DNA of 58,316 nt from Thaumarchaeota archaeon casp-thauma4 (lineage in GTDB: Archaea; Thermoproteota; Nitrososphaeria; Nitrososphaerales; Nitrosopumilaceae): NCBI GenBank assembly GCA_001510295.1, contig LFEZ01000017.1, positions 1 through 58,316 of the forward strand, written 5' to 3'. Positions 1 to 58,316 of the stretch are shown in pieces; position 1 is the first letter of the stretch; the number at the start of each line of letters is the position of its first letter. The position numbers and the translations under genes are program-made. The notes beneath the pieces are model-generated. The model was not told where the DNA came from, did not search any database, and was given only the letters and a program-made list of their open reading frames with translations.

Positions 1-45
1 ATAAAGCATCTTTGATTTTTATAGGCAGAATCCAATCTGAAACTA

Positions 46-285
46 TTGACTGAAAACCCTGTAAAAAAAGTAACATCAAAGGATCTAATCGCTAAAGGTT
101 CCTTAGTTGCAATAATTATCGCTGTTCCTACATTAATTCTCTTTTACGCTGTATGGACAATAACTAGTGATCTAATTTTTGGAGCCGTTGCAGGATTGAT
201 TACTAATTTTATTACATTGGGTATTTCATTTAAAATCGTAAGTAAAAAATTTGTTAAAAAACGAAAAGACAATTCTGAATTATAA
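46..285 (+). CDS. Small two-helix membrane protein, unknown function
   Basis: A 79-residue protein starting at TTG. Two hydrophobic stretches are visible, about residues 20-41 (rich in I, V and L) and 46-65, joined by a very short turn, so it is probably a hairpin integral membrane protein. The C-terminus is strongly basic (KKFVKKRK), which fits a cytoplasmic tail by the positive-inside rule. It is the first of four closely spaced same-strand genes (to 1437), the next being a winged-helix-like protein. I recognise no family. The start is uncertain because no ATG is available upstream in frame. Confidence 0.6.
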   Translation: MTENPVKKVTSKDLIAKGSLVAIIIAVPTLILFYAVWTITSDLIFGAVAGLITNFITLGISFKIVSKKFVKKRKDNSEL

Positions 286-293
286 TCAATAAA

Positions 294-656
294 ATGAATC
301 TTTCACAAATAATTAAAACTCTTGTATCTGAAATAAAATTAACAGAAATTCAAGCAAAAATTTTTTTACACATTGTAATTCACGGTAAAATGAATACATC
401 TAAAATTTCAAGTGATCTGAATATTTCTATCGATGATGCAACTGAAAACTCAAAAAAACTAGTAGAGTTAGGTGGATTCATTGATATGCCTAATGATGAG
501 TTTGAGGCAATGCATCCTAGATTTACTGCAGTCAATATGTATCGGAAAATGTGTGAGCGAGAACAAAAAAAGTTTAAGAAAAACTTGAACATCGATAATA
601 TCGGTGTTGCATTAGAAGTATCTTATGATGATGCAAGGACTAAATATAACAAATAA
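294..656 (+). CDS. TrmB-like winged-helix transcriptional regulator (small)
   Basis: A 120-residue protein. Residues about 12-65 have the helix-helix-turn-helix pattern of TrmB/MarR-type winged helices: an EIQAKIFLHIV helix, then MNTSKISSDLNIS, then a second helix leading to a wing-like LVELGGFIDM segment. The tail is charged and lacks an obvious effector-binding domain, so it is much shorter than full TrmB proteins. It lies 8 nt after the membrane protein and 11 nt before a Cys-containing protein, so the group is probably one transcript. DNA binding is inferred from fold pattern only. It could instead be an RNA-binding or structural winged helix. Confidence 0.55.
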   Translation: MNLSQIIKTLVSEIKLTEIQAKIFLHIVIHGKMNTSKISSDLNISIDDATENSKKLVELGGFIDMPNDEFEAMHPRFTAVNMYRKMCEREQKKFKKNLNIDNIGVALEVSYDDARTKYNK

Positions 657-667
657 AATGAAAAATT

Positions 668-1150
668 ATGAGTGAATCTGATGCTCCTTCTGGAAAACCT
701 CAAAGTTATACTAGAAAAACTCTAGGCAACTCTGAAAATAAACCACAAGTCCCTGAAATTTATAAATGCTGTAATAATCCTCAGATAACATATCTTGCTC
801 CTGTTAACATTAACATTTATGAAAAAACAATTGGTTCAGTTGATGTTTGGAGATGTGCTGCATGTATGAAAGTTTTCTGTGAAGAAAAAACATTAGGAAT
901 TGATTCTATTTCTGATATCGTTGGAATGCCACGAATTGAAGATAATGAAAAATGGGCGGTCATTGTAAGTAAATTACAAAAAGGAAAAGACAAATGGAAA
1001 TTAGTCAAATTAAAAGAAACTGGAATGATAAAATTTGAAACATCTGATGAAAAACTCATTGACCTAAAGATTCAAGATTATAAAATTGTAGATAATTTTC
1101 ATTCAAGTTTTCTTGTATTAGATCACATACACACTGCAGTTGAAATTTAG
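668..1150 (+). CDS. Conserved-looking hypothetical protein with two Cys pairs
   Basis: A 160-residue soluble protein with a polar, probably disordered first 30 residues. Two cysteine pairs follow (KCC near residue 35 and CAAC near 65) that could bind one metal. The rest alternates charged and hydrophobic residues, as in a small alpha/beta domain. There is no signal peptide or membrane segment. It sits 11 nt after the winged-helix gene and 2 nt before the next small gene. I do not recognise a family, and metal binding is only inferred from the cysteines. Confidence 0.55.
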   Translation: MSESDAPSGKPQSYTRKTLGNSENKPQVPEIYKCCNNPQITYLAPVNINIYEKTIGSVDVWRCAACMKVFCEEKTLGIDSISDIVGMPRIEDNEKWAVIVSKLQKGKDKWKLVKLKETGMIKFETSDEKLIDLKIQDYKIVDNFHSSFLVLDHIHTAVEI

Positions 1151-1152
1151 TC

Positions 1153-1437
1153 TTGAAAATTACTGTTAATATCCAAGAAATTACTGGTACTCAAATGGCT
1201 GCAAAGATTATTGGTAATTTCATCATTGATGAACATTCATTTCCTTTTACTGGAATTGCATTTGGACGAATTGGAGGTCAAAATATAGGTGTAAAACTAA
1301 CTGACGATGTTGAAAAAAATATCAAAGACTTGGGTTATGATCTTGATGTTACAATTGACACTTTACAAAAAAATCTAATTCAAGGTGATCTTACTTTGCC
1401 TGAAGGATTACAAAGAGAATCTTTTGCTGACGATTAA
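1153..1437 (+). CDS. Hypothetical protein, 94 aa
   Basis: A small soluble protein starting at TTG two bases after the previous stop. It is compact, with alternating beta-like strands ([20 protein letters not shown]) and glycine turns, and an acidic C-terminus. The last 4 bases overlap the 3' end of the convergent mtnP gene. It closes the four-gene cluster at the left edge of the window. No family is recognised. Confidence 0.55.
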
Positions 1438-2225
1438 AATTCTGCTTCTTCTAATGCCTTTTCACATAAACATGATTTTGAAACAGGAATCTTATCAATT
1501 AATAAAGTGAGAAGTTTTTTTGTTAATTCAACATTTTTTGATAATGTTTCAATAACCTCTTTTGCAGTAACAGGTTTTTCTGCCCACACATCATAATCGG
1601 TTACTGTTGAAATCGATGCATAGCAAATTTGTGCCTCTCTTGCTAATTGACATTCTGGAACTAGAGTCATGCCGATAATTTCTGCACCTGTACTTTTGTA
1701 AAATTTTGATTCTGCTTTAGTTGAAAATCTTGGTCCTTCAATGCAGACATACGTTGCTTCTTTGTGAATTTTTAACTCTTGTTCATTTGCTACATCTAAA
1801 ATGGCATTTTGTAGTTCTGGACAGAATGGATCTGCAACTGAAATATGTATTACTCTTCCATCTTCTGAAAATGAACCTTTCCTTGATTTTGTAAAATCTA
1901 AAAATTGTGTTGGTAGTGCAAAGTCACGTGGAGCAAATTCTTCTTTTAAGCTTCCTACCGCTGATGGGGCAATAATTCTCTTTACTCCTAATTCCTTGAA
2001 TGCCCAAATATTTGCTCTATAGTTTATCATATGTGGTGGAATTGTATGTTTTTTTCCATGTCTTGGTAAAAACGCAATTTTTCTTCCGTTGAACTCGCCA
2101 ATTGTTATCGAGTCCGATGGTTTTCCATATGGTGTATCTATTGTAATTTCTCTTGGTTTTTTCAGTAGTCCTGAATCATAAATTCCTGTACCGCCAAAAA
2201 TTCCGATCTCTGCAGACTCTTCCAT
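1434..2225 (-). CDS. mtnP: S-methyl-5'-thioadenosine phosphorylase
   Basis: Phosphorolysis of methylthioadenosine, a by-product of polyamine and related SAM chemistry, to adenine and methylthioribose-1-phosphate in the cytoplasm. The 263-residue length fits the PNP/MTAP family. Visible motifs are the phosphate loop [11 protein letters not shown] at residues 8-18, the [11 protein letters not shown] segment near 55-65, and the INYRANIW segment that follows it. The C-terminus is Cys-rich (CLCEKA). Its ATG overlaps the last base of the upstream apt stop codon, so the two are translationally coupled. The adenine released here is the substrate of Apt, making a two-step salvage module. Substrate preference for MTA over inosine or guanosine is inferred from the overall resemblance. 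Confidence 0.88.
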
Positions 2226-2737
2226 TAGTATTCTACCAATGACTCTGATCTATATTCTTTAATTTTTTCTCGTCCGTTTAGTCCAAGTAATTCTATAATG
2301 AATGCAAATCCTACTACTGTACCTTCAATTTTTTCAATTAATTTTGCTGCTGCTTTAGCAGTTCCACCTGTTGCAAGTAAATCATCACAAATGAGAACTC
2401 GTTGTCCTTTCTGAATCACATCTTTTTGCACTTCCATGACTGCTTTTCCGTATTCAATTGTGTAAGAAGTTTTGACAGTTTTTCCTGGTAATTTTCCTGC
2501 TTTACGAAGTAAAACCATCCCTTTGTTATACTTTAACGCTAATGCGGTTGCTAAAATGAATCCTCTAGATTCAATTCCTGCAAAAACATCTACATCATTA
2601 GGATGAAATTTCTTTGTAAATTCCTCTACTACAAATGAAAGTGCAGATGGATCACCTAGAATTGGTGAAAAATCTCTAAACAAAATTCCTTTTTTAGGAA
2701 AATCTGGATAATCTCCAATTTTGTCTTTTAGATTCAT
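2225..2737 (-). CDS. apt: Adenine phosphoribosyltransferase
   Basis: Converts adenine and PRPP to AMP plus pyrophosphate. The 170-residue length is typical. The N-terminal [15 protein letters not shown] segment is the adenine-binding hood signature of APRT. The PRPP loop [14 protein letters not shown] lies near residues 113-126. First gene of the apt-mtnP operon, with a one-base TAATG overlap. Together they recycle the adenine moiety of methylthioadenosine back to AMP. Confidence 0.93.
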
Positions 2738-2778
2738 AACTTTAGACGAAAAATTGAGAAATAAAAACCGTTAGTTGA

Positions 2779-4938
2779 TCAATTAATGGTGAATTTTGTT
2801 GATGCATTTGATGTACCATCATCTGCAGTTATTCCATACTCTCCAATTACTAAATCTGCTGGAATTTGCCATAGCGTTAGGTATTCTCCATTACTTTTTG
2901 CAGTGATGGTTAGTTCTTCAATGATAATATGATCTGAATTCATTATTTTTATTGATATACTTGCAGACATTCTTGCACCTGATCCTGAAATAGTTAATAA
3001 TTCATTTGTTCTATAATCTGGTCTATCTGTAACTAAAGTAAATTCATTTTCCACTCCAGTAACTAAAAATTTAAACTCTTTGAAATTACCTCCACTTTTT
3101 GCCAATACTGTCCACTTTCCTAACTCACCATCTAACGGAATTCTGAAATTAGTTATTTTGAATACTCCATTTTGATCTGAAAATGTTTCAATTTTTTTGA
3201 TAACTGTGCCCTTAGCATCACTAATTGTAATATCTAACAATACATTGATTGCACCGGTATTACCGGTAATCAAAATTTGTTCTCCTAGTTTATAATTATC
3301 TCTAGTTGTTTGAATTGAAATTGCACCAGAACCTGTAGTTAATCCAACTGCGAACACTGCTGAAACTGTATTTCCAGTTCCTCTTCCTATATTCATGGTA
3401 TAAGATCCAGTAGATAATTCGCCAGATTTAATTTTGTATATTTCTTTTCCATCTGGTCCTAAATTCAATGTATCAGAAAATTTCTCTTTATCTGTAGAAT
3501 CAATTAAAATTATTGAAATTTGTGCATTGACTGGACCTTGAATCTCAACAATAACTTCTTCATTTGATAAGAAATTTAATTTTGTTGGTTTAACAATCAA
3601 AATTTCTTCTGGCTCTTGTCCCACACCAAAAATTGTAATACCTGATTCATCTCCTTGAAATGCTAATAAAACGTAAGTTCCTTTAACTGAACCTCTTGGT
3701 ATCTCTGCATTGAAATTTACAATTCCTGATTCTCCAACTAATATAGTTCTAGAAATAATTTCTGTACCTTTTGAATCTTCGATAATTATAGACATTTCTT
3801 GGTTTGGAATTGCACTACCTTCAAAGACAACAATATCTCCTGCATCAACCTTTGTTTCTGTAGTTGTTATATTGATTAATTTTGCACTAATCACTGTGAT
3901 ATTTCTCAATGCCTTATTTTTACCATCATCAATTTCAATTGAAACTATTCCTAATTCCAAGTCTGGTGCAAATAAATTATCATAAGTCCATTTACCATCA
4001 AATCTAACTTGAATTGTATCTATTAGAAGAATTTCTCCTTTTGCATCTTTTGTTATGATTGTTATTGTTCCATGTGGTGTTGACATTCCTTCAAGTGTAA
4101 TTGTCTCACCACGTTTGACCTCTTGAGGTGTATTACCTAATGATAATTTTATCACCTCTGCAATTTCTCTATTTTCTAATTGTACAATTCTAATGCTTAG
4201 ACTTTTTTCAGTTCCACCTGAATCTCTTAATACAAATTCAGTTCTTTCATCATTTTGTATAATTGGTACTTTAGATGTGAATAGTATTCTTCCATTCTCA
4301 TCAACTTTAACTGATTTTTGTAATTCATTTGAAACATAGAACTCAAGTAATTGATTTGGAACAAATCCTTCTCCTACTACTCTAAAATTAGAATTTGATG
4401 CTGGCATTTCTGGAATTAATCTAAAGTTCGACTTTTCTTTTATTGCAACACTTTTTGTTTGTTCTCCTTTTGATTCATTTCGAAGTATTTCTAATGCTTC
4501 GTTTTGAGATGTTTCAGAAATTGTAACTGTTGTACTTGCAGAACTAATTGTTTCACCGTTAGAATCTAATGCTCTCCAATTTATCACTGGATTATTTTCT
4601 GTTGTCTTAATCTTAATTCCAAATTTTACAGATTGACCTGGATTTACTTCATTCTGAGATGTGAACACAATTACTCCTTGAGGTGTATTTTTCCCCATCC
4701 ATCCTTCTTCTGTTTTAAAAGACTTGAATTCATTATCTCCGCTCATCCAAATCCTCACTGTATTGATATTTGCTGTATTGTCTCTATTATTTTTTAATTC
4801 AAGTATAGTTGAATCCTCAAAACCTATGCTTGTGGCAATGACTTCATTATCCGCAAAACTAGTTCCAAAATTCGATACAAAAATAATTGATAAAACTAGT
4901 GTCAATGAAAAAACTAAAACTGGATAAGATCTCATCAT
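2779..4938 (-). CDS. Secreted multi-domain Ig-like surface protein
   Basis: A 719-residue protein with a clear Sec signal peptide (MMRSYPVLVFSLTLVLSIIF, cleavage probably after SFA near residue 29). The rest is a chain of beta-sandwich-like modules of roughly 90-110 residues. Each has patterns such as G-E-x-I-T-L-x-G and G-x-W-x-Y, resembling macroglobulin or bacterial Ig-like folds. The many Asn-x-Ser/Thr sites suit archaeal N-glycosylation. No C-terminal membrane anchor is visible, so it may be secreted or held in the S-layer. It stands alone between apt and the aldo/keto reductase. The family is a common type in Nitrosopumilus-like genomes but its function is unknown. Confidence 0.72.
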   Translation of the reverse strand: MMRSYPVLVFSLTLVLSIIFVSNFGTSFADNEVIATSIGFEDSTILELKNNRDNTANINTVRIWMSGDNEFKSFKTEEGWMGKNTPQGVIVFTSQNEVNPGQSVKFGIKIKTTENNPVINWRALDSNGETISSASTTVTISETSQNEALEILRNESKGEQTKSVAIKEKSNFRLIPEMPASNSNFRVVGEGFVPNQLLEFYVSNELQKSVKVDENGRILFTSKVPIIQNDERTEFVLRDSGGTEKSLSIRIVQLENREIAEVIKLSLGNTPQEVKRGETITLEGMSTPHGTITIITKDAKGEILLIDTIQVRFDGKWTYDNLFAPDLELGIVSIEIDDGKNKALRNITVISAKLINITTTETKVDAGDIVVFEGSAIPNQEMSIIIEDSKGTEIISRTILVGESGIVNFNAEIPRGSVKGTYVLLAFQGDESGITIFGVGQEPEEILIVKPTKLNFLSNEEVIVEIQGPVNAQISIILIDSTDKEKFSDTLNLGPDGKEIYKIKSGELSTGSYTMNIGRGTGNTVSAVFAVGLTTGSGAISIQTTRDNYKLGEQILITGNTGAINVLLDITISDAKGTVIKKIETFSDQNGVFKITNFRIPLDGELGKWTVLAKSGGNFKEFKFLVTGVENEFTLVTDRPDYRTNELLTISGSGARMSASISIKIMNSDHIIIEELTITAKSNGEYLTLWQIPADLVIGEYGITADDGTSNASTKFTIN

Positions 4939-4997
4939 AGAATTTATCTATTATCTACAATTAAATCTTAATGAGAATTGATTCGTGAAATTTACGA

Positions 4998-6002
4998 CTA
5001 TGCAACCTGAGTATCTTTCAATTCGTATGGATTTGCTGACCACCATTGTGTATATAGTTGATCAATTTCTTTCATATCTCCATCACTTAGATATTTTCCA
5101 TCAGACATATCTGAAAATGTCTGAATTTCTTCTTCACTAATCACTGTTGGAAAGACTGAAGAAATACCTTGTTTTGATAAGATAAATTTAATGGCTAATT
5201 CTTTAATGCTCAATCCATTTCTATCTGCAATTGGTCTTAACTCTTCAACTTTTTTCAATGAAGCCTTGATCCATTCACCTTTTCTCACAGAACGATGATC
5301 TTTTTCATCAATCTTTGTATCCGCATTTACTTTACCAGTTAAAATTCCTGACGCGTCTGGAACTCTAACTAGAATTCCTACGTCATTTTCTATGCCTGAA
5401 TTTAATAATTCATTTCCTGGTGTTTGCTCTAAAATATTGAACACAGTTTGAACTGCTGTTGCATTTTTTCTTTTCATTGATTCTAATCCTTCTGCTGTCC
5501 ATCCTATTGCAGGTCCTAATGCAATCTGGTATGTTCTGATTTTTTCTTCATCAATTAAACTATCTAATGTATTGAAAATAGAATCATCTTTAATATGATG
5601 CATCTTTGGATTGTGCAATCCATACATGTCAACATAATCTGTCTTCAATCTGTCCAAACTATTCTTTAATGCTTTACGTGTAAACTCTTCATCAAATTGT
5701 TGTGGTAATTCTGTATGTCCAATTTGTTTAACTTGCTCAAAATCATAACCATATTTAGTTGAAATTATAACTTCATCTCTCATGTCTTTGAAAGTTTCGC
5801 CAATTAATCGTTCACTCTTGCCCTTTCCATACATGTCTCCTGTCTCAAAGAAATTTATTCCACAATCATATGCTTTTTTTAACATTCTTTTAGCTTCATC
5901 TTCATCAATTTCTTTTCCCCACCAATTCAATGCAATAGTCCATGCCCCAAAACCAATCTCGGAAACTTCTATTCCACTTTTTCCTAATTTCTTATATTTC
6001 AT
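4998..6002 (-). CDS. Aldo/keto reductase
   Basis: An NADPH-dependent (beta/alpha)8 oxidoreductase of 334 residues. Visible signatures are FFETGDMYGKGKSERLIG (catalytic Asp and Tyr near residues 52-56), ISTKYGYD (catalytic Lys near 83) and DMYGLHNP (His near 130). The C-terminal ELAIKFILSK and GISSVFPTVIS segments form the cofactor site. The substrate cannot be told. It is the last gene of an operon with a DUF1802-type protein and a chlorite-dismutase-family protein, each junction overlapping by 4 nt. This suggests a shared job, perhaps handling an oxidised tetrapyrrole or aldehyde, but that is inference. Confidence 0.87.
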   Translation of the reverse strand: MKYKKLGKSGIEVSEIGFGAWTIALNWWGKEIDEDEAKRMLKKAYDCGINFFETGDMYGKGKSERLIGETFKDMRDEVIISTKYGYDFEQVKQIGHTELPQQFDEEFTRKALKNSLDRLKTDYVDMYGLHNPKMHHIKDDSIFNTLDSLIDEEKIRTYQIALGPAIGWTAEGLESMKRKNATAVQTVFNILEQTPGNELLNSGIENDVGILVRVPDASGILTGKVNADTKIDEKDHRSVRKGEWIKASLKKVEELRPIADRNGLSIKELAIKFILSKQGISSVFPTVISEEEIQTFSDMSDGKYLSDGDMKEIDQLYTQWWSANPYELKDTQVA

Positions 6003-6547
6003 TTAACAATTTCCTTGAATTCTTGTAATTTCTCATTAATTTCATTATCCTTCAAAGCTGATTCACCTTCTTGAAAATTAGAATTTAATTCTATCCAAGA
6101 TTTGCATCCTGAAAACTCTGATTTTAATGACAAATTAAATTCTGGAATTTTCATTGTCTTTAAGAATAATACTTTCATCGGTTTTTCTGGCTTCCAATTC
6201 CTTCTTTCTTGAATGTATGAATCACTCCAAACATGAAATGATGATAAATCATTAATCACATCATTAGATTCTACATCTTTTTCAAACAAAACTTCTGCAT
6301 ACGATGAAATCTTGTTAAATCCTTCATCTGGTTTTTTGTCTAATACCTCATTAAGAAAATCATGAAATTCTGGTTTCACATGTTTTGTTTCTTGATGTTC
6401 CCATGTTGGAAATAAAAAAAACTTTTTGGATTCAACATTAAATCCTGATACAGTTTCTAAAATTCCGCCTTTTCTTAAAATTACTGTTTGCTTTCCCTGT
6501 TCTAGAGCTTTTACAACGGTAGCCCATTCTTTTAATGCGTCCATCAT
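5999..6547 (-). CDS. DUF1802-type protein
   Basis: A 182-residue protein resembling the DUF1802 family. The N-terminus LKEWATVVKALEQGKQTVILRKGG is followed by a FFLFPTWEHQ segment, as in that family. A central ERRNWKPEKPMKVLFLKTMK stretch and an Asn/Lys-rich C-terminus follow. It is soluble. The middle position in an operon with 4-nt overlaps on both sides implies coupled translation with the Cld-family protein (upstream) and the aldo/keto reductase (downstream). The biochemical function of the family is not established. Confidence 0.7.
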   Translation of the reverse strand: MMDALKEWATVVKALEQGKQTVILRKGGILETVSGFNVESKKFFLFPTWEHQETKHVKPEFHDFLNEVLDKKPDEGFNKISSYAEVLFEKDVESNDVINDLSSFHVWSDSYIQERRNWKPEKPMKVLFLKTMKIPEFNLSLKSEFSGCKSWIELNSNFQEGESALKDNEINEKLQEFKEIVK

Positions 6548-7224
6548 CCAAGACTCGTAATTATAGGAACTATATCTTTTTTCACACAGACTATCATTGG
6601 AGTATCTTCCTTGACAAATGCTGAAACTTTGGTTCCTCTAAGTTCCATAATCATGTCTTGGAAAATATTTAGATCATCTGATTCAAACGCTAACATGAAA
6701 TCTTGGTCATGTATGCCGAACGAATATGTTGTGTTCAATTCTACTTGTGGATATTTTTGACTAACTTTGATATGTTCTTCCATCATTAGTTTTCGTTGTT
6801 CAAGAGGAAGAAGATACCATTCTCTTGTTTTTAAAAAAGGATAAACAACTGCATATTTTTTGGCCTCCAATCCTCCTACAAATGAATGAATTCTATCTTT
6901 TTGTGCGTATATTGATGGACGTGTTGATGAAAAATACACTAAAGATGGTATAATGTATTTGCCAACTACTGTCAGGTATATTTTTGAAATTGTTTCTTGA
7001 ATGTCTTCTACCGATTCTGACATAAACCAAATTAAAAAATCAGCATCATTTCTTAATCCTAATGTTGAATACGTTCTAATTTTCACTGAAGCATTTTCTA
7101 AAATATTTTCTAACTCTTTTGCTGATTCCTCTTTTGCTAAATCTGCCATCCATCTCCATTTTGGATCTATCTTGAAAAACGAGAAATTAAAATAATATCT
7201 TTTATTTTCTTTAGACATATTCAT
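6544..7224 (-). CDS. Chlorite dismutase / ChdC (HemQ)-family heme protein
   Basis: A 226-residue ferredoxin-like-fold protein of the Cld/ChdC superfamily. Diagnostic features are KYAVVYPFLKTREWYLLP, the following LMMEEH segment whose His is the likely proximal heme ligand, and NTTYSFGIHDQDFMLAFE. In Gram-positive bacteria the family member ChdC converts coproheme to heme b. True chlorite dismutases split chlorite. In archaea that make heme from siroheme the role is less clear, so I assign only the family. It heads the operon with DUF1802 and aldo/keto reductase. The start at ATG 7224 is followed by NMSKENKRYY; the internal Met at residue 3 is an alternative. Confidence 0.8.
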   Translation of the reverse strand: MNMSKENKRYYFNFSFFKIDPKWRWMADLAKEESAKELENILENASVKIRTYSTLGLRNDADFLIWFMSESVEDIQETISKIYLTVVGKYIIPSLVYFSSTRPSIYAQKDRIHSFVGGLEAKKYAVVYPFLKTREWYLLPLEQRKLMMEEHIKVSQKYPQVELNTTYSFGIHDQDFMLAFESDDLNIFQDMIMELRGTKVSAFVKEDTPMIVCVKKDIVPIITSLG

Positions 7225-7261
7225 TCATTTGTTGTCTAATATTTAAAATAATTTTCTAACT

Positions 7262-8035
7262 TTATTGTTTGGCTTCTTCTAAAACCCAATCATAACCACG
7301 TTTTTCAAGTTCTTGTGCAAGAGATGCATCGCCACTTTTCAAAACTCTACCATCTGCAAATACGTGAACATAATCTAATCTGTCTAAGAAATTAAGAATT
7401 CTTGCATAATGTGTAATCAAAATTGTTGTTGAGTTTTTATCTGATACCTTACTGATTGCTTTTGCAACTGATTGTACAGCGTCAATATCTAATCCAGAAT
7501 CCGGTTCATCTAAAATTGAAATTTTTGGTTTTAGTACTGCCATTTGTAATACTTCTGCACGTTTTTTCTCTCCACCAGAAAATCCTTCATTCAAATATCT
7601 TGAAAGAAATTCTTCTTTTAATCCTACAGAATTGATATTTTCTTTCAGATAATTCTGAAATTCTCTTACTGTGATGAATACTTCTCTATCTTCTCCTCTC
7701 ATTGCTTTACTTAGTGCATTGTAAGATGTTCTAAGAAAATGTGAAAAACCTACACCTGAAACTTCTGTTGGATATTGAAATCCTAAAAATAATCCTTTTT
7801 TTGCTCTCTCATCAGCTGTTAATTCTAAAATACTTTTTCCATCCAAAATTATGTCTCCTTTTGTAACTTCATATTTTGGATGTGCCAATAGTGTATAAGC
7901 TAAGGTGCTTTTTCCAGAACCGTTAGGACCCATAATTGCATGAACCTCTCCTGGACCTGTTTTCAAATTTACTCCTTTGAGAATTTCTTTTCCTTCTCTT
8001 TTTACATGTAAATCCTTTATCTCAAGTACTGCCAT
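7262..8035 (-). CDS. sufC: Fe-S cluster assembly ATPase SufC
   Basis: The ABC-type ATPase of the SUF iron-sulfur assembly machine, which energises the SufB/SufD scaffold. 257 residues. Walker A GPNGSGKST lies at residues 36-44, the Q-loop is GFQYPTEVSGVGF, the signature is SGGEKKRAE, Walker B is ISILDEPDSGLDID, and the switch His is in ITHYARIL. The GFQYPTEV segment and overall length are typical of SufC rather than transporter ATPases. SufB and SufD are not in this window. The gene is flanked by an 82-nt gap after tfb and a 37-nt gap before the Cld-family gene, so it may be transcribed alone. Confidence 0.94.
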   Translation of the reverse strand: MAVLEIKDLHVKREGKEILKGVNLKTGPGEVHAIMGPNGSGKSTLAYTLLAHPKYEVTKGDIILDGKSILELTADERAKKGLFLGFQYPTEVSGVGFSHFLRTSYNALSKAMRGEDREVFITVREFQNYLKENINSVGLKEEFLSRYLNEGFSGGEKKRAEVLQMAVLKPKISILDEPDSGLDIDAVQSVAKAISKVSDKNSTTILITHYARILNFLDRLDYVHVFADGRVLKSGDASLAQELEKRGYDWVLEEAKQ

Positions 8036-8117
8036 TGGGTTTAATTTTTGATCTTCGTATATAATCTCGACGAATTTTAGCTAATCCTAACGTAAAATAA
8101 AGAAGAAAAGGGGGGGA

Positions 8118-9080
8118 TTATTTTTTGGCTAAAATAGGTCTTAATGTCAAAGTCATCTTATTTGTTGAAAGAATATCTTTAACTCTATTTCTGATTGTTA
8201 CTTCTGTGATACCAGAAACTAACGATACATCTCTTTGTAGAACATTTTGTCCTAACAAAACTGAAGATACGTACAGATATGCTGAGGCTATTCCATTTGG
8301 AGCCTTGCCATCTGTAATACTTTTTGTTTCTGTTTTTGCAGCAATTTCTAAAGCAAGTCGCTCAACTCTTACATCTGTTTTAGTTAGATTTGCGATCTTT
8401 GAGATATATCTGTCCATTGTAACTACTGGGGTTACAACATTTCCTATCTCTAAAACAAGATTTCTGTAGTATTTTGCAGCTAACTTTGTTTTTGCCTTTA
8501 CATCTTTTGGTTCACAAACATTCTTGCAAATTTCATCTAATGATCTGACTATTCCGCATTGTTTGCATGCGATATACACTACTGCTACAGTAATGCTTAT
8601 GACTGATTTACCTTTGACCTCGATGTTTTTTCCATCTAGACCACGATAAATCATGGATGCTGTTTCAACCACGTTTTTTGGAAGGCTGCAACTAACACAA
8701 GTTTCAGAAATTTTTCCTAAAACGTTAGTCAGTCTTCTCTCACGTGGAGATGTTACACGAACTCTTTGTTGCCATTTTCTTAGATTTTGCATCTGATTGG
8801 AAACTGCACTTGAGAGTTTTTTACCACTAAAATCTGTGGATGAAATTGAGATGTCGGTAGCAATTCCCATATCATGTTGTGCTAGTGTTGTTTGTCCAGA
8901 TGCTCTTGCTAATCTCATCTTGTCTTCAAGATTAGATGTTTTTGTTTCTGGACCCATATCAGCCATTTGTTCATCAACGACAATGCCGCATCCGGAACAA
9001 ATTCTCTCACCATTATGAATGTCATCTATGATTTGAGACTTACATTCATTACAGCAAGATTGTATTTCTATTGTACTCAT
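8118..9080 (-). CDS. tfb: Transcription initiation factor TFB (TFIIB)
   Basis: Recruits RNA polymerase to the TBP-bound promoter and reads the BRE. 320 residues. There is an N-terminal zinc ribbon with Cys pairs CNEC and CSGC (residues about 10-32), then a B-reader/linker region, then two cyclin-like repeats (about 115-205 and 215-310). The helix VVYIACKQCG lies in the first repeat. Overlaps the last 4 nt of gar1, an arrangement often seen in archaea. Thaumarchaea usually carry several TFBs, so this may be one of several paralogues. Confidence 0.94.
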   Translation of the reverse strand: MSTIEIQSCCNECKSQIIDDIHNGERICSGCGIVVDEQMADMGPETKTSNLEDKMRLARASGQTTLAQHDMGIATDISISSTDFSGKKLSSAVSNQMQNLRKWQQRVRVTSPRERRLTNVLGKISETCVSCSLPKNVVETASMIYRGLDGKNIEVKGKSVISITVAVVYIACKQCGIVRSLDEICKNVCEPKDVKAKTKLAAKYYRNLVLEIGNVVTPVVTMDRYISKIANLTKTDVRVERLALEIAAKTETKSITDGKAPNGIASAYLYVSSVLLGQNVLQRDVSLVSGITEVTIRNRVKDILSTNKMTLTLRPILAKK

Positions 9081-9340
9081 TTAAATTTTCTCCTGCTTTT
9101 TTTCTTTGCAGGAGTTTGATCAAGCGCAAAAACTTTCTTTCCACTAATGTTTCTCAAGTTATTTGTTAGTGGTATGGCTGACGCAAAGGGACTTGATACT
9201 GGTCCAATTAACTCTGTAACTTTTGCAATTTTTTGACTATTGCTATCACAAAGAATTTGACCTTCAGGTACCTCTGAGTTGAGTCGTACAATGACTCTGC
9301 CACTATTGGCTAAGTGCATAACTTCACCTACCTCCTGCAA
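9077..9340 (-). CDS. gar1: H/ACA RNP protein Gar1
   Basis: A small beta-barrel subunit of the H/ACA guide RNP that, with Cbf5, Nop10 and L7Ae, makes pseudouridine in rRNA. 87 residues. The start GEVMHLANSGRVIVRL, the mid-segment KIAKVTELIGPVSSPFAS and the basic tail KKKSRRKFK match archaeal Gar1. I choose TTG at 9340 because the family needs the residues before the internal Met-8. Overlaps tfb by 4 nt. The upstream 70-nt gap to srp19 shows no other feature. Confidence 0.86.
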   Translation of the reverse strand: MQEVGEVMHLANSGRVIVRLNSEVPEGQILCDSNSQKIAKVTELIGPVSSPFASAIPLTNNLRNISGKKVFALDQTPAKKKSRRKFK

Positions 9341-9410
9341 TCACAATTCATGCGTTTTGATAGTTTTCATTAAGTTCTGTCAACAAAACTTTAGTATGTA
9401 GCTATTTTCG

Positions 9411-9713
9411 TTACTTCTTTGATTGTTTTGCTCGTCTAGAAACTAGTTTTTGAGAAATTTTCTCAAGTATTGTTGTCTTTTTTTCTGTTTTTGGTAGAAC
9501 GATGTAACCTGACCTGACATATGGTCTTCTTGGAAATTTCACTTGCTCTTCAGTTTCATTTGGTTGCATACCTGCAGCATTTGATGCATCAATTAATTCT
9601 TTTAATGATGGGTCAAAAACACATTTTTCTTTTGATAATCTTCTTCCTTTGTTACGTGGCAATGTCTTGTTAAAATAATCAAGCCAGATTACGACATGTT
9701 CGTAATCTTTCAT
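9411..9713 (-). CDS. srp19: Signal recognition particle protein SRP19
   Basis: Binds the tips of helices 6 and 8 of archaeal SRP RNA and readies it for SRP54. 100 residues, the typical archaeal length. Visible signatures are the N-terminal VVIWLDYFN strand, PRNKGRRLSKE and KFPRRPYVRSGYIVLP, followed by a basic tail. It lies 4 nt after rps8e. The partner SRP54 gene is at 14649. Confidence 0.9.
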   Translation of the reverse strand: MKDYEHVVIWLDYFNKTLPRNKGRRLSKEKCVFDPSLKELIDASNAAGMQPNETEEQVKFPRRPYVRSGYIVLPKTEKKTTILEKISQKLVSRRAKQSKK

Positions 9714-9717
9714 GTCT

Positions 9718-10101
9718 CTACTTTACTAAAATTCCGCTAACTGTTCCGCTTTGACCTGGTCTTGATACAATTCTACATTTTCCATCTTCTGTTTCAACAA
9801 TTGCACCTTTTGTAATAATTCCACGTCTTTGATAATCATTATTTGTTTGATTTTCTAAAACTTTAACAATCTTTGATTTTTTTACTTTAGAATCTCCCAT
9901 AACTAAATTAACAAAGCTTGCAATCTTCAAACCAGTTTTTCTATTATTTCCTCTAGTTTTTCTTGTTACGGTTTCTTGCTCTTCTCCCATTTCAGCTTCG
10001 TTTGGGTATCTGTCTGTTTCAAGTTTTCGTCTAGTCTTTAATGGATGTCTAAGTCCTCCGCTAATTTTACTAGTCTTTAGATTCTCTACAGATTTTCTCA
10101 T
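9718..10101 (-). CDS. rps8e: Small ribosomal subunit protein eS8
   Basis: Archaeal/eukaryotic ribosomal protein of the 30S subunit. 127 residues with the S8e signatures GGLRHPLKTRRKLETDRYP and TRKTRGNNRKTGLKIASFVN, and the C-terminal IITKGAIVETEDGKCRIVSRP split over a short turn. Basic overall. First of a run with srp19, gar1 and tfb on the minus strand. Confidence 0.94.
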   Translation of the reverse strand: MRKSVENLKTSKISGGLRHPLKTRRKLETDRYPNEAEMGEEQETVTRKTRGNNRKTGLKIASFVNLVMGDSKVKKSKIVKVLENQTNNDYQRRGIITKGAIVETEDGKCRIVSRPGQSGTVSGILVK

Positions 10102-10162
10102 GGAATGTTTTTGAATTACTCTAATTTATACAAAACGCAAGATTTGAGAATTTTTACGTCTA

Positions 10163-10723
10163 TTAATTATAATTTACCGTACTAGGCATAGTATTTCTGG
10201 TACGCACTTTATTGAATAATTTTTGTCTTAATGTATCGTCATCACCTTGAATTCCAAAATACTTCTTAAATTTCTCAGTTGTTGTAAAAATTTTGTATCT
10301 TCCGACAGTTTGATGTTTTATGAAATCAAGTTGAGATAATTCTTTTAAATGCGAATAAACTCCTGTACCTCTAACTTCTACCAATTGTTTACTAGAAATT
10401 GGTTGTTCATATGCGATGTATGATAATGTTTTTTGAGTTGATCTTGCCAACATTGGTCTTGATGCATATTTTCTTCCAATTGTTGAACTGTATTCTGGTT
10501 TTAGTTGGAAGACATATGATCCATCTGGTAAATTTGTAATCTCAATTGCTTTGAATGATGATTTTGTTTTTTGAATTAGTTTTGTTAGTAAATTTAGTGT
10601 TTTTGCCCTTGATTCTGTTCCTGATGCTCTGATAAGTTCTTCCATACTTAGAGGTCTTCCTGCTGAATATAGTGCAGCCTCTATTCGTGCAGTTGCTTCA
10701 TTTTCATTATCAATCTTAACCAT
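10163..10723 (-). CDS. scpB: Segregation and condensation protein ScpB
   Basis: Winged-helix partner of the kleisin ScpA in an SMC condensin-like complex. 186 residues. An N-terminal winged helix (ARIEAALYSAGRPLSMEEL at residues 11-29) is followed by a second one containing LSYIAYEQPISSKQLVEVRG. Both match the ScpB pattern. It lies 66 nt downstream of scpA on the same strand. No smc gene is present in the window. The ATG has a GCGAGATAATC element just before it that could act as a weak ribosome-binding site. Confidence 0.88.
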   Translation of the reverse strand: MVKIDNENEATARIEAALYSAGRPLSMEELIRASGTESRAKTLNLLTKLIQKTKSSFKAIEITNLPDGSYVFQLKPEYSSTIGRKYASRPMLARSTQKTLSYIAYEQPISSKQLVEVRGTGVYSHLKELSQLDFIKHQTVGRYKIFTTTEKFKKYFGIQGDDDTLRQKLFNKVRTRNTMPSTVNYN

Positions 10724-10789
10724 GATTATCTCGCTGTTGAAATTGACTTAAAATAATCCTTTTCATATCGTTGATTAAATTGTAAATTA

Positions 10790-11521
10790 TTATTTGATTA
10801 TGGTGACCCTAATTTCCTCTTCTCCCTCTTCTTGAAGAATGTCTATTTTTTCATCTCTTGCCAAAAATAAGACTGCAAAAAAGCATCTAATAGAATCTGT
10901 TGTATCTAGATCTTCCACAATCTTTTCAAGTAAAAGTGAGCCATTTGCTTCAAGTTTTCTTAGTACTAAATTTTGATACTCTCCTATAATATTCTCGAGA
11001 TTATTGAAAATTTTCTTAAAGTCTGGTGGTTCAATTGGTTCAAATCTTAATTTATTACCTTTTCTTTCTCTTGGATTTGCAATTGTTCCAATTAGATTTT
11101 CAAGCAAATCTAGTAATTCATCTAAACTTACAGGATAAGTTGATTCATGTCTATATGGAAACTCAAGAATATCTATATCCACATCCGTTCTTTGACGTAA
11201 AGGTTTCTTCTCCATGGCTGCTTTTTGCAATGCAAAGATACTCTCCACTTTTAATTTGTAAATCATTGATGATGATAATGCCGCCATTCCTGCTATTCTA
11301 AGATCTTTTTTATCCGTTTTTTCTAGAATTTTTAATAACATTGATAAAATTTGAATAAGATCTATGTCCCAAACGTCTCTTTTTTGAATTCCTTCTGGAT
11401 TAAATAATACATTAATTGGAACTTTGGAAATAAGTGATTTTGTTTCTTCTTGACTCATAAACTCCTCACATTCTAATTGAATAATATCTATTGGCTCTAT
11501 TTTCTTTTCATCATCAGTCAA
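10790..11521 (-). CDS. scpA: Segregation and condensation protein ScpA (kleisin)
   Basis: Kleisin that bridges the SMC head domains. 243 residues. The N-terminal helical segment WDIDLIQILSMLLKILEK fits the part that contacts the SMC neck. A variable acidic middle follows, and the C-terminal winged helix (LVLRKLEANGSLLLEKIVED and RCFFAVLFLARDEKIDI) is present. It diverges from the alcohol dehydrogenase gene at 11553 across 31 nt, so the promoters must overlap. Forms an operon with scpB. Confidence 0.85.
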   Translation of the reverse strand: MTDDEKKIEPIDIIQLECEEFMSQEETKSLISKVPINVLFNPEGIQKRDVWDIDLIQILSMLLKILEKTDKKDLRIAGMAALSSSMIYKLKVESIFALQKAAMEKKPLRQRTDVDIDILEFPYRHESTYPVSLDELLDLLENLIGTIANPRERKGNKLRFEPIEPPDFKKIFNNLENIIGEYQNLVLRKLEANGSLLLEKIVEDLDTTDSIRCFFAVLFLARDEKIDILQEEGEEEIRVTIIK

Positions 11522-11552
11522 CTCTTATATTATAAAATGAAAAATTCCTTTT

Positions 11553-12599
11553 GTGAAAGCTGCACGTATTATAGAACCAGATAAGCCACTTGAGATAAAT
11601 GAGGTTGAAATTTCTGACCCTACTGGAACACAAGTACTAATCAAAGTACTCTCAGCTGGAGTTTGTCATAGTGACTTACATCTATGGGAAGGTGGATATG
11701 ACACAGGTGATGGATTTATGAAAGTTACAGACCGAGGTGTAAAATTCCCTGTAACTCCTGGTCATGAGGTTGTCGGTACTATTGAAAAAATTGGTGAATC
11801 TGTAAAAGACGTACAAATTGGTGACACTGTTCTAGTTTATCCTTGGATTGGATGTGATATTTGTTCCACTTGTGAAAAAGGTGACACAAATCTATGTGAA
11901 ACTCCAAAATCATTAGGTGTCTTTCAAGATGGTGGATATGCAGAAAAACTAATTGTCCCTGATTATAAATTTCTAGCAAATATTGGAGATGTAAATCCTG
12001 ATTCGGCATCATCATTAGCATGTTCAGGTTTAACTGCATACACTGCAATCAAAAAAGCATTAGTAAATAATCCTGAATCTATTTTAATTGTTGGTGCGGG
12101 TGGTTTAGGTCTGATGGGTGTGCAATTAGCGAGTCATATGGCAAAATGTAAAATTATTTGTGCAGATTTAGATGATCGAAAATTAAATACTGCAAAAGAA
12201 TTAGGTGCTACACATGTAGTTAATACACAAAGTGATGCATCACAAAAAATAATGTCAATATGTGATGGAAAAGGTGTTGATAGTATAATTGATTTTGTAA
12301 ACGCTCCTCCAACTGTTAAATTAGATTTATCTGTAATTAGAAAACGTGGGAACATTATTTTAGTTGGTTTGTTTGGTGGTTCTGTAGAATTGCCTCTAGT
12401 ATCTGTACCACTAAAAGCAATAACAATTCAGGGTGCTTATACTGGAAATTATAAAGACATGCTTGAATTAATCACTCTTGCCAAAAAAGGCATTATTAAT
12501 CCAATTGTATCAAAACATTATACTTTAGATGAAGCAACTGGTGCTCTAAATGATCTAAAAAATAGAAAAATTTTGGGACGAGCAGTAATCAATCCTTAA
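11553..12599 (+). CDS. Zinc-dependent alcohol dehydrogenase (MDR family)
   Basis: NAD(P)-dependent medium-chain dehydrogenase of 348 residues starting at GTG. Catalytic zinc residues are the Cys of AGVCHSDLHLW (about residue 37), the His of TPGHEVVG (about 71) and a downstream residue in the Cys-containing segment. The structural zinc loop is CDICSTCEKGDTNLC. The Rossmann fold carries VGAGGLGLMGVQLA (about 178-191). The family oxidises primary alcohols or reduces aldehydes. Specific substrate unknown; the GG-x-D around GGYDTGDG resembles archaeal NAD-ADHs. Divergent from scpA. Confidence 0.9.
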   Translation: MKAARIIEPDKPLEINEVEISDPTGTQVLIKVLSAGVCHSDLHLWEGGYDTGDGFMKVTDRGVKFPVTPGHEVVGTIEKIGESVKDVQIGDTVLVYPWIGCDICSTCEKGDTNLCETPKSLGVFQDGGYAEKLIVPDYKFLANIGDVNPDSASSLACSGLTAYTAIKKALVNNPESILIVGAGGLGLMGVQLASHMAKCKIICADLDDRKLNTAKELGATHVVNTQSDASQKIMSICDGKGVDSIIDFVNAPPTVKLDLSVIRKRGNIILVGLFGGSVELPLVSVPLKAITIQGAYTGNYKDMLELITLAKKGIINPIVSKHYTLDEATGALNDLKNRKILGRAVINP

Positions 12600-12610
12600 T
12601 TAAAAAATAA

Positions 12611-12733
12611 TGGTCCCCACTGAAGGATTTGAACCTTCGACAACCCGATTTCTGTATGCCTAGTAGACTACTGTTATTCAGCCCTAAGCCGACAACTACA
12701 GTCGGAAGCTCTACCAGGCTGAGCTAAGTGGGG
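12611..12733 (-). tRNA. tRNA-Tyr(GUA) with a 46-nt intron
   Basis: Reading the minus strand, a CCCCACT/AGTGGGG acceptor stem, D-arm (GCTC/GAGC), anticodon stem TCCGA/TCGGG, T-arm GAAGG/CCTTC, A73 and an encoded CCA are all present. The anticodon GUA is at 12697-12699. An intron of about 46 nt (12650-12695) interrupts the loop after position 37, the canonical archaeal site, and must be removed by the splicing endonuclease. A T-rich run just downstream (12601-12608 on this strand) is a plausible terminator. Confidence 0.93.
12650..12695 (-). other. tRNA-Tyr intron
   Basis: Insertion between G37 and A38 of tRNA-Tyr, deduced by fitting the mature 77-nt cloverleaf to both flanks. The flanks can pair across the exon-intron junctions in a bulge-helix-bulge-like manner, as expected for a substrate of the archaeal endonuclease. 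Exact ends could shift by a base or two. Confidence 0.8.
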
Positions 12734-12822
12734 ACACCTTTTTTGATATTTTTTTTATTTATTAATTATTAGTTTTGACCATTTTTGAACAAATTTAATT
12801 ACTTTCGTCAATTTTGAGATTT

Positions 12823-13434
12823 ATGAGTGATTATTCTCAAAACATTGGTGGTTATGTCTGTACACCATATCTTCATGATCATGATTCAATTGAACTCAAG
12901 GATAGTTGGGTTTCATCTAAAAATGTGGAATCTCTTTACTTTGTTACCGCCACCTTTTCTGAAGATAGTAAACCCTACTTTTCGACCTCATCAAATCATT
13001 ACATATTGGCAAAATTCAAAGATCATGAAAAAATCTCAAAAGAAATTCTCTCTAAAAATACTGACAAGCCATCATTTCTCTTTAAAATAGATAATACTAT
13101 ATTTGAAAGACCACTAACTGAAAAAACAAATTTTGTTTCAATATATTATTTGGAATATGGTGATTCAAAAGAAGATCTTAGAGATGTATCTGCAAATATT
13201 GCTAGACGAGAAAAAGTATATCGTGCTGGATTTGGAACTATGAAATTATTGTCTAAGGAATCTCCAAAATTTGTGTTTCCGTATAGCGATCATATTATAA
13301 TGTTAGAAATTTCAAGTGACAAGAGTCATCAAAGTGATAACAAATATTGTGAACAAACTAGACGTAATATTTGCAGAAAAGGAATCATCATGAATAATCT
13401 TGTGAGCCTCTCAATTCTTGAAACAATGAAATAA
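12823..13434 (+). CDS. Hypothetical protein, about 203 aa
   Basis: A soluble protein with no signal peptide or membrane segment. I choose ATG 12823 (MSDYSQNIGG) over the upstream TTG at 12814 because the three extra residues look non-coding. It mixes beta-like strands (SLYFVTATF, VSIYYLEYG) with helices, and the C-terminal part has a Cys-x9-Cys pair near residues 180-190. Located between tRNA-Tyr and aIF5A. No family recognised. Confidence 0.5.
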   Translation: MSDYSQNIGGYVCTPYLHDHDSIELKDSWVSSKNVESLYFVTATFSEDSKPYFSTSSNHYILAKFKDHEKISKEILSKNTDKPSFLFKIDNTIFERPLTEKTNFVSIYYLEYGDSKEDLRDVSANIARREKVYRAGFGTMKLLSKESPKFVFPYSDHIIMLEISSDKSHQSDNKYCEQTRRNICRKGIIMNNLVSLSILETMK

Positions 13435-13440
13435 AAAAAG

Positions 13441-13450
13441 GTAAATACCG
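13441..13450 (+). promoter_or_regulatory. TATA-like box of aIF5A
   Basis: The AT-rich GTAAATACC element is centred about 24 nt before the aIF5A ATG at 13469, the spacing expected for a leaderless archaeal transcript. Called by eye. Confidence 0.4.
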
Positions 13451-13468
13451 CTCAGAAATTATTTCATT

Positions 13469-13882
13469 ATGAGCAAACCTTCTGATTTAGGATCATTAAA
13501 AATTGGTTCTTATATTTTACTGCCAGTTGGTGATCAACCTACCGGTGAGCCTTGTAGAATATCTGAATATGATACGAGTAAACCTGGAAAACATGGTGCA
13601 GCAAAGGCACGAATTGTTGGAGTAGGTATCTTTGATGGAGCTAAACGTCCACATGTAGGTCCTGTAAGTATGCAAATCCATGTACCGCTAATTGATAAAA
13701 GAAATGGTCAAATCATATCGATGACTGGTTCTGAAATTCAAGTTATGGATGGAGAAACATTTGAAACCGTTGACATACAAATGATTGATGAAGAAGTTGA
13801 CGGAAAATTGCAACAAGGTCAGGATATTGAATATTGGAATGTTATGGGAAGAACTAAAATCATGCGAATTAAAACATCCTAA
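13469..13882 (+). CDS. Translation factor aIF5A
   Basis: Archaeal homologue of eIF5A/EF-P, which helps ribosomes form difficult peptide bonds. 137 residues: an SH3-like N-domain and an OB-fold C-domain. The modification loop DTSKPGKHGAAKAR is intact and Lys41 corresponds to the (deoxy)hypusine site. The ATG follows a TATA-like element at suitable distance. Immediately followed by a C/D box guide RNA candidate and then dph6, another translation-factor modification gene (diphthamide on aEF2), so this is a small translation-quality neighbourhood. Confidence 0.95.
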   Translation: MSKPSDLGSLKIGSYILLPVGDQPTGEPCRISEYDTSKPGKHGAAKARIVGVGIFDGAKRPHVGPVSMQIHVPLIDKRNGQIISMTGSEIQVMDGETFETVDIQMIDEEVDGKLQQGQDIEYWNVMGRTKIMRIKTS

Positions 13883-13885
13883 ATT

Positions 13886-13950
13886 GGATGCTGATGATGA
13901 TTGGAAAAGCCAACTGATTTCTGATGAAGATTATGAGTATTGAGGCATCC
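13886..13950 (+). ncRNA. C/D box guide sRNA, predicted target C34 of elongator tRNA-Met
   Basis: A 65-nt element in the aIF5A-dph6 gap. It has a perfect 6-bp terminal stem (GGATGC at 13886-13891, GCATCC at 13945-13950). C box is ATGATGA (13894-13900), D' box CTGA (13914-13917), a 3-nt spacer, C' box CTGATGA (13921-13927) and a D box TTGA (13940-13943, one change from CTGA). The D guide between C' and D is exactly 12 nt (AGATTATGAGTA). Its complement contains CTCAT, the CAU anticodon context of elongator tRNA-Met. The nucleotide paired five positions before the D box is C34, which other archaea 2'-O-methylate with a C/D guide. The D' guide (13901-13913) can fold on itself and its target is unknown. 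Confidence 0.75.
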
Positions 13951-13966
13951 TATTTTTTATTTTAAA

Positions 13967-14656
13967 ATGAAATTAGCTGCATTATTTTCTGGTGGAAAAG
14001 ATAGCACATATGCCATTTATCTTGCAAAAAAATTGTCTCACTCAGTTGATGTATTATTGACATTATATCCTCATTCTAGTGAAAGTCATCTACTTCACTA
14101 CCCGAACATAAAATTCACTTCTTTACAAGCCGAATCTATGAAAATTCCACAACTCATAGAAGAAATTATATCCACTGATGCTAATGTTGAATTTGAAAAA
14201 CTTGAAAAACTAATTACTCTTGCAAAAGAAAATTACTCTATTGAAGGCATTGTTCATGGTGGAATTCTCAGTGAATATCAAAAGGATAACTTTTCTTTGA
14301 TTTGTAAAAAAAATAATTTAGAAATTATATCTCCTTTATGGAATACAAAACCTGAATCTTACATGAAAGAATTACTGGAAGAAAATTTTGAATACATTAT
14401 TTCCAGTGTGAGTTCGGATGGTTTGAATGATTCGTGGCTTGGACAAATAATTGATAAAAATGGATTAGAAAATCTTGAAAAATTACAAAAAAAATTTGGA
14501 TTCAATCTTAATTTTGAAGGTGGAGAGGCTGAAACCTTTGTAATAAATTGTCCATTATTTGAAAAATCATTGTTAATTCAAAATTCAAGAATCGAATGGG
14601 ATGGTTATAGGGGAAGATTTGAAATATTGGAGGCAAAATTAAAAGATAATGCTTGA
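13967..14656 (+). CDS. dph6: Diphthine--ammonia ligase (Dph6 / DUF71 ATP pyrophosphatase)
   Basis: Last step of diphthamide synthesis on the conserved His of elongation factor 2: ATP-dependent amidation of diphthine. About 229 residues from ATG 13967, which puts the PP-loop SGGKDS at residues 8-13, as in the family. The upstream TTG would add residues that overlap the guide RNA. Further signatures are GIVHGGILSEYQ, SPLWN and the C-terminal GGEAETFV segment. Its stop overlaps the SRP54 start by 8 nt. Confidence 0.88.
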   Translation: MKLAALFSGGKDSTYAIYLAKKLSHSVDVLLTLYPHSSESHLLHYPNIKFTSLQAESMKIPQLIEEIISTDANVEFEKLEKLITLAKENYSIEGIVHGGILSEYQKDNFSLICKKNNLEIISPLWNTKPESYMKELLEENFEYIISSVSSDGLNDSWLGQIIDKNGLENLEKLQKKFGFNLNFEGGEAETFVINCPLFEKSLLIQNSRIEWDGYRGRFEILEAKLKDNA

Positions 14657-15974
14657 TAATCTGAAAGATGGTTTACGAACCGCAATTAAAAAAATTGTTA
14701 GCTCTTCTGGAATCGATGAAGAATTAATCAAAGAACTGGCAAAGGATGTACAACGTTCACTTTTACAATCTGATGTAAATGTAAAATTAGTTCTTGAAAT
14801 TACAAAAAACCTTCAAGAACGTTGTATCAACGAAACTCCTCCACCAGGATTATCCAGAAAAGATCACATTGTGAAAATATTATATGATGAATTGTCAAAA
14901 TTATTAGGAAATGATACTGAGTTTCATTTCAAATCTGGAAAAATCAATAAAGTTTTGATGCTTGGAATTCAAGGAAGTGGTAAAACTACTGTATCGTCAA
15001 AACTGGCAAAATTTCTTACCAAACAAGGTTATCGTGTAGGTGCAATTGGAGCTGATACCTACAGACCTGGTGCTTTGGTTCAATTAAGAACAAATTGTGA
15101 AAAATCTAATGTTGAAGTTTATGGAGAAGAAAATAACAAAGACTCGGCTCAAATTGTCAAAAATGGTTTAAAGCATTTTGAAAATTCAAATATTGATGTA
15201 GTATTGATTGATACTGCTGGACGTCACAAAGAAGAAAAAGATCTTTTGGATGAAATGACAGAAATTTCTAAAGTGTCTAATCCTGATTTAGCATTATTAA
15301 TTATTGATGGCACAATTGGTCAACAATGTTTTTCACAGGCAGAGGCATTTAACAAAATTGTTCCTGTTGGAGGTATAGTAATTACTAAACTTGATAGTTC
15401 TGCAAAAGGTGGTGGGGCTCTTGCAGCATCAGCTGCAACTGGTGCGCAAGTAATGTATGTTGGAACTGGTGAAAGAATAGATGATTTAGAACAGTTTTCG
15501 CCAACTAGATTTGTTGGTAGACTTTTGGGTATGGGTGACGTTCAAGCAGTACTCGATCTTGCAAAACGACTTGGTAATGAAGCAGATGAAGTTCGCATGA
15601 AAAGAATTACAAGCGGTAAAATGAATATGGAAGATTTTTTTTACCAATTAGAAGAAGTAACCAAAGTTGGTTCTCTTCAAAGCTTAATGGAAACAATGCC
15701 TGGATTATCGGGAATGGTAAAAGAAGATCAACTTGAAGTGATGGAAAAAAGAATGGACAAATGGAGATATATCATCCAAAGTATGAATACAAAAGAAAAA
15801 GCTGATCCTGATTTGCTCAATTCATCTCGAATCAAAAGAATTGCACGAGGCTCTGGTTGGCCTGAGCATGAAGTTAAGGAATTAATAAAAAATTATAAAA
15901 ATTCGAAAACAATGATGAAGGCATCAAAAGGTAGACAAATGCAAGGCATGCTTCGTAAACTTGGAATGGGTTAA
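14649..15974 (+). CDS. srp54: Signal recognition particle protein SRP54
   Basis: GTPase that binds signal peptides and SRP RNA and docks on FtsY. 441 residues. The N-domain four-helix bundle comes first, then the G-domain with P-loop GIQGSGKTT (about 105-113), DTYRPGA, DTAGRH and TKLD. The Met-rich M-domain begins near GMGDVQAVLDLA (about 294). It contains ARGSGWPEHEVKELI and the final MLRKLGMG. Overlaps the end of dph6 by 8 nt and converges with cofE by 4 nt. Confidence 0.95.
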   Translation: MLDNLKDGLRTAIKKIVSSSGIDEELIKELAKDVQRSLLQSDVNVKLVLEITKNLQERCINETPPPGLSRKDHIVKILYDELSKLLGNDTEFHFKSGKINKVLMLGIQGSGKTTVSSKLAKFLTKQGYRVGAIGADTYRPGALVQLRTNCEKSNVEVYGEENNKDSAQIVKNGLKHFENSNIDVVLIDTAGRHKEEKDLLDEMTEISKVSNPDLALLIIDGTIGQQCFSQAEAFNKIVPVGGIVITKLDSSAKGGGALAASAATGAQVMYVGTGERIDDLEQFSPTRFVGRLLGMGDVQAVLDLAKRLGNEADEVRMKRITSGKMNMEDFFYQLEEVTKVGSLQSLMETMPGLSGMVKEDQLEVMEKRMDKWRYIIQSMNTKEKADPDLLNSSRIKRIARGSGWPEHEVKELIKNYKNSKTMMKASKGRQMQGMLRKLGMG

Positions 15975-16735
15975 CTAGAAAAACTTCTGATGTATACGCA
16001 TTGATCATAAGGAATTATCATCTCTTCAGAAACAATTCTTCTGTTTGTCAATTCGCACTCTGAATCTCTGATAATTGCTATTGGGTGTAGATCGTTTCCT
16101 TCTCCCATCTTGTGATTTGCAATTGATGCTAAATTATCTGCCGTTGCTTGAAATGTAACTTTAAGTGGATTTCCATCCAAATCCTTCTCTCCACGTAAAT
16201 CTTTTGTAGGTTCTATTCCTGCACATGCTATTGCAACTCCTGTTGTACCAATTCTTGCAGGCATCAATCTGCTATCAACTACAATTATTCCAACATGTAA
16301 ATTTAGTTCAAGAAAAATTTTTCTTTTTAACTCTTCAGCAAATTTGTATGGTTCATTAGGATATAGAATTATTTTTGTTCCTCTGGAATTTGATTTATCA
16401 ATCCCTGCATTAGGTGCCAATATTCCATTTGTAATTGCCATGGCAAATCCTGCAACTCCTCCTACAATTTCATCTGATTCTCTATAAACAATTTCAATAA
16501 ATTTTTCATTGGTATTGAATTTTTTTGCAATTTTTTTTGCTTTTTCACAAACCTTTGATTTTTCTATCTTTAAAATTCGTCCTTGTGAATTTGAGATAAA
16601 TTTACTTGAGATTACTAACACATCTCCCTCTTTGATTACAGCTTCACTGTTTTGAACTATCTTTTTTAGTTCATCAAAAAAACAAAATTTACCATCCTTT
16701 TTCTCTGAAGTTAATGGAATTACTGTCAAATTCAT
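15971..16735 (-). CDS. cofE: Coenzyme F420-0:L-glutamate ligase
   Basis: Adds glutamates to F420-0, making the hydride-carrier coenzyme F420. 254 residues, typical of archaeal CofE. Visible signatures are the N-terminal VIPLTSEK, VLVISSKFISNSQGRIL, VVDSRLMPARIGTTGVAIACAG split over one loop, and ATADNLASIANHKMGEG. Thaumarchaea make F420, and a Ddn-type F420 user is encoded at 45573. Convergent with SRP54 and divergent from the aconitase-family cluster. Confidence 0.9.
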   Translation of the reverse strand: MNLTVIPLTSEKKDGKFCFFDELKKIVQNSEAVIKEGDVLVISSKFISNSQGRILKIEKSKVCEKAKKIAKKFNTNEKFIEIVYRESDEIVGGVAGFAMAITNGILAPNAGIDKSNSRGTKIILYPNEPYKFAEELKRKIFLELNLHVGIIVVDSRLMPARIGTTGVAIACAGIEPTKDLRGEKDLDGNPLKVTFQATADNLASIANHKMGEGNDLHPIAIIRDSECELTNRRIVSEEMIIPYDQCVYIRSFSS

Positions 16736-16770
16736 AACTATTTTACATATTATTCTTTAATTATTGTTCT

Positions 16771-16785
16771 GAAAAGCTTTTAATC
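16771..16785 (+). promoter_or_regulatory. BRE/TATA-like element of the aconitase-family operon
   Basis: GAAAAGCTTTTAATC combines a purine-rich BRE-like half and a TATA-like half. The TATA part is about 27 nt before ATG 16808. That would make the third in-frame ATG (16808) the leaderless start rather than 16793. A second AT-rich candidate lies at 16756-16763. Confidence 0.4.
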
Positions 16786-16792
16786 TTAATCG

Positions 16793-18079
16793 ATGGCAAT
16801 GTCGTTTATGAACATAACTGAAAAAATACTTGCTCGTGCTTCTGATAAAAATACCGTTTCTCCAGATGATATCATTTTTGCTAAAGTCGATAAAGTAATG
16901 GTTCATGATGTCTCAGGACCTGGAGTTTTGAAAGTTTTTGATAAATTACAAAAACAAGGAATTGACACATCAAAATTATACGATCCAACAAAAGTTTGGA
17001 TTGCTGAAGATCATTTTGTTCCATCTGCAGAAAAAATCTCTGCAGAAAATATTGTAAAACTATCTAATTTCTCAAAAAAATATGGTATCAAAAAACATTT
17101 CAAATATGGACTGGGTCAATATGGAATATGTCATACATTATCTCATGAAGAGGCATTGGTTAATCCTGGAGATCTTTATGTTGGTGGTGATTCTCATACT
17201 AACACTACTGGTGCATTGGGTGCATTTGCATGTGGATTAGGTCATACTGATATTGCATACGTATTGTTGAATGGAGAAATTTGGTTTAAGGTACCTGAAA
17301 CATATTATTTCAAACTTAATGGAAAATTACCTCCACATGTAATGGCTAAAGATTTCATACTCCAAATTATTGGTGATATTGGAAATGATGGTGCAGCATA
17401 CAATACTATGCAATTTGGTGGAACCGGAATTGATGAAATGTCAGTAGAAAGTAGATTGACGTTAGCTAATATGACTACTGAAGCCGGTGCAAAAAATGGA
17501 ATTATTGAATCTGATGAAAAAACAGTTGAATATCTAAACGAAAGAGGTGCAACTAATGTTTCTCAATTTCATGGAGATGCAGATGCGGATTATTCCAAAA
17601 TTTTTGAGTACGAAGCATCTGAATTGGAACCAACTGTTGCAAAACCATTTTCTCCTGATAACATTTCGGTTGCAAGAGAATTATCTTCTATTGAGCTGGA
17701 TAAATCCTATATTGGTTCTTGCACTGGTGCAAAATATGAAGATCTCTTAGCAGCTGCTAAAATTCTTAAGGGACGACAGGTAAAAATACGAACTGAAGTA
17801 TTGCCTGCAGCAATTTCAATATACAGGAAAGCATTAAAAAATGGATTAATTGAAATATTTCTAGACGCCGGTGCTACTGTAGGTCCTCCTACATGTGGTG
17901 CATGCTGTGGTGCTCATATGGGGGTATTGGCAAAAGATGAAATTTGTGTTAGTACCACAAATAGAAATTTTCCTGGCAGAATGGGCCATGTAGAATCCCA
18001 GACATATCTTGCTTCCCCACAAGTTGCCGCTGCATCAGCTGTAACAGGAAAAATAACTGATCCGAGAGATTTGAATTGA
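16793..18079 (+). CDS. Archaeal-type homoaconitase / isopropylmalate dehydratase large subunit
   Basis: Fe-S hydro-lyase large subunit, 428 residues (shorter if started at ATG 16799 or 16808). The [4Fe-4S] ligands are in YIGSCTGAKYEDL and in GPPTCGACCGAHMG. The short archaeal type (HacA/LysT/LeuC2) catalyses dehydration/rehydration in the leucine or the alpha-aminoadipate lysine pathway. The very next gene is its small subunit (4-nt overlap), and a second, bacterial-type LeuCD pair follows. This suggests division of labour: this pair for homoaconitate (lysine) and the other for isopropylmalate (leucine). The assignment is inference. Confidence 0.85.
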   Translation: MAMSFMNITEKILARASDKNTVSPDDIIFAKVDKVMVHDVSGPGVLKVFDKLQKQGIDTSKLYDPTKVWIAEDHFVPSAEKISAENIVKLSNFSKKYGIKKHFKYGLGQYGICHTLSHEEALVNPGDLYVGGDSHTNTTGALGAFACGLGHTDIAYVLLNGEIWFKVPETYYFKLNGKLPPHVMAKDFILQIIGDIGNDGAAYNTMQFGGTGIDEMSVESRLTLANMTTEAGAKNGIIESDEKTVEYLNERGATNVSQFHGDADADYSKIFEYEASELEPTVAKPFSPDNISVARELSSIELDKSYIGSCTGAKYEDLLAAAKILKGRQVKIRTEVLPAAISIYRKALKNGLIEIFLDAGATVGPPTCGACCGAHMGVLAKDEICVSTTNRNFPGRMGHVESQTYLASPQVAAASAVTGKITDPRDLN

Positions 18080-18558
18080 TTGGTAATGTAATAAAATATG
18101 AACGGGATAACATTGACACTGATGTTATAATTCCTGGAACATATCTGAAAATCCATGATTATAATGAATTAGCAACACATGCAATGGAAGGACTTGATCC
18201 TGAATTCCCATCAAAGGTTAAAGATGGTGATTTCATTGTCGCAGGAAAAAATTTTGGTTGTGGCTCTTCAAGAGAACATGCACCAATTGCACTGTCGACA
18301 TGTGGAATAAAGGCAGTAATTGCCATATCTTTTGCAAGAATATTTTATAGGAATTCTGTCGATGGTGCATTTTTACTTCCAATAGAAGTTGATGATGAAA
18401 CATATCGCAAAATAGCAAATTCTGATCAACTAGAAATCAATATTGAAAAAAATGAGATAAAAAACATCACAAAAAATGAAACATATGCTATGAAGCCTTT
18501 CTCAGAAATAATAGCAAAAATTATTGCTGCTGGTGGTCTTTTCAAATATAAAAAGTGA
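18076..18558 (+). CDS. Archaeal-type homoaconitase / isopropylmalate dehydratase small subunit
   Basis: Swivel-domain subunit, 160 residues, starting at TTG that overlaps the large-subunit stop (18076-18079). Signatures are DNIDTDVIIPGTYL and KNFGCGSSREHAPIAL. The residues after IIPGTYL (here K-I) belong to the loop that in Methanocaldococcus distinguishes homoaconitase from isopropylmalate isomerase. A basic residue there leans towards homoaconitase, but this is weak. Nine nt separate it from the second large subunit. Confidence 0.84.
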   Translation: MIGNVIKYERDNIDTDVIIPGTYLKIHDYNELATHAMEGLDPEFPSKVKDGDFIVAGKNFGCGSSREHAPIALSTCGIKAVIAISFARIFYRNSVDGAFLLPIEVDDETYRKIANSDQLEINIEKNEIKNITKNETYAMKPFSEIIAKIIAAGGLFKYKK

Positions 18559-18567
18559 ATATGATAA

Positions 18568-19977
18568 ATGAGTGAAACATTATTTGAGAAAATTTGGAAT
18601 TCTCATGTTGTAGTTGAAAGAGAAAACGAACCTTCGTTAATTTACATTGATCGTCATCTAATTCATGAAGTAACATCTCCTCAGGCTTTTGATGGATTAC
18701 GTGCTAATCATAGAACTGTTCGACGTCGAGATCTAACTGTGGCTACTATTGATCATAATGTTCCTACCACTGATAGAAGTTTACCAATGATTGATGAAAC
18801 TTCTTCAATACAAATTAAAACTTTGGAAAAAAACTGTAAGGATTTTGGAATAAAGCTATTTGGAATTAATGATCCTAATCAAGGAATTGTACATGTTATA
18901 GGACCACAATTAGGAATAACTTTACCTGGTAGTACAATTGTATGTGGTGATAGCCATACATCGACACAAGGTGCATTTGGTGCCTTTGCATTTGGTATTG
19001 GAACAAGTGAAGTTGAACATACTCTTGCAACTCAAACACTTTGGCTTGAAAAACCAAAAACCTTTGAAATTTTAGCCACAGGTAAGCGTAAAAATCCCTT
19101 TGCAGTAACATCTAAGGACATAATTCTAAGTATTATCAAACAGATTGGAACTGATGGCGGTACTGGTCATGTATTAGAATATCGTGGTGATGCAATTAGT
19201 GATTTATCGATGGAACAACGAATGACAATTTGTAATATGTCTATTGAGGCTGGTTCTAGAGCTGGTCTAATCGCACCTGATGAAAAAACATTTGACTATC
19301 TCAATAATAGAAAGTATACGCCAAAAAACTATGATGAATTAGTTGACGATTGGAAAAATAACCTAATATCTGATGCTAATTCAAAATTTGATAAAAGTTT
19401 TACAATTGATGTAAATAAAATTGAACCGCAAGTAAGTTGGGGAACAAATCCTGCGATGGTATCTGATGTAACGGGAAAAATTCCTACTCCTGAAGAATTT
19501 GGTCAGAATAATGAAATACAAATTGAAAGTGCAAAAAAGGCATTATTGTATATGGATCTAAAACCTGATACTCCAATTGTAGAAATTTCAATTGACAGAG
19601 TTTTCATTGGTTCTTGTACAAATGCACGTTTAGAAGATTTGAAGGATGCTGCAGAAATTGTAAAAGGTAAAGCAATTAATTCCAATGTTTGTGCAATGGT
19701 TGTTCCAGGCTCACAAATGGTTAAACTTGAAGCTGAAAAATTAGGATTAGATAAAATTTTTAAAGATGCAAATTTTGAGTGGAGAGAATCTGGTTGTAGT
19801 ATGTGTCTTGGAATGAATCCTGATATTTTAAAACCTGGTGAACGTTGTGCTAGCACATCTAATAGAAATTTTGAAGGAAGACAAGGCTCTGGAGGTAGAA
19901 CTCATCTTGTAAGTCCTGTCATGGCTGCTGCATCTGCTATTGCTGGTCATTTTGTTGATGTTAGAGAGTGGTGTTAA
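18568..19977 (+). CDS. leuC: 3-isopropylmalate dehydratase large subunit (bacterial type)
   Basis: Isomerises 2- to 3-isopropylmalate in leucine synthesis together with LeuD. 469 residues, matching bacterial LeuC rather than the 420-residue archaeal type. Signatures are [51 protein letters not shown] and [13 protein letters not shown] with the Fe-S cysteines. The coding style matches its neighbours, so if it was acquired from bacteria it is an old transfer. Followed after 3 nt by leuD. Confidence 0.94.
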
Positions 19978-19980
19978 AAT

Positions 19981-20568
19981 TTGAAACCTTTTACAAAAAT
20001 TATTAGCATTATAACTCCATTTGATAATGCAAATGTTGATACGGATCAAATAATCCCTAAACAATTTTTAAAACTAATTACAAAATCTGGATTTGGAAAA
20101 TTTCTTTTCTATGATTGGAGATTTGATCATGATGGACAGAAAAAAAGTGATTTCATATTAAATGATCCAAGATATGAGGATTCTCAAATATTAGTTACAA
20201 ATGAAAATTTTGGTTGTGGCTCTTCAAGAGAACATGCTGTTTGGGCATTGAAAGATTTTGGTTTTAACGTAATCATATCTCCTTCATTTGCAGATATCTT
20301 CTATAGCAATTGCTTCAAAAATGGTATTTTACCTATAATCTTAGATATTGAAAAAATTAAAAAATTATTGCAATATGCTGATAAAATTGAACTTGATTTA
20401 GCCTCTCAAAAAATCACTTTCGGTGATGAATCTATAATTTTTAAAATTGATTCTCATAGGAAAATCAGATTATTGGAAGGACTAGATGATATTGATCTTA
20501 CTCTCAAAGAAGATGAAAAAATAGAATATTTTGAAAAAAATTCTACCATAGTGTCAATTTTTGATTAA
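19981..20568 (+). CDS. leuD: 3-isopropylmalate dehydratase small subunit (bacterial type)
   Basis: Partner of the 469-aa LeuC. 195 residues starting at TTG, 3 nt after leuC. Signatures are NVDTDQIIPKQFLKLI, GFGKFLFYDWRFD and NFGCGSSREHAVWAL, the typical bacterial LeuD pattern. Last gene of the four-gene operon; converges with rps9. Confidence 0.92.
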   Translation: MKPFTKIISIITPFDNANVDTDQIIPKQFLKLITKSGFGKFLFYDWRFDHDGQKKSDFILNDPRYEDSQILVTNENFGCGSSREHAVWALKDFGFNVIISPSFADIFYSNCFKNGILPIILDIEKIKKLLQYADKIELDLASQKITFGDESIIFKIDSHRKIRLLEGLDDIDLTLKEDEKIEYFEKNSTIVSIFD

Positions 20569-20593
20569 ACACAAAATTTTTTTACTGTTATAA

Positions 20594-21043
20594 CTATCTG
20601 TATGATTTTTGTTTTCTTCTTCTTGCACTAGGGCCACCAAATTTCTTTGGTTCTTTTCTTCTTGCATCTCCGCTGATCAAATATTTATCATACTCTGCAA
20701 TTTTTTCTTTTATTTGCTGACGTGTTGTTTTATTAAATGGATGATCTTTTGGTTCTTTCTTAGATTTTGTCCAACCAATTAAAGCTCTTGTCATTGCAGT
20801 AGCAGATGCGTATGCTTGTCCCATGAAACCTCCGCCTCTAACTCTGATTGAAATATCGACTTTATCTCTAATTTCTTCACCAATTATTTCTAATGGTGCT
20901 AGAATTACTTCTCTTGAAGCTTCTGGCTCAATCATTTCAAGTGGAATATTATTAATTCTAACTTTTCCTACCCCTTTTGTGATGTATACGTGTGCACTAG
21001 ATGTTTTTCTTGATGCATAGTAAATCTCTGTCTTAGGAATCAA
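20594..21043 (-). CDS. rps9: Small ribosomal subunit protein uS9
   Basis: 30S head protein whose C-terminal tail reaches the P-site tRNA. 149 residues. Signatures are the N-terminal YYASRKTSSAHVYITKGVG, RGGGFMGQAYASATAMTRAL and the terminal PSARRRKQKSYR. The last Arg is the residue that contacts tRNA in the family. Overlaps uL13 by 4 nt in the conserved eL18-uL13-uS9 operon. Confidence 0.95.
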   Translation of the reverse strand: MIPKTEIYYASRKTSSAHVYITKGVGKVRINNIPLEMIEPEASREVILAPLEIIGEEIRDKVDISIRVRGGGFMGQAYASATAMTRALIGWTKSKKEPKDHPFNKTTRQQIKEKIAEYDKYLISGDARRKEPKKFGGPSARRRKQKSYR

Positions 21044-21534
21044 AAGTTAGTTCCTCCGATGTATCTGCTAATTTCTGCCATTGTTGTATAAGTTGATGAT
21101 TCATGTCTTATCTTTGCTTTCTCAAATTGAATTTTTTCTAAACCTTTTACTTCTTTTGGAACTCCAATGTAAGTTCTTAATCGTGTCAAATCAGTTTTTC
21201 CAGATGGTTTGTCCTCGTATGGAAGCATTCCTCTAATCATTCTCGCAATTATTGTATCTGGTCTTCTAGGATGGTATGGACCATGCTTTGGATGTATGAC
21301 GCTATGAATTTTCAAAAAGTCTTCATACTCTCCGATAATACTTGATTTTTTTCCACTCATCATAATTTTATCACAATTGACAATTGTAACTCTATTTCCT
21401 TTTCTCAATAATTTTGCGACATTTGATGCAAGTCTACCTGCAATCAAGTTTGTACCATCGACAACTAATGGTTTACTCAAGTCTATGACTTGTTGTTGTT
21501 CGGTTTGAGAATGTCTGTTATTCCAATTAGCCAA
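21040..21534 (-). CDS. rpl13: Large ribosomal subunit protein uL13
   Basis: 50S protein, 164 residues. Signatures are VVDGTNLIAGRLASNVAKLL, YHPRRPDTIIARMIRGMLP and the C-terminal IGGTNF-like end. It has a Gln-rich N-terminal extension of about 18 residues. Overlaps eL18 by 8 nt and uS9 by 4 nt. Confidence 0.95.
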   Translation of the reverse strand: MANWNNRHSQTEQQQVIDLSKPLVVDGTNLIAGRLASNVAKLLRKGNRVTIVNCDKIMMSGKKSSIIGEYEDFLKIHSVIHPKHGPYHPRRPDTIIARMIRGMLPYEDKPSGKTDLTRLRTYIGVPKEVKGLEKIQFEKAKIRHESSTYTTMAEISRYIGGTNF

Positions 21535-21874
21535 TTATTTTAACTCCTTTACCGGTTGGATATTTTTCTATCATTTCTGAAAATTCTAAAACTTCTCCAC
21601 CTGACTCTATAATTTTTTTTGCAGCAGAATTTGAAATAGATACTGATGAAACAGAAACTTTGTGTGAAATATTCCCTGTTCCTAAAATTTTACCGGTAAT
21701 AACTATGGCATTTCCATCTTCTGTTGTTTTATTAATTCTGGTAAGATTTACGGTTTTTTGATTTGATCTTGATTTTTGAATATATTCTGCAACTTTTGCC
21801 CAAATTGGGGCGTCATTTTCTTTAGATGCTTTCTTCAAGGTTTTTAGCATATTTACTTTAGCTTGTGTTACCAT
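21527..21874 (-). CDS. rpl18e: Large ribosomal subunit protein eL18
   Basis: Archaeal/eukaryotic 50S protein, 115 residues. Signatures are NLTRINKTTEDGNAIVITGK and GTGNISHKVSVSSVSISNSA, with a GKGVKIIG end. It is 39 nt downstream of Rpo3 and first in the run of three ribosomal genes. Confidence 0.93.
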   Translation of the reverse strand: MVTQAKVNMLKTLKKASKENDAPIWAKVAEYIQKSRSNQKTVNLTRINKTTEDGNAIVITGKILGTGNISHKVSVSSVSISNSAAKKIIESGGEVLEFSEMIEKYPTGKGVKIIG

Positions 21875-21913
21875 AAGTCAAATCGCCATTTTACCCAAAT
21901 ATAATATGATGTC

Positions 21914-22516
21914 TTACTTGATTTCTGATATGAATGTCTTAAATTCATATAATTTAGTTGATAATTGTTCTACACTTGATAATATGATGTGTTTTGGGTT
22001 GAGTGCTCCTGTTGATTCCACTGTCAAGATCTTTTCGTCATCTTTATCAGTATCAGTTAATGTTGCAACGTTTGCTGAATTCCATCGTGCATGTTCCGTT
22101 CCTTTGCCTAATCTTGCATATGCTTCAAATTTTATTGATTGACCTGGTGCAAGAGTAACTATTGGAATGTCATTTGAAGTAGGAACAACACTTTGATCTT
22201 GTGATTTCAATTCACCTGAAAAAATTGTTCTTGTTTCATCTGAAACTCCTGAATCTAATGTAAGCATGATTTTATCATTTTCATTTCCGTCTTTAGATGC
22301 ACTAAAATCTGTTTTTAATGGAATTAAACCCACTCTGTGAGCTATGCCTTCATCTGCTATAACTGATGAATTTTCTAAAATATCAATACTTTCAACTGCA
22401 TAAATTGGAACTCCATTCAAACAAATTCTTCTTAATGCATTTGTATATTGAAGTGGTACGCCCTTTATCTTTACAGATACTTTTTCATCATTTTCATTGG
22501 TAATTTCTAGAGACAA
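21914..22516 (-). CDS. rpo3: RNA polymerase subunit Rpo3 (RpoD)
   Basis: Alpha-like assembly subunit of archaeal RNA polymerase, partner of Rpo11. 200 residues. The signature helix LQYTNALRRICLNGVPIYAVE (split: LQYTNALRR, ICLNGVPIYAVE) lies near residues 22-42. The C-terminal dimerisation part contains NPKHIILSSVEQLSTKL. It is shorter than Fe-S-domain versions from methanogens, with no ferredoxin-like insert. Standard position ahead of eL18-uL13-uS9. Divergent from SBDS. Confidence 0.94.
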   Translation of the reverse strand: MSLEITNENDEKVSVKIKGVPLQYTNALRRICLNGVPIYAVESIDILENSSVIADEGIAHRVGLIPLKTDFSASKDGNENDKIMLTLDSGVSDETRTIFSGELKSQDQSVVPTSNDIPIVTLAPGQSIKFEAYARLGKGTEHARWNSANVATLTDTDKDDEKILTVESTGALNPKHIILSSVEQLSTKLYEFKTFISEIK

Positions 22517-22569
22517 ATCTTAATCAAAAAATAGTATGTAGTAATAAAAATGTAGACTTATTTCATCAG

Positions 22570-22580
22570 AGATAAATACG
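22570..22580 (+). promoter_or_regulatory. TATA-like box of the SBDS-exosome superoperon
   Basis: AGATAAATACG is centred about 27 nt before the SBDS ATG at 22602, consistent with a leaderless transcript. Called by eye. Confidence 0.4.
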
Positions 22581-22601
22581 AATTGCTTTGATCTATTCAA
22601 T

Positions 22602-23288
22602 ATGGACAAAGTCACCATTGTAAAATACAGTTATGCAAGCGAAAAATTTGAGATTTTGGTAAAGCCTGATCCTGCATTTGATTACAAATTAGGTAAAATT
22701 TCTGAAATATCAAAAATCTTAATCTCTGATGAAATCTACACTGATTCGGGAAAAGGAACACGTGCATCAAATGAGTTACTTGTTAAAGTCTTCAAAACAG
22801 TAAATACTACAAAAATAGCTGAAATAATAATGCAAAAAGGTGAACTAAATCTTAACGTCGAACAAAGAAAAAAGATGACTTCTGATAAACGAAAACAAAT
22901 CATCACTTTCATTGCCAAAACATATGTTGATCCAAAAACACACCTTCCACATCCTCCATTAAGAATTGAACAAGCAATGATTGACGGTCGTGTCTCTGTA
23001 GATCCTTTCAAAAATACTGATGAACAAATTAAAGATATTGTTGAAAAATTAAGACCTATAATCCCAATGAAAACTGAAAACATAATTCTTGAAATATCTG
23101 TGCCAGCACAATATGTTGCACAGTCATACACTGTTTTAAAATCTACTGGAAGTTTGAAAAAAGAAGATTGGCAACCAAATGGTTCATTGAAAGCGATACT
23201 TGAAATACCTGCTGCCGCAAGACCAAACGTGATAGATAGACTAGGTGCAATTACAAAAGGTACTGCTAACGTTGAGGTACAAAAATGA
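22602..23288 (+). CDS. Ribosome maturation protein SBDS
   Basis: Archaeal Sdo1/SBDS homologue, linked to 60S maturation in eukaryotes. 228 residues with three domains. The N-terminal FYSH domain (YSYASEKFEILVKPDPAFD, VFKTVNTTKIAEIIM) covers about residues 8-90. A middle helical domain carries KTYVDPKTHLPHPPLRIEQAM, here split by function around YVDPKTHLPHP. The third is a C-terminal ferredoxin-like domain. First gene of the archaeal exosome superoperon; overlaps rrp4 by 4 nt. Confidence 0.94.
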   Translation: MDKVTIVKYSYASEKFEILVKPDPAFDYKLGKISEISKILISDEIYTDSGKGTRASNELLVKVFKTVNTTKIAEIIMQKGELNLNVEQRKKMTSDKRKQIITFIAKTYVDPKTHLPHPPLRIEQAMIDGRVSVDPFKNTDEQIKDIVEKLRPIIPMKTENIILEISVPAQYVAQSYTVLKSTGSLKKEDWQPNGSLKAILEIPAAARPNVIDRLGAITKGTANVEVQK

Positions 23289-23965
23289 GTAGTGAAAGAA
23301 AACGCCATGTAATTCCTGGTGAAGTAATAACATCTGGTCCTTATAGAGCTGAACAAAATACCATTCAAGTCGGAGATAATATTGTGGCAACTATCGTTGG
23401 TTTATCTGACATACAGGATGGTAGTGTTAGAGTAATACCACTTACTGGCGGTTACATGCCAAAAGACGACGATTTGGTAATTGGAAAAATTATATCACAC
23501 TCTTCGTTATCTTGGACTGCAAACATCAATTCTTGTTATGTTGGAATGCTTCCTGCTAGTGATGTTTTTGGTAGAGATTATTCATCAAGCGCTGATGATA
23601 TGACTGCAAAATTAGCTAAAGGTGATTTAATTGCTGCAAGAATTGTAAATTTTGATAAAACTCGTGATCCTCTTATTACAATTAGTGGACGTGAATTAGG
23701 TAAGATTGATTCAGGTGAATTAATAAAAATATCTCCAAATAAAGTACCACGATTAATTGGTAAACGTGGTTCAATGATACAAATGATTGAATCATCAACT
23801 AATAGTCAAGTTACTATTGGTCAAAATGGATTGCTTGTTGTTTCCTCAGAAGATCCAAATGGATTATTAAAGGCAATAAGGGCAATTGAATTGATCGAAG
23901 AAAAGGCACATGTTGCAAATTTAACTGATCAAGTTAGTGAAATGTTGGAATCAAAAAGTGAATAA
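23285..23965 (+). CDS. rrp4: Exosome complex RNA-binding protein Rrp4
   Basis: Cap subunit of the archaeal exosome that feeds RNA to the Rrp41/42 ring. 226 residues. N-terminal domain (VIPGEVITSGPYR), an S1 domain around GKIISHSSLSWTANINS, and a KH domain with ISPNKVPRLIGKRGSMIQMI (about 155-174). ATG overlaps the SBDS stop by 4 nt and rrp41 follows after 2 nt. Confidence 0.95.
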   Translation: MSSERKRHVIPGEVITSGPYRAEQNTIQVGDNIVATIVGLSDIQDGSVRVIPLTGGYMPKDDDLVIGKIISHSSLSWTANINSCYVGMLPASDVFGRDYSSSADDMTAKLAKGDLIAARIVNFDKTRDPLITISGRELGKIDSGELIKISPNKVPRLIGKRGSMIQMIESSTNSQVTIGQNGLLVVSSEDPNGLLKAIRAIELIEEKAHVANLTDQVSEMLESKSE

Positions 23966-23967
23966 AA

Positions 23968-24699
23968 ATGGGTGGAAGAGACACAAATATTGTATTATTA
24001 GATGAAAACGGAATTCGTTGTGACGGGCGCAAAGTCAACGAAACCCGAAAAGTTACCATCAAAGCAGGAGTTTTAAAAAATGCTAATGGTTCTGCATATA
24101 TTGAATTTGGTGATAACAAAATTCTCGTAGGTGTATATGGTCCTAGAGATGTTCATCCAAAACACATGTCTGATACAGACACAGGAATTTTACGTTGTAG
24201 ATATCATATGGTACCATTTTCTGTAGAAGAAAGAAAAAATCCTGCACCATCAAGAAGAGAAATTGAAATTAGTAAAGTCATCAAAGAAGCATTAGAACCT
24301 GCAGTTATGTTAAAAGAATTTCCTAGAACTGCAGTTGATGTTTACATGGAAGTCTTACAAGCAGATGGTGGTTCAAGATGTGCTGCATTAACCGGTGCAT
24401 CTGTTGCATTAGCTGATGCAGGAATTCCTATGCGTGATTTGGTAGCAGGGTGTGCTGCAGGTAAAGCTGCTGATGCAATAATATTGGATGTAAATAATGA
24501 AGAAGATCAAGCAGGTCAGGCAGATCTCCCAATTGGCTATATGCCAAATTTGAAAAAGATTACCTTATTACAATTAGACGGTGTATTGACCCTTGAAGAG
24601 TATAAACAGTGTATTGAAATTGGAATTGATGGCTGTAACCAAGTCTATGAAATACAGAAAAAAGCATTGCAAGATAAATTCTTTCCAAGTGGTGAATAA
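23968..24699 (+). CDS. rrp41: Exosome catalytic subunit Rrp41
   Basis: RNase PH-fold subunit carrying the phosphorolytic 3'-5' exonuclease site. 243 residues. Visible are IRCDGRKVNETRKVTIKAGV near residues 10-30, VYGPRDVHPKHM, RCRYHMVPFSVEERK and ADGGSRCAALTGASVALADA (active-site region). Two nt separate it from rrp4 and from rrp42. Confidence 0.95.
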   Translation: MGGRDTNIVLLDENGIRCDGRKVNETRKVTIKAGVLKNANGSAYIEFGDNKILVGVYGPRDVHPKHMSDTDTGILRCRYHMVPFSVEERKNPAPSRREIEISKVIKEALEPAVMLKEFPRTAVDVYMEVLQADGGSRCAALTGASVALADAGIPMRDLVAGCAAGKAADAIILDVNNEEDQAGQADLPIGYMPNLKKITLLQLDGVLTLEEYKQCIEIGIDGCNQVYEIQKKALQDKFFPSGE

Positions 24700-24701
24700 T
24701 A

Positions 24702-25520
24702 GTGAGTGACGGCTTAATTATTGATCAATTAAAGAAGACTCAGATTCTTGAATTACTACAAGACGGTAAACGTGTAGATGGCCGTCAATTTGATGAACCA
24801 CGACAATTGACTATTGACATTGGTGTAATTCCAAAAGCTGAAGGTTCAGCACGTGTAAGACTTGGTGATACTGAAGTTGTCGCTGGAGTAAAAATTCAAC
24901 CTGAACGTCCATTTCCAGATACTGGAGATAAAGGAATGTTAATTTGTACTGCAGAAATTTTACCAATTGCACATCCAACTGCAGAAACTGGTCCGCCACA
25001 ACCTGATGTTGTTGAATTGGCAAGAGTTACTGATAGAGGAATAAGAGAAAGTGGAATGTTGGATATGAAACAACTTGTTTTAGAAAAAGACAAATCTGTA
25101 ATTGGTATATTTTGTGATAATGCTGTAACTGATCATGATGGCAATCTATTTGATGCATGTTCGTATGCATCAACTGCTGCAATAAATTCATGTAAAATTC
25201 CTAAATATGAAATGCAAGATGAAAAACCTGTTAAAATTGAAGGTGAATTTACCGAACCTCCTATTACAACCTTGCCCGTATCTGTAACAATGGCGAAAAT
25301 TGGTGATTTCATTTTAGTTGATCCTACTATCGAAGAATGGAGCATAATGGATGCAAGAATTACAATTACATCTAATTCTGACGGAAACGTGGTTGCACTT
25401 CAAAAAGGCGGCTCTGATGGATTCACTCAAGAGGAATTAATCAAATGTGCTGAATTATCTATTAAAGTCGGAAGTAAAATACGAGAGATTATAAAACAAT
25501 CAAAATTACGTGGTAATTAG
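24702..25520 (+). CDS. rrp42: Exosome subunit Rrp42
   Basis: Non-catalytic RNase PH-fold partner that alternates with Rrp41 in the hexameric ring. 272 residues, starting at GTG 2 nt after rrp41. Signatures are DGRQFDEPRQLTIDIGVIPK and EGSARVRLGDTEVVAGVK, with LFDACSYASTAAINSCKIP in the second half. It lacks the catalytic Asp pattern seen in Rrp41, as expected. Confidence 0.95.
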   Translation: MSDGLIIDQLKKTQILELLQDGKRVDGRQFDEPRQLTIDIGVIPKAEGSARVRLGDTEVVAGVKIQPERPFPDTGDKGMLICTAEILPIAHPTAETGPPQPDVVELARVTDRGIRESGMLDMKQLVLEKDKSVIGIFCDNAVTDHDGNLFDACSYASTAAINSCKIPKYEMQDEKPVKIEGEFTEPPITTLPVSVTMAKIGDFILVDPTIEEWSIMDARITITSNSDGNVVALQKGGSDGFTQEELIKCAELSIKVGSKIREIIKQSKLRGN

Positions 25521-25521
25521 A

Positions 25522-25731
25522 ATGCCACAAAAAAATATTGTATTAAAAGGACTTGGTGCTAAATATGGAATCAAACATAGAAAATCATTTACACAAGTCC
25601 ATCATTTGATGAAGCAAAAAAGAAAATGTCCTGAATGTGGTGGTTCTATAATTCGTGAAGCAGTTGGAATTTGGACTTGTAAAAAATGTGGAATCAAAAT
25701 AGCTGGAACCGCATATGACCTTAAACTTTAG
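25522..25731 (+). CDS. rpl37ae: Large ribosomal subunit protein eL43 (L37Ae)
   Basis: 50S zinc-ribbon protein. From ATG 25522, one base after the rrp42 stop, it is 69 residues. The ribbon is CPECGGSIIREAVGIWTCKKC with ligands CPEC and CKKC. The upstream GTG would add four residues and overlap rrp42, so the ATG is preferred. Overlaps pcc1 by 17 nt. Confidence 0.93.
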   Translation: MPQKNIVLKGLGAKYGIKHRKSFTQVHHLMKQKRKCPECGGSIIREAVGIWTCKKCGIKIAGTAYDLKL

Positions 25732-25960
25732 TGCTAAAATCCAGTTTTCTTCAGACAACGAAAATAAATCAATTTATGATTCACTTAACACTGATAATGA
25801 GTTCTACCCTGAAAATCCTACAAAAACAAAAATCTCTCTTGATAAAGAAATTTTAATTGAACTTGAATCGCACCATTTACCTCATTTGCGTGCAAATTTA
25901 AATTCCATATTACGCCTGTTACAGGCATCTTACAATACAATAATCTCTGTAAAGACATAA
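25715..25960 (+). CDS. pcc1: KEOPS complex subunit Pcc1
   Basis: Small subunit of KEOPS, which makes the t6A37 modification of ANN-decoding tRNAs. 81 residues. The pattern of a beta strand, helix and the final ANLNSILRLLQASYNTIISV fits Pcc1/Lage-type dimerisation. Its ATG lies inside the eL43 reading frame (17-nt overlap). The rpo12/rpoP gene often found between eL43 and Pcc1 is not here. Low sequence identity makes this mostly a context and fold call. Confidence 0.78.
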   Translation: MTLNFSAKIQFSSDNENKSIYDSLNTDNEFYPENPTKTKISLDKEILIELESHHLPHLRANLNSILRLLQASYNTIISVKT

Positions 25961-25984
25961 TAAAACAATAATAAATCGTAAATT

Positions 25985-26362
25985 ATGTCTGCAGGACAAC
26001 AAATGCCACCTTGGTTGCAAGAACAAATAGTAAAAATGCAACAATCACAACAAAACCTACAATCAATCTTAATGCAAAAACAACATGTTGCGATGGAAAA
26101 TGCAGAATCTGACAGAGCATTAGAAGAATTAAAAAAAGCATCTGATGATGATCAAGTCTTCAAATATGCAGGTTCAATTTTAATAAAATCTAATAAAAAA
26201 TCTCTAATAGATGAATTAGAAGAAAAAAAAGAGCTGTCTAAAACAAAAACTATTGTATTGGCAAAACAAGAAGAACGACTAAAAACCAGTCTTCAAGAAC
26301 AAGAACAAAAAATTCAAGAGATGTTGAAAAATCCTAATCCACCTAACACTAATAAACCATAA
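25985..26362 (+). CDS. pfdB: Prefoldin beta subunit
   Basis: Jellyfish-shaped chaperone subunit that passes unfolded proteins to the thermosome. 125 residues. Two coiled-coil arms (residues about 15-50 and 75-110) flank a beta-hairpin with VFKYAGSILIKS, the beta-prefoldin hallmark. The N-terminal MPPWLQEQIVKMQQSQQNLQ and Pro/Asn-rich tail are typical of thaumarchaeal versions. End of the exosome superoperon. Confidence 0.9.
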   Translation: MSAGQQMPPWLQEQIVKMQQSQQNLQSILMQKQHVAMENAESDRALEELKKASDDDQVFKYAGSILIKSNKKSLIDELEEKKELSKTKTIVLAKQEERLKTSLQEQEQKIQEMLKNPNPPNTNKP

Positions 26363-26407
26363 TTATAAGACCTTAACAAATTTTAACATAGATTATATTC
26401 AATAATT

Positions 26408-27094
26408 GTGAAAATTGAAGAATTACGAATTATAGTTGATGAAAGGGAGAAAAAGAGTGGAATTCCAAAACTTTTGTCTTCAATTGGCATAAAAACTGAA
26501 ATCAAAACACTTCCGATAGGAGATTATATTGTCGCTCCTGAAACTATAGTAGAAAGAAAAACTATCCGTGATTTACTTTCTTCCATATTTGATGGTCGTT
26601 TATTTGATCAATGTAGTAGACTAACTGAAAATTATCAACATCCAATTTTATTGATAGAGGGAAATGTAGATGAACTTGAAGAATTAACTGATAATCCTCT
26701 AATATTTTATGGTGCGTTATCTACTGTTGCATTGGACTTTAAGATTCCAATAATCCCTACTTCGAGTGCAACACATACTGCCAAACTTTTAGTATCTCTC
26801 TCATCAAGAAAAGAGCTAACAAAAGGACCATTTCTCAAAAAAATTAAAAAATCAAATAATATTGAAAAACAACAACTTTCTGTTTTATGTAGTCTTCCTG
26901 GAGTAGCAGAAAAATCTGCAATCCGTTTGCTAGAAAAATTTGGAACTCCACTTGATGCATTATGTGCATCTGTAACTGAACTTGCAAAAACTCCTGGGTT
27001 AGGAGAGGCGAAAGCCAAAAAAATTAAAAAAATGTTACAAAATAAGAACAAAATCCATAACAAATCTGGTCAAAAAACATTGCACGAATCCTAA
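26408..27094 (+). CDS. XPF/ERCC4-type structure-specific nuclease
   Basis: Cuts branched DNA such as flaps or stalled forks. 228 residues starting at GTG. The N-terminal nuclease domain has VDEREKKSGI, GDYIVAPETIVERKTIRDL (the ERKxxxD motif near residues 45-55) and FDGRLFDQ. The C-terminal tandem helix-hairpin-helix domain has CSLPGVAEKSAIRLLEKFG and TPGLGEAKAKKI. It lacks a helicase domain, so it is the short crenarchaeal/thaumarchaeal XPF type that works with PCNA. Overlaps nob1 3' end convergently by 4 nt. Confidence 0.91.
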   Translation: MKIEELRIIVDEREKKSGIPKLLSSIGIKTEIKTLPIGDYIVAPETIVERKTIRDLLSSIFDGRLFDQCSRLTENYQHPILLIEGNVDELEELTDNPLIFYGALSTVALDFKIPIIPTSSATHTAKLLVSLSSRKELTKGPFLKKIKKSNNIEKQQLSVLCSLPGVAEKSAIRLLEKFGTPLDALCASVTELAKTPGLGEAKAKKIKKMLQNKNKIHNKSGQKTLHES

Positions 27095-27576
27095 ATTGAT
27101 TTTTTAATTAGTTTTCTATTTAATTTACTTCCACATATAGGACATTCTTTTTGTTTTGAAAATTCTTTTCCACACATTGAACAATAACTAATCCATTTTC
27201 CAATTATGCTGATTCCTTTAGTCATTAGTGAAGATGTTTTAATTTTCAGTTGTTTTGCAACATTTGTAACTGCAAAATCATCTGTGATTAATTCAATATT
27301 ATTCTCTAACGCTAATGCAACTATTGATATGTCTTGTTTTGAGATTGTCAAATTATCTCCTGTTTTAATTGAAGCATCTGTTACAATAATGATATTTTCT
27401 TGACTTGGATCTCTTATTTGAAGTCTATTTGTTTGTTGCAACATTTCAAGTGCACCTTGTTTTGTTTTGATATGTTGTATTTCTTCATACACCATACTAG
27501 TTGTCATAAAAGAATCATTAGATGCAAATGGTATTCCTGCATAAAATGCGGTAGCGTCTAATGCTCTAAAAACCAA
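27091..27576 (-). CDS. nob1: PIN-domain endoribonuclease Nob1
   Basis: Matures the 3' end of 16S rRNA. 161 residues starting at TTG. PIN-domain acidic residues are in ALDATAFYAG, VYEEIQHI, KQDISIVALAL and ELITDDFAV. The C-terminal zinc ribbon is YCSMCGKEF followed by CPICGSKL. This PIN-plus-ribbon order defines Nob1. The start codon lies inside the nadK stop region (11-nt overlap), so the two are coupled. Confidence 0.9.
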   Translation of the reverse strand: MVFRALDATAFYAGIPFASNDSFMTTSMVYEEIQHIKTKQGALEMLQQTNRLQIRDPSQENIIIVTDASIKTGDNLTISKQDISIVALALENNIELITDDFAVTNVAKQLKIKTSSLMTKGISIIGKWISYCSMCGKEFSKQKECPICGSKLNRKLIKKSI

Positions 27577-28381
27577 GTTTATTCATTTGTCTTAGACCTT
27601 TTTTCTTTAAACGAACAAAAACTGCTTGATTCTTAAATTTCTTAATGGTTATTTTTTGGTCAACTTCTGATGATTTTATCATTTGTGCATCCATTACTAT
27701 ATTGCAATCATGTGAACAGTTTATCTCAATTTTCTCATCAGGAACAACAATTGATGGTAATCTGTGTACTGGTGCAACCGGAGTTATAATCAATACATCT
27801 AAACTTTCATGAAGTAATGGACCTCCAATTGAAAATGAATGACCTGTAGAACCACTTGGTGTCGAAATTATTACTCCATCCATTTTTTGTTTTACTGTGT
27901 CATTTTGAAATTTAATCTCAAACTCTGCAGTTTTTGTTAAATTTTTACGATTAATATAAATTTCATTTAATGCTGGTGCAAATTCTTCTCCATTACATAT
28001 TGCTACTACTCTAGTTCGTTTATCCAACCAAATTTGATCTTTTAGCATTGCATTAACTGCATCATCAAAATCATCTAATGTTATTTCTGAAAGAATTCCT
28101 CTATTTCCTCCAACATTTATTGTTAAAATAGGTGTCTCATTTCGAAGATTTCTAAATGTTCTTAATGTTGTTCCATCACCCCCTAATGTTACAACCAAAT
28201 CTAATTTCATTTTGGATAATTCTTCTAGTGATTCAACTTTTTCAGCCCCTAATACGCTAACAGGTGCAACTGTATAGACTTTGATCTTTTTTTCAATTAA
28301 TTTTTTTGAAATCATTTCTGCAGCATCTTCTGAAATCTTTGATCCAAATTTACTTACAATTGCAACTTTGTTTAGTTTCAA
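27566..28381 (-). CDS. nadK: NAD(+) kinase
   Basis: ATP- or polyphosphate-dependent phosphorylation of NAD to NADP. From TTG at 28381 the protein is 271 residues, the family length, and begins KLNKVAIVSKFG. A GGAGAG stretch precedes it as a possible ribosome-binding site. The longer reading frame to 28519 would add an atypical hydrophobic extension reaching into the next gene's promoter. Signatures are LGGDGTTLRTFRN, VGGNRGILSEI and STPSGSTGHSFSIGGPLL. Followed by nob1 with an overlap. Confidence 0.9.
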   Translation of the reverse strand: MKLNKVAIVSKFGSKISEDAAEMISKKLIEKKIKVYTVAPVSVLGAEKVESLEELSKMKLDLVVTLGGDGTTLRTFRNLRNETPILTINVGGNRGILSEITLDDFDDAVNAMLKDQIWLDKRTRVVAICNGEEFAPALNEIYINRKNLTKTAEFEIKFQNDTVKQKMDGVIISTPSGSTGHSFSIGGPLLHESLDVLIITPVAPVHRLPSIVVPDEKIEINCSHDCNIVMDAQMIKSSEVDQKITIKKFKNQAVFVRLKKKGLRQMNKLGF

Positions 28382-28480
28382 GCAGTCTCTCCAAACTTTA
28401 CCACATTTAAAAATGATAGTACTTAATTCATGAATAATTCTTGTATTATTGACAATTTTTTTCATAATTATCTCAAGAAG

Positions 28481-28490
28481 GTTTTTAACT
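28481..28490 (+). promoter_or_regulatory. TATA-like box of the long ferredoxin gene
   Basis: GTTTTTAACT is centred about 27 nt before ATG 28513. This supports that ATG, as a leaderless start, over the internal ATG at 28546. Confidence 0.4.
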
Positions 28491-28512
28491 AATTGAATGC
28501 ATATTAAAGTAA

Positions 28513-29463
28513 ATGTCACTTTTACTCAAAGATCGAGTTTACACAATGGAGTCCTCAACTGTAAAAAGAGGTGTATATCCATTACATGGGTATAAACTGG
28601 GTTTGTATCGTTTGCCTTTCAAATTAGACGATCCTCTTGAAATAAAATCTATTCATGATGGTTTGAAAAAAGCGTTTGAAATGGAAATATATGCAGACAG
28701 AATTTTTGCTACATATCATTGGTCTGAAGAAAATATGTCTAACCAATTTGCTAAAGGTTATGAAAAAGTTGACTTGAATGTTACAGTAGAAATTGTAACT
28801 GGTGATGTTGTTGATATAATTTATCAAATTTGGCCAATTGACAAATTTGGTGATCCATATTGGTTAAAAGATTATAGAAAAAAAGCTGATCATTTTGCAA
28901 AGATGGTTACCGATACAATTTTACGTAATACTATACTTGAAGAAAAATTCCGTGCAGCATTAATAAAAATCGAAAAAATATCTGAAAAAGAATCTATCAA
29001 AAGATTAGAAGAATTGACACCTTTAGCAATGATTGTTCTTAATGCAAAACCAAAACCAAAACTTGAATCCGAAGGAGAAATTGAAGAAATTACTGAAGCA
29101 AATATGGAAGTACCTGATGGTGCAAAACCTGGTCCAATTGACATTGATTACAAATCAAAAATGAAACAATCTCCATCATTTGAAGTTGAGTCTGGATATA
29201 AAATAAAAACATGGGGACGTGTTGGTACTGAAAATAAAATTATGGGTGTATGGGGCGAATTTGTATCCGTTGATTTTGATATTTGCGTTGCAGATGGCGC
29301 TTGCATTGATGCATGTCCTGTTGGAGTTTATGAATTTGCAGAATTCCCTGGAAATCCAGGTTCTGATAAAAAGCCATTAATGTCAAAAGAGCCTGATTGT
29401 ATTTTCTGCCTTGCATGTGAGGGTGTTTGTCCTCCAAAAGCTATCAAAATCTTTCAAATGTAA
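28513..29463 (+). CDS. Ferredoxin with long unknown N-terminal domain
   Basis: 316 residues. The C-terminal 70 residues are a two-cluster ferredoxin. The first motif, CVADGACIDACPVGVYEF, has the Cys-x5-Cys spacing known from Sulfolobus-type ferredoxins, and the second, CIFCLACEGVCPPKAI, is a classic [4Fe-4S] motif. Residues 1-230 are an unrecognised domain with beta-like strands (DLNVTVEIVTGDVVDIIYQI) and a helical, charged middle, far larger than the short extension of zinc ferredoxins. It may be the main electron carrier for 2-oxoacid oxidoreductases, or a fused docking protein. The TATA box position supports this start. Confidence 0.85.
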   Translation: MSLLLKDRVYTMESSTVKRGVYPLHGYKLGLYRLPFKLDDPLEIKSIHDGLKKAFEMEIYADRIFATYHWSEENMSNQFAKGYEKVDLNVTVEIVTGDVVDIIYQIWPIDKFGDPYWLKDYRKKADHFAKMVTDTILRNTILEEKFRAALIKIEKISEKESIKRLEELTPLAMIVLNAKPKPKLESEGEIEEITEANMEVPDGAKPGPIDIDYKSKMKQSPSFEVESGYKIKTWGRVGTENKIMGVWGEFVSVDFDICVADGACIDACPVGVYEFAEFPGNPGSDKKPLMSKEPDCIFCLACEGVCPPKAIKIFQM

Positions 29464-29504
29464 CTTTTTTAATTTCAGATATATGGCACGATACAAACTT
29501 CAAA

Positions 29505-31538
29505 GTGGTAACATTGGAAGGTATTATTAACCCATTCATTCAATTTGTATTTCAAATCTTCATATTTTGTGCAATTCTAATCATTGGTTATACTTGTAAC
29601 TTTTATTATCTTGCATTTTTATCAAGTCGCAGAAAGGAGATCAATTCCATCCTTGATATAGGTGAGCCAACAATCACTATTCAGTTACCAATTTACAATG
29701 AAAAGTATGTTGCGGTAAGACTAGTTGATGCTATATGTCAACAAGACTATCCTAAAGAAAAAATGCAAATTATGGTACTAGATGATTCTGATGATGAAAC
29801 TGTTGAAACATTGTCAAACGCTGTGAAAAAATACCAGACTCTTGGTTTTGACATTGAACACGTTCGTAGGGGAACACGAATTGGATACAAGGCTGGTGCT
29901 TTAAAATATGCAATGAAATCAACTAAAAGTGAATTTGTTGCAATTTTTGATGCAGATTTTATCCCTCCAACATGGTATCTAAAAAAAGCAATATCTCACT
30001 TTACAAGTTCAAACATAGGTCTTGTTCAATGTAGGTGGGGTCATATCAATGAAAATTATTCTGCTCTTACACAGGCTCAGGCATTAAATTTAGATTTTCA
30101 TTTCTTGGTAGAACAAAAGGCAAAAAGTAATTCTAGCCTTTTTATGAATTTTAATGGTACAGCAGGAATTTGGAGAAAAGAATGTATTGATGATGCAGGT
30201 GGTTGGCACACTGCAACTCTAGTAGAGGATCTAGATCTTAGTTATAGAGCACAAATGAAAGGTTGGAAATGTTTGTTCTTACCTGATATAGTAGTTGATG
30301 CAGAACTTCCAGTTCAAATGAATGGTGCGAAAAGACAACAATTTCGTTGGGCTAAAGGATCAATACAATGTGCTATAAAATTACTTGGAGATATTCTAGT
30401 TAAAAGAAACATAGCATTTGACACAAAACTTCAAGCTTTTATCCAACTTACTAGACATATCGTTTTCCCGTTAATGTTAATTCAATTCATTACACTTCCA
30501 ATACTTCTTGCATCTGAAGTTGATCTTTACATTGTTAGCTTTCTACCTGCATTAACTTTGGCAACGTATCTTGCTATGGGACCAGGCGCATATCTTCTTG
30601 TTATTCATAAAATGTACAAAAATGATTGGAAAGCAAAAGCAAAAGTGCTTCCATATCTTCTTGTCTATTCCATTGGAATGTCTGTTAATAATACTGTAGC
30701 AGTATTTGATGGTGTATTTGGAAAAAAGAATGAATTTCTTAGAACTCCAAAATATGGAATTGTTAAAAATGATGATGATTGGCGAGATAAAGCATACAAT
30801 TTGCCGTTCACAAAAACCACTTTGCTGGAAATGTTCTTTGCTGTATACGGCATACTTGGAATATTCATAGCGATATTTTCCAATAATCCTGTCTTTGTGC
30901 CTATAATTGCTTTACAGGCTGTTGGATTCTTTTACATTTCGTGGCTAAGCTTCTCTCATACAAGATATAAAAGACCACAATTCATAAAGCATCAATTAAC
31001 AAAGGAACAAAAAATGGCTAATCATTTCTATAAACTTGCACTCGGTGGAATATTTGCAATAATTGTAATTGGTAGTTACATGGCATTTACTGGTTATGCC
31101 AATGATGTATACCCACTTGATAAATCAATGGGTTTCTTAGATAGAATCATGGCAACATCTGATCCTCAATCAATCATTACTGACATTAATTCAATTAAAG
31201 CAAGTTTACCTGCAACAGGAAATCCTGTATGGATTTTCCCAACTGATTCTACTAATTTCACAAGAATCCAATCTGATCTTGATACAATGTTAATCAGTGC
31301 AGAAAAAATTACCTCATTACCAACTGATAGCGCCGCATATCATACTGGAATGTTGGATATTAGCAGTCATGCTTTAATCATACAAGAAAATATCGTTGAT
31401 GCCATACCTTACATGTATGCCAGTTTTTCAAATATAGTATTCAGTTCTATCTGGATTGCATCAATCATAGGAATATTTGCTGTCCTAAGTAAAAAGAAAC
31501 AGAAAATGAAAGAATATGATGTTTCACAAGATGTTTAA
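29505..31538 (+). CDS. Membrane glycosyltransferase family 2 (cellulose-synthase-like)
   Basis: About 677 residues from GTG 29505; an upstream ATG at 29427 would overlap the ferredoxin by 37 nt and looks less likely. One N-terminal membrane helix comes first, then a GT-A domain with QLPIYNE, VLDDSDDET, FDADFIPP and the QFRWAKGSIQ (Q-x-x-R-W) motif. At least four further helices follow, and a C-terminal extracellular-looking segment ends in another helix. This is the processive GT2 layout, suggesting polymer or lipid glycosylation at the cell surface. Sugar donor and product cannot be told. Confidence 0.88.
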   Translation: MVTLEGIINPFIQFVFQIFIFCAILIIGYTCNFYYLAFLSSRRKEINSILDIGEPTITIQLPIYNEKYVAVRLVDAICQQDYPKEKMQIMVLDDSDDETVETLSNAVKKYQTLGFDIEHVRRGTRIGYKAGALKYAMKSTKSEFVAIFDADFIPPTWYLKKAISHFTSSNIGLVQCRWGHINENYSALTQAQALNLDFHFLVEQKAKSNSSLFMNFNGTAGIWRKECIDDAGGWHTATLVEDLDLSYRAQMKGWKCLFLPDIVVDAELPVQMNGAKRQQFRWAKGSIQCAIKLLGDILVKRNIAFDTKLQAFIQLTRHIVFPLMLIQFITLPILLASEVDLYIVSFLPALTLATYLAMGPGAYLLVIHKMYKNDWKAKAKVLPYLLVYSIGMSVNNTVAVFDGVFGKKNEFLRTPKYGIVKNDDDWRDKAYNLPFTKTTLLEMFFAVYGILGIFIAIFSNNPVFVPIIALQAVGFFYISWLSFSHTRYKRPQFIKHQLTKEQKMANHFYKLALGGIFAIIVIGSYMAFTGYANDVYPLDKSMGFLDRIMATSDPQSIITDINSIKASLPATGNPVWIFPTDSTNFTRIQSDLDTMLISAEKITSLPTDSAAYHTGMLDISSHALIIQENIVDAIPYMYASFSNIVFSSIWIASIIGIFAVLSKKKQKMKEYDVSQDV

Positions 31539-32746
31539 GAAATATTCAATTCATTTCTAATTTCATCAACTGCACGAATTCCAAAAATATCTCTAATTTG
31601 AGGAATTCTTATTGATTCTTTTAGTAATTCTTTTCCTAAATTGTCCATCAGTGTACTGAATACTTCTGAAAATCGTAACTCCCATTTATCTGCACAATCA
31701 AAAATTTTCCCTACTGCCCATTGTCTAACTTCATGTGGTAATGGAATTTTATCTTTTGTTTCAATTGAAAGTTTATCAAATAAATTAATTAATTCAGTTG
31801 TCTGAAAAGCCATTTTTTCAACATCTTTGATATCTCCATACTTTGATTCTGCTTGCATTCTAATGCTTGATTGATATTCATTAAGTTTCAAAATAGCCAT
31901 AACTTCTTTAGAATTATCATCTGAAGCCTTGTTTGTGACTCCTTTTACACCTTGTAATTCATGCATAACTTTGTCTGTTTTTCGATGAAATTCTGAAGCA
32001 ATTTGGTCTGAACGGTCAATCATATTTGAAATATTTGATATTTTTTCCTCAATTTCAGATTTGAATGTCTTCATTCCATCTCCAATTAATGATGAAATTT
32101 TTGGGCTTGAAAATAATCCTCCAATCTCATTTTTCAAATTAGACATATCTTTTCCAATATCGCCTGTTCTGTTAGTAATTGATTTTATACTTTCTCTGAG
32201 TTCTTCAATTTGTGATGTAATGTTTCCTTCCGTCTTTGTTGGAACTTTATCTATCTTTTCTCTTACTTCATCAACTCTGTTTGCAATTTTCATAATCATC
32301 TTTGAATTATTTTGTATAGATTGTTTGCTTTCTGAAATTGACTTCATAATTTCATTATTTTTTGGAACTATTTTTTGATTTTCATTTATTTTTGCAATTT
32401 TTTTATCAATTTCTTCTGTTTGCTTGTTTAATTTCACAATAAATTTCTCGTGTACTTTTACCTGATTGAATCCTGCAAACAATCTCTGTGTATCTTCTTC
32501 AATCATGTCCATCTGTTTTGCTTGTTTTTGTATCTGAGACATTGCCAAACTCAATGATTCCATCATACTGCTCATTGAAATCAAAACTCTTTGATTCTCT
32601 TTGAAGATCTTAGCCATTACTCTAATCTCCTTTGATAACGCTTTTGTTGATTCTGAAATTGTATTTACTTTATTGAATAGTTGTGCTGGATTTGAGTCTC
32701 TATTAATTTTGATAGATTGTTTTTTTGTATCATTTATTTTTACCAT
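31535..32746 (-). CDS. Long coiled-coil protein, unknown function
   Basis: About 403 residues from ATG 32746, which sits 29 nt after a TTTAAAAAGT box (32771-32780 on the plus strand); ATG 32764 is the alternative. Residues about 20-290 are heptad-like with repeated I/L/M and K/E/N, predicting an extended coiled coil. The final 100 residues are a compact helical domain with PLPHEVRQWAVGKIFDCADK and WELRFSEVFSTLM. No membrane segment. It resembles structural or chemotaxis-adaptor-like coiled coils, but I recognise no family. Converges with the glycosyltransferase by 4 nt. Confidence 0.65.
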   Translation of the reverse strand: MVKINDTKKQSIKINRDSNPAQLFNKVNTISESTKALSKEIRVMAKIFKENQRVLISMSSMMESLSLAMSQIQKQAKQMDMIEEDTQRLFAGFNQVKVHEKFIVKLNKQTEEIDKKIAKINENQKIVPKNNEIMKSISESKQSIQNNSKMIMKIANRVDEVREKIDKVPTKTEGNITSQIEELRESIKSITNRTGDIGKDMSNLKNEIGGLFSSPKISSLIGDGMKTFKSEIEEKISNISNMIDRSDQIASEFHRKTDKVMHELQGVKGVTNKASDDNSKEVMAILKLNEYQSSIRMQAESKYGDIKDVEKMAFQTTELINLFDKLSIETKDKIPLPHEVRQWAVGKIFDCADKWELRFSEVFSTLMDNLGKELLKESIRIPQIRDIFGIRAVDEIRNELNIS

Positions 32747-32808
32747 AACAATCTCAAGTCGCATTGCTGGTTTAAAAAGTGCGATATGGAAAAAGAAAAA
32801 CGTGGAGA

Positions 32809-32916
32809 TTATTTGTTGATAATCTCTGGGTCATGTAATAACTGATGAAATGTTTTCTCAGCTAATCCGTTTTGGCTTTCAATAAAACCTCTATTGCAGT
32901 ATTCACATTGTATCAT
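32809..32916 (-). CDS. 35-aa C2H2-type zinc-finger microprotein
   Basis: A short frame, ATG 32916 to TAA 32809. It has Cys4-x2-Cys7, a 16-residue spacer, then His24-x3-His28 (MIQCEYCNRGF start, FHQLLHDPE near the end). This is the ligand order of a C2H2 finger with a slightly long loop. Tiny single-finger proteins are known from archaea. A set of TACCG repeats lies just upstream (32919-32950), which may be its operator. No promoter is obvious by eye. Confidence 0.55.
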   Translation of the reverse strand: MIQCEYCNRGFIESQNGLAEKTFHQLLHDPEIINK

Positions 32917-32918
32917 GT

Positions 32919-32950
32919 ATACCGTATGGTACCGTACGATATATACCGGA
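32919..32950. repeat. TACCG-containing repeats around a GGTACC palindrome
   Basis: TACCG occurs at 32920, 32930 and 32944. The first two flank GTATGGTACCGTAC, a near-perfect inverted repeat. The cluster is GC-richer than its surroundings and sits directly upstream of the zinc-finger microprotein gene, so it may be an operator. Confidence 0.5.
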
Positions 32951-32972
32951 GGTGCTATTGAAATAACCATTT

Positions 32973-33032
32973 CTGGTCAGATACCCCAGAGCTTATTTCT
33001 TCACTAATCAGACACTCTGATCATCATCCCAG
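32973..33032 (-). ncRNA. Candidate C/D box guide sRNA
   Basis: On the minus strand: terminal stem CTGG/CCAG, C box ATGATGA (33021-33027), D' box CTGA (33008-33011), 3-nt spacer, C' box GTGAAGA (32998-33004, one mismatch) and D box CTGA (32977-32980). All four boxes are in order in 60 nt. The spacing is asymmetric: 9 nt between C and D', 17 nt between C' and D, against the usual 12. The D guide ends GCTCTGGGGTAT. Targets not identified. Confidence 0.55.
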
Positions 33033-33080
33033 TGTTTCACCTGAAATTTTATCTAAAATAAAGCCGTATCCTGAAAATTG

Positions 33081-33090
33081 TTTTAAATTA
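33081..33090 (+). promoter_or_regulatory. TATA-like box of the antiporter gene
   Basis: TTTTAAATTA is centred about 25 nt before ATG 33110, consistent with a leaderless start. Confidence 0.4.
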
Positions 33091-33109
33091 ACTATTACAC
33101 TATACATAG

Positions 33110-34429
33110 ATGCAAAATATTTTCCTTCAGTTAGGTGCTGGAGATACTCAAAGTTCCATAGAAGGGGGACTTTGGAGTTTAGTTGATAAAATCAATCCTT
33201 TACAGATGCCACATGATACATTTGTAACTGACTTGGCAGTGATAATGATACTTGCAGGAATTGTTACTCTTGCATTTTTTAAGATACGACAACCCCTGAT
33301 CATTGGATACCTGTTCGTAGGAATGTTAATTGGGCCATTATCCCCTATTTGGACATCGTTTCTTCCTGAAATTGGAGGTGTTGAAAATAGTGGTGCAGTA
33401 GGAATACTTTCAGATATTGCAGCACTCAACGTTTTTGCTGAAATTGGCGTTATATTACTTTTGTTTGTAATTGGCATAGAATTCCCATTTGCAAAAATAC
33501 GTTCTATTGGAAAAGTTTCAATTTTAGTAGGAACGCTTGGTTTGTTTCTCACCATGATTGTTGTGTTTTATGCATCAACTATGCTTGGATTAGGATTCAT
33601 GGATTCATTATTCATATCTGCTGCATTATCAATTAGTAGTACTGCAATAATTGTAAAAGTTTTAGAAGAAACAGGGAAGATCAAAAAAGAATCATCTATT
33701 CTAATTTTAGGTATATTGATTGTTGAAGATGTAATTGCTGTAATTTTAATTGCATCATTAGAATCAATTGCATTTGCAGGAACCGTTTCAATTGACAGTG
33801 CAATTGCTGTTGTAATTGTTGCAGCTATTTTAATAATTGGAACATTTACTGTTGGAATACGCATAGTTCCAAAATTAATAGATAAAGTTGCAAGTGCAGA
33901 AAATCGAGAGATTTTGTTACTTAGTGTCTTAGGTGTATGTTTTGGATATGCATTATTGGCAAATGTTGTAGGATTATCTGTAGCAATTGGTGCATTTCTT
34001 GCTGGTGTATTAGTAGCTGAATCAAAATCTGCAGAGGTTTCAAAAATTCTATCTAGTCCAATAAAGGACATGTTTGTTGCAATATTTTTTGTTTCTGTTG
34101 GTGCTTTGATGGCTGTAACTCAATTAGAAAATTACATCTTCATTACAATCGCATTAATTGCAATTTCACTTGGTATGAAGTTTGGAGGAAATCTACTTGG
34201 AAACATAATGATGAAGCAGCCAAAACCAAAGGCTTTTCGTTCAGCGTTTACCCTTGCAGCGCCAAGAGGAGAATTCTCAATTGTAATAATTAAGGTTGGA
34301 GTTGATGCTGGAGTTGTTAGTGCATTTTTATTTCCGTTGATAGGGGTAATTACAATTATCACTGCATTCATCACGCCTTTCTTGGTAAAAGCTGGTGATT
34401 ACGTGGTTCCAAAATTATCGAGGAAATAG
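33110..34429 (+). CDS. CPA2-family cation/proton antiporter
   Basis: A 439-residue integral membrane protein with about 12 hydrophobic segments. Visible CPA2 features are IRQPLIIGYLFVGMLIGP, GVILLLFVIGIEF, AALSISSTAIIVKVLEE and GILIVEDVIAVIL, where the last two hold the crossover and the Asp of the transport site. It ends without a RCK/TrkA regulatory domain. Likely exchanges Na+ or K+ for protons to hold pH or turgor. The next gene starts 1 nt after the stop and may be an accessory protein. Confidence 0.9.
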   Translation: MQNIFLQLGAGDTQSSIEGGLWSLVDKINPLQMPHDTFVTDLAVIMILAGIVTLAFFKIRQPLIIGYLFVGMLIGPLSPIWTSFLPEIGGVENSGAVGILSDIAALNVFAEIGVILLLFVIGIEFPFAKIRSIGKVSILVGTLGLFLTMIVVFYASTMLGLGFMDSLFISAALSISSTAIIVKVLEETGKIKKESSILILGILIVEDVIAVILIASLESIAFAGTVSIDSAIAVVIVAAILIIGTFTVGIRIVPKLIDKVASAENREILLLSVLGVCFGYALLANVVGLSVAIGAFLAGVLVAESKSAEVSKILSSPIKDMFVAIFFVSVGALMAVTQLENYIFITIALIAISLGMKFGGNLLGNIMMKQPKPKAFRSAFTLAAPRGEFSIVIIKVGVDAGVVSAFLFPLIGVITIITAFITPFLVKAGDYVVPKLSRK

Positions 34430-34430
34430 G

Positions 34431-34859
34431 TTGTCAAATAAAGAGTTGGATGAATTTTTAAAAAATTCTCATAAAGATTTGTCTGTTGAAGATTTTGAGG
34501 GAAAAAAAGTTCCATGTATTGGATTTGAAGGACGTAAGTTTGATGATATGTTGAATAAGGTTGCAGGAAAACCGTTATCTGTAGATACTAATCTAAACAT
34601 TCTACAAGACGGATTAGGTCATGTTTTTGTTGAAATGTTTCTGACATTTTCACATGGTGAAATAAGTGAAAAAATCTTGGTAAATGCAAATGAAAATTTT
34701 GAATTCTTTGAATCACTTGCTAAAAATACTATGCTTGCAATCGCTTCTGTAAATCATCCAGAAAAAATTTTTATGATACAATTACCAAAACCTGAAAAAA
34801 CTCATGAAGCATTAGAAATAATAAAAAATGGATTAGGCAACATTCCTTCAAAGAAATAA
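34431..34859 (+). CDS. Hypothetical protein coupled to the antiporter
   Basis: About 142 residues from TTG 34431, directly after the antiporter stop. A longer frame from 34395 would overlap the antiporter. It is a soluble alpha/beta protein (VFVEMFLTFSHGE, TMLAIASVNHPEKIFMIQLP) with no signal or membrane segment. The tight spacing suggests translation coupled to the antiporter, perhaps a regulator, but I recognise no domain. Confidence 0.55.
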   Translation: MSNKELDEFLKNSHKDLSVEDFEGKKVPCIGFEGRKFDDMLNKVAGKPLSVDTNLNILQDGLGHVFVEMFLTFSHGEISEKILVNANENFEFFESLAKNTMLAIASVNHPEKIFMIQLPKPEKTHEALEIIKNGLGNIPSKK

Positions 34860-34914
34860 AAACTTTATTCTCTATATTGGAAATTGTTAAATTAAATAAC
34901 CTATAACGAATTTT

Positions 34915-35661
34915 ATGAAGATAGTTCAATTATCTGACATTCATTTTGGTACACAATTCCGTGATGATGTATTCAATCAAGTAATTAGTGAAGTTAATGA
35001 GTTATCTCCTGATGCCGTAATTCTTACCGGTGATTTAACAAACGAAGGTCTTAAAGAAGAATATGAAGGTTGTAAAAAACTAATTTCAAAAATTCATGTA
35101 AAAAAAATCATCGCAATCAGTGGAAATCATGATTACCGAAATACTGGATACCTCCATTTTAAGAAATATTTCCCATTTCAGACAATTAACGAATTAAGTG
35201 ATGATGTAGTTGTGGTAACACTTGGTACTGCTAGACCTGATCGTGATGAAGGTGAAGTTGGATATAGACAAACATTGTGGCTTGAAAGAACCATGAAAAA
35301 ATATGAAGATAAGGTTACAATTCTAGCAATGCATCATCATTTGATAGGAATTCCTGACACTGGCTCTGATAGATTAACCATTATTGATGCTGGTGATGTT
35401 TTACGTGCTACCTTGGATGCTAAGGTAAATCTTGTTTTATGTGGTCATAAACATAGGCCCTGGATGTGGGATTTCAGCAATTTATTAATTGTAAATGCTG
35501 GAACAACTTCATCAAAACGAGTGAGAGGATTCTTTGAAAACAGCTATAACATAATCACTATTGAGAATAAAAAAATTCAGGTTGACCTTAAAGTTGTAGG
35601 GGGAAAAAGAACTCCTTTACAAGATATTACAAAAAATTATGCTAGATTTGAGGATGATTAA
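34915..35661 (+). CDS. Calcineurin-like metallophosphoesterase
   Basis: 248 residues with all the dimetal phosphoesterase motifs in order: DIHFGT (residues 8-13), GDLTNEG (about 40), GNHDYR (about 73), AMHHHLIG (about 143) and CGHKHRPW (about 178-185). It resembles the 3',5'-cyclic-nucleotide/Icc or DNA-repair-like single-domain types. Substrate unknown. Alone between the antiporter pair and tRNA-Ser. Confidence 0.88.
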   Translation: MKIVQLSDIHFGTQFRDDVFNQVISEVNELSPDAVILTGDLTNEGLKEEYEGCKKLISKIHVKKIIAISGNHDYRNTGYLHFKKYFPFQTINELSDDVVVVTLGTARPDRDEGEVGYRQTLWLERTMKKYEDKVTILAMHHHLIGIPDTGSDRLTIIDAGDVLRATLDAKVNLVLCGHKHRPWMWDFSNLLIVNAGTTSSKRVRGFFENSYNIITIENKKIQVDLKVVGGKRTPLQDITKNYARFEDD

Positions 35662-35734
35662 TTTTCATAAAAAATTAATATCTTCACTTATTCTCAAGTT
35701 ATACTAATTAACCAACATAATTCAATCATTTTAA

Positions 35735-35821
35735 GCGGGGGTCGCCTAGCCCGGTATGGCGTGAGATTGCTAATTTCATGTTCGCAAGAGCTCGTGGGTT
35801 CAAATCCCTCTCCCCGCGCCA
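35735..35821 (+). tRNA. tRNA-Ser(GCU)
   Basis: Acceptor GCGGGGG pairs with TCCCCGC. The anticodon loop TTGCTAA gives GCU for AGU/AGC codons, and there is a long variable arm (class II), a T-loop TTCAAAT, discriminator G and an encoded CCA at 35819-35821. No intron. The upstream TTATACTAATTAACC could serve as promoter. Confidence 0.93.
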
Positions 35822-35862
35822 GCTTTAATATTAACTAAATCTTGATAAAATCTGAAAACAAA

Positions 35863-36024
35863 ATGGCACGTCGTAAAAGACAAAAAATAATAAAAACAGG
35901 TCCAAAAAATGTTACCACTGGAATGTGTCCATTATGTAGAACAATTGGCAGAATTTTCATTATTGGACATGTTGGAGAAGAAAGAGCTAAATGTCCTGCA
36001 TGTAATCAAGAATTTGATTTATAG
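35863..36024 (+). CDS. Small zinc-ribbon protein
   Basis: About 53 residues from ATG 35863 (MARRKRQKIIKTG); a TTG 21 nt upstream is the alternative. A very basic N-terminus is followed by CPLCR and CPACNQEF, one CxxC pair each, about 25 residues apart, forming a zinc ribbon. Basic tail plus ribbon suggests RNA, rRNA or DNA binding. No family recognised. It lies just after tRNA-Ser. Confidence 0.6.
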   Translation: MARRKRQKIIKTGPKNVTTGMCPLCRTIGRIFIIGHVGEERAKCPACNQEFDL

Positions 36025-36045
36025 CTAGAATGAGTACAACCATAC

Positions 36046-36055
36046 CTTTTTAAAG
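36046..36055 (+). promoter_or_regulatory. TATA-like box of the 57-aa coiled-coil gene
   Basis: CTTTTTAAAG lies about 25 nt before ATG 36076, a good leaderless promoter spacing and support that the short gene is real. Confidence 0.45.
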
Positions 36056-36075
36056 AATTTTTCTAATATCAAAAT

Positions 36076-36249
36076 ATGAGTTCTGAAGGAGAAGAAACAG
36101 TTTACGATAGAATCGAAAAACTAGAAGATGAGATTGCAACTTTACGTAATGAAATTGATGTAATAAAAAATGCTTTCAGAAATGAACTTGCAAGGCATGA
36201 AGTTAAGATGATCAAAAAAGGTCACGATGTTTCATCAATTATTGATTAA
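36076..36249 (+). CDS. 57-aa coiled-coil protein
   Basis: ATG 36076 to TAA 36249. The sequence is a single amphipathic helix or coiled coil (YDRIEKLEDEIATLRNEIDV) followed by a basic segment and a short C-terminal tail. A good TATA-like box 25 nt upstream supports expression. The last 11 nt overlap the 3' end of the convergent transglutaminase-like gene. Function unknown; its length suggests a small oligomerising partner. Confidence 0.6.
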   Translation: MSSEGEETVYDRIEKLEDEIATLRNEIDVIKNAFRNELARHEVKMIKKGHDVSSIID

Positions 36250-37063
36250 TTTTATCTCTAACTTCTCTAATTAATTCTAAAACAAAATCAACATCTTCTG
36301 CATTTGGCTCCATTTCTAGATATTTGTTAAGAAATTTTATTGAATCCTCATAATTTTTCAATTTTTCTTGAAAAATTCCCAGATCACGAATTTCTTCTGA
36401 TGATTCTGGTAGTATCTCTAAAATCATTCTATTACACATATTTGCCATTTCATATGCAAACGAATCTGTGTATGAATTTTTTAAATTTCTTAACATACGT
36501 ACTATTATTTTTTCATCAGAAATTTGGTTTAGATACTCTGCCTCAAATTCAACAGAATCTCCATAATTTTGATATAAAATTTCTTCCAAATCTTCTAACT
36601 CTAATAGTCTACCTCTGTTAAATGGGTCTAAAATCATTTCTTCTTCATATTTGACAATAACATGACTTGGAAATCCTACTATCTTTAATTCTAAATCTGC
36701 ATATTTTGCAATCTCTTTGTATAAGATGCATAATGTAATTGGTATTCCTGATCTTTTTTCTAGAACATAATTAAGAAAATTATTTTTTGGATTATAATAA
36801 TCATCTAAATCTCCTTCAAATTCTTCTACATCAAATAAAAATTCATTTAACAGTGAAATCACATATGTTGGATTTTTTGATTCTACAACTCTATTTCTGA
36901 AATTTACGCCTAATTCTTTAATTTTATCTATTTCTTCTGATATGCATAATTCTGAATATTCGAGAATTTGTGCTAGTTTCAGGCATTTTTCAATTAAATT
37001 ATAATTTTCATTACTAACAAACGAACTCCATTCTGAAACAAGTGAGATTTCTCTCTCATTCAT
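36239..37063 (-). CDS. SirB1-like transglutaminase-superfamily protein
   Basis: 274 residues resembling the SirB1/YchA transglutaminase-like family. A central NNFLNYVLEKRSGIPITLCILYKEIAKYADLELKIVGFPSHVIVK region (read here as FLNYVLEKRSGIPITLC and KIVGFPSHVIVK) carries a Cys and a His in the family positions. LDPFNRGRLLELEDL follows, and the C-terminal 70 residues look TPR-like (KNYEDSIKFLNKYLEMEPNA). Function of the family is not settled. Its start overlaps the upstream 404-aa gene's stop by one base. Confidence 0.78.
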   Translation of the reverse strand: MNEREISLVSEWSSFVSNENYNLIEKCLKLAQILEYSELCISEEIDKIKELGVNFRNRVVESKNPTYVISLLNEFLFDVEEFEGDLDDYYNPKNNFLNYVLEKRSGIPITLCILYKEIAKYADLELKIVGFPSHVIVKYEEEMILDPFNRGRLLELEDLEEILYQNYGDSVEFEAEYLNQISDEKIIVRMLRNLKNSYTDSFAYEMANMCNRMILEILPESSEEIRDLGIFQEKLKNYEDSIKFLNKYLEMEPNAEDVDFVLELIREVRDKINQ

Positions 37064-38277
37064 TACATGTGTTTTGAGCCGGTAGATAAATCCCTTTTTA
37101 GATAAAGTTCTGGTTCCTTTAACTCTCTTGTACTTGGTGGTTTTTCAATCAAAAACCTAAAAGCATTTTTCCCAAATTTATCAAATACTTTTTCAGTTAA
37201 TTCTTTTCCAATATTTTTTCTCACTTTATAGGATGAAAAATCAGTTCTCATGAAAGTAGTTAGATAATTCTGGAAATCAGTATCATCTTGTAAAATATTC
37301 TGTACTGCAAATTCTGCTATACCTTCCATGGTAGAAAATGCTGCATGATGCGTTTGGATTGGTAATAACCATCTTTGATAAATTTCAGACAATTCTGGAA
37401 CAATCTCAGAAATTTTAGGATCTATCTCTACATGTGAATAAGTCATAACATCTGGTCCTAGTTCATTCACTACAAAATTATCTGGATTTAGCATGAAAAA
37501 CAGATTTGCACGTTTTGCAATTGGAAAGTTATCTGGAACAGTTTGTAATTGTAAATACTCATAAAGATTTTTTGTAGCATCTTCTTCTAAATTAATAATT
37601 ATTTTAGCTAATTCTTCATTAATAGAATTTACATTTATTGCAGCATTTTTGTTATCTTCCTGCAAATTATCCTGTGTTGAATGGACTATTTCTTCTACCA
37701 TTGTCATTTTTAGAGCACCTTTGTAGCCTGATTCAACTTGCTCTTTTCGTAAATCATATGGTTGGCCTTGTTTATACAGGATAATCTTTGGGTAGCTTGA
37801 CAGAATAAACTTGTTAATGTAAACACAAGAATCTAAATAATCTCCATAAGTGGTTGAAATTTTTGAAATGTATGATTTTGCATAAGTAGAATACACTAAA
37901 AATTTTTCAGTATCTTTTTCAATTAATTCTGCAATAGCTTTTATATCTAAATCTGCTACTGCTGAAAATAATTCATCAACAAAATCTCTTGATTGTTTTG
38001 TTGCAAAAACCTTCTTTCCCTTCAATAATTTAAATCCCTTCAAATCTGGAAATTCAACTCTAAGATTTGGTTTAACTAAAAATCCTGTAAACTCTTCAAC
38101 TTTTTTAGAAATATCTGGAAATATTTTTTTAGAAAATGATTCTAATTCTGTAAACTGATTAGGAAATTCTGGATCATCATCAATCTTTTCTGATAATTTT
38201 GCAATTTCTTTTTCTTCATCAATTTCTACTGAAATTTGATCTAAAAGCGCTTCTGCAAACTCTGTAAATTCTCCCAT
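37063..38277 (-). CDS. Unknown 404-aa protein, possible degenerate zincin
   Basis: A soluble acidic helical protein of 404 residues. A segment MTMVEEIVHSTQDN (about residues 189-202) has an E-E-x-x-H spacing like the HExxH metal motif with the first His replaced by Glu. A later SYRWL-free segment, THHAAFSTMEGIAEFAVQN (about 315-333), contains His-His and a Glu in a helix, as the third ligand region of zincins would. These are hints only. It is the first gene of a two-gene operon with the SirB1-like transglutaminase protein, joined by a one-base overlap. Confidence 0.55.
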   Translation of the reverse strand: MGEFTEFAEALLDQISVEIDEEKEIAKLSEKIDDDPEFPNQFTELESFSKKIFPDISKKVEEFTGFLVKPNLRVEFPDLKGFKLLKGKKVFATKQSRDFVDELFSAVADLDIKAIAELIEKDTEKFLVYSTYAKSYISKISTTYGDYLDSCVYINKFILSSYPKIILYKQGQPYDLRKEQVESGYKGALKMTMVEEIVHSTQDNLQEDNKNAAINVNSINEELAKIIINLEEDATKNLYEYLQLQTVPDNFPIAKRANLFFMLNPDNFVVNELGPDVMTYSHVEIDPKISEIVPELSEIYQRWLLPIQTHHAAFSTMEGIAEFAVQNILQDDTDFQNYLTTFMRTDFSSYKVRKNIGKELTEKVFDKFGKNAFRFLIEKPPSTRELKEPELYLKRDLSTGSKHM

Positions 38278-38390
38278 AGCAAAAATAAAATAAAAACTAA
38301 TTTAATACTATCTTAATCACTCAATTTTTTTAATGATTTACCAAAGAACAGGTTGTTTCTGACCTTGGATGTTTTCTTAAAATTTTAGAA

Positions 38391-38464
38391 TGCAGTCACC
38401 GGGATTTGAACCCGGGTCACTAACTTGGCAAGCTAGAATAATAACCAAACTATACTATGACTGC
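38391..38464 (-). tRNA. tRNA-Gly(GCC)
   Basis: On the minus strand: acceptor GCAGTCA/TGACTGC, anticodon stem CTAGC/GTTAG with loop TTGCCAA (anticodon GCC), T-arm CCGGG TTCAAAT CCCGG, discriminator A. The CCA is not encoded here, unlike the Tyr, Ser and Glu tRNAs of this window. No intron. Confidence 0.93.
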
Positions 38465-38546
38465 TCAAACGTCTAAAAAAAAGTTGTCTATTAAAGCCTA
38501 ATGTTTGAATATAAATTTTTTAATTCATGTATTGTATTAACCACAC

Positions 38547-38789
38547 ATGGATGAACAAATAATGAAAATTCTTGAAAAAAAAATAAATGAAATAAAAATT
38601 GAAAATAACCAAACTAAGCAAATTATTGATGAATTCTCAAATCTTGATCCAACTTCATTTTCTTCAGGAATTATGATTGGACGTTTGTTTAATTCTTTTT
38701 ATTACCAGCATAGAAGAATTCTAAAACGGAATCCAACTGACAATGAATTTAATGAACTTGTAAAATTTCTAAAAAAGGAATTAGGATAA
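38547..38789 (+). CDS. Hypothetical protein, 80 aa
   Basis: A small helical protein: residues 1-30 form a charged helix or coiled coil (KILEKKINEIKIENN), then a loop, then FSSGIMIGRLFNSFYYQHRRILKRNP, read as two helices around GIMIGRLFNSFYYQ. It ends in a Lys-rich helix. Lies between tRNA-Gly and uL16, converging with the latter by 9 nt. No family recognised. Confidence 0.5.
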   Translation: MDEQIMKILEKKINEIKIENNQTKQIIDEFSNLDPTSFSSGIMIGRLFNSFYYQHRRILKRNPTDNEFNELVKFLKKELG

Positions 38790-39296
38790 ATTCTCTACTT
38801 TCTTATTCTCAAAGAAGTTAATTAATGGCGTTCCTGGTAATTTTACACATGCTTTTCGTAATGCACTTTTTGCTGCTTCAAGATGTTCTTTATCTACATT
38901 CATTTCCATTATGACTTGTCCTTGCCTTGCTCTTACTGCAAGACTGTTTGCTTTTCCAAATGAACGTCTCATGCCCTCTGAAAGTCTATCTGCACCTGCT
39001 GCTGCAATAGTTTTATTTTCTCTTAATCTAACATGTGGGTAAACTCTCAAACGTGAATTGTATCCTGTTTCACCTGTAGTTTTTTCTAGTGTTTTGTTTG
39101 CAGCCAATCTGGTTGATTCAAGAGCCATATGTCTAATCTGGACTTTTTCATTAATTTTTAATTGTACACAAAACTCAAACTGTCTTTTTGTATTTCCACT
39201 GTTAAATTTTGCAATTTTGATCTGAGGTTTGCCTTTGATATGCCTTGTATTGGCATAAGGTTGTCCATTTCCTTTTCTATAACAGGCACCATGCAT
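38781..39296 (-). CDS. rpl10e: Large ribosomal subunit protein uL16 (L10e)
   Basis: 50S protein beside the A and P sites. 171 residues, typical archaeal length. Signatures are MHGACYRKGNGQPY, RVYPHVRLRENK, AGADRLSEGMRRSFGK (the conserved loop region) and VRARQGQVIMEM. Stand-alone gene; divergent from the EndA-like gene. Confidence 0.95.
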   Translation of the reverse strand: MHGACYRKGNGQPYANTRHIKGKPQIKIAKFNSGNTKRQFEFCVQLKINEKVQIRHMALESTRLAANKTLEKTTGETGYNSRLRVYPHVRLRENKTIAAAGADRLSEGMRRSFGKANSLAVRARQGQVIMEMNVDKEHLEAAKSALRKACVKLPGTPLINFFENKKVENLS

Positions 39297-39409
39297 AACA
39301 ATGAAAGTTTAGCAACCCTATTTTAACGAATGGCATACCAAATCTGGATTCTGTATAATTTTCAGTCTATTCTGTAGAATTATTATATTGCAATATCTCT
39401 AAACGAGGT

Positions 39410-39985
39410 ATGTCATTTGATTTTGAAACAAAGATCACAGCAAAATTCATAGATGAAAACATAATAGTGATTGATCCAAAAATGCAGAATGTTTTAACTG
39501 AGAGGGGGTTTGGTGAATCACAAAATGACACCTTGATTCTGAATTACTTTGAAACACTATATCTTTTGTATACCAATAAACTTGAACTAAAAAATATAAA
39601 CAAGAATATTGTTTTTGATGAATTAATCCAAAAATATATCAAAAAAAATGATGATATCTTAACACAATTTTTACTTTATAGGGATTTGCGGACTAAAGGA
39701 TATGTTGTTAAAGATGGTTTTGGATTTGGTTCTGATTTTAGAGTTTATGAAAAGGGAACCTATGGACAAAAAGATGCAAAATTTCTTATTTTTGCATTCA
39801 ATGAAGGTACGCAACAAAAGATTGGTAAACTTTACAAAAACATACATGAAATAACTCAAATGGGGAAAGAGCCTATTATTGCCGTAATTGAACGTCGTGG
39901 AGAAATAATATATTATAAAATCAATAAAATGAATTTCCTAGAAAATAAATCTGAACTTGAAATGAAGGATTTTAATTTTAATTAG
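39410..39985 (+). CDS. endA: tRNA-splicing endonuclease subunit (EndA family)
   Basis: 191 residues of the EndA C-terminal nuclease fold: LLYRDLRTKGYVVKDG, then FGFGSDFRVYEKG, holding the catalytic Tyr, then DAKFLIFAFNEG and EPIIAVIERRGEIIYYKI. In characterised enzymes a His sits where this protein has Asp (DAKFLIF versus HSxxLV). One Lys near GKEPIIAV may match the catalytic Lys. So it is either a divergent catalytic chain or the structural subunit of a heterotetramer. A substrate, the tRNA-Tyr intron, is in the same window. Confidence 0.82.
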   Translation: MSFDFETKITAKFIDENIIVIDPKMQNVLTERGFGESQNDTLILNYFETLYLLYTNKLELKNINKNIVFDELIQKYIKKNDDILTQFLLYRDLRTKGYVVKDGFGFGSDFRVYEKGTYGQKDAKFLIFAFNEGTQQKIGKLYKNIHEITQMGKEPIIAVIERRGEIIYYKINKMNFLENKSELEMKDFNFN

Positions 39986-40640
39986 GATTAACAGCCCATT
40001 CTGAAGAATATTTCAACAAATTATTTCTTTCAGCATAGTCAAAGTCAAAAGTTTTGACTGCTGATGTCTCATTTAACCATAATTTTTCAAAAACTTTAAT
40101 CTTTGTTTCAACTCTTGATTTATCATTCCATGATGTGAATACATCTATAGTTTCAAAATTCTTGCTTTTTCTAGCTAACATTACGCTTGATGAACCTGAA
40201 AATGCAATCGAATCTCCATTCGAATCTCTAAAAATCCCAACTTTTTCTGAAAATGTCCCGTTAATATCCTCTGAACTTGGAATTCCAATTTTTAACATAA
40301 GATTCCCATCACTAACTAATCTTCTAATTTGTTCTAATTTTACATCTCTAATTAATTCTGGATTGAAATTCTTCCATCCATTTCCATTTTTAGAAAATAA
40401 TTTTGTCATAATATTCAAATCTTTTATTCCAAATTGATGTCCTGATATTAGTCTGATTCTTGCATTTGGTGTTGAATTATGAAATCCAAGTGATAATGTG
40501 GTAAGACCACTTAATGTTACATATTCAACTGCTCTGTCATATTCAATACAACTATTCAAACAAGGAATTAGGAAATCTGAAACTATGTCGTCTTCATCTG
40601 TTCTATACTGTTCTTTTAATTTTAATTTTCTAAGCTCCAT
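39978..40640 (-). CDS. PLD-like domain protein with altered HKD motif
   Basis: 220 residues resembling the phospholipase-D-like module that precedes helicases in some defence/repair proteins. ARIRLISGHQFGIKDL is in the first half, then FSEKVGIFRDSNGD with IAFSGSSS, then VFTSWND and VFEKLWLNE. In active relatives the FSEK position is FHEK, so the catalytic His is Ser here, while Lys and Asp remain. No helicase domain follows. It may bind nucleic acid without cutting. Overlaps the EndA-like gene's 3' end by 8 nt. Confidence 0.65.
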   Translation of the reverse strand: MELRKLKLKEQYRTDEDDIVSDFLIPCLNSCIEYDRAVEYVTLSGLTTLSLGFHNSTPNARIRLISGHQFGIKDLNIMTKLFSKNGNGWKNFNPELIRDVKLEQIRRLVSDGNLMLKIGIPSSEDINGTFSEKVGIFRDSNGDSIAFSGSSSVMLARKSKNFETIDVFTSWNDKSRVETKIKVFEKLWLNETSAVKTFDFDYAERNNLLKYSSEWAVNPN

Positions 40641-40680
40641 GATATTGTAATTATCATTGAGAGTTAAAATCTTGTTATGA

Positions 40681-40758
40681 TGGTGCTCCCATCGGGATTT
40701 GAACCCGAGTCACTGCCTTGAGAGGGCAATATGCTTGGCCTGACTACACTATAGGAGC
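40681..40758 (-). tRNA. tRNA-Glu(CUC)
   Basis: On the minus strand: acceptor GCTCCTA/TGGGAGC, anticodon stem TTGCC/GGCAG with loop CTCTCAA (anticodon CUC), T-arm TCGGG TTCAAAT CCCGA, discriminator A and encoded CCA (40681-40683). No intron. A palindrome TGACAA-N5-TTGTCA lies just upstream (40764-40780). Confidence 0.93.
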
Positions 40759-40888
40759 TGTTTTGACAAGAAATTTGTCATAATTAAACGAATCCGCATA
40801 ATTTTTTATTAAAAAAATTTGAAATTAACCATAATTTCAAAAAAGTTTTGAGTAATCAAAATAACTACTTGTTGATGGAAATATTATT

Positions 40889-41776
40889 ATGAATTTGGAT
40901 GAAATTATAAAAATTATTGGATCAACTGATTTTCCAATTGCACTTGGTGGATGTGATTCTGATGATTTTGACACCGATTGTGGTATACAGAATTTAATTA
41001 TCTTTGATGGAAAAGACATGTCTGATGAAATTATCATTCATGAATCTAAGATTGTAAAAATATCTCATGGAAATCTATCTGAAACAACTTCTGAACATCT
41101 AATTCATTATGAAAATATCAAAATTATTCAGGATCCACAATGGGAACTTAAGATGTTAGTATCTAAAGTACGGGAAAAGAAAAATATGTTATTTTCTACC
41201 TCTGCAAAAAATGCTCTCGTTGAATCTCAACTATCATTGGCAAAGGCAAAAAATGCTCTTGAATATGATGATCCATTTGTTTCATGTTGGATAAAATCTG
41301 GCATAATCTTTCTTATCGAATCAATTCTTTTTCAAAATGACATTTTACCAAATCCGGTTAATGCATTATCCTCAATGCGAAGTTTGAAACAAAAAAACAC
41401 AAATCAATTTGCAGATAAAATTATCTCTGAAATAGGGATTGAAAGAGCAACTTCTTCATTATTAGTTAGAATGTTAAAATCTACTTGTGGGTTTTCTGAT
41501 ATGGTTGAAAAAAATCAAAACTCAATTATTATTGAAAAAAAAGCAAATTATCTAATTCAAAATTCTTTGTTATCTGACTGTTATCTATATCTAAATTTTC
41601 TAAACAAAAATAATTTTTACAAAATTAAAAATTCACTAAATACAAACACAGATAAAATACATGTATTGAAAACTGCATTTGATCTTACACATACCCCCTC
41701 AGAATTGATTTCATCTATAGATTCGATGGGCGATATTGTTGATGCATTATTGACACTTAATCACAAATCCTTGTGA
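40889..41776 (+). CDS. Hypothetical protein, possible nucleotidyltransferase-like
   Basis: 295 residues. The N-terminal IALGGCDSDDFDTDCGIQNLIIFDG (shown as ALGGCDSDDFDTD plus a hydrophobic strand) resembles the GG-and-DxD start of nucleotidyltransferase folds. The rest is helical (AKNALVESQLSLAKAKNALE) without a recognised domain. No signal or membrane helix. The similarity is weak and could be chance; function unknown. Confidence 0.5.
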   Translation: MNLDEIIKIIGSTDFPIALGGCDSDDFDTDCGIQNLIIFDGKDMSDEIIIHESKIVKISHGNLSETTSEHLIHYENIKIIQDPQWELKMLVSKVREKKNMLFSTSAKNALVESQLSLAKAKNALEYDDPFVSCWIKSGIIFLIESILFQNDILPNPVNALSSMRSLKQKNTNQFADKIISEIGIERATSSLLVRMLKSTCGFSDMVEKNQNSIIIEKKANYLIQNSLLSDCYLYLNFLNKNNFYKIKNSLNTNTDKIHVLKTAFDLTHTPSELISSIDSMGDIVDALLTLNHKSL

Positions 41777-41790
41777 GAAAATATGGAAAA

Positions 41791-41799
41791 CTCTTAAAA
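41791..41799 (+). promoter_or_regulatory. TATA-like box of the Cys-rich protein gene
   Basis: CTCTTAAAA is centred about 27 nt before ATG 41822, a typical leaderless spacing. A CCC-N5-GGG inverted repeat (41800-41810) follows it directly and may be an operator. Confidence 0.45.
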
Positions 41800-41821
41800 C
41801 CCTGTTTGGGGTAGTTACATT

Positions 41822-41971
41822 ATGACAGATCAAGCATGCGGTTGTGAAGCAGCAACAGGCGATCCAGATTATGAATGTGACTGTGCAATGCAAGGTACAT
41901 GTCTTTGTAGCGCAGATTGTACATGTAAAACTAAAGTCTGTAAAGAAGCAGTATCACAACTTAATCCATAA
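41822..41971 (+). CDS. 49-aa nine-cysteine metallothionein-like protein
   Basis: ATG 41822 to TAA 41971. Nine cysteines (positions 6, 8, 19, 21, 27, 29, 33, 35 and 40) form four Cys-x-Cys pairs plus one lone Cys, no aromatic except Tyr17, and an acidic, helix-free middle. This is the composition of a metallothionein. In an organism whose metabolism is very copper-rich, copper or zinc binding is a reasonable guess. A TATA-like box at the right distance supports expression. A longer frame in another phase overlaps it and looks like a shadow. Confidence 0.68.
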   Translation: MTDQACGCEAATGDPDYECDCAMQGTCLCSADCTCKTKVCKEAVSQLNP

Positions 41972-42055
41972 GAAAATAACTTTATTTTCTCTTTTTTTAT
42001 TTTATTATTTCAAAATCTATCAAACATTAAATATACTGATAATAGTCTGAACTTT

Positions 42056-43549
42056 GTGAAACTACCGATTATTGTAGCTGCATTTACATTATTATTAATA
42101 ATTCCACTTGTTTCTCAAGATTCATTTGCTCAAATTAATCAAGGTGGATTCCAAGCAGGTGGCGTACCAATTGATGGATCTTGGTATGTTGGTGAAGGTC
42201 TCAAAGTTGGTGACTATTTTAGTTATAACATATGTCATGTTGATTATTTAGATTGTTCAGATTTTGACATGGCAATGTGGGTTCAGGAGGAAGTTCGTGT
42301 TGGAGTTGAGAATAAATTTAGAATACAAGTTTTAGTTTATGATGGAAACAAAATTGTTAAAGGACACATGGATGTTGGTCAAGTTGCTCCAGAACCTACT
42401 GGTGGTTCTGAAGAAATCTCTTCATATAGAAGTGTTTACAAGTCTTCTATTTCTTGGCTTTCTGCATTTGCAACAAAAGAAATTGGTGATTTGACTGGAA
42501 AAGGTCCACAGGATTTCAGAGCAGCTTCATGGGGAAAGATTGGAAATATTGGTGGTCAACAAATTTTACCTAGTGCTCTAGAAACTATTAAAATTAAAGC
42601 TGGTGAATTTGATACTGTTCTAGTGACTTGGAAGACCGGTGGTCAACTAAATAAAGTTTGGATTGTTGATGATTTTCCATTTCCAATAAAAGCTAAAACA
42701 TTCATGCATGTTTCCCAAGGTATTCCTCCTGTTGAGTATGCTTTTGAATTATTAGATTATAAGAAAAATGTACCATCAAATCCTTTTATTAATATAGAAA
42801 CTACTGCCGGAAAACAAGCAGCTGCAGGATGTCCTACAGAATATCAAAAAACAAAATTTAACGAGTCTACAAATACATTTTCAATGATTGTAAAAGGAGC
42901 TTATGGTCCAAAAATTGTGAAACAAGGTTGTGAAATTGAGTTGTTTATTGATTTCAAACGAATGGTGAATCCTACTGAATTTGTAGATCAAGTACATTAT
43001 AATATTGCAATTTTCTCAGATCCTTCTAAACCTCCAATCAAAACAGTTTCTACTGATGAAGGAAGAGCTGAATTATACACTGCATCTGGTCAAACACACA
43101 GATTTGTATTAGCAGAGCAACCCCCAGGAAAATACACGTATGCAATAATTGTTTATGGCACTGGACCTGAACACATTCTAGGTGGTAATCCTAACACTTC
43201 TGGATTAATGACCTTTGATGTTGAAGTTGTAAAAAGTGGAGGCACATCATTTGTAGCCCCTCCTAATGCATCAATTACTCAAATTCCACAATGGATAAAA
43301 AACAATGCAGAGTGGTGGGCTGATGATCAAATAGATGATGCATCATTTGTTAGCGGTATACAATATCTGATTAACCAAGGAATAATGAAAATTCCTGAAA
43401 CAGTACAAGGTAGTGGTTCCGGTTCTAATGGTATTCCTAATTGGATTAAGGGTAATGCAGAGTGGTGGGCTGCAGGTGAAATAGACGATAATACTTTTGT
43501 TAGTGGCATACAATGGTTAATCTCCAATGGAATAATGAAAATATCTTAG
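42056..43549 (+). CDS. Secreted protein with two C-terminal W-rich repeats
   Basis: 497 residues starting at GTG, with a signal peptide (LPIIVAAFTLLLIIPLVSQ, cleavage near SFA, about residue 25). The body is beta-rich with few cysteines (YNICHVDYLDC). Near the end two 38-residue repeats, beginning IPQWIKNNAEWWADDQI and IPNWIKGNAEWWAAGEI and ending GIMKI, recur as in many thaumarchaeal exported proteins. The repeats may anchor to or sort it onto the cell surface. Role unknown. Confidence 0.78.
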   Translation: MKLPIIVAAFTLLLIIPLVSQDSFAQINQGGFQAGGVPIDGSWYVGEGLKVGDYFSYNICHVDYLDCSDFDMAMWVQEEVRVGVENKFRIQVLVYDGNKIVKGHMDVGQVAPEPTGGSEEISSYRSVYKSSISWLSAFATKEIGDLTGKGPQDFRAASWGKIGNIGGQQILPSALETIKIKAGEFDTVLVTWKTGGQLNKVWIVDDFPFPIKAKTFMHVSQGIPPVEYAFELLDYKKNVPSNPFINIETTAGKQAAAGCPTEYQKTKFNESTNTFSMIVKGAYGPKIVKQGCEIELFIDFKRMVNPTEFVDQVHYNIAIFSDPSKPPIKTVSTDEGRAELYTASGQTHRFVLAEQPPGKYTYAIIVYGTGPEHILGGNPNTSGLMTFDVEVVKSGGTSFVAPPNASITQIPQWIKNNAEWWADDQIDDASFVSGIQYLINQGIMKIPETVQGSGSGSNGIPNWIKGNAEWWAAGEIDDNTFVSGIQWLISNGIMKIS

Positions 43550-43565
43550 TAAATTATGCGAAAAT

Positions 43566-43955
43566 ATGACCGGTCTTTTTAATTATCCCAAACGAAAACT
43601 TCGAAAATTAATTGGTCAAGGCGAATATGAACAAGCTATAGCTTTTGGTAATGAATTAGAAGTTAAATTTTCAAAGGATCCTGATTTTTTATTCATTATG
43701 GGAAGTATGTATTATATTCTAAACGATGAAGAAAAGACACTTCATTACATCAATAGGGTGTTGGAAATCAATCCATACGATGTTGAAACACTTTCGTTAA
43801 AATTACGTGTTCATCAATTCTTAGCCGAAAAGGAAGATAATCAAGAATCAAAACAAAATGATCTTGATGTTGTAATTGATTGCTGTAGAAAAATTCTAGA
43901 TGTCGCTCCAGATAATTTTGAAGTACGCGATCTTATTACTGAATTAGAATCCTAG
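43566..43955 (+). CDS. Small TPR-type protein
   Basis: 129 residues of helical hairpins with TPR-like spacing (DPDFLFIMGSMYYILNDEEK; TLHYINRVLEINPYDVE). Two to three repeats are visible. Soluble; likely a protein-protein interaction adaptor. Lies 16 nt after the secreted protein and converges with the Nudix gene by 12 nt. Confidence 0.7.
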   Translation: MTGLFNYPKRKLRKLIGQGEYEQAIAFGNELEVKFSKDPDFLFIMGSMYYILNDEEKTLHYINRVLEINPYDVETLSLKLRVHQFLAEKEDNQESKQNDLDVVIDCCRKILDVAPDNFEVRDLITELES

Positions 43956-44378
43956 ATTTTTTCTTGCATCAATTATCATTTTTTTATGATGTGCAGGAAT
44001 TTTTGATGGCAATTTCTTGAAATACTGATATTCATTTGACTGAAAATTAATCTCTATATCTTTTGTATTCTTGAATTTAACTAAAAATGCATTTGATATG
44101 TCATGTCTAAACGATACTATGCTTTCATAGATGCCTAATTCCTCTTTAATTGTAATTTGTTTTCCTAATTCCTCTTTTGCCACTCTTTTCACTGCATTTT
44201 TCCGTGTTTCATCACGTCGTATTATTGTACCTGGTAAATGCCAGTAACCTTTGAATGGATTGATTGTTCGTTTTGTAAGTAAAATTGAATTGTCCTCTTT
44301 AAAGATCAATAAATCTACACATGAAAAAGTAAAATATTTTCTAAATTTTGAATAATCTATTTCTGATGCACGTTTCAT
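43944..44378 (-). CDS. Nudix hydrolase resembling GDP-mannose hydrolases
   Basis: 144 residues. The Nudix box region reads WHLPGTIIRRDETRKNAVKR then VAKEELGKQ. The usual glycine-glycine is G-T and the usual R-E is R-V. Together with the preceding NPFKGYW this resembles GDP-mannose mannosyl hydrolases rather than MutT. The exact substrate is unproved. Its start is next to the stop of the 44375 gene (4-nt overlap), so it follows that gene in an operon. Confidence 0.78.
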   Translation of the reverse strand: MKRASEIDYSKFRKYFTFSCVDLLIFKEDNSILLTKRTINPFKGYWHLPGTIIRRDETRKNAVKRVAKEELGKQITIKEELGIYESIVSFRHDISNAFLVKFKNTKDIEINFQSNEYQYFKKLPSKIPAHHKKMIIDARKNLGF

Positions 44379-44890
44379 GACTTATTCTGCTCTTTCATCA
44401 AATATACATTCTCTAAAAGCCATTCACAAAATTCTGTTACCGGTTGAGTGAATTCATACCAAATGTGTAGTGAATGTGGAAGAATGTCAATTTTATCTTG
44501 TATGTTGTCGTTAAAAATTATTCTTACTCCTTCTTTACCTTCATACATGTATGCATCTTCTGTTCTTACTTTTCCTAGCAATTCTAAGGCTTTTTCTTTT
44601 ATTATGCTTCTTTCAAAAGGAAAACGTTTCTTTTCCATATCTATAATCAAACTAAGATCTTGTTTTCCGTACATTTCAAAATTATCAATTTTTCCTTCAT
44701 GTGGGAAATTAACTAATAATTCAATATTGTATTTCTTACCCACAGTTTTGCCAATTTTACCAATTTCTTTATACGCCATACCTGGATTTTTTTTTAATAG
44801 GAAACGTATTTGTGGTAAATTTGATTTTAATGTTTTTTGTAAATCCTCTGTAATTGTCTTAAACATATTTTCATCTTTAGATAATACCAT
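44375..44890 (-). CDS. Hypothetical protein, about 171 aa
   Basis: Soluble protein with a basic helical N-terminus (NLPQIRFLLKKNPGMAYKEI) and an alpha/beta second half ending in HSLHIWYEFTQPVTEFCEWLLE. I prefer ATG 44890 because the longer start at 44938 would overlap the divergent gene beginning at 44932. Upstream of and overlapping the Nudix gene, so probably co-transcribed. No family recognised. Confidence 0.5.
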   Translation of the reverse strand: MVLSKDENMFKTITEDLQKTLKSNLPQIRFLLKKNPGMAYKEIGKIGKTVGKKYNIELLVNFPHEGKIDNFEMYGKQDLSLIIDMEKKRFPFERSIIKEKALELLGKVRTEDAYMYEGKEGVRIIFNDNIQDKIDILPHSLHIWYEFTQPVTEFCEWLLENVYLMKEQNKS

Positions 44891-44931
44891 ATTTAGATTA
44901 GTTTTTTTAGAACAAAATATCTGGATTGAAT

Positions 44932-45576
44932 ATGGCAATGCCTATGGATTATGATAGTATGAGAACAGATGATGATTCTGAGAGAACTAATAATGTAACT
45001 GATTACAAAAGAACTTGTATTGATTTTATTGAAGACATCTCTGGAAGTTATTTGGAATGGGTTGATTATTACAAATTACCTGAAGATGAGGATAAAAAAA
45101 GAAGAAGTGAAATTGCAGCAATTATAGAAAAAACAAACACTTGGCTTGCAAAGGTTCCTACATCTATCAAAGCCGTTGACGTTATCATGAATGACGGAAT
45201 TCAAAAGATGGCTGAGGCTACTGCTGGAAAAATTTTCCAAATTGGTGTGTTCATAAATCAAAAATCTGAATATACGATGGCAAAACCAGGAATAATTGAT
45301 GTTCATGTAAAATCTGTTGGTAGGGATGGCAGGAAAACTAAACTAGGATTTCATCATAAAGATGATAGATTCAGAATTGAATCAACTGGAAAAGTATTTT
45401 TCGATGAAACAAACATTCCTGAACAGGAATTTGATACATTAGATGTGCATCTAAAACTTGATGCTACTAGATGCTCTCAAAGAGATGTGATTTCATTTAC
45501 AGTTATAATTAGTGAAATGAAAGATGGAAATGAATATGACCGTAGAGGATTATCTACTGTAGTTCATATTGTTTAA
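44932..45576 (+). CDS. Hypothetical protein, about 214 aa
   Basis: Starts at ATG 44932 (TTG 44926 is the alternative). An acidic N-terminus with many Asp and Glu is followed by a helical segment (FIEDISGSYLEWVDYYK) and a beta-rich half (KPGIIDVHVKSVGRDGRKTK, FTVIISEMKDG). It is soluble. Divergent from the unknown/Nudix operon and convergent with the Ddn-type gene by 4 nt. No family recognised. Confidence 0.55.
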   Translation: MAMPMDYDSMRTDDDSERTNNVTDYKRTCIDFIEDISGSYLEWVDYYKLPEDEDKKRRSEIAAIIEKTNTWLAKVPTSIKAVDVIMNDGIQKMAEATAGKIFQIGVFINQKSEYTMAKPGIIDVHVKSVGRDGRKTKLGFHHKDDRFRIESTGKVFFDETNIPEQEFDTLDVHLKLDATRCSQRDVISFTVIISEMKDGNEYDRRGLSTVVHIV

Positions 45577-45902
45577 TCATTTTTTGACAATTTTATTTCT
45601 AACACAACTCTAGCTTCTTTTTGTCTACTTTCTTCTGTATATTTTAACTTTGAAATTTTTTGTGCAAGTTCTTCTTCTTGAACTAATCTTGCCAATCCTG
45701 AAAATTCATTTCCATCAAATTCAACTTTCACTTGCGGATGTGCTATTGCATTTTTTAACCAATCACTATTTGAATTTCGTCTAGAAAAATAAATCATATC
45801 ATTGTAAGTTACTGCTTTTGCCCAAACTTTATGTTCCTTACCTGTTTTTCGACCCTTAGTTTTTAGTATCGCTTTGAATGTTAAATTATTAATTATTTTC
45901 AT
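45573..45902 (-). CDS. Ddn-like F420-dependent nitroreductase-family protein
   Basis: 109 residues from ATG 45902 (the longer frame adds nine residues from a TTG-like context). ILKTKGRKTGKEH and WLKNAIAHPQVKVEFDG match the deazaflavin-dependent (Ddn/DUF385) split-barrel family that uses F420. The genome's F420 route is shown by cofE at 15971. Substrate unknown. A tiny membrane-protein frame ends 2 nt upstream of this ATG. Confidence 0.72.
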   Translation of the reverse strand: MKIINNLTFKAILKTKGRKTGKEHKVWAKAVTYNDMIYFSRRNSNSDWLKNAIAHPQVKVEFDGNEFSGLARLVQEEELAQKISKLKYTEESRQKEARVVLEIKLSKND

Positions 45903-45903
45903 T

Positions 45904-46005
45904 TTATCTAAATGCCATAAATGCTGCAAACATGGCGATAAGACATGAACTGCCTACGCCCATAACATACATAATTTTATTTCCTTTCATAAAAAGAGTA
46001 ATCAT
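45904..46005 (-). CDS. Possible 33-aa single-helix membrane protein
   Basis: ATG 46005 (or 45990) to TAA 45904, just before the Ddn-like gene. The last 20 residues (MGVGSSCLIAMFAAFMAF) form one hydrophobic helix preceded by basic residues. The tight spacing to the next gene hints at coupled translation. It could also be chance, given the short length and AT-rich DNA. Confidence 0.35.
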   Translation of the reverse strand: MITLFMKGNKIMYVMGVGSSCLIAMFAAFMAFR

Positions 46006-46032
46006 ATAGAATATTTAAAATACGAAATAATC

Positions 46033-46046
46033 TGCTTTAGCAAGCA
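46033..46046. promoter_or_regulatory. Inverted repeat TGCTT-N4-AAGCA (possible operator)
   Basis: A perfect 5-bp inverted repeat with a 4-nt spacer between the divergent tiny membrane frame and the ABC exporter, just upstream of the exporter's TATA-like box (46047-46057). The position suits a repressor or activator of the exporter. Confidence 0.4.
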
Positions 46047-46057
46047 AATTATATTCT
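46047..46057 (+). promoter_or_regulatory. TATA-like box of the ABC exporter
   Basis: AAATTATATTC is centred about 23-25 nt before ATG 46075, as for a leaderless transcript. Confidence 0.45.
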
Positions 46058-46074
46058 TATTTTAAAAGTTAGTT

Positions 46075-47079
46075 ATGAATGCTATAGAAATCAATTCATT
46101 AACGAAAAAATTTAAAAAATCAACTGCAATTGATAATATCTCACTTAATGTGGAAGAAGGTGAAATCTTTGGTTTTCTGGGTCCAAATGGTGCTGGAAAG
46201 AGTACTACAATGATGATTCTAACAACACTATTGAAACCTACTTCTGGTAATGCATCCGTATTTGGATTTGATGTGATTACAAATCCTTCTAAAGTGCGTA
46301 AAAATATTGGATTTGTTCAACAAGAAATTGGCATTGATGAATATCTGACCGCACGAGAAAATCTACAATTTCAATGTAAAATCAGTCAAATTCCCAAGGA
46401 TCAGACTCAAAAACGAATTGAAGAAGTAATTGATCTTGTCGAGTTAACTGAAAGACAAGATGAACAATCAATCACATTTTCTGGGGGAATGAGAAAAAGA
46501 CTTGATATTGCATGTGGCTTAATTCATAGGCCAAAAGTCTTATTTTTAGATGAGCCAACGGTTGGATTAGACCTTCAAACTCGAAGAAAAATATGGCACT
46601 ACATACGAAAAATTCACAAAGAGTTTGGAATGACCATTTTTGTTTCAACACACTATATGGAAGAAGCAGATGATCTGTGTGACCGAGTTGGTATTATTGA
46701 TTATGGAAAAATTCAGATAGTTGATACTCCTGAATCAATGAAAAATAAATTAGAGACTGACATGATAACATTTTCTATAATCCCTGATGAAACAAAACAG
46801 GAACAATTTACTCAAAAAATTAAAACGCTTGATTTAATTAAAAATGTAGAAATTAACGGTAACACAATGGTTGTTCAATCATCTAATTCAACTCAGATAG
46901 TACCTAAAATTTTTCAGACCGCATCTGAAATTGGAATATCAATTGATTCATTTGTATTGAATAAACCTACTTTAGATGATGTTTTCATTTCATACACGGG
47001 TCACAATTTACGTGATAGCACTGGTGAAAAATTCAATAAAAGAAAAGAATACAATCAATCAAGGAGACGTGGAATGTGA
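46075..47079 (+). CDS. ABC exporter ATP-binding protein (DrrA type)
   Basis: 334 residues. Walker A GPNGAGKST (about 35-43), Q-loop FVQQEIG, signature FSGGMRKRLD (about 137), Walker B VLFLDEPTVGLD and switch His in STHYMEEA. The C-terminal 100 residues are the extra domain typical of drug/antibiotic-type ABC-2 exporters. Its stop overlaps the start of the permease by 4 nt. Confidence 0.93.
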   Translation: MNAIEINSLTKKFKKSTAIDNISLNVEEGEIFGFLGPNGAGKSTTMMILTTLLKPTSGNASVFGFDVITNPSKVRKNIGFVQQEIGIDEYLTARENLQFQCKISQIPKDQTQKRIEEVIDLVELTERQDEQSITFSGGMRKRLDIACGLIHRPKVLFLDEPTVGLDLQTRRKIWHYIRKIHKEFGMTIFVSTHYMEEADDLCDRVGIIDYGKIQIVDTPESMKNKLETDMITFSIIPDETKQEQFTQKIKTLDLIKNVEINGNTMVVQSSNSTQIVPKIFQTASEIGISIDSFVLNKPTLDDVFISYTGHNLRDSTGEKFNKRKEYNQSRRRGM

Positions 47080-47852
47080 TAATCTCTGATACATATGCAA
47101 TTTTCTGGCGTGAAATGAAACGCTATAGGAAATCAAAGAGTGGTGTTATAATTAGATTGATTCAACCTGCAATTTGGATTGTGGTGATGGGAAATATCTT
47201 CTCTGGGACTCAACCGTTAATACAATCTGTAGGATTTGATGGTGAATACATTGAATTCATGGCTCCGGGTGTTTTGATACTAACTGCTATATTTACAAGT
47301 ATTTTTGGTGGTGTTAACACTCTCTGGGATAGACGGTATGGTTTCATGAACAAGGCGCTAACTTCTCCAATTTCTCGTTCATCAATTGCATTAGGAAAAA
47401 TGCTTGCAATATCTATGATTGCAGCATTTCAATCCAGCTTAATTCTTGGAATGGCATTGATGATTGGTGTTAGTATGCCTAATCTATGGATGATTGCACC
47501 AATAATGGGTATTGTAATATTATTCTCGATTGGTTTTTCAGGAATTTCTGTTATGATTGCAGCTGCTGCAAAATCTCAAGAAACATTCTGGGGAATAATC
47601 AATTTTCTTGGAATGCCCTTGTTTTTACTTAGTCCTGCACTTTTCCCACTTGAATTAATGCCAGATTGGCTTGCATCTGTTGCAGCCTTTAATCCAGTTA
47701 GTTATACTGTAATCATAGTTAGAGAGATGATGTCTGGATATGTGAATAGTTTATCTGCAATGACCAGCATTGCTGTTTTAGCAATATTTAGCGTAGTGAT
47801 GATTGGTCTCTCAAGTTATGTATTCACTCGTGATGTCAACAAACCATTCTAA
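47076..47852 (+). CDS. ABC-2 type transporter permease
   Basis: 258 residues starting at GTG, with about six hydrophobic segments and the ABC-2 pattern (FWREMKRYRKSK; FMAPGVLILTAIF; ETFWGIINFLGMPLFLLS). Partner of the adjacent ATPase. The substrate might be a lipid, drug, polysaccharide or metal chelate. The large surface protein that follows after a 101-nt gap has its own Sec signal, so transport by this ABC exporter is not required for it. Confidence 0.9.
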   Translation: MIISDTYAIFWREMKRYRKSKSGVIIRLIQPAIWIVVMGNIFSGTQPLIQSVGFDGEYIEFMAPGVLILTAIFTSIFGGVNTLWDRRYGFMNKALTSPISRSSIALGKMLAISMIAAFQSSLILGMALMIGVSMPNLWMIAPIMGIVILFSIGFSGISVMIAAAAKSQETFWGIINFLGMPLFLLSPALFPLELMPDWLASVAAFNPVSYTVIIVREMMSGYVNSLSAMTSIAVLAIFSVVMIGLSSYVFTRDVNKPF

Positions 47853-47953
47853 ATCACGAATTTACACAATAATTATTTAAATCAACTAGTTCAATGGCAG
47901 AAAAGTTAGTCTATTTTTGACAAAAATTATAAAAAATACTTACAAGGGTAATC

Positions 47954-50900
47954 TTGAGGGGATTTTTAGAGCATTTTTTGTTGCATCGACAGATAGTCCT
48001 AGTCTTAGCATTGATTGTATCTTTAACAGGAATTTCATATATTGAAAATGTTAATGCTGCAAGCAATCATACTTTTGAATCACAATTGGGAATGGCTGGA
48101 ATATCCAAACCTGGATTTTTCTTAAACCCTCAACATTTGGCATTTGATTCAGAAAATAATGTCTATGTAACTGATCTTGGTAATTCACGTGTTCAAAAAT
48201 TTGATTCTACTGGCAAGTTTCTTACTGAATGGGGACATAAAGGAACTAACTCTGGGGAATTTAGTTATCCTACAGGAATTGCAGTTTCTGATGAATTTGT
48301 ATTTGTAGTTGATAACAAAAATAATGATATTCAAAAATTCACTCTTGATGGAGAATTCATTTCAAAATGGGGTGGGTCCGGAAGTAATAATGGATTTTTC
48401 AATTCTCCACTTGGAATAACAATATCTGAAGATAATTTTGTTTACATTGTTGATTCTGGTAATGTAAGAATTCAAAAATTCACTCTTGATGGAGAATATG
48501 TTTCACACTTTAAACAAAATGGGACCAAAGTAGTTAATTTTATTACTCCTGTTGATATTGCAATTAATTCTGATAAAATCTATGTAACTGATTCAACCCA
48601 AAATGGAATAGTCGTTTTTGATCTGGAAGGAAATTTTAAAAAAATACTTAACAATATTGTAGGTGGGTATCCTATTCATCCAGAAGGAATAATTTTTGAT
48701 GAAAAAGATAATTTCTATATCGTTGATTATAGAAATGATAGAATAATTTATTTCAATGATAGTGGCTCTGCATTGTCGATATTTGGTCAGACGGGAAATA
48801 ATAATGGACAATTTAGATTTCCAAAAGATGTTGCAATATCAAATGATGGATATCTCTTTGTTACTGATGCACAAGGCAATCGTATCCAGAAATTTTCTAC
48901 TCCTCTAGTTCAAAATTCTATAAAAATTGATGAGAAAGAAACACTTCCACCTGAAAAAATTGAAACTATAAAATCCCCATTACAACATGTAACGCCTGTC
49001 CCTAATGATTTTCAAAAACCAACAATTATGGTTCCTGATGATGTCTTGGTAGAAGCATCTGGGCAATTAACTTTAATAAATATTGGTGACGCAATGGCAA
49101 CTGATGCAAGTGGAATTTTCTCTCTTTCAAATAATGCTCCATCATCATTTCCTCTAGGAATTAATACTATAATTTGGACTGCTGTTGACGGTTCTGGCAA
49201 TATGGCTATTGCTTCTCAAACTGTCACAATTCAAGATACCACTCTTCCAAAAATATCTCCAATTGGTGACATTTCTCTTGAGGCAAGTTCATCTACTCAA
49301 AATCTTGTAACTTTGACTATTCCTGAAATTTCTGACGAAGTTGGTGTAATGTCAATAACTAACGATGCACCTAAAGTATTCCCACTTGGTGAGACAATCG
49401 TAACCTGGACCGCAACTGATGTTGTAGGTAATGTCTCAACTCTTAACCAATCAATCATCCTGATTGATTCCACTGCACCTCGTATTGCATTTTCTGAAGA
49501 TCTTGTTATTGAGGCATCTAGCTTGAATCTAAATCAAATTGAATTAGTTATACCTGAAACATCTGATGATGTTGAAATCATATCAATAACTAACGATGCA
49601 CCAGAAGTATTCCCACTTGGTGAGACAATTGTAACCTGGACCGTAACTGACTCTTCAGGTAATTTTTCATCGCAATCTTATACAATTACCTTTGTCGATT
49701 CTGTTATTCCTGAAATATTAATTTCTGATCAAACATTTGAAGCAACCATTTCTGGTGGTACAACCATGTCTTTAGAATTACCAGAAATTATTGATATTCA
49801 AAATACAGAATTAACTAACAATGCACCAGAAGTATTCCCACTTGGTGAGACAATCGTAACCTGGACCGCAACTGACTCTTCAGGTAACTCAGCATCAGCA
49901 ACTCAAACTATAACTGTAGTTGATACAACCGCTCCCGTTCTCATTGCACCTGAAAATTTGATTATAGAAGCAGAAAGCACATTAACCGAAATTGAAAATC
50001 TTGGTGAATCTATTGCTGAAGATGTATCTGGAATTGCAACAATAACTAACGATGCACCTAAAGTATTCCCACTTGGTGAGACCATTGTAACCTGGACCGC
50101 AACTGATGATTATGGTAATACAATATCAAATATACAAACTATCACTGTATTAGATACAATTTCACCTGTAATAACAGCACCCTCTGATTTTCAAATTGAA
50201 GCAAGTGATATTGAAAGTAATTTTATTGATTTAATTGGTGTTAGAGCATCTGATGATGTTGAAATCATATCAATAACTAACGATGCACCCGAAGTATTCC
50301 CATTTGGTGAGACAATTGTAACCTGGACCGCAACTGACTCTTCAGGTAACTCAGCATCAGATTCTCAACAAATTTTATTTATAGATACAACCTCGCCATC
50401 TATTACTGTTCCATCTGATATTGAAGCTGAAATATATGATAAAATTGGAATAGAAATCGATACTGGTGTAGCTGTATCTGTTGATGTAATTGATGATACT
50501 CCAACAATAACTAACGATGCACCCGAAGTATTCCCATTTGGTGAGACCATTGTAACCTGGACCGCAACTGACTCTTCAGGTAACTCAGAATCAGCAACTC
50601 AAACTATAACTGTAGTTGATACAACCGCTCCCGTTCTCATTGCACCTGAACCAATCATTCAAGAGGCAATTAATGATGTAGCTAATCCTGTAAGAATAGG
50701 AAATCCTGAATCTATTGATATCATGGAAATCATATCAATAACTAACGATGCACCAGAAGTATTCCCATTTGGTGAGACAATTGTAACCTGGACCGCAACT
50801 GACTCTTCAGGTAACTCAGAATCAGCAACTCAAACTATAACTGTAGTTGATACAACATTGCCAACAATCATTGCTCCTGCCAATGTAGAATTTGAAGCAA

Positions 50901-51904
50901 TATCAATGGAAAACAATCTTGTTGAATTTGGATTTGCAGAAGCATCTGATCAAGTTGAAATCATATCAATAACTAACGATGCACCAGAAGTATTCACACT
51001 TGGTGAGACAATTGTAACCTGGACCGCAACTGACTCTTCAGGTAACTCAGAATCAGCAACTCAAACCATAACTGTAGTTGATACAACCGCTCCAGTAATT
51101 GTTAACCCTGAAAATATAATTTCAAATGCAACTTCAAAATTAAACAATATTGTAAAATTAGACCAAATTTCAGTAGTTGATTCTATTAGTGTCGTCCAAA
51201 TAACAAACAATGCTCCATCATACTATGAATTTGGTGAGACAATTGTAACCTGGACCGCAACTGACTCTTCAGGTAACTCAGCATCAGCAACTCAAACTAT
51301 AACTGTAGTTGATACAACCGCTCCTATCATATCTACACCTCAAAACGTTATTGTGAATGCTGTAAATACTGAAACTTTCCTTGAAATTGGATTAGCCTCT
51401 GTAAGTGACATAATTGATGATACTCCAACAATAACTAACGATGCACCTAAAGTATTCCCACTTGGTGAGACAATTGTAACCTGGACCGCAACTGACAAGT
51501 TTGGAAATATATCTTCATCGTTACAAACAATCTCTGTTCAAACATGTGGTAATGATCCTCTATCATACAACATGATTGTTGGTTCTGAAGATGATGACAT
51601 CCTAATTGGCACTAAATTATCTGATTTGATATTTGGAAATTCTGGTGATGATATTATCTCTGGTGATAAAGGAAATGACTGTATTATTGCAGGTGATGGT
51701 GATGATATAATATTTGGAAACGAAGGTAATGATAATATTTATGGTCAAGATGGTAATGACATAATTAAAGGTCAATCAGGTGAAGACTTTATTTCTGGTG
51801 GATTTGGATTGGATGTAATTGATGGTGGCGAAGACATTGACACCTGTGAAATAATTGATGAACAAAATTATGATATTGTAATAAAATGTGAGTCAAATGA
51901 ATAA
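47954..51904 (+). CDS. 1316-aa secreted NHL/HYR/RTX surface protein
   Basis: Starts at TTG; signal peptide at residues about 1-35 (QIVLVLALIVSLTGISYI, cleavage near NVNAA). Then an NHL-type beta-propeller (residues about 50-320: NVYVTDLGNSRVQKFD and relatives), a short linker, and 11 tandem HYR modules of about 75 residues (residues 356-1200). The C-terminal calcium-binding RTX-like nonapeptides come last (GNSGDDIISGDKGND, GDGDDIIFGNEGND, about 1215-1300). The layout suggests a calcium-stiffened adhesin or surface scaffold. The HYR cores are nearly identical even in DNA. No C-terminal anchor. Its stop overlaps the next gene by 8 nt. Confidence 0.88.
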   Translation: MRGFLEHFLLHRQIVLVLALIVSLTGISYIENVNAASNHTFESQLGMAGISKPGFFLNPQHLAFDSENNVYVTDLGNSRVQKFDSTGKFLTEWGHKGTNSGEFSYPTGIAVSDEFVFVVDNKNNDIQKFTLDGEFISKWGGSGSNNGFFNSPLGITISEDNFVYIVDSGNVRIQKFTLDGEYVSHFKQNGTKVVNFITPVDIAINSDKIYVTDSTQNGIVVFDLEGNFKKILNNIVGGYPIHPEGIIFDEKDNFYIVDYRNDRIIYFNDSGSALSIFGQTGNNNGQFRFPKDVAISNDGYLFVTDAQGNRIQKFSTPLVQNSIKIDEKETLPPEKIETIKSPLQHVTPVPNDFQKPTIMVPDDVLVEASGQLTLINIGDAMATDASGIFSLSNNAPSSFPLGINTIIWTAVDGSGNMAIASQTVTIQDTTLPKISPIGDISLEASSSTQNLVTLTIPEISDEVGVMSITNDAPKVFPLGETIVTWTATDVVGNVSTLNQSIILIDSTAPRIAFSEDLVIEASSLNLNQIELVIPETSDDVEIISITNDAPEVFPLGETIVTWTVTDSSGNFSSQSYTITFVDSVIPEILISDQTFEATISGGTTMSLELPEIIDIQNTELTNNAPEVFPLGETIVTWTATDSSGNSASATQTITVVDTTAPVLIAPENLIIEAESTLTEIENLGESIAEDVSGIATITNDAPKVFPLGETIVTWTATDDYGNTISNIQTITVLDTISPVITAPSDFQIEASDIESNFIDLIGVRASDDVEIISITNDAPEVFPFGETIVTWTATDSSGNSASDSQQILFIDTTSPSITVPSDIEAEIYDKIGIEIDTGVAVSVDVIDDTPTITNDAPEVFPFGETIVTWTATDSSGNSESATQTITVVDTTAPVLIAPEPIIQEAINDVANPVRIGNPESIDIMEIISITNDAPEVFPFGETIVTWTATDSSGNSESATQTITVVDTTLPTIIAPANVEFEAISMENNLVEFGFAEASDQVEIISITNDAPEVFTLGETIVTWTATDSSGNSESATQTITVVDTTAPVIVNPENIISNATSKLNNIVKLDQISVVDSISVVQITNNAPSYYEFGETIVTWTATDSSGNSASATQTITVVDTTAPIISTPQNVIVNAVNTETFLEIGLASVSDIIDDTPTITNDAPKVFPLGETIVTWTATDKFGNISSSLQTISVQTCGNDPLSYNMIVGSEDDDILIGTKLSDLIFGNSGDDIISGDKGNDCIIAGDGDDIIFGNEGNDNIYGQDGNDIIKGQSGEDFISGGFGLDVIDGGEDIDTCEIIDEQNYDIVIKCESNE
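49018..51545 (+). repeat. Eleven tandem HYR-encoding repeats
   Basis: Eleven in-frame repeats of roughly 225 nt. The core encoding TNDAPEVFPLGETIVTWTAT and the following TDSSGNSASATQTITVVDT is almost unchanged in most copies, while the first half of each repeat has diverged. The contrast suggests recent homogenisation by recombination. Confidence 0.8.
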
Positions 51905-52811
51905 GGTTCCAATAATTATCACATCCCTTGTAATAGTATGCATATTTGCTTCGTCCTCAATTCCTAATTCTGAAGCAAAGTTATGGGATTTGATAGTTGA
52001 TATAGAATTTCTAAAAAGCGCAATAATTGATGAACAAAAACCAATTCTAATTGGCACTGTTGTTGATCATGCATATCGTCCGTTATCGAATATTGATGTC
52101 AAACTAACTTTTGCAGGTGAATCCTACATGTTAAAAACAGATGGAAATGGTGAGTTTGGAACAGAAATTGATGTAAGTGATTTAAAACCTCGTACATATT
52201 CTATGCAGGTACTTGCTACTAGCGATGATGGAAAGAAAGGCATGGCACGTACAACTTTGGAAATTGCAGGTCATACAGAAAAGTCTGCTAAATATGATAG
52301 ACAACTTGAATCTATGGAAATGGCAAATGACTCATCAAAACTCCGCCAAAATCCAAATGATCCGATATCTATAATTTTATATCAACATTATTTGAAATTA
52401 CAAGAAAATGCTGCTCAAGCAAAATATGAAGAAGAATTATTGGATATTCCTCAACAAAAAATTAGAGATGTAAGGTTAATGACATATGATGCGCTAAAAA
52501 AATACTTAGAAAAATATCCACTAGTCACTCGTAACTTTGAAGATTCAGCAAAATTCGGAAAATTTTTACAAAATCTTGATGATGAAAAACGAACACTCTT
52601 TGAATTACAACTAAATTATACAAAACTACGTTATATTGAAGCTCAAAACATCATGCATGATATTTTGAAAAATGGTGGAACTGTAAAGGATGCTAGAGCG
52701 GCATATTTTGAACATCTTTCTATAACTCATGAAGAAATGGTCTCATTCACATCAAATATACAAAAAACCGAAATTCCTTCAAAGCCTTCAACAAATTCAA
52801 CTGAAAATTAA
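51897..52811 (+). CDS. Secreted protein with carboxypeptidase-regulatory-like domain
   Basis: About 304 residues from ATG 51897 (GTG 51888 is the alternative). Signal peptide VPIIITSLVIVCIFASSSI. Residues about 50-130 form a beta-sandwich of the carboxypeptidase-regulatory type (ILIGTVVDHAYRPLSNIDVKL). The remaining 170 residues are helical, with a coiled-coil-like stretch (RTLFELQLNYTKLRYIEAQN). Overlaps the giant surface protein's stop by 8 nt, suggesting it is co-translated and may be its partner on the cell surface. Confidence 0.72.
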   Translation: MNKVPIIITSLVIVCIFASSSIPNSEAKLWDLIVDIEFLKSAIIDEQKPILIGTVVDHAYRPLSNIDVKLTFAGESYMLKTDGNGEFGTEIDVSDLKPRTYSMQVLATSDDGKKGMARTTLEIAGHTEKSAKYDRQLESMEMANDSSKLRQNPNDPISIILYQHYLKLQENAAQAKYEEELLDIPQQKIRDVRLMTYDALKKYLEKYPLVTRNFEDSAKFGKFLQNLDDEKRTLFELQLNYTKLRYIEAQNIMHDILKNGGTVKDARAAYFEHLSITHEEMVSFTSNIQKTEIPSKPSTNSTEN

Positions 52812-52859
52812 CTATTATTTCTGTTAGATTAATAATTCCCTAATCCATACAATGGCATA

Positions 52860-54137
52860 TTGAATAATTCTAAAAAATTATTCTCAGATGCAAAAAAGGT
52901 AATTCCTTCTGGGGTAAATAGTCCTGTACGATATTTTGAACCTTACCCATTCTTTGTAAAACGTTCACAAGGTTCATCACTTTGGGATGAGGACGGAAAT
53001 CAGTTTATTGATTTTTGTAATGGATATGGCGCATTGTTGTTAGGCCACACAAGAAAAGAAATTATCACTGCAGTATCAAACCAAATGAAAAAAGGCACAT
53101 TATACACCACTCCTACATCATTGGAAATTGAATTATCAAAATTAATCATAAATAATTTTCCATCCATACAAAAAGTAAGAACTATGAATACAGGTGCTGA
53201 AGCAACAATGACTGCAATTCGACTTGCAAGAGGTTTCACAAAAAAGAAAAAAATTATCATGTTTGAAGGCTGTTATCATGGTGCATATGATACTGTTCTT
53301 GTAAAAGCAGGTTCTGGTTTTGCACATAATGGAATATCAATCTCTGATGGTGGTTTAGATGAAGTTTCTCGTAATACTCTTGTAGTTCCTTACAATGATA
53401 TTGATGAACTTGAAAAAACACTATCTAAAAATAAAGATGTAGCTGGATTGATTGTTGAACCTGTATTAGCAAACATGGGATTAGTTTTACCTGAAAAAAA
53501 CTTCTTAAAAGACTTGAGAAAAATTACAAATCAATTTGATATTCCTTTGATATTTGATGAGGTTGTAAATGGTTTTAGAATTTCTGAAGGTGGCGCACAA
53601 CAAAAATTTGGCATTAAGCCAGATCTCACAACTCTTGGTAAAGCCTTAGGAAATGGATTTACTATATCTGCTGTAGGTGGTAAAAAAGAAATTATGAATC
53701 TATTATCACCTGATGGTAAAGTATACCAAGCAAGTACGTATGCTGGAAACCCAATCTCTGTCGCTGCCGCAATTAGCTCAATTAAAACAATTAACAAAAT
53801 AAAAAATAAATTATATCCAAAATTAGAAAGATATTGTAAAATTATGGTTGATGAAATAAATGATCTTGCAACTGATTATAAAATACCTCATACAATCAAT
53901 TCTATGGCATCCATGTTTCAAATTTTCTTTACAGACCAAAAAGTTATTGATTATAAAACATCAAAAAAATCAAATACAAAAAAATTCCATAAATTATTTA
54001 CAAACTTGTTAAAAAATGGTGTATTCACTGCTCCTTCTCAATATGAAACTGTATTTTTATCGGATGCACATACAGACCAAAACATTACAAAGGCATTAGG
54101 TGCTTATGGATTGTCATTAAAAGCGGTGAAAAATTGA
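52860..54137 (+). CDS. hemL: Glutamate-1-semialdehyde 2,1-aminomutase
   Basis: PLP enzyme that makes 5-aminolevulinate in the C5 route to tetrapyrroles. 425 residues starting at TTG. Signatures are SGVNSPVRYFEPYPFFV, MNTGAEATMTAIRLARG, EGCYHGAYD, DEVVNGFRISEGG and the PLP Lys in TLGKALGNGF. First gene of the hemL-hemC-cobA-hemD operon; hemA and hemB are not in the window. Confidence 0.95.
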   Translation: MNNSKKLFSDAKKVIPSGVNSPVRYFEPYPFFVKRSQGSSLWDEDGNQFIDFCNGYGALLLGHTRKEIITAVSNQMKKGTLYTTPTSLEIELSKLIINNFPSIQKVRTMNTGAEATMTAIRLARGFTKKKKIIMFEGCYHGAYDTVLVKAGSGFAHNGISISDGGLDEVSRNTLVVPYNDIDELEKTLSKNKDVAGLIVEPVLANMGLVLPEKNFLKDLRKITNQFDIPLIFDEVVNGFRISEGGAQQKFGIKPDLTTLGKALGNGFTISAVGGKKEIMNLLSPDGKVYQASTYAGNPISVAAAISSIKTINKIKNKLYPKLERYCKIMVDEINDLATDYKIPHTINSMASMFQIFFTDQKVIDYKTSKKSNTKKFHKLFTNLLKNGVFTAPSQYETVFLSDAHTDQNITKALGAYGLSLKAVKN

Positions 54138-55069
54138 GTTTCAAGTTAGGAACCCGTGGTAGTCCTTTATCTTTGGCACAAACTAATTGGGTTTTAGATG
54201 AACTAAAGAAAACTAATCCTGCTCTGACATTTGATATTGAAAAAATTATAACCAAAGGTGATACTGATACTAGACCGTTGTTTGAAATGGAACAAAAAGG
54301 AATCTTTGAAAAAGAGATTGATCTTGCAGTATCTGAAAAACGTGTAGATTTTGCTGTTCACAGTATGAAAGACGTTCCATCTACCTTAGATCCGTCATTA
54401 ACTATTGCATGTGTTCCAAAACGTGAATCTGTTAATGATGTTTTAATAACAAATGAAGGTTTTTCATTGGATTCAATTCCTTCAGGTTCTATAGTTGGAA
54501 GTAGTAGTTTAAGACGTGCAGTTCAAATTTCAAGAAAACGCCCTGACCTTAATGTTAAGCCAATTCGAGGAAATATTGAAACAAGAATTAACAAAGTAAC
54601 AGAAAAAAAAATTGATGGTGTGGTTCTTGCAAAAGCTGGAATTTCTAGATTGGGGTTAGACATAAAACACTATATTTTATCAAAAGATGAATTTCTTCCC
54701 TCACCTGGCCAAGGTGCTTTAGCTTTAATCTGTAGAACTGATGATTCAAAAACAATTGAAATGTTAAAAAAAATCGAAGATAAAAATTCTCGAATTGAAA
54801 TAGAAGCTGAACGTTCACTATCTGAACATATTGATTCTGGTTGCAGATTTCCTGTAGGAGCATATGCTTCTGTAAAGTCAAATTCATTAATTCTAAAAGT
54901 AGGAGTTTATTCTATGGATGGAAAAAAATCAATTTTAATTGAAGAAAATGGTAGTATTGATAATCCCTTTGAATTAGGTAAAAAAATTGGAAATAAATTA
55001 AAATCTCAAGGTGTATCAGAGATTGCTTCTAATTGGAGAGAGAAACTTGAAGAGTGGAATAAAAAATGA
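54134..55069 (+). CDS. hemC: Porphobilinogen deaminase (hydroxymethylbilane synthase)
   Basis: Joins four porphobilinogens. 311 residues starting at TTG (overlapping the hemL stop). Signatures are GTRGSPLSLAQTNWV, HSMKDVPS, GSSSLRRAVQ, and the dipyrromethane-cofactor Cys in DSGCRFPVGAY. Overlaps cobA by 4 nt. Confidence 0.95.
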   Translation: MSFKLGTRGSPLSLAQTNWVLDELKKTNPALTFDIEKIITKGDTDTRPLFEMEQKGIFEKEIDLAVSEKRVDFAVHSMKDVPSTLDPSLTIACVPKRESVNDVLITNEGFSLDSIPSGSIVGSSSLRRAVQISRKRPDLNVKPIRGNIETRINKVTEKKIDGVVLAKAGISRLGLDIKHYILSKDEFLPSPGQGALALICRTDDSKTIEMLKKIEDKNSRIEIEAERSLSEHIDSGCRFPVGAYASVKSNSLILKVGVYSMDGKKSILIEENGSIDNPFELGKKIGNKLKSQGVSEIASNWREKLEEWNKK

Positions 55070-55809
55070 CTGGAAAAGTGTATTTGGTCGGTGCAGGTCC
55101 TGGAGATCCAAAATTAATCACACTACGTGCAGTTGAATTATTGAAATCTGCCGATGTTGTTCTATATGATAGATTAGTTAGCAAAAAAATAATTGCTATG
55201 ATCCCAAAACGTGCAAAATCAATCTATGTTGGTCGCGCAGTTGGTGATGACACAAGACATCAGGATGGAACAAATGATTTGATGGTAAAGTATGCAAAAT
55301 TAAACAAAAATGTTGTTCGATTGAAAGGTGGTGATCCAATTATTTTTGGTCGTGGTGGAGAAGAAGCTGAATTTCTTAAATCGTTTAAAGTCAAATATGA
55401 AATAGTTCCTGGAATTCCTTCTGGAATTGGTTCTGCAACGTACGCTGGAATTCCATTAACACATAGAAAATATTCATCCTCTGCAGTATTTGTTACTGGT
55501 CATGAAGATCCTGAAAAAAATGAAGAAATTGTAAAATGGAAAAAACTTGCAAAATCTGTAGATACTATTGTAATAATGATGGGACTTTCAAGAATTGGAA
55601 TAATATCAAAACAACTAATTGAGGGTGGAATGAAAAAATCTACCCCTGTTGCGGTTATTCAAAATGGAACAACACCAAAACAAAAAATGATTGTCGGTAC
55701 TTTGACTAATATTGCAACTAAAATTAAAAAAGAGAAAATGATGCCTCCTGCAAATATAATTATAGGTGAGGTTGTTAAATTGCATAAAATCATAGGATGG
55801 AAAAAATGA
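55066..55809 (+). CDS. cobA: Uroporphyrinogen-III C-methyltransferase
   Basis: SAM-dependent double methylation to precorrin-2, the branch leading to siroheme, cobalamin and, in many archaea, heme via the siroheme route. 247 residues. Signatures are VGAGPGDPKLITLRA, VVRLKGGDPIIFGRGGEE and VPGIPSGIGSATYAGIPLTH. The 3' end overlaps hemD by 4 nt (ATGA). Confidence 0.94.
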   Translation: MTGKVYLVGAGPGDPKLITLRAVELLKSADVVLYDRLVSKKIIAMIPKRAKSIYVGRAVGDDTRHQDGTNDLMVKYAKLNKNVVRLKGGDPIIFGRGGEEAEFLKSFKVKYEIVPGIPSGIGSATYAGIPLTHRKYSSSAVFVTGHEDPEKNEEIVKWKKLAKSVDTIVIMMGLSRIGIISKQLIEGGMKKSTPVAVIQNGTTPKQKMIVGTLTNIATKIKKEKMMPPANIIIGEVVKLHKIIGWKK

Positions 55810-56606
55810 GTCAAAAAAAAACTATAGCAATAACACGTTCAGAAGATGATTCTGAGGAATTTATTCAACTAATTACAAAATATAATGCAACTCCAATCAC
55901 ACTTCCAACAATTGAACTTGTCAGTAAAGGTGAAAAAATAGTTGATGATTTTTTAACATCTGTTAAAACTGTCAATCCTGATTATTCTGTATTTATGAGT
56001 TCAAAAGCTGTAAAATTATTAATCGAGAGTTCTAAAAAAGTCTCAAAATTTGAGGAATTAAGATTAGCAATTACTAATACCATTGTAATTGCAGTTGGTC
56101 CTAAAACTAAAGAAGCATTAGAAAATGAAAATATTAGGGTCTCTTACATGCCAACAAGATATTCTTCTGTTGGTGTTGGTGAGGTATTTACAAAATTAAA
56201 CGCTGTTGGAAAAAAGGTAATTGTTCCTAGAAGTGGCGAGTCTACCCCATTCCTAAAAGATCTTCTTGAAAAAATTGGATTACAGATTATTGAGTTATAT
56301 CTTTACGATGTTTGTGCATTTCGAGATACATCTCAATGGAATGAATTTAGATCCCTTTTTTCACAAAATTCTGTTGATGGGATTATCTTCACAAGTGCTT
56401 CCTCTGTTAGAGCATTTTTTGAAATAATGACTAAAGATTTTGAACATTCTCAACTTTTAGAAAATTTACAAAAAATTAAGGTAATAGCAATTGGTCCATT
56501 CACTGCTGATGAATTAAAAAAATTCGACGTGCAAAATATTATTGCTGATGTTCATACTGTTGCAGGTTCAGTAGATGTAATTGCTGATGAACTCTCGTTA
56601 GCTTAA
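55806..56606 (+). CDS. hemD: Uroporphyrinogen-III synthase
   Basis: Cyclises hydroxymethylbilane with inversion of ring D. From ATG 55806, 266 residues; an ATG at 55797 is possible. Poorly conserved family, but the Ross-type two-domain pattern (ITRSEDDSEEFIQLI at the N-terminus; VDGIIFTSASSVRAFFEIM and VIAIGPFTADELKKF near the C-terminus) and the operon position support it. Last gene of the operon. An imperfect TTAGC/GCTAA hairpin just after the stop may end transcription. Confidence 0.9.
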   Translation: MSQKKTIAITRSEDDSEEFIQLITKYNATPITLPTIELVSKGEKIVDDFLTSVKTVNPDYSVFMSSKAVKLLIESSKKVSKFEELRLAITNTIVIAVGPKTKEALENENIRVSYMPTRYSSVGVGEVFTKLNAVGKKVIVPRSGESTPFLKDLLEKIGLQIIELYLYDVCAFRDTSQWNEFRSLFSQNSVDGIIFTSASSVRAFFEIMTKDFEHSQLLENLQKIKVIAIGPFTADELKKFDVQNIIADVHTVAGSVDVIADELSLA

Positions 56607-56658
56607 CCTATTTAGGCTAACTCCTACATTATATTAAACAAGATTTTTATAGTATTAT

Positions 56659-57015
56659 ATGGTAAATATATCAAATATGTTAGATATATCAAATATAGAT
56701 CCGAGAATAGATGAATATTTAGAAAGAGTGTTCAGGATCTCAAAAAGTTATTCAACTAAAAGATCCTACAAGGGTGCACTTAACAAGTTCCAAAGATTTC
56801 TTTCTAGGGAAAACACAGATTTGCCTAACCTTCTAAAAGATTTGAACGAAAAAAAGAAGGATCCAATAGATACTCTTGATGGTTTTTACACTTATCTTTC
56901 AAAAGAAAATGCAAGTAAAAGCACAATCGCTGGTTATCTTTGCGTTACAAAAGATTTTCTAAACTTTCACGGCATGCATATCTATAATGGGGATGTCAAT
57001 CAAATTCTAAATTAA
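56659..57015 (+). CDS. Truncated integrase: SAM-like N-terminal domain only
   Basis: 118 residues resembling the N-terminal core-binding (SAM-like) domain of tyrosine recombinases: YSTKRSYKGALNKFQRFLSRE, then a helix ending ASKSTIAGYLCVTKDFLNF. The protein stops where a catalytic domain would begin, and no catalytic Arg-His-Arg-Tyr set follows. Either a remnant of an integrated element or a stand-alone DNA-binding domain. The 5' end looks complete. It follows the hem operon by 52 nt. Confidence 0.7.
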   Translation: MVNISNMLDISNIDPRIDEYLERVFRISKSYSTKRSYKGALNKFQRFLSRENTDLPNLLKDLNEKKKDPIDTLDGFYTYLSKENASKSTIAGYLCVTKDFLNFHGMHIYNGDVNQILN

Positions 57016-57070
57016 AAGATGTAATTGAAAATTAATCTACGATCTAGAATTTTGTGCTGCATAAATCCAA

Positions 57071-57160
57071 AGTTCCTGTGACCATAGTAAAATAATCGTC
57101 ACCTATCTGCGTCCACTTTTATCCCCGAAATGGTAGGTGGGTCCCTGTGATGTGGAATCA
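57071..57160. other. GC-richer patch with two inverted repeats in the integrase-methyltransferase gap
   Basis: Within the 285-nt gap, a stretch noticeably richer in G and C than its surroundings holds GTGAC (57078) with GTCAC (57098) and CACCTA (57100) with TAGGTG (57134), plus two CCTGTGA copies. It could be a small structured RNA, a regulatory site or a remnant. No gene is visible; the rest of the gap is AT-rich and shows nothing. Confidence 0.4.
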
Positions 57161-57300
57161 AAATAATTTCTTTCCCCAAAAATGGTTCAAGCCCTTTAAG
57201 ATTCGAATCTATCTTGGAAAATAACACATCCAAATGGTATTTTTATATTATTTTCATCACAATAGCTACTTTTTTATGAGGTAAATTTTTTTATTTTAAA

Positions 57301-58113
57301 ATGAAGAAAAAAGAAAATATCACTGCAAAATCGTCTAACTTATTATACCAAATTGAAAATCATTTTGCAGAAATTGCTCCTAGATATAGAAAACTCAGGA
57401 CTACTGACATGGAGCCTATTTTGTTTATTGAAAAGGAATTAAGTGGTATGGATGGACTTCATGGTGCGGATATAGGATGTGGCGCAGGACGTTATAGTTT
57501 AAGACTAGCAAAACAACTAGGAAAAAAATGTCATTTACTATACTGTATTGATAAAAGCGAACACATGCTGATACAATTAAAAAATTTCTTTGTAGAGCAC
57601 AGCATAAAGCATATCAAAATACTTCATAGTGACGCTCACAAAGTGCCTCTTGAAACTGATTCGCTGGATTTTATTGTCAGCTTTAATGCAGTACATCATT
57701 TTGATATGCCAAACTTTCTAAAGGAAACTGCAAGAGTACTAAAAAGCAAGTCAAGATTGTTTATTTATACTCGATTAAAAAATCAGAATGAAAGAAATGT
57801 GTGGGGAATACACTTTCCTAATTTTACTGACAAAGAAACTAGGCTTTATGAATTAGACGAGTTAGAACACATGATTGAAAACACGCTAAACATGAATCTA
57901 AAATCAATACACTTCTTTGAATACAAAAGAAGTTCAACACTTGCAAGATTAGAAGAGCAAGCAAGAGAATATCATTATTCTACATTTAGACTGTTTTCCA
58001 AAAAAAAATTCAACAGTTCTCTTGAGACATTTAAGAAAAACATCATTGAGAATTATAATGTAAACAACGTGACTTGGAATGATTACAATGTACTTTTAGT
58101 TATAGAAACATAA
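57301..58113 (+). CDS. SAM-dependent methyltransferase
   Basis: 270-residue class I methyltransferase. Motif I GADIGCGAGRYSLRLAKQLG (about residues 55-74), then DKSEHMLIQL, DAHKVPLETDSLDFIVSFNA (about 117-136) and a later conserved ARVLKSKSRLFIYTRLK. It is of the small-molecule/ubiquinone-type (UbiE-like) group. Substrate unknown. The ATG is followed by KKKENITAKS. An isolated gene after the structured gap. Confidence 0.85.
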   Translation: MKKKENITAKSSNLLYQIENHFAEIAPRYRKLRTTDMEPILFIEKELSGMDGLHGADIGCGAGRYSLRLAKQLGKKCHLLYCIDKSEHMLIQLKNFFVEHSIKHIKILHSDAHKVPLETDSLDFIVSFNAVHHFDMPNFLKETARVLKSKSRLFIYTRLKNQNERNVWGIHFPNFTDKETRLYELDELEHMIENTLNMNLKSIHFFEYKRSSTLARLEEQAREYHYSTFRLFSKKKFNSSLETFKKNIIENYNVNNVTWNDYNVLLVIET

Positions 58114-58212
58114 TGTTTGAATGCAATTTTTACAATCAATTTTTTACTCTTCTGCAAAAAATTAGTACAAAAAATAACAGTTTTTTTAACAAAACATTAT
58201 AGAATAATTTGA

Positions 58213-58316
58213 TGGGTAGGAACCGTAGAAAAAGATGGTAAATGTATTTTAAATTCTGAACCCATAATGGATCCTGAACCTATATCTTCTGGCGGTGGCT
58301 GTCTTATTGCAACTGC
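58213..58316 (+). pseudogene. Fragment of a surface-protein C-terminus (CFI-box-like), running off the window
   Basis: After an in-frame TGA (58210-58212) the frame reads WVGTVEKDGKCILNSEPIMD and continues PEPISSGGGCLIAT to the window end. This matches the C-terminal end of exported Nitrosopumilus-type proteins with the GGGCLIAT-start sorting box. Nothing upstream looks coding in that frame. A short protein from ATG 58267 is possible, so it may be a remnant or a small gene. Confidence 0.45.

Follow-up and report, generated by a model that had tools for sequence, protein, structure and literature searches.

A conserved C/D box sRNA between aIF5A and dph6 in ammonia-oxidizing archaea, a probable double guide for 23S rRNA C2510 and C34 of elongator tRNA-Met

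The window (the whole stretch of 58,316 nucleotides that was analysed, carried by contig G000:C17 of a 661-kb assembly that is 60.75% complete) contains a 65-nt C/D box sRNA at 13886-13950, within the gap between aIF5A and dph6 (13883-13966). We consider it very probable, from sequence comparison, that this sRNA is an archaeal C/D box double guide for the methylation of 23S rRNA C2510 and of C34 of elongator tRNA-Met. The RNA, probably cut from the aIF5A transcript, would assemble with L7Ae, Nop5, and fibrillarin. The D' guide would target the 23S rRNA residue corresponding to Escherichia coli C2510 for 2'-O-methylation, and the D guide the wobble C34 of elongator tRNA-Met. Fibrillarin is encoded by the same genome (contig G000:C10, E value 8e-85), and we infer the expression of the sRNA, the assembly of the RNP, and both methylations.

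The sRNA begins 3 nt past the stop codon of aIF5A and ends short of dph6, whose start we place at the ATG at 13967 and not at the TTG at 13940 given by the ORF list (Table 1). It has C, D', C', and D boxes in that order, a terminal stem, and a size within about 50 to 70 nt, the layout of an archaeal C/D box sRNA. An earlier note on this DNA had described the stem, the boxes, a 3-nt D'-C' spacer, and a 12-nt D guide, all of which we read at the same coordinates. The C box that it had named, ATGATGA at 13894-13900, is present as a second, overlapping register of TGATGATGA, but it is canonical only in part of the genus, and distant homologues favour TGATGA at 13892-13897, abutting the stem. The self-folding proposed for the D' guide can be read as a TTGG/CCAA hairpin, but relatives read GAGAAAAGCCTT or CGGAAAAGCCGT; since the hairpin is not conserved, we regard it as incidental and rule it out as a functional fold.

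Table 1. Features of the sRNA locus (positions in the window)
Feature	Position	Strand	Evidence
aIF5A coding sequence, upstream host gene	13469..13882	+	ORF; directly 5' of the sRNA in most named loci listed
C/D box sRNA, 65 nt	13886..13950	+	Model R1 match, 9.1e-23, exact coordinates (own sequence in training set)
Terminal stem, 5' strand GGATGC	13886..13891	+	Pairs with 13945-13950; 100% paired, 2 compensated pairs
C box TGATGA (overlapping register ATGATGA, 13894-13900)	13892..13897	+	ATGA invariant in distant homologues
D' guide core GGAAAAGCC	13903..13911	+	9 bp to 23S rRNA; co-variation; E. coli numbering by alignment
D' box CTGA	13914..13917	+	Invariant in 12-sequence alignment
C' box TGATGA	13922..13927	+	TGAYGA in homologues
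D guide AGATTATGAGTA, 12 nt	13928..13939	+	11 bp to A31-U41 in congeners; core conserved
D box TTGA	13940..13943	+	NTGA in nearly all homologues
Terminal stem, 3' strand GCATCC	13945..13950	+	Pairs with the 5' strand
T6 run 3' of the sRNA, possible transcription end	13953..13958	+	Predicted, sequence only
dph6 (diphthine-ammonia ligase-like ATPase) coding sequence	13967..14656	+	3' of the sRNA in most named loci listed

Since neither 23S rRNA nor elongator tRNA-Met was found in the 60.75%-complete assembly, the target sequences for both guides were taken from congeners. The core of the D' guide pairs with GGCUUUUCC of 23S rRNA in all Nitrosopumilaceae genomes examined. Alignment to the E. coli 23S rRNA places the segment at U2506-C2516 and N+5 at C2510, which we take to lie at a distance of four residues from U2506 in the peptidyl transferase centre. 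C2510 lies opposite G13909, 5 nt ahead of the D' box, and position 2512 opposite A13907; guide positions 1 and 2 are mismatched or variable. The core has exactly one match in 23S rRNA, and in 1.5% of trials a shuffled core matched rRNA. When 250 genomes of the order were scanned with CTCGATGTCGGCTNTTCC, all Nitrosopumilaceae matches had U at 2512 and all matches from other families had C, and the guide residue (A or G) tracks this position in 38 of 39 genomes (31 T/A and 7 C/G, with one C/A in G054). The predicted guide/rRNA compensation is a single event on one branch, but it is exact. The earlier note had left the D' guide without a target, a view that gives way to the C2510 match with its compensatory change in guide and target; having a 23S target for this guide makes the sRNA a putative mixed tRNA/rRNA double guide.

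The D' guide is also the most conserved part of the sRNA, reaching deeper than the tRNA guide, and is kept where the D guide differs (G036, f3, f4, and f12). The G036 locus (L309), which has a different genomic location, keeps the D' guide and has CTCAATTTTG in place of the D guide. Three matches to the covariance model (R1, below) were found in G054 (L051, L275, and L276); the copy on contig C11 has guide A against rRNA C at 2512 together with a different D guide, and is possibly a misbinned contig or a paralogue.

In the elongator tRNA-Met genes of congeners (CCAG, intron, A31, CUCAUAA, UCUGG), the D guide pairs over 11 bp with the anticodon arm, and C34 lies at N+5, opposite G13935, 5 nt ahead of the D box. 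By cloverleaf logic, the intron lies directly 5' of A31 (30/31) and could be touched only by the unconserved guide position 1; it is not needed for pairing because positions 31-41 are all in one exon. Shuffled D cores matched a tRNA in 0.16% (10 nt) and 0.06% (11 nt) of trials, and a search of rRNA with the D guide found no consistent site. The core is conserved among homologues, though altered in some relatives (broken or different in G026, G008/G012/G024, G036, f3, f4, and f12). Together, the 11 bp in congeners, C34 at N+5, and the conserved core support the target that the earlier note had predicted. Introns just before A31 of elongator tRNA-Met were likewise seen across genera at L096-L111 and L115; they are non-canonical and vary in length and sequence.

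Conservation was assessed at several depths. BLAST found the gap sequence in 29 of 61 genomes, the own one included, and in an alignment of homologues the guide cores and boxes were invariant while the spacers varied. Among 12 diverse homologues, the terminal stem was paired in 100% of cells, with two compensated pairs. R1, built from 12 sequences including the own one, found homologues in 184 of 250 genomes and 48 of 60 genera of the order, and in 125 of 150 genomes of a sample of the class; the latter include families f18, f21, and f22, from other orders of the class, with both guides. The conservation of this gap in related genomes, which the earlier note had proposed as a check, extends to boxes, stem, and guide cores. 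A pattern scan of named genomes, which required AGCC..CTGA and GATTAYGAG and left the upstream GAAA/GAAG, the D box, and the stem free, matched at least 80 named loci. Among the matches listed, these three free elements were conserved, and GAAAAGCC or GAAGAGCC was present in 80 of the 80 named loci, although the pattern had fixed only AGCC there. The titles name Nitrosopelagicus, Nitrosopumilus, Nitrosarchaeum, Nitrosotenuis, Nitrosotalea, Cenarchaeum, Nitrososphaera, Nitrosocosmicus, and unclassified archaea. The match of this putative sRNA is not chance, and the predicted guide is retained through its whole archaeal class.

The gene order aIF5A-sRNA-dph6-SRP54 is also kept, with aIF5A/dph6 synteny, usually with SRP54 further downstream, in 49 of the 80 named loci listed. 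However, a different gene adjoins the sRNA in Nitrosocosmicus-type loci, so the neighbourhood is no functional requirement, and several Nitrososphaeraceae carry the sRNA elsewhere. The synteny is most simply explained by co-transcription from aIF5A. Most archaeal C/D box sRNA genes lack a promoter motif of their own and overlap ORF ends (PMC7994747), and the place of this one after aIF5A, kept with dph6, fits a release from the aIF5A transcript. Of the earlier suggestion that the sRNA lies between genes that tune translation factors, the placement stands, as conserved synteny, but not a functional tie to aIF5A or diphthamide.

Guides for Cm34 of tRNA-Met are already known in Pyrococcus (sR49) and haloarchaea, with 18 predicted cases (Grosjean 2008, PMC2584109), in agreement with the earlier statement that other archaea methylate this residue with a C/D guide. 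They are, like the present sRNA, stand-alone C/D box RNAs predicted for Cm34 of elongator tRNA-Met. However, part of the guide pairing in haloarchaea and Pyrococcus is said to involve the intron, which requires methylation to occur before splicing (PMC2584109), whereas the duplex described here lies in the exon after the 30/31 intron. The second guide of the present sRNA has an identified 23S target (sR49 being compared by its tRNA guide alone). The human elongator tRNA-Met is also methylated at C34 by C/D RNPs (Vitali and Kiss 2019, as cited in PMC7994747); as far as that citation goes, the tRNA position is the same but two RNPs with different guides are involved, and we claim no sequence relationship.

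Counting positions from the A-loop, we take Cm4456 of human 28S rRNA to be the same position as E. coli C2510, so that the 23S site is apparently common to both. Cm4456 is guided by SNORD49A/B (PMC9941101). These are C/D RNAs for apparently the same rRNA Cm, but they are eukaryotic snoRNAs whose homology with the present sRNA is not claimed. We know of no tRNA guide in SNORD49A/B. In Rfam, no family reached its gathering threshold with the sRNA; the best match was sR41 (RF01126), with 27.5 bits against a gathering score of 54 bits. sR41 is an orphan for which 23S G1950 has been suggested as a target; the general C/D layout is alike, but the targets differ and the score is far below threshold, and we rejected this assignment. 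C/D guides of mesophilic ammonia-oxidizing archaea are little described, and a literature search lacking most subscription journals found no description of any, this one included. The predicted marks are precise and testable, in very abundant marine organisms.

Is the D' guide simply an orphan, with only the D guide functional? Second guides without a target have been reported for the tRNA-directed sRNAs of Pyrobaculum (Lui 2018, as cited in PMC7994747), but here the D' core is the most conserved element, it survives loss or change of the D guide (G036, G026, f3, f4, and f12), and it co-varies with 23S position 2512, which leaves a single-target tRNA guide highly improbable. The present sRNA, class-wide and with a tRNA wobble arm and an arm directed near the peptidyl transferase centre, would then be an exception to the empty second arm, insofar as the cited account describes that pattern. 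Action of the D guide on a different CAU tRNA, either initiator tRNA-Met or tRNA-Ile2, and not on the elongator is very unlikely, too. The CUCAUAA loop is common to all three, M. maripaludis and P. furiosus reportedly have Cm34 in their initiator tRNA (PMC7668247), and tRNA-Ile2 with A31-U39 matches the guide core in one subclade. However, initiator tRNA-Met and tRNA-Ile2 have G31-C39 in the own subclade, and in the N. brevis-like group only the 7-nt loop plus a wobble pairs with the guide, versus 11 bp for the elongator. Hardly any probability remains for an element that is chiefly an L7Ae-binding k-turn at the 3' end of aIF5A, controlling aIF5A/dph6 expression and guiding only secondarily. 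Such a role would suit an sRNA that begins 3 nt past the aIF5A stop in conserved synteny, but both guide sequences are conserved, Nitrosocosmicus-type loci place another gene beside the sRNA, and archaeal sRNAs commonly overlap the 3' ends of ORFs (PMC7994747). We therefore favour the double guide for 23S C2510 and elongator tRNA-Met C34.

The only CAU tRNA in the own assembly (GGCTCATAACC) we read as tRNA-Ile2, a tRNA whose C34 becomes agmatidine. Within the genus, one set of genomes (the own one, G025, G005, G006, G007, G013, G015, G017, and others) combines C39 in tRNA-Ile2 with an intact tRNA guide. In a second set (G002, G008, G011, G012, G026, and G030) tRNA-Ile2 has T39, so that C32-C40 now matches the guide core, and all sRNAs found in these six genomes have a changed tRNA guide and an intact rRNA guide. 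Position 2 of the tRNA guide is A in G002, G011, and G030; in G008, G012, and G024 there is a mismatch at A35 (C faces A35 in G008 and G012); and in G026 (L042) the D guide has a 2-nt deletion (GATTGAG) with an intact D' guide, which may reflect either genuine decay or a mistake in the assembly. The sRNA may couple two marks of translation accuracy and have to spare tRNA-Ile2, the A31-U39 form having pressured the tRNA guide into decay while the rRNA guide was kept; we hold this doubtful, and the coincidence is a lead and not a test, given that the division into two sets resembles a single clade split. Replacement of G31-C39 by A31-U39 was noted in the tRNA-Ile2 of one Nitrosopelagicus subclade, at L386, L401, L404-L406, L416, L419, and L420 (T39 in all, A31 read in L386).

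Other targets were considered for the altered D guides and rejected. That of G008/G012/G024, GATTACGAG, pairs poorly with tRNA-Thr(CGU), which reads CCTCGTAAGC, and no tRNA to match it came out of a pattern search; tRNA-Ser(CGA) or tRNA-Gln(CUG) had no supporting match for f4 and f12 among the tRNAs recovered. A tRNA-Met with intron called by ARAGORN at L004 reads as an intron-containing tRNA-Leu(UAA). Sibling C/D RNAs at L266, L307, L308, L310, and L311 (f16, f2, f10, and f8) have a D guide, GATCTTGAG, whose complement CTCAAGATC would put C34 of tRNA-Leu(CAA) at N+5, and differ for the most part in their D' guides. A second C/D RNA with a similar stem (AATGC/GCATT) occurs in g29 genomes (L278 and L279). 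Within the window itself, Rfam found a tRNA-Tyr(GUA) with a 46-nt intron at 12614-12733 on the minus strand, missed by ARAGORN with default settings.
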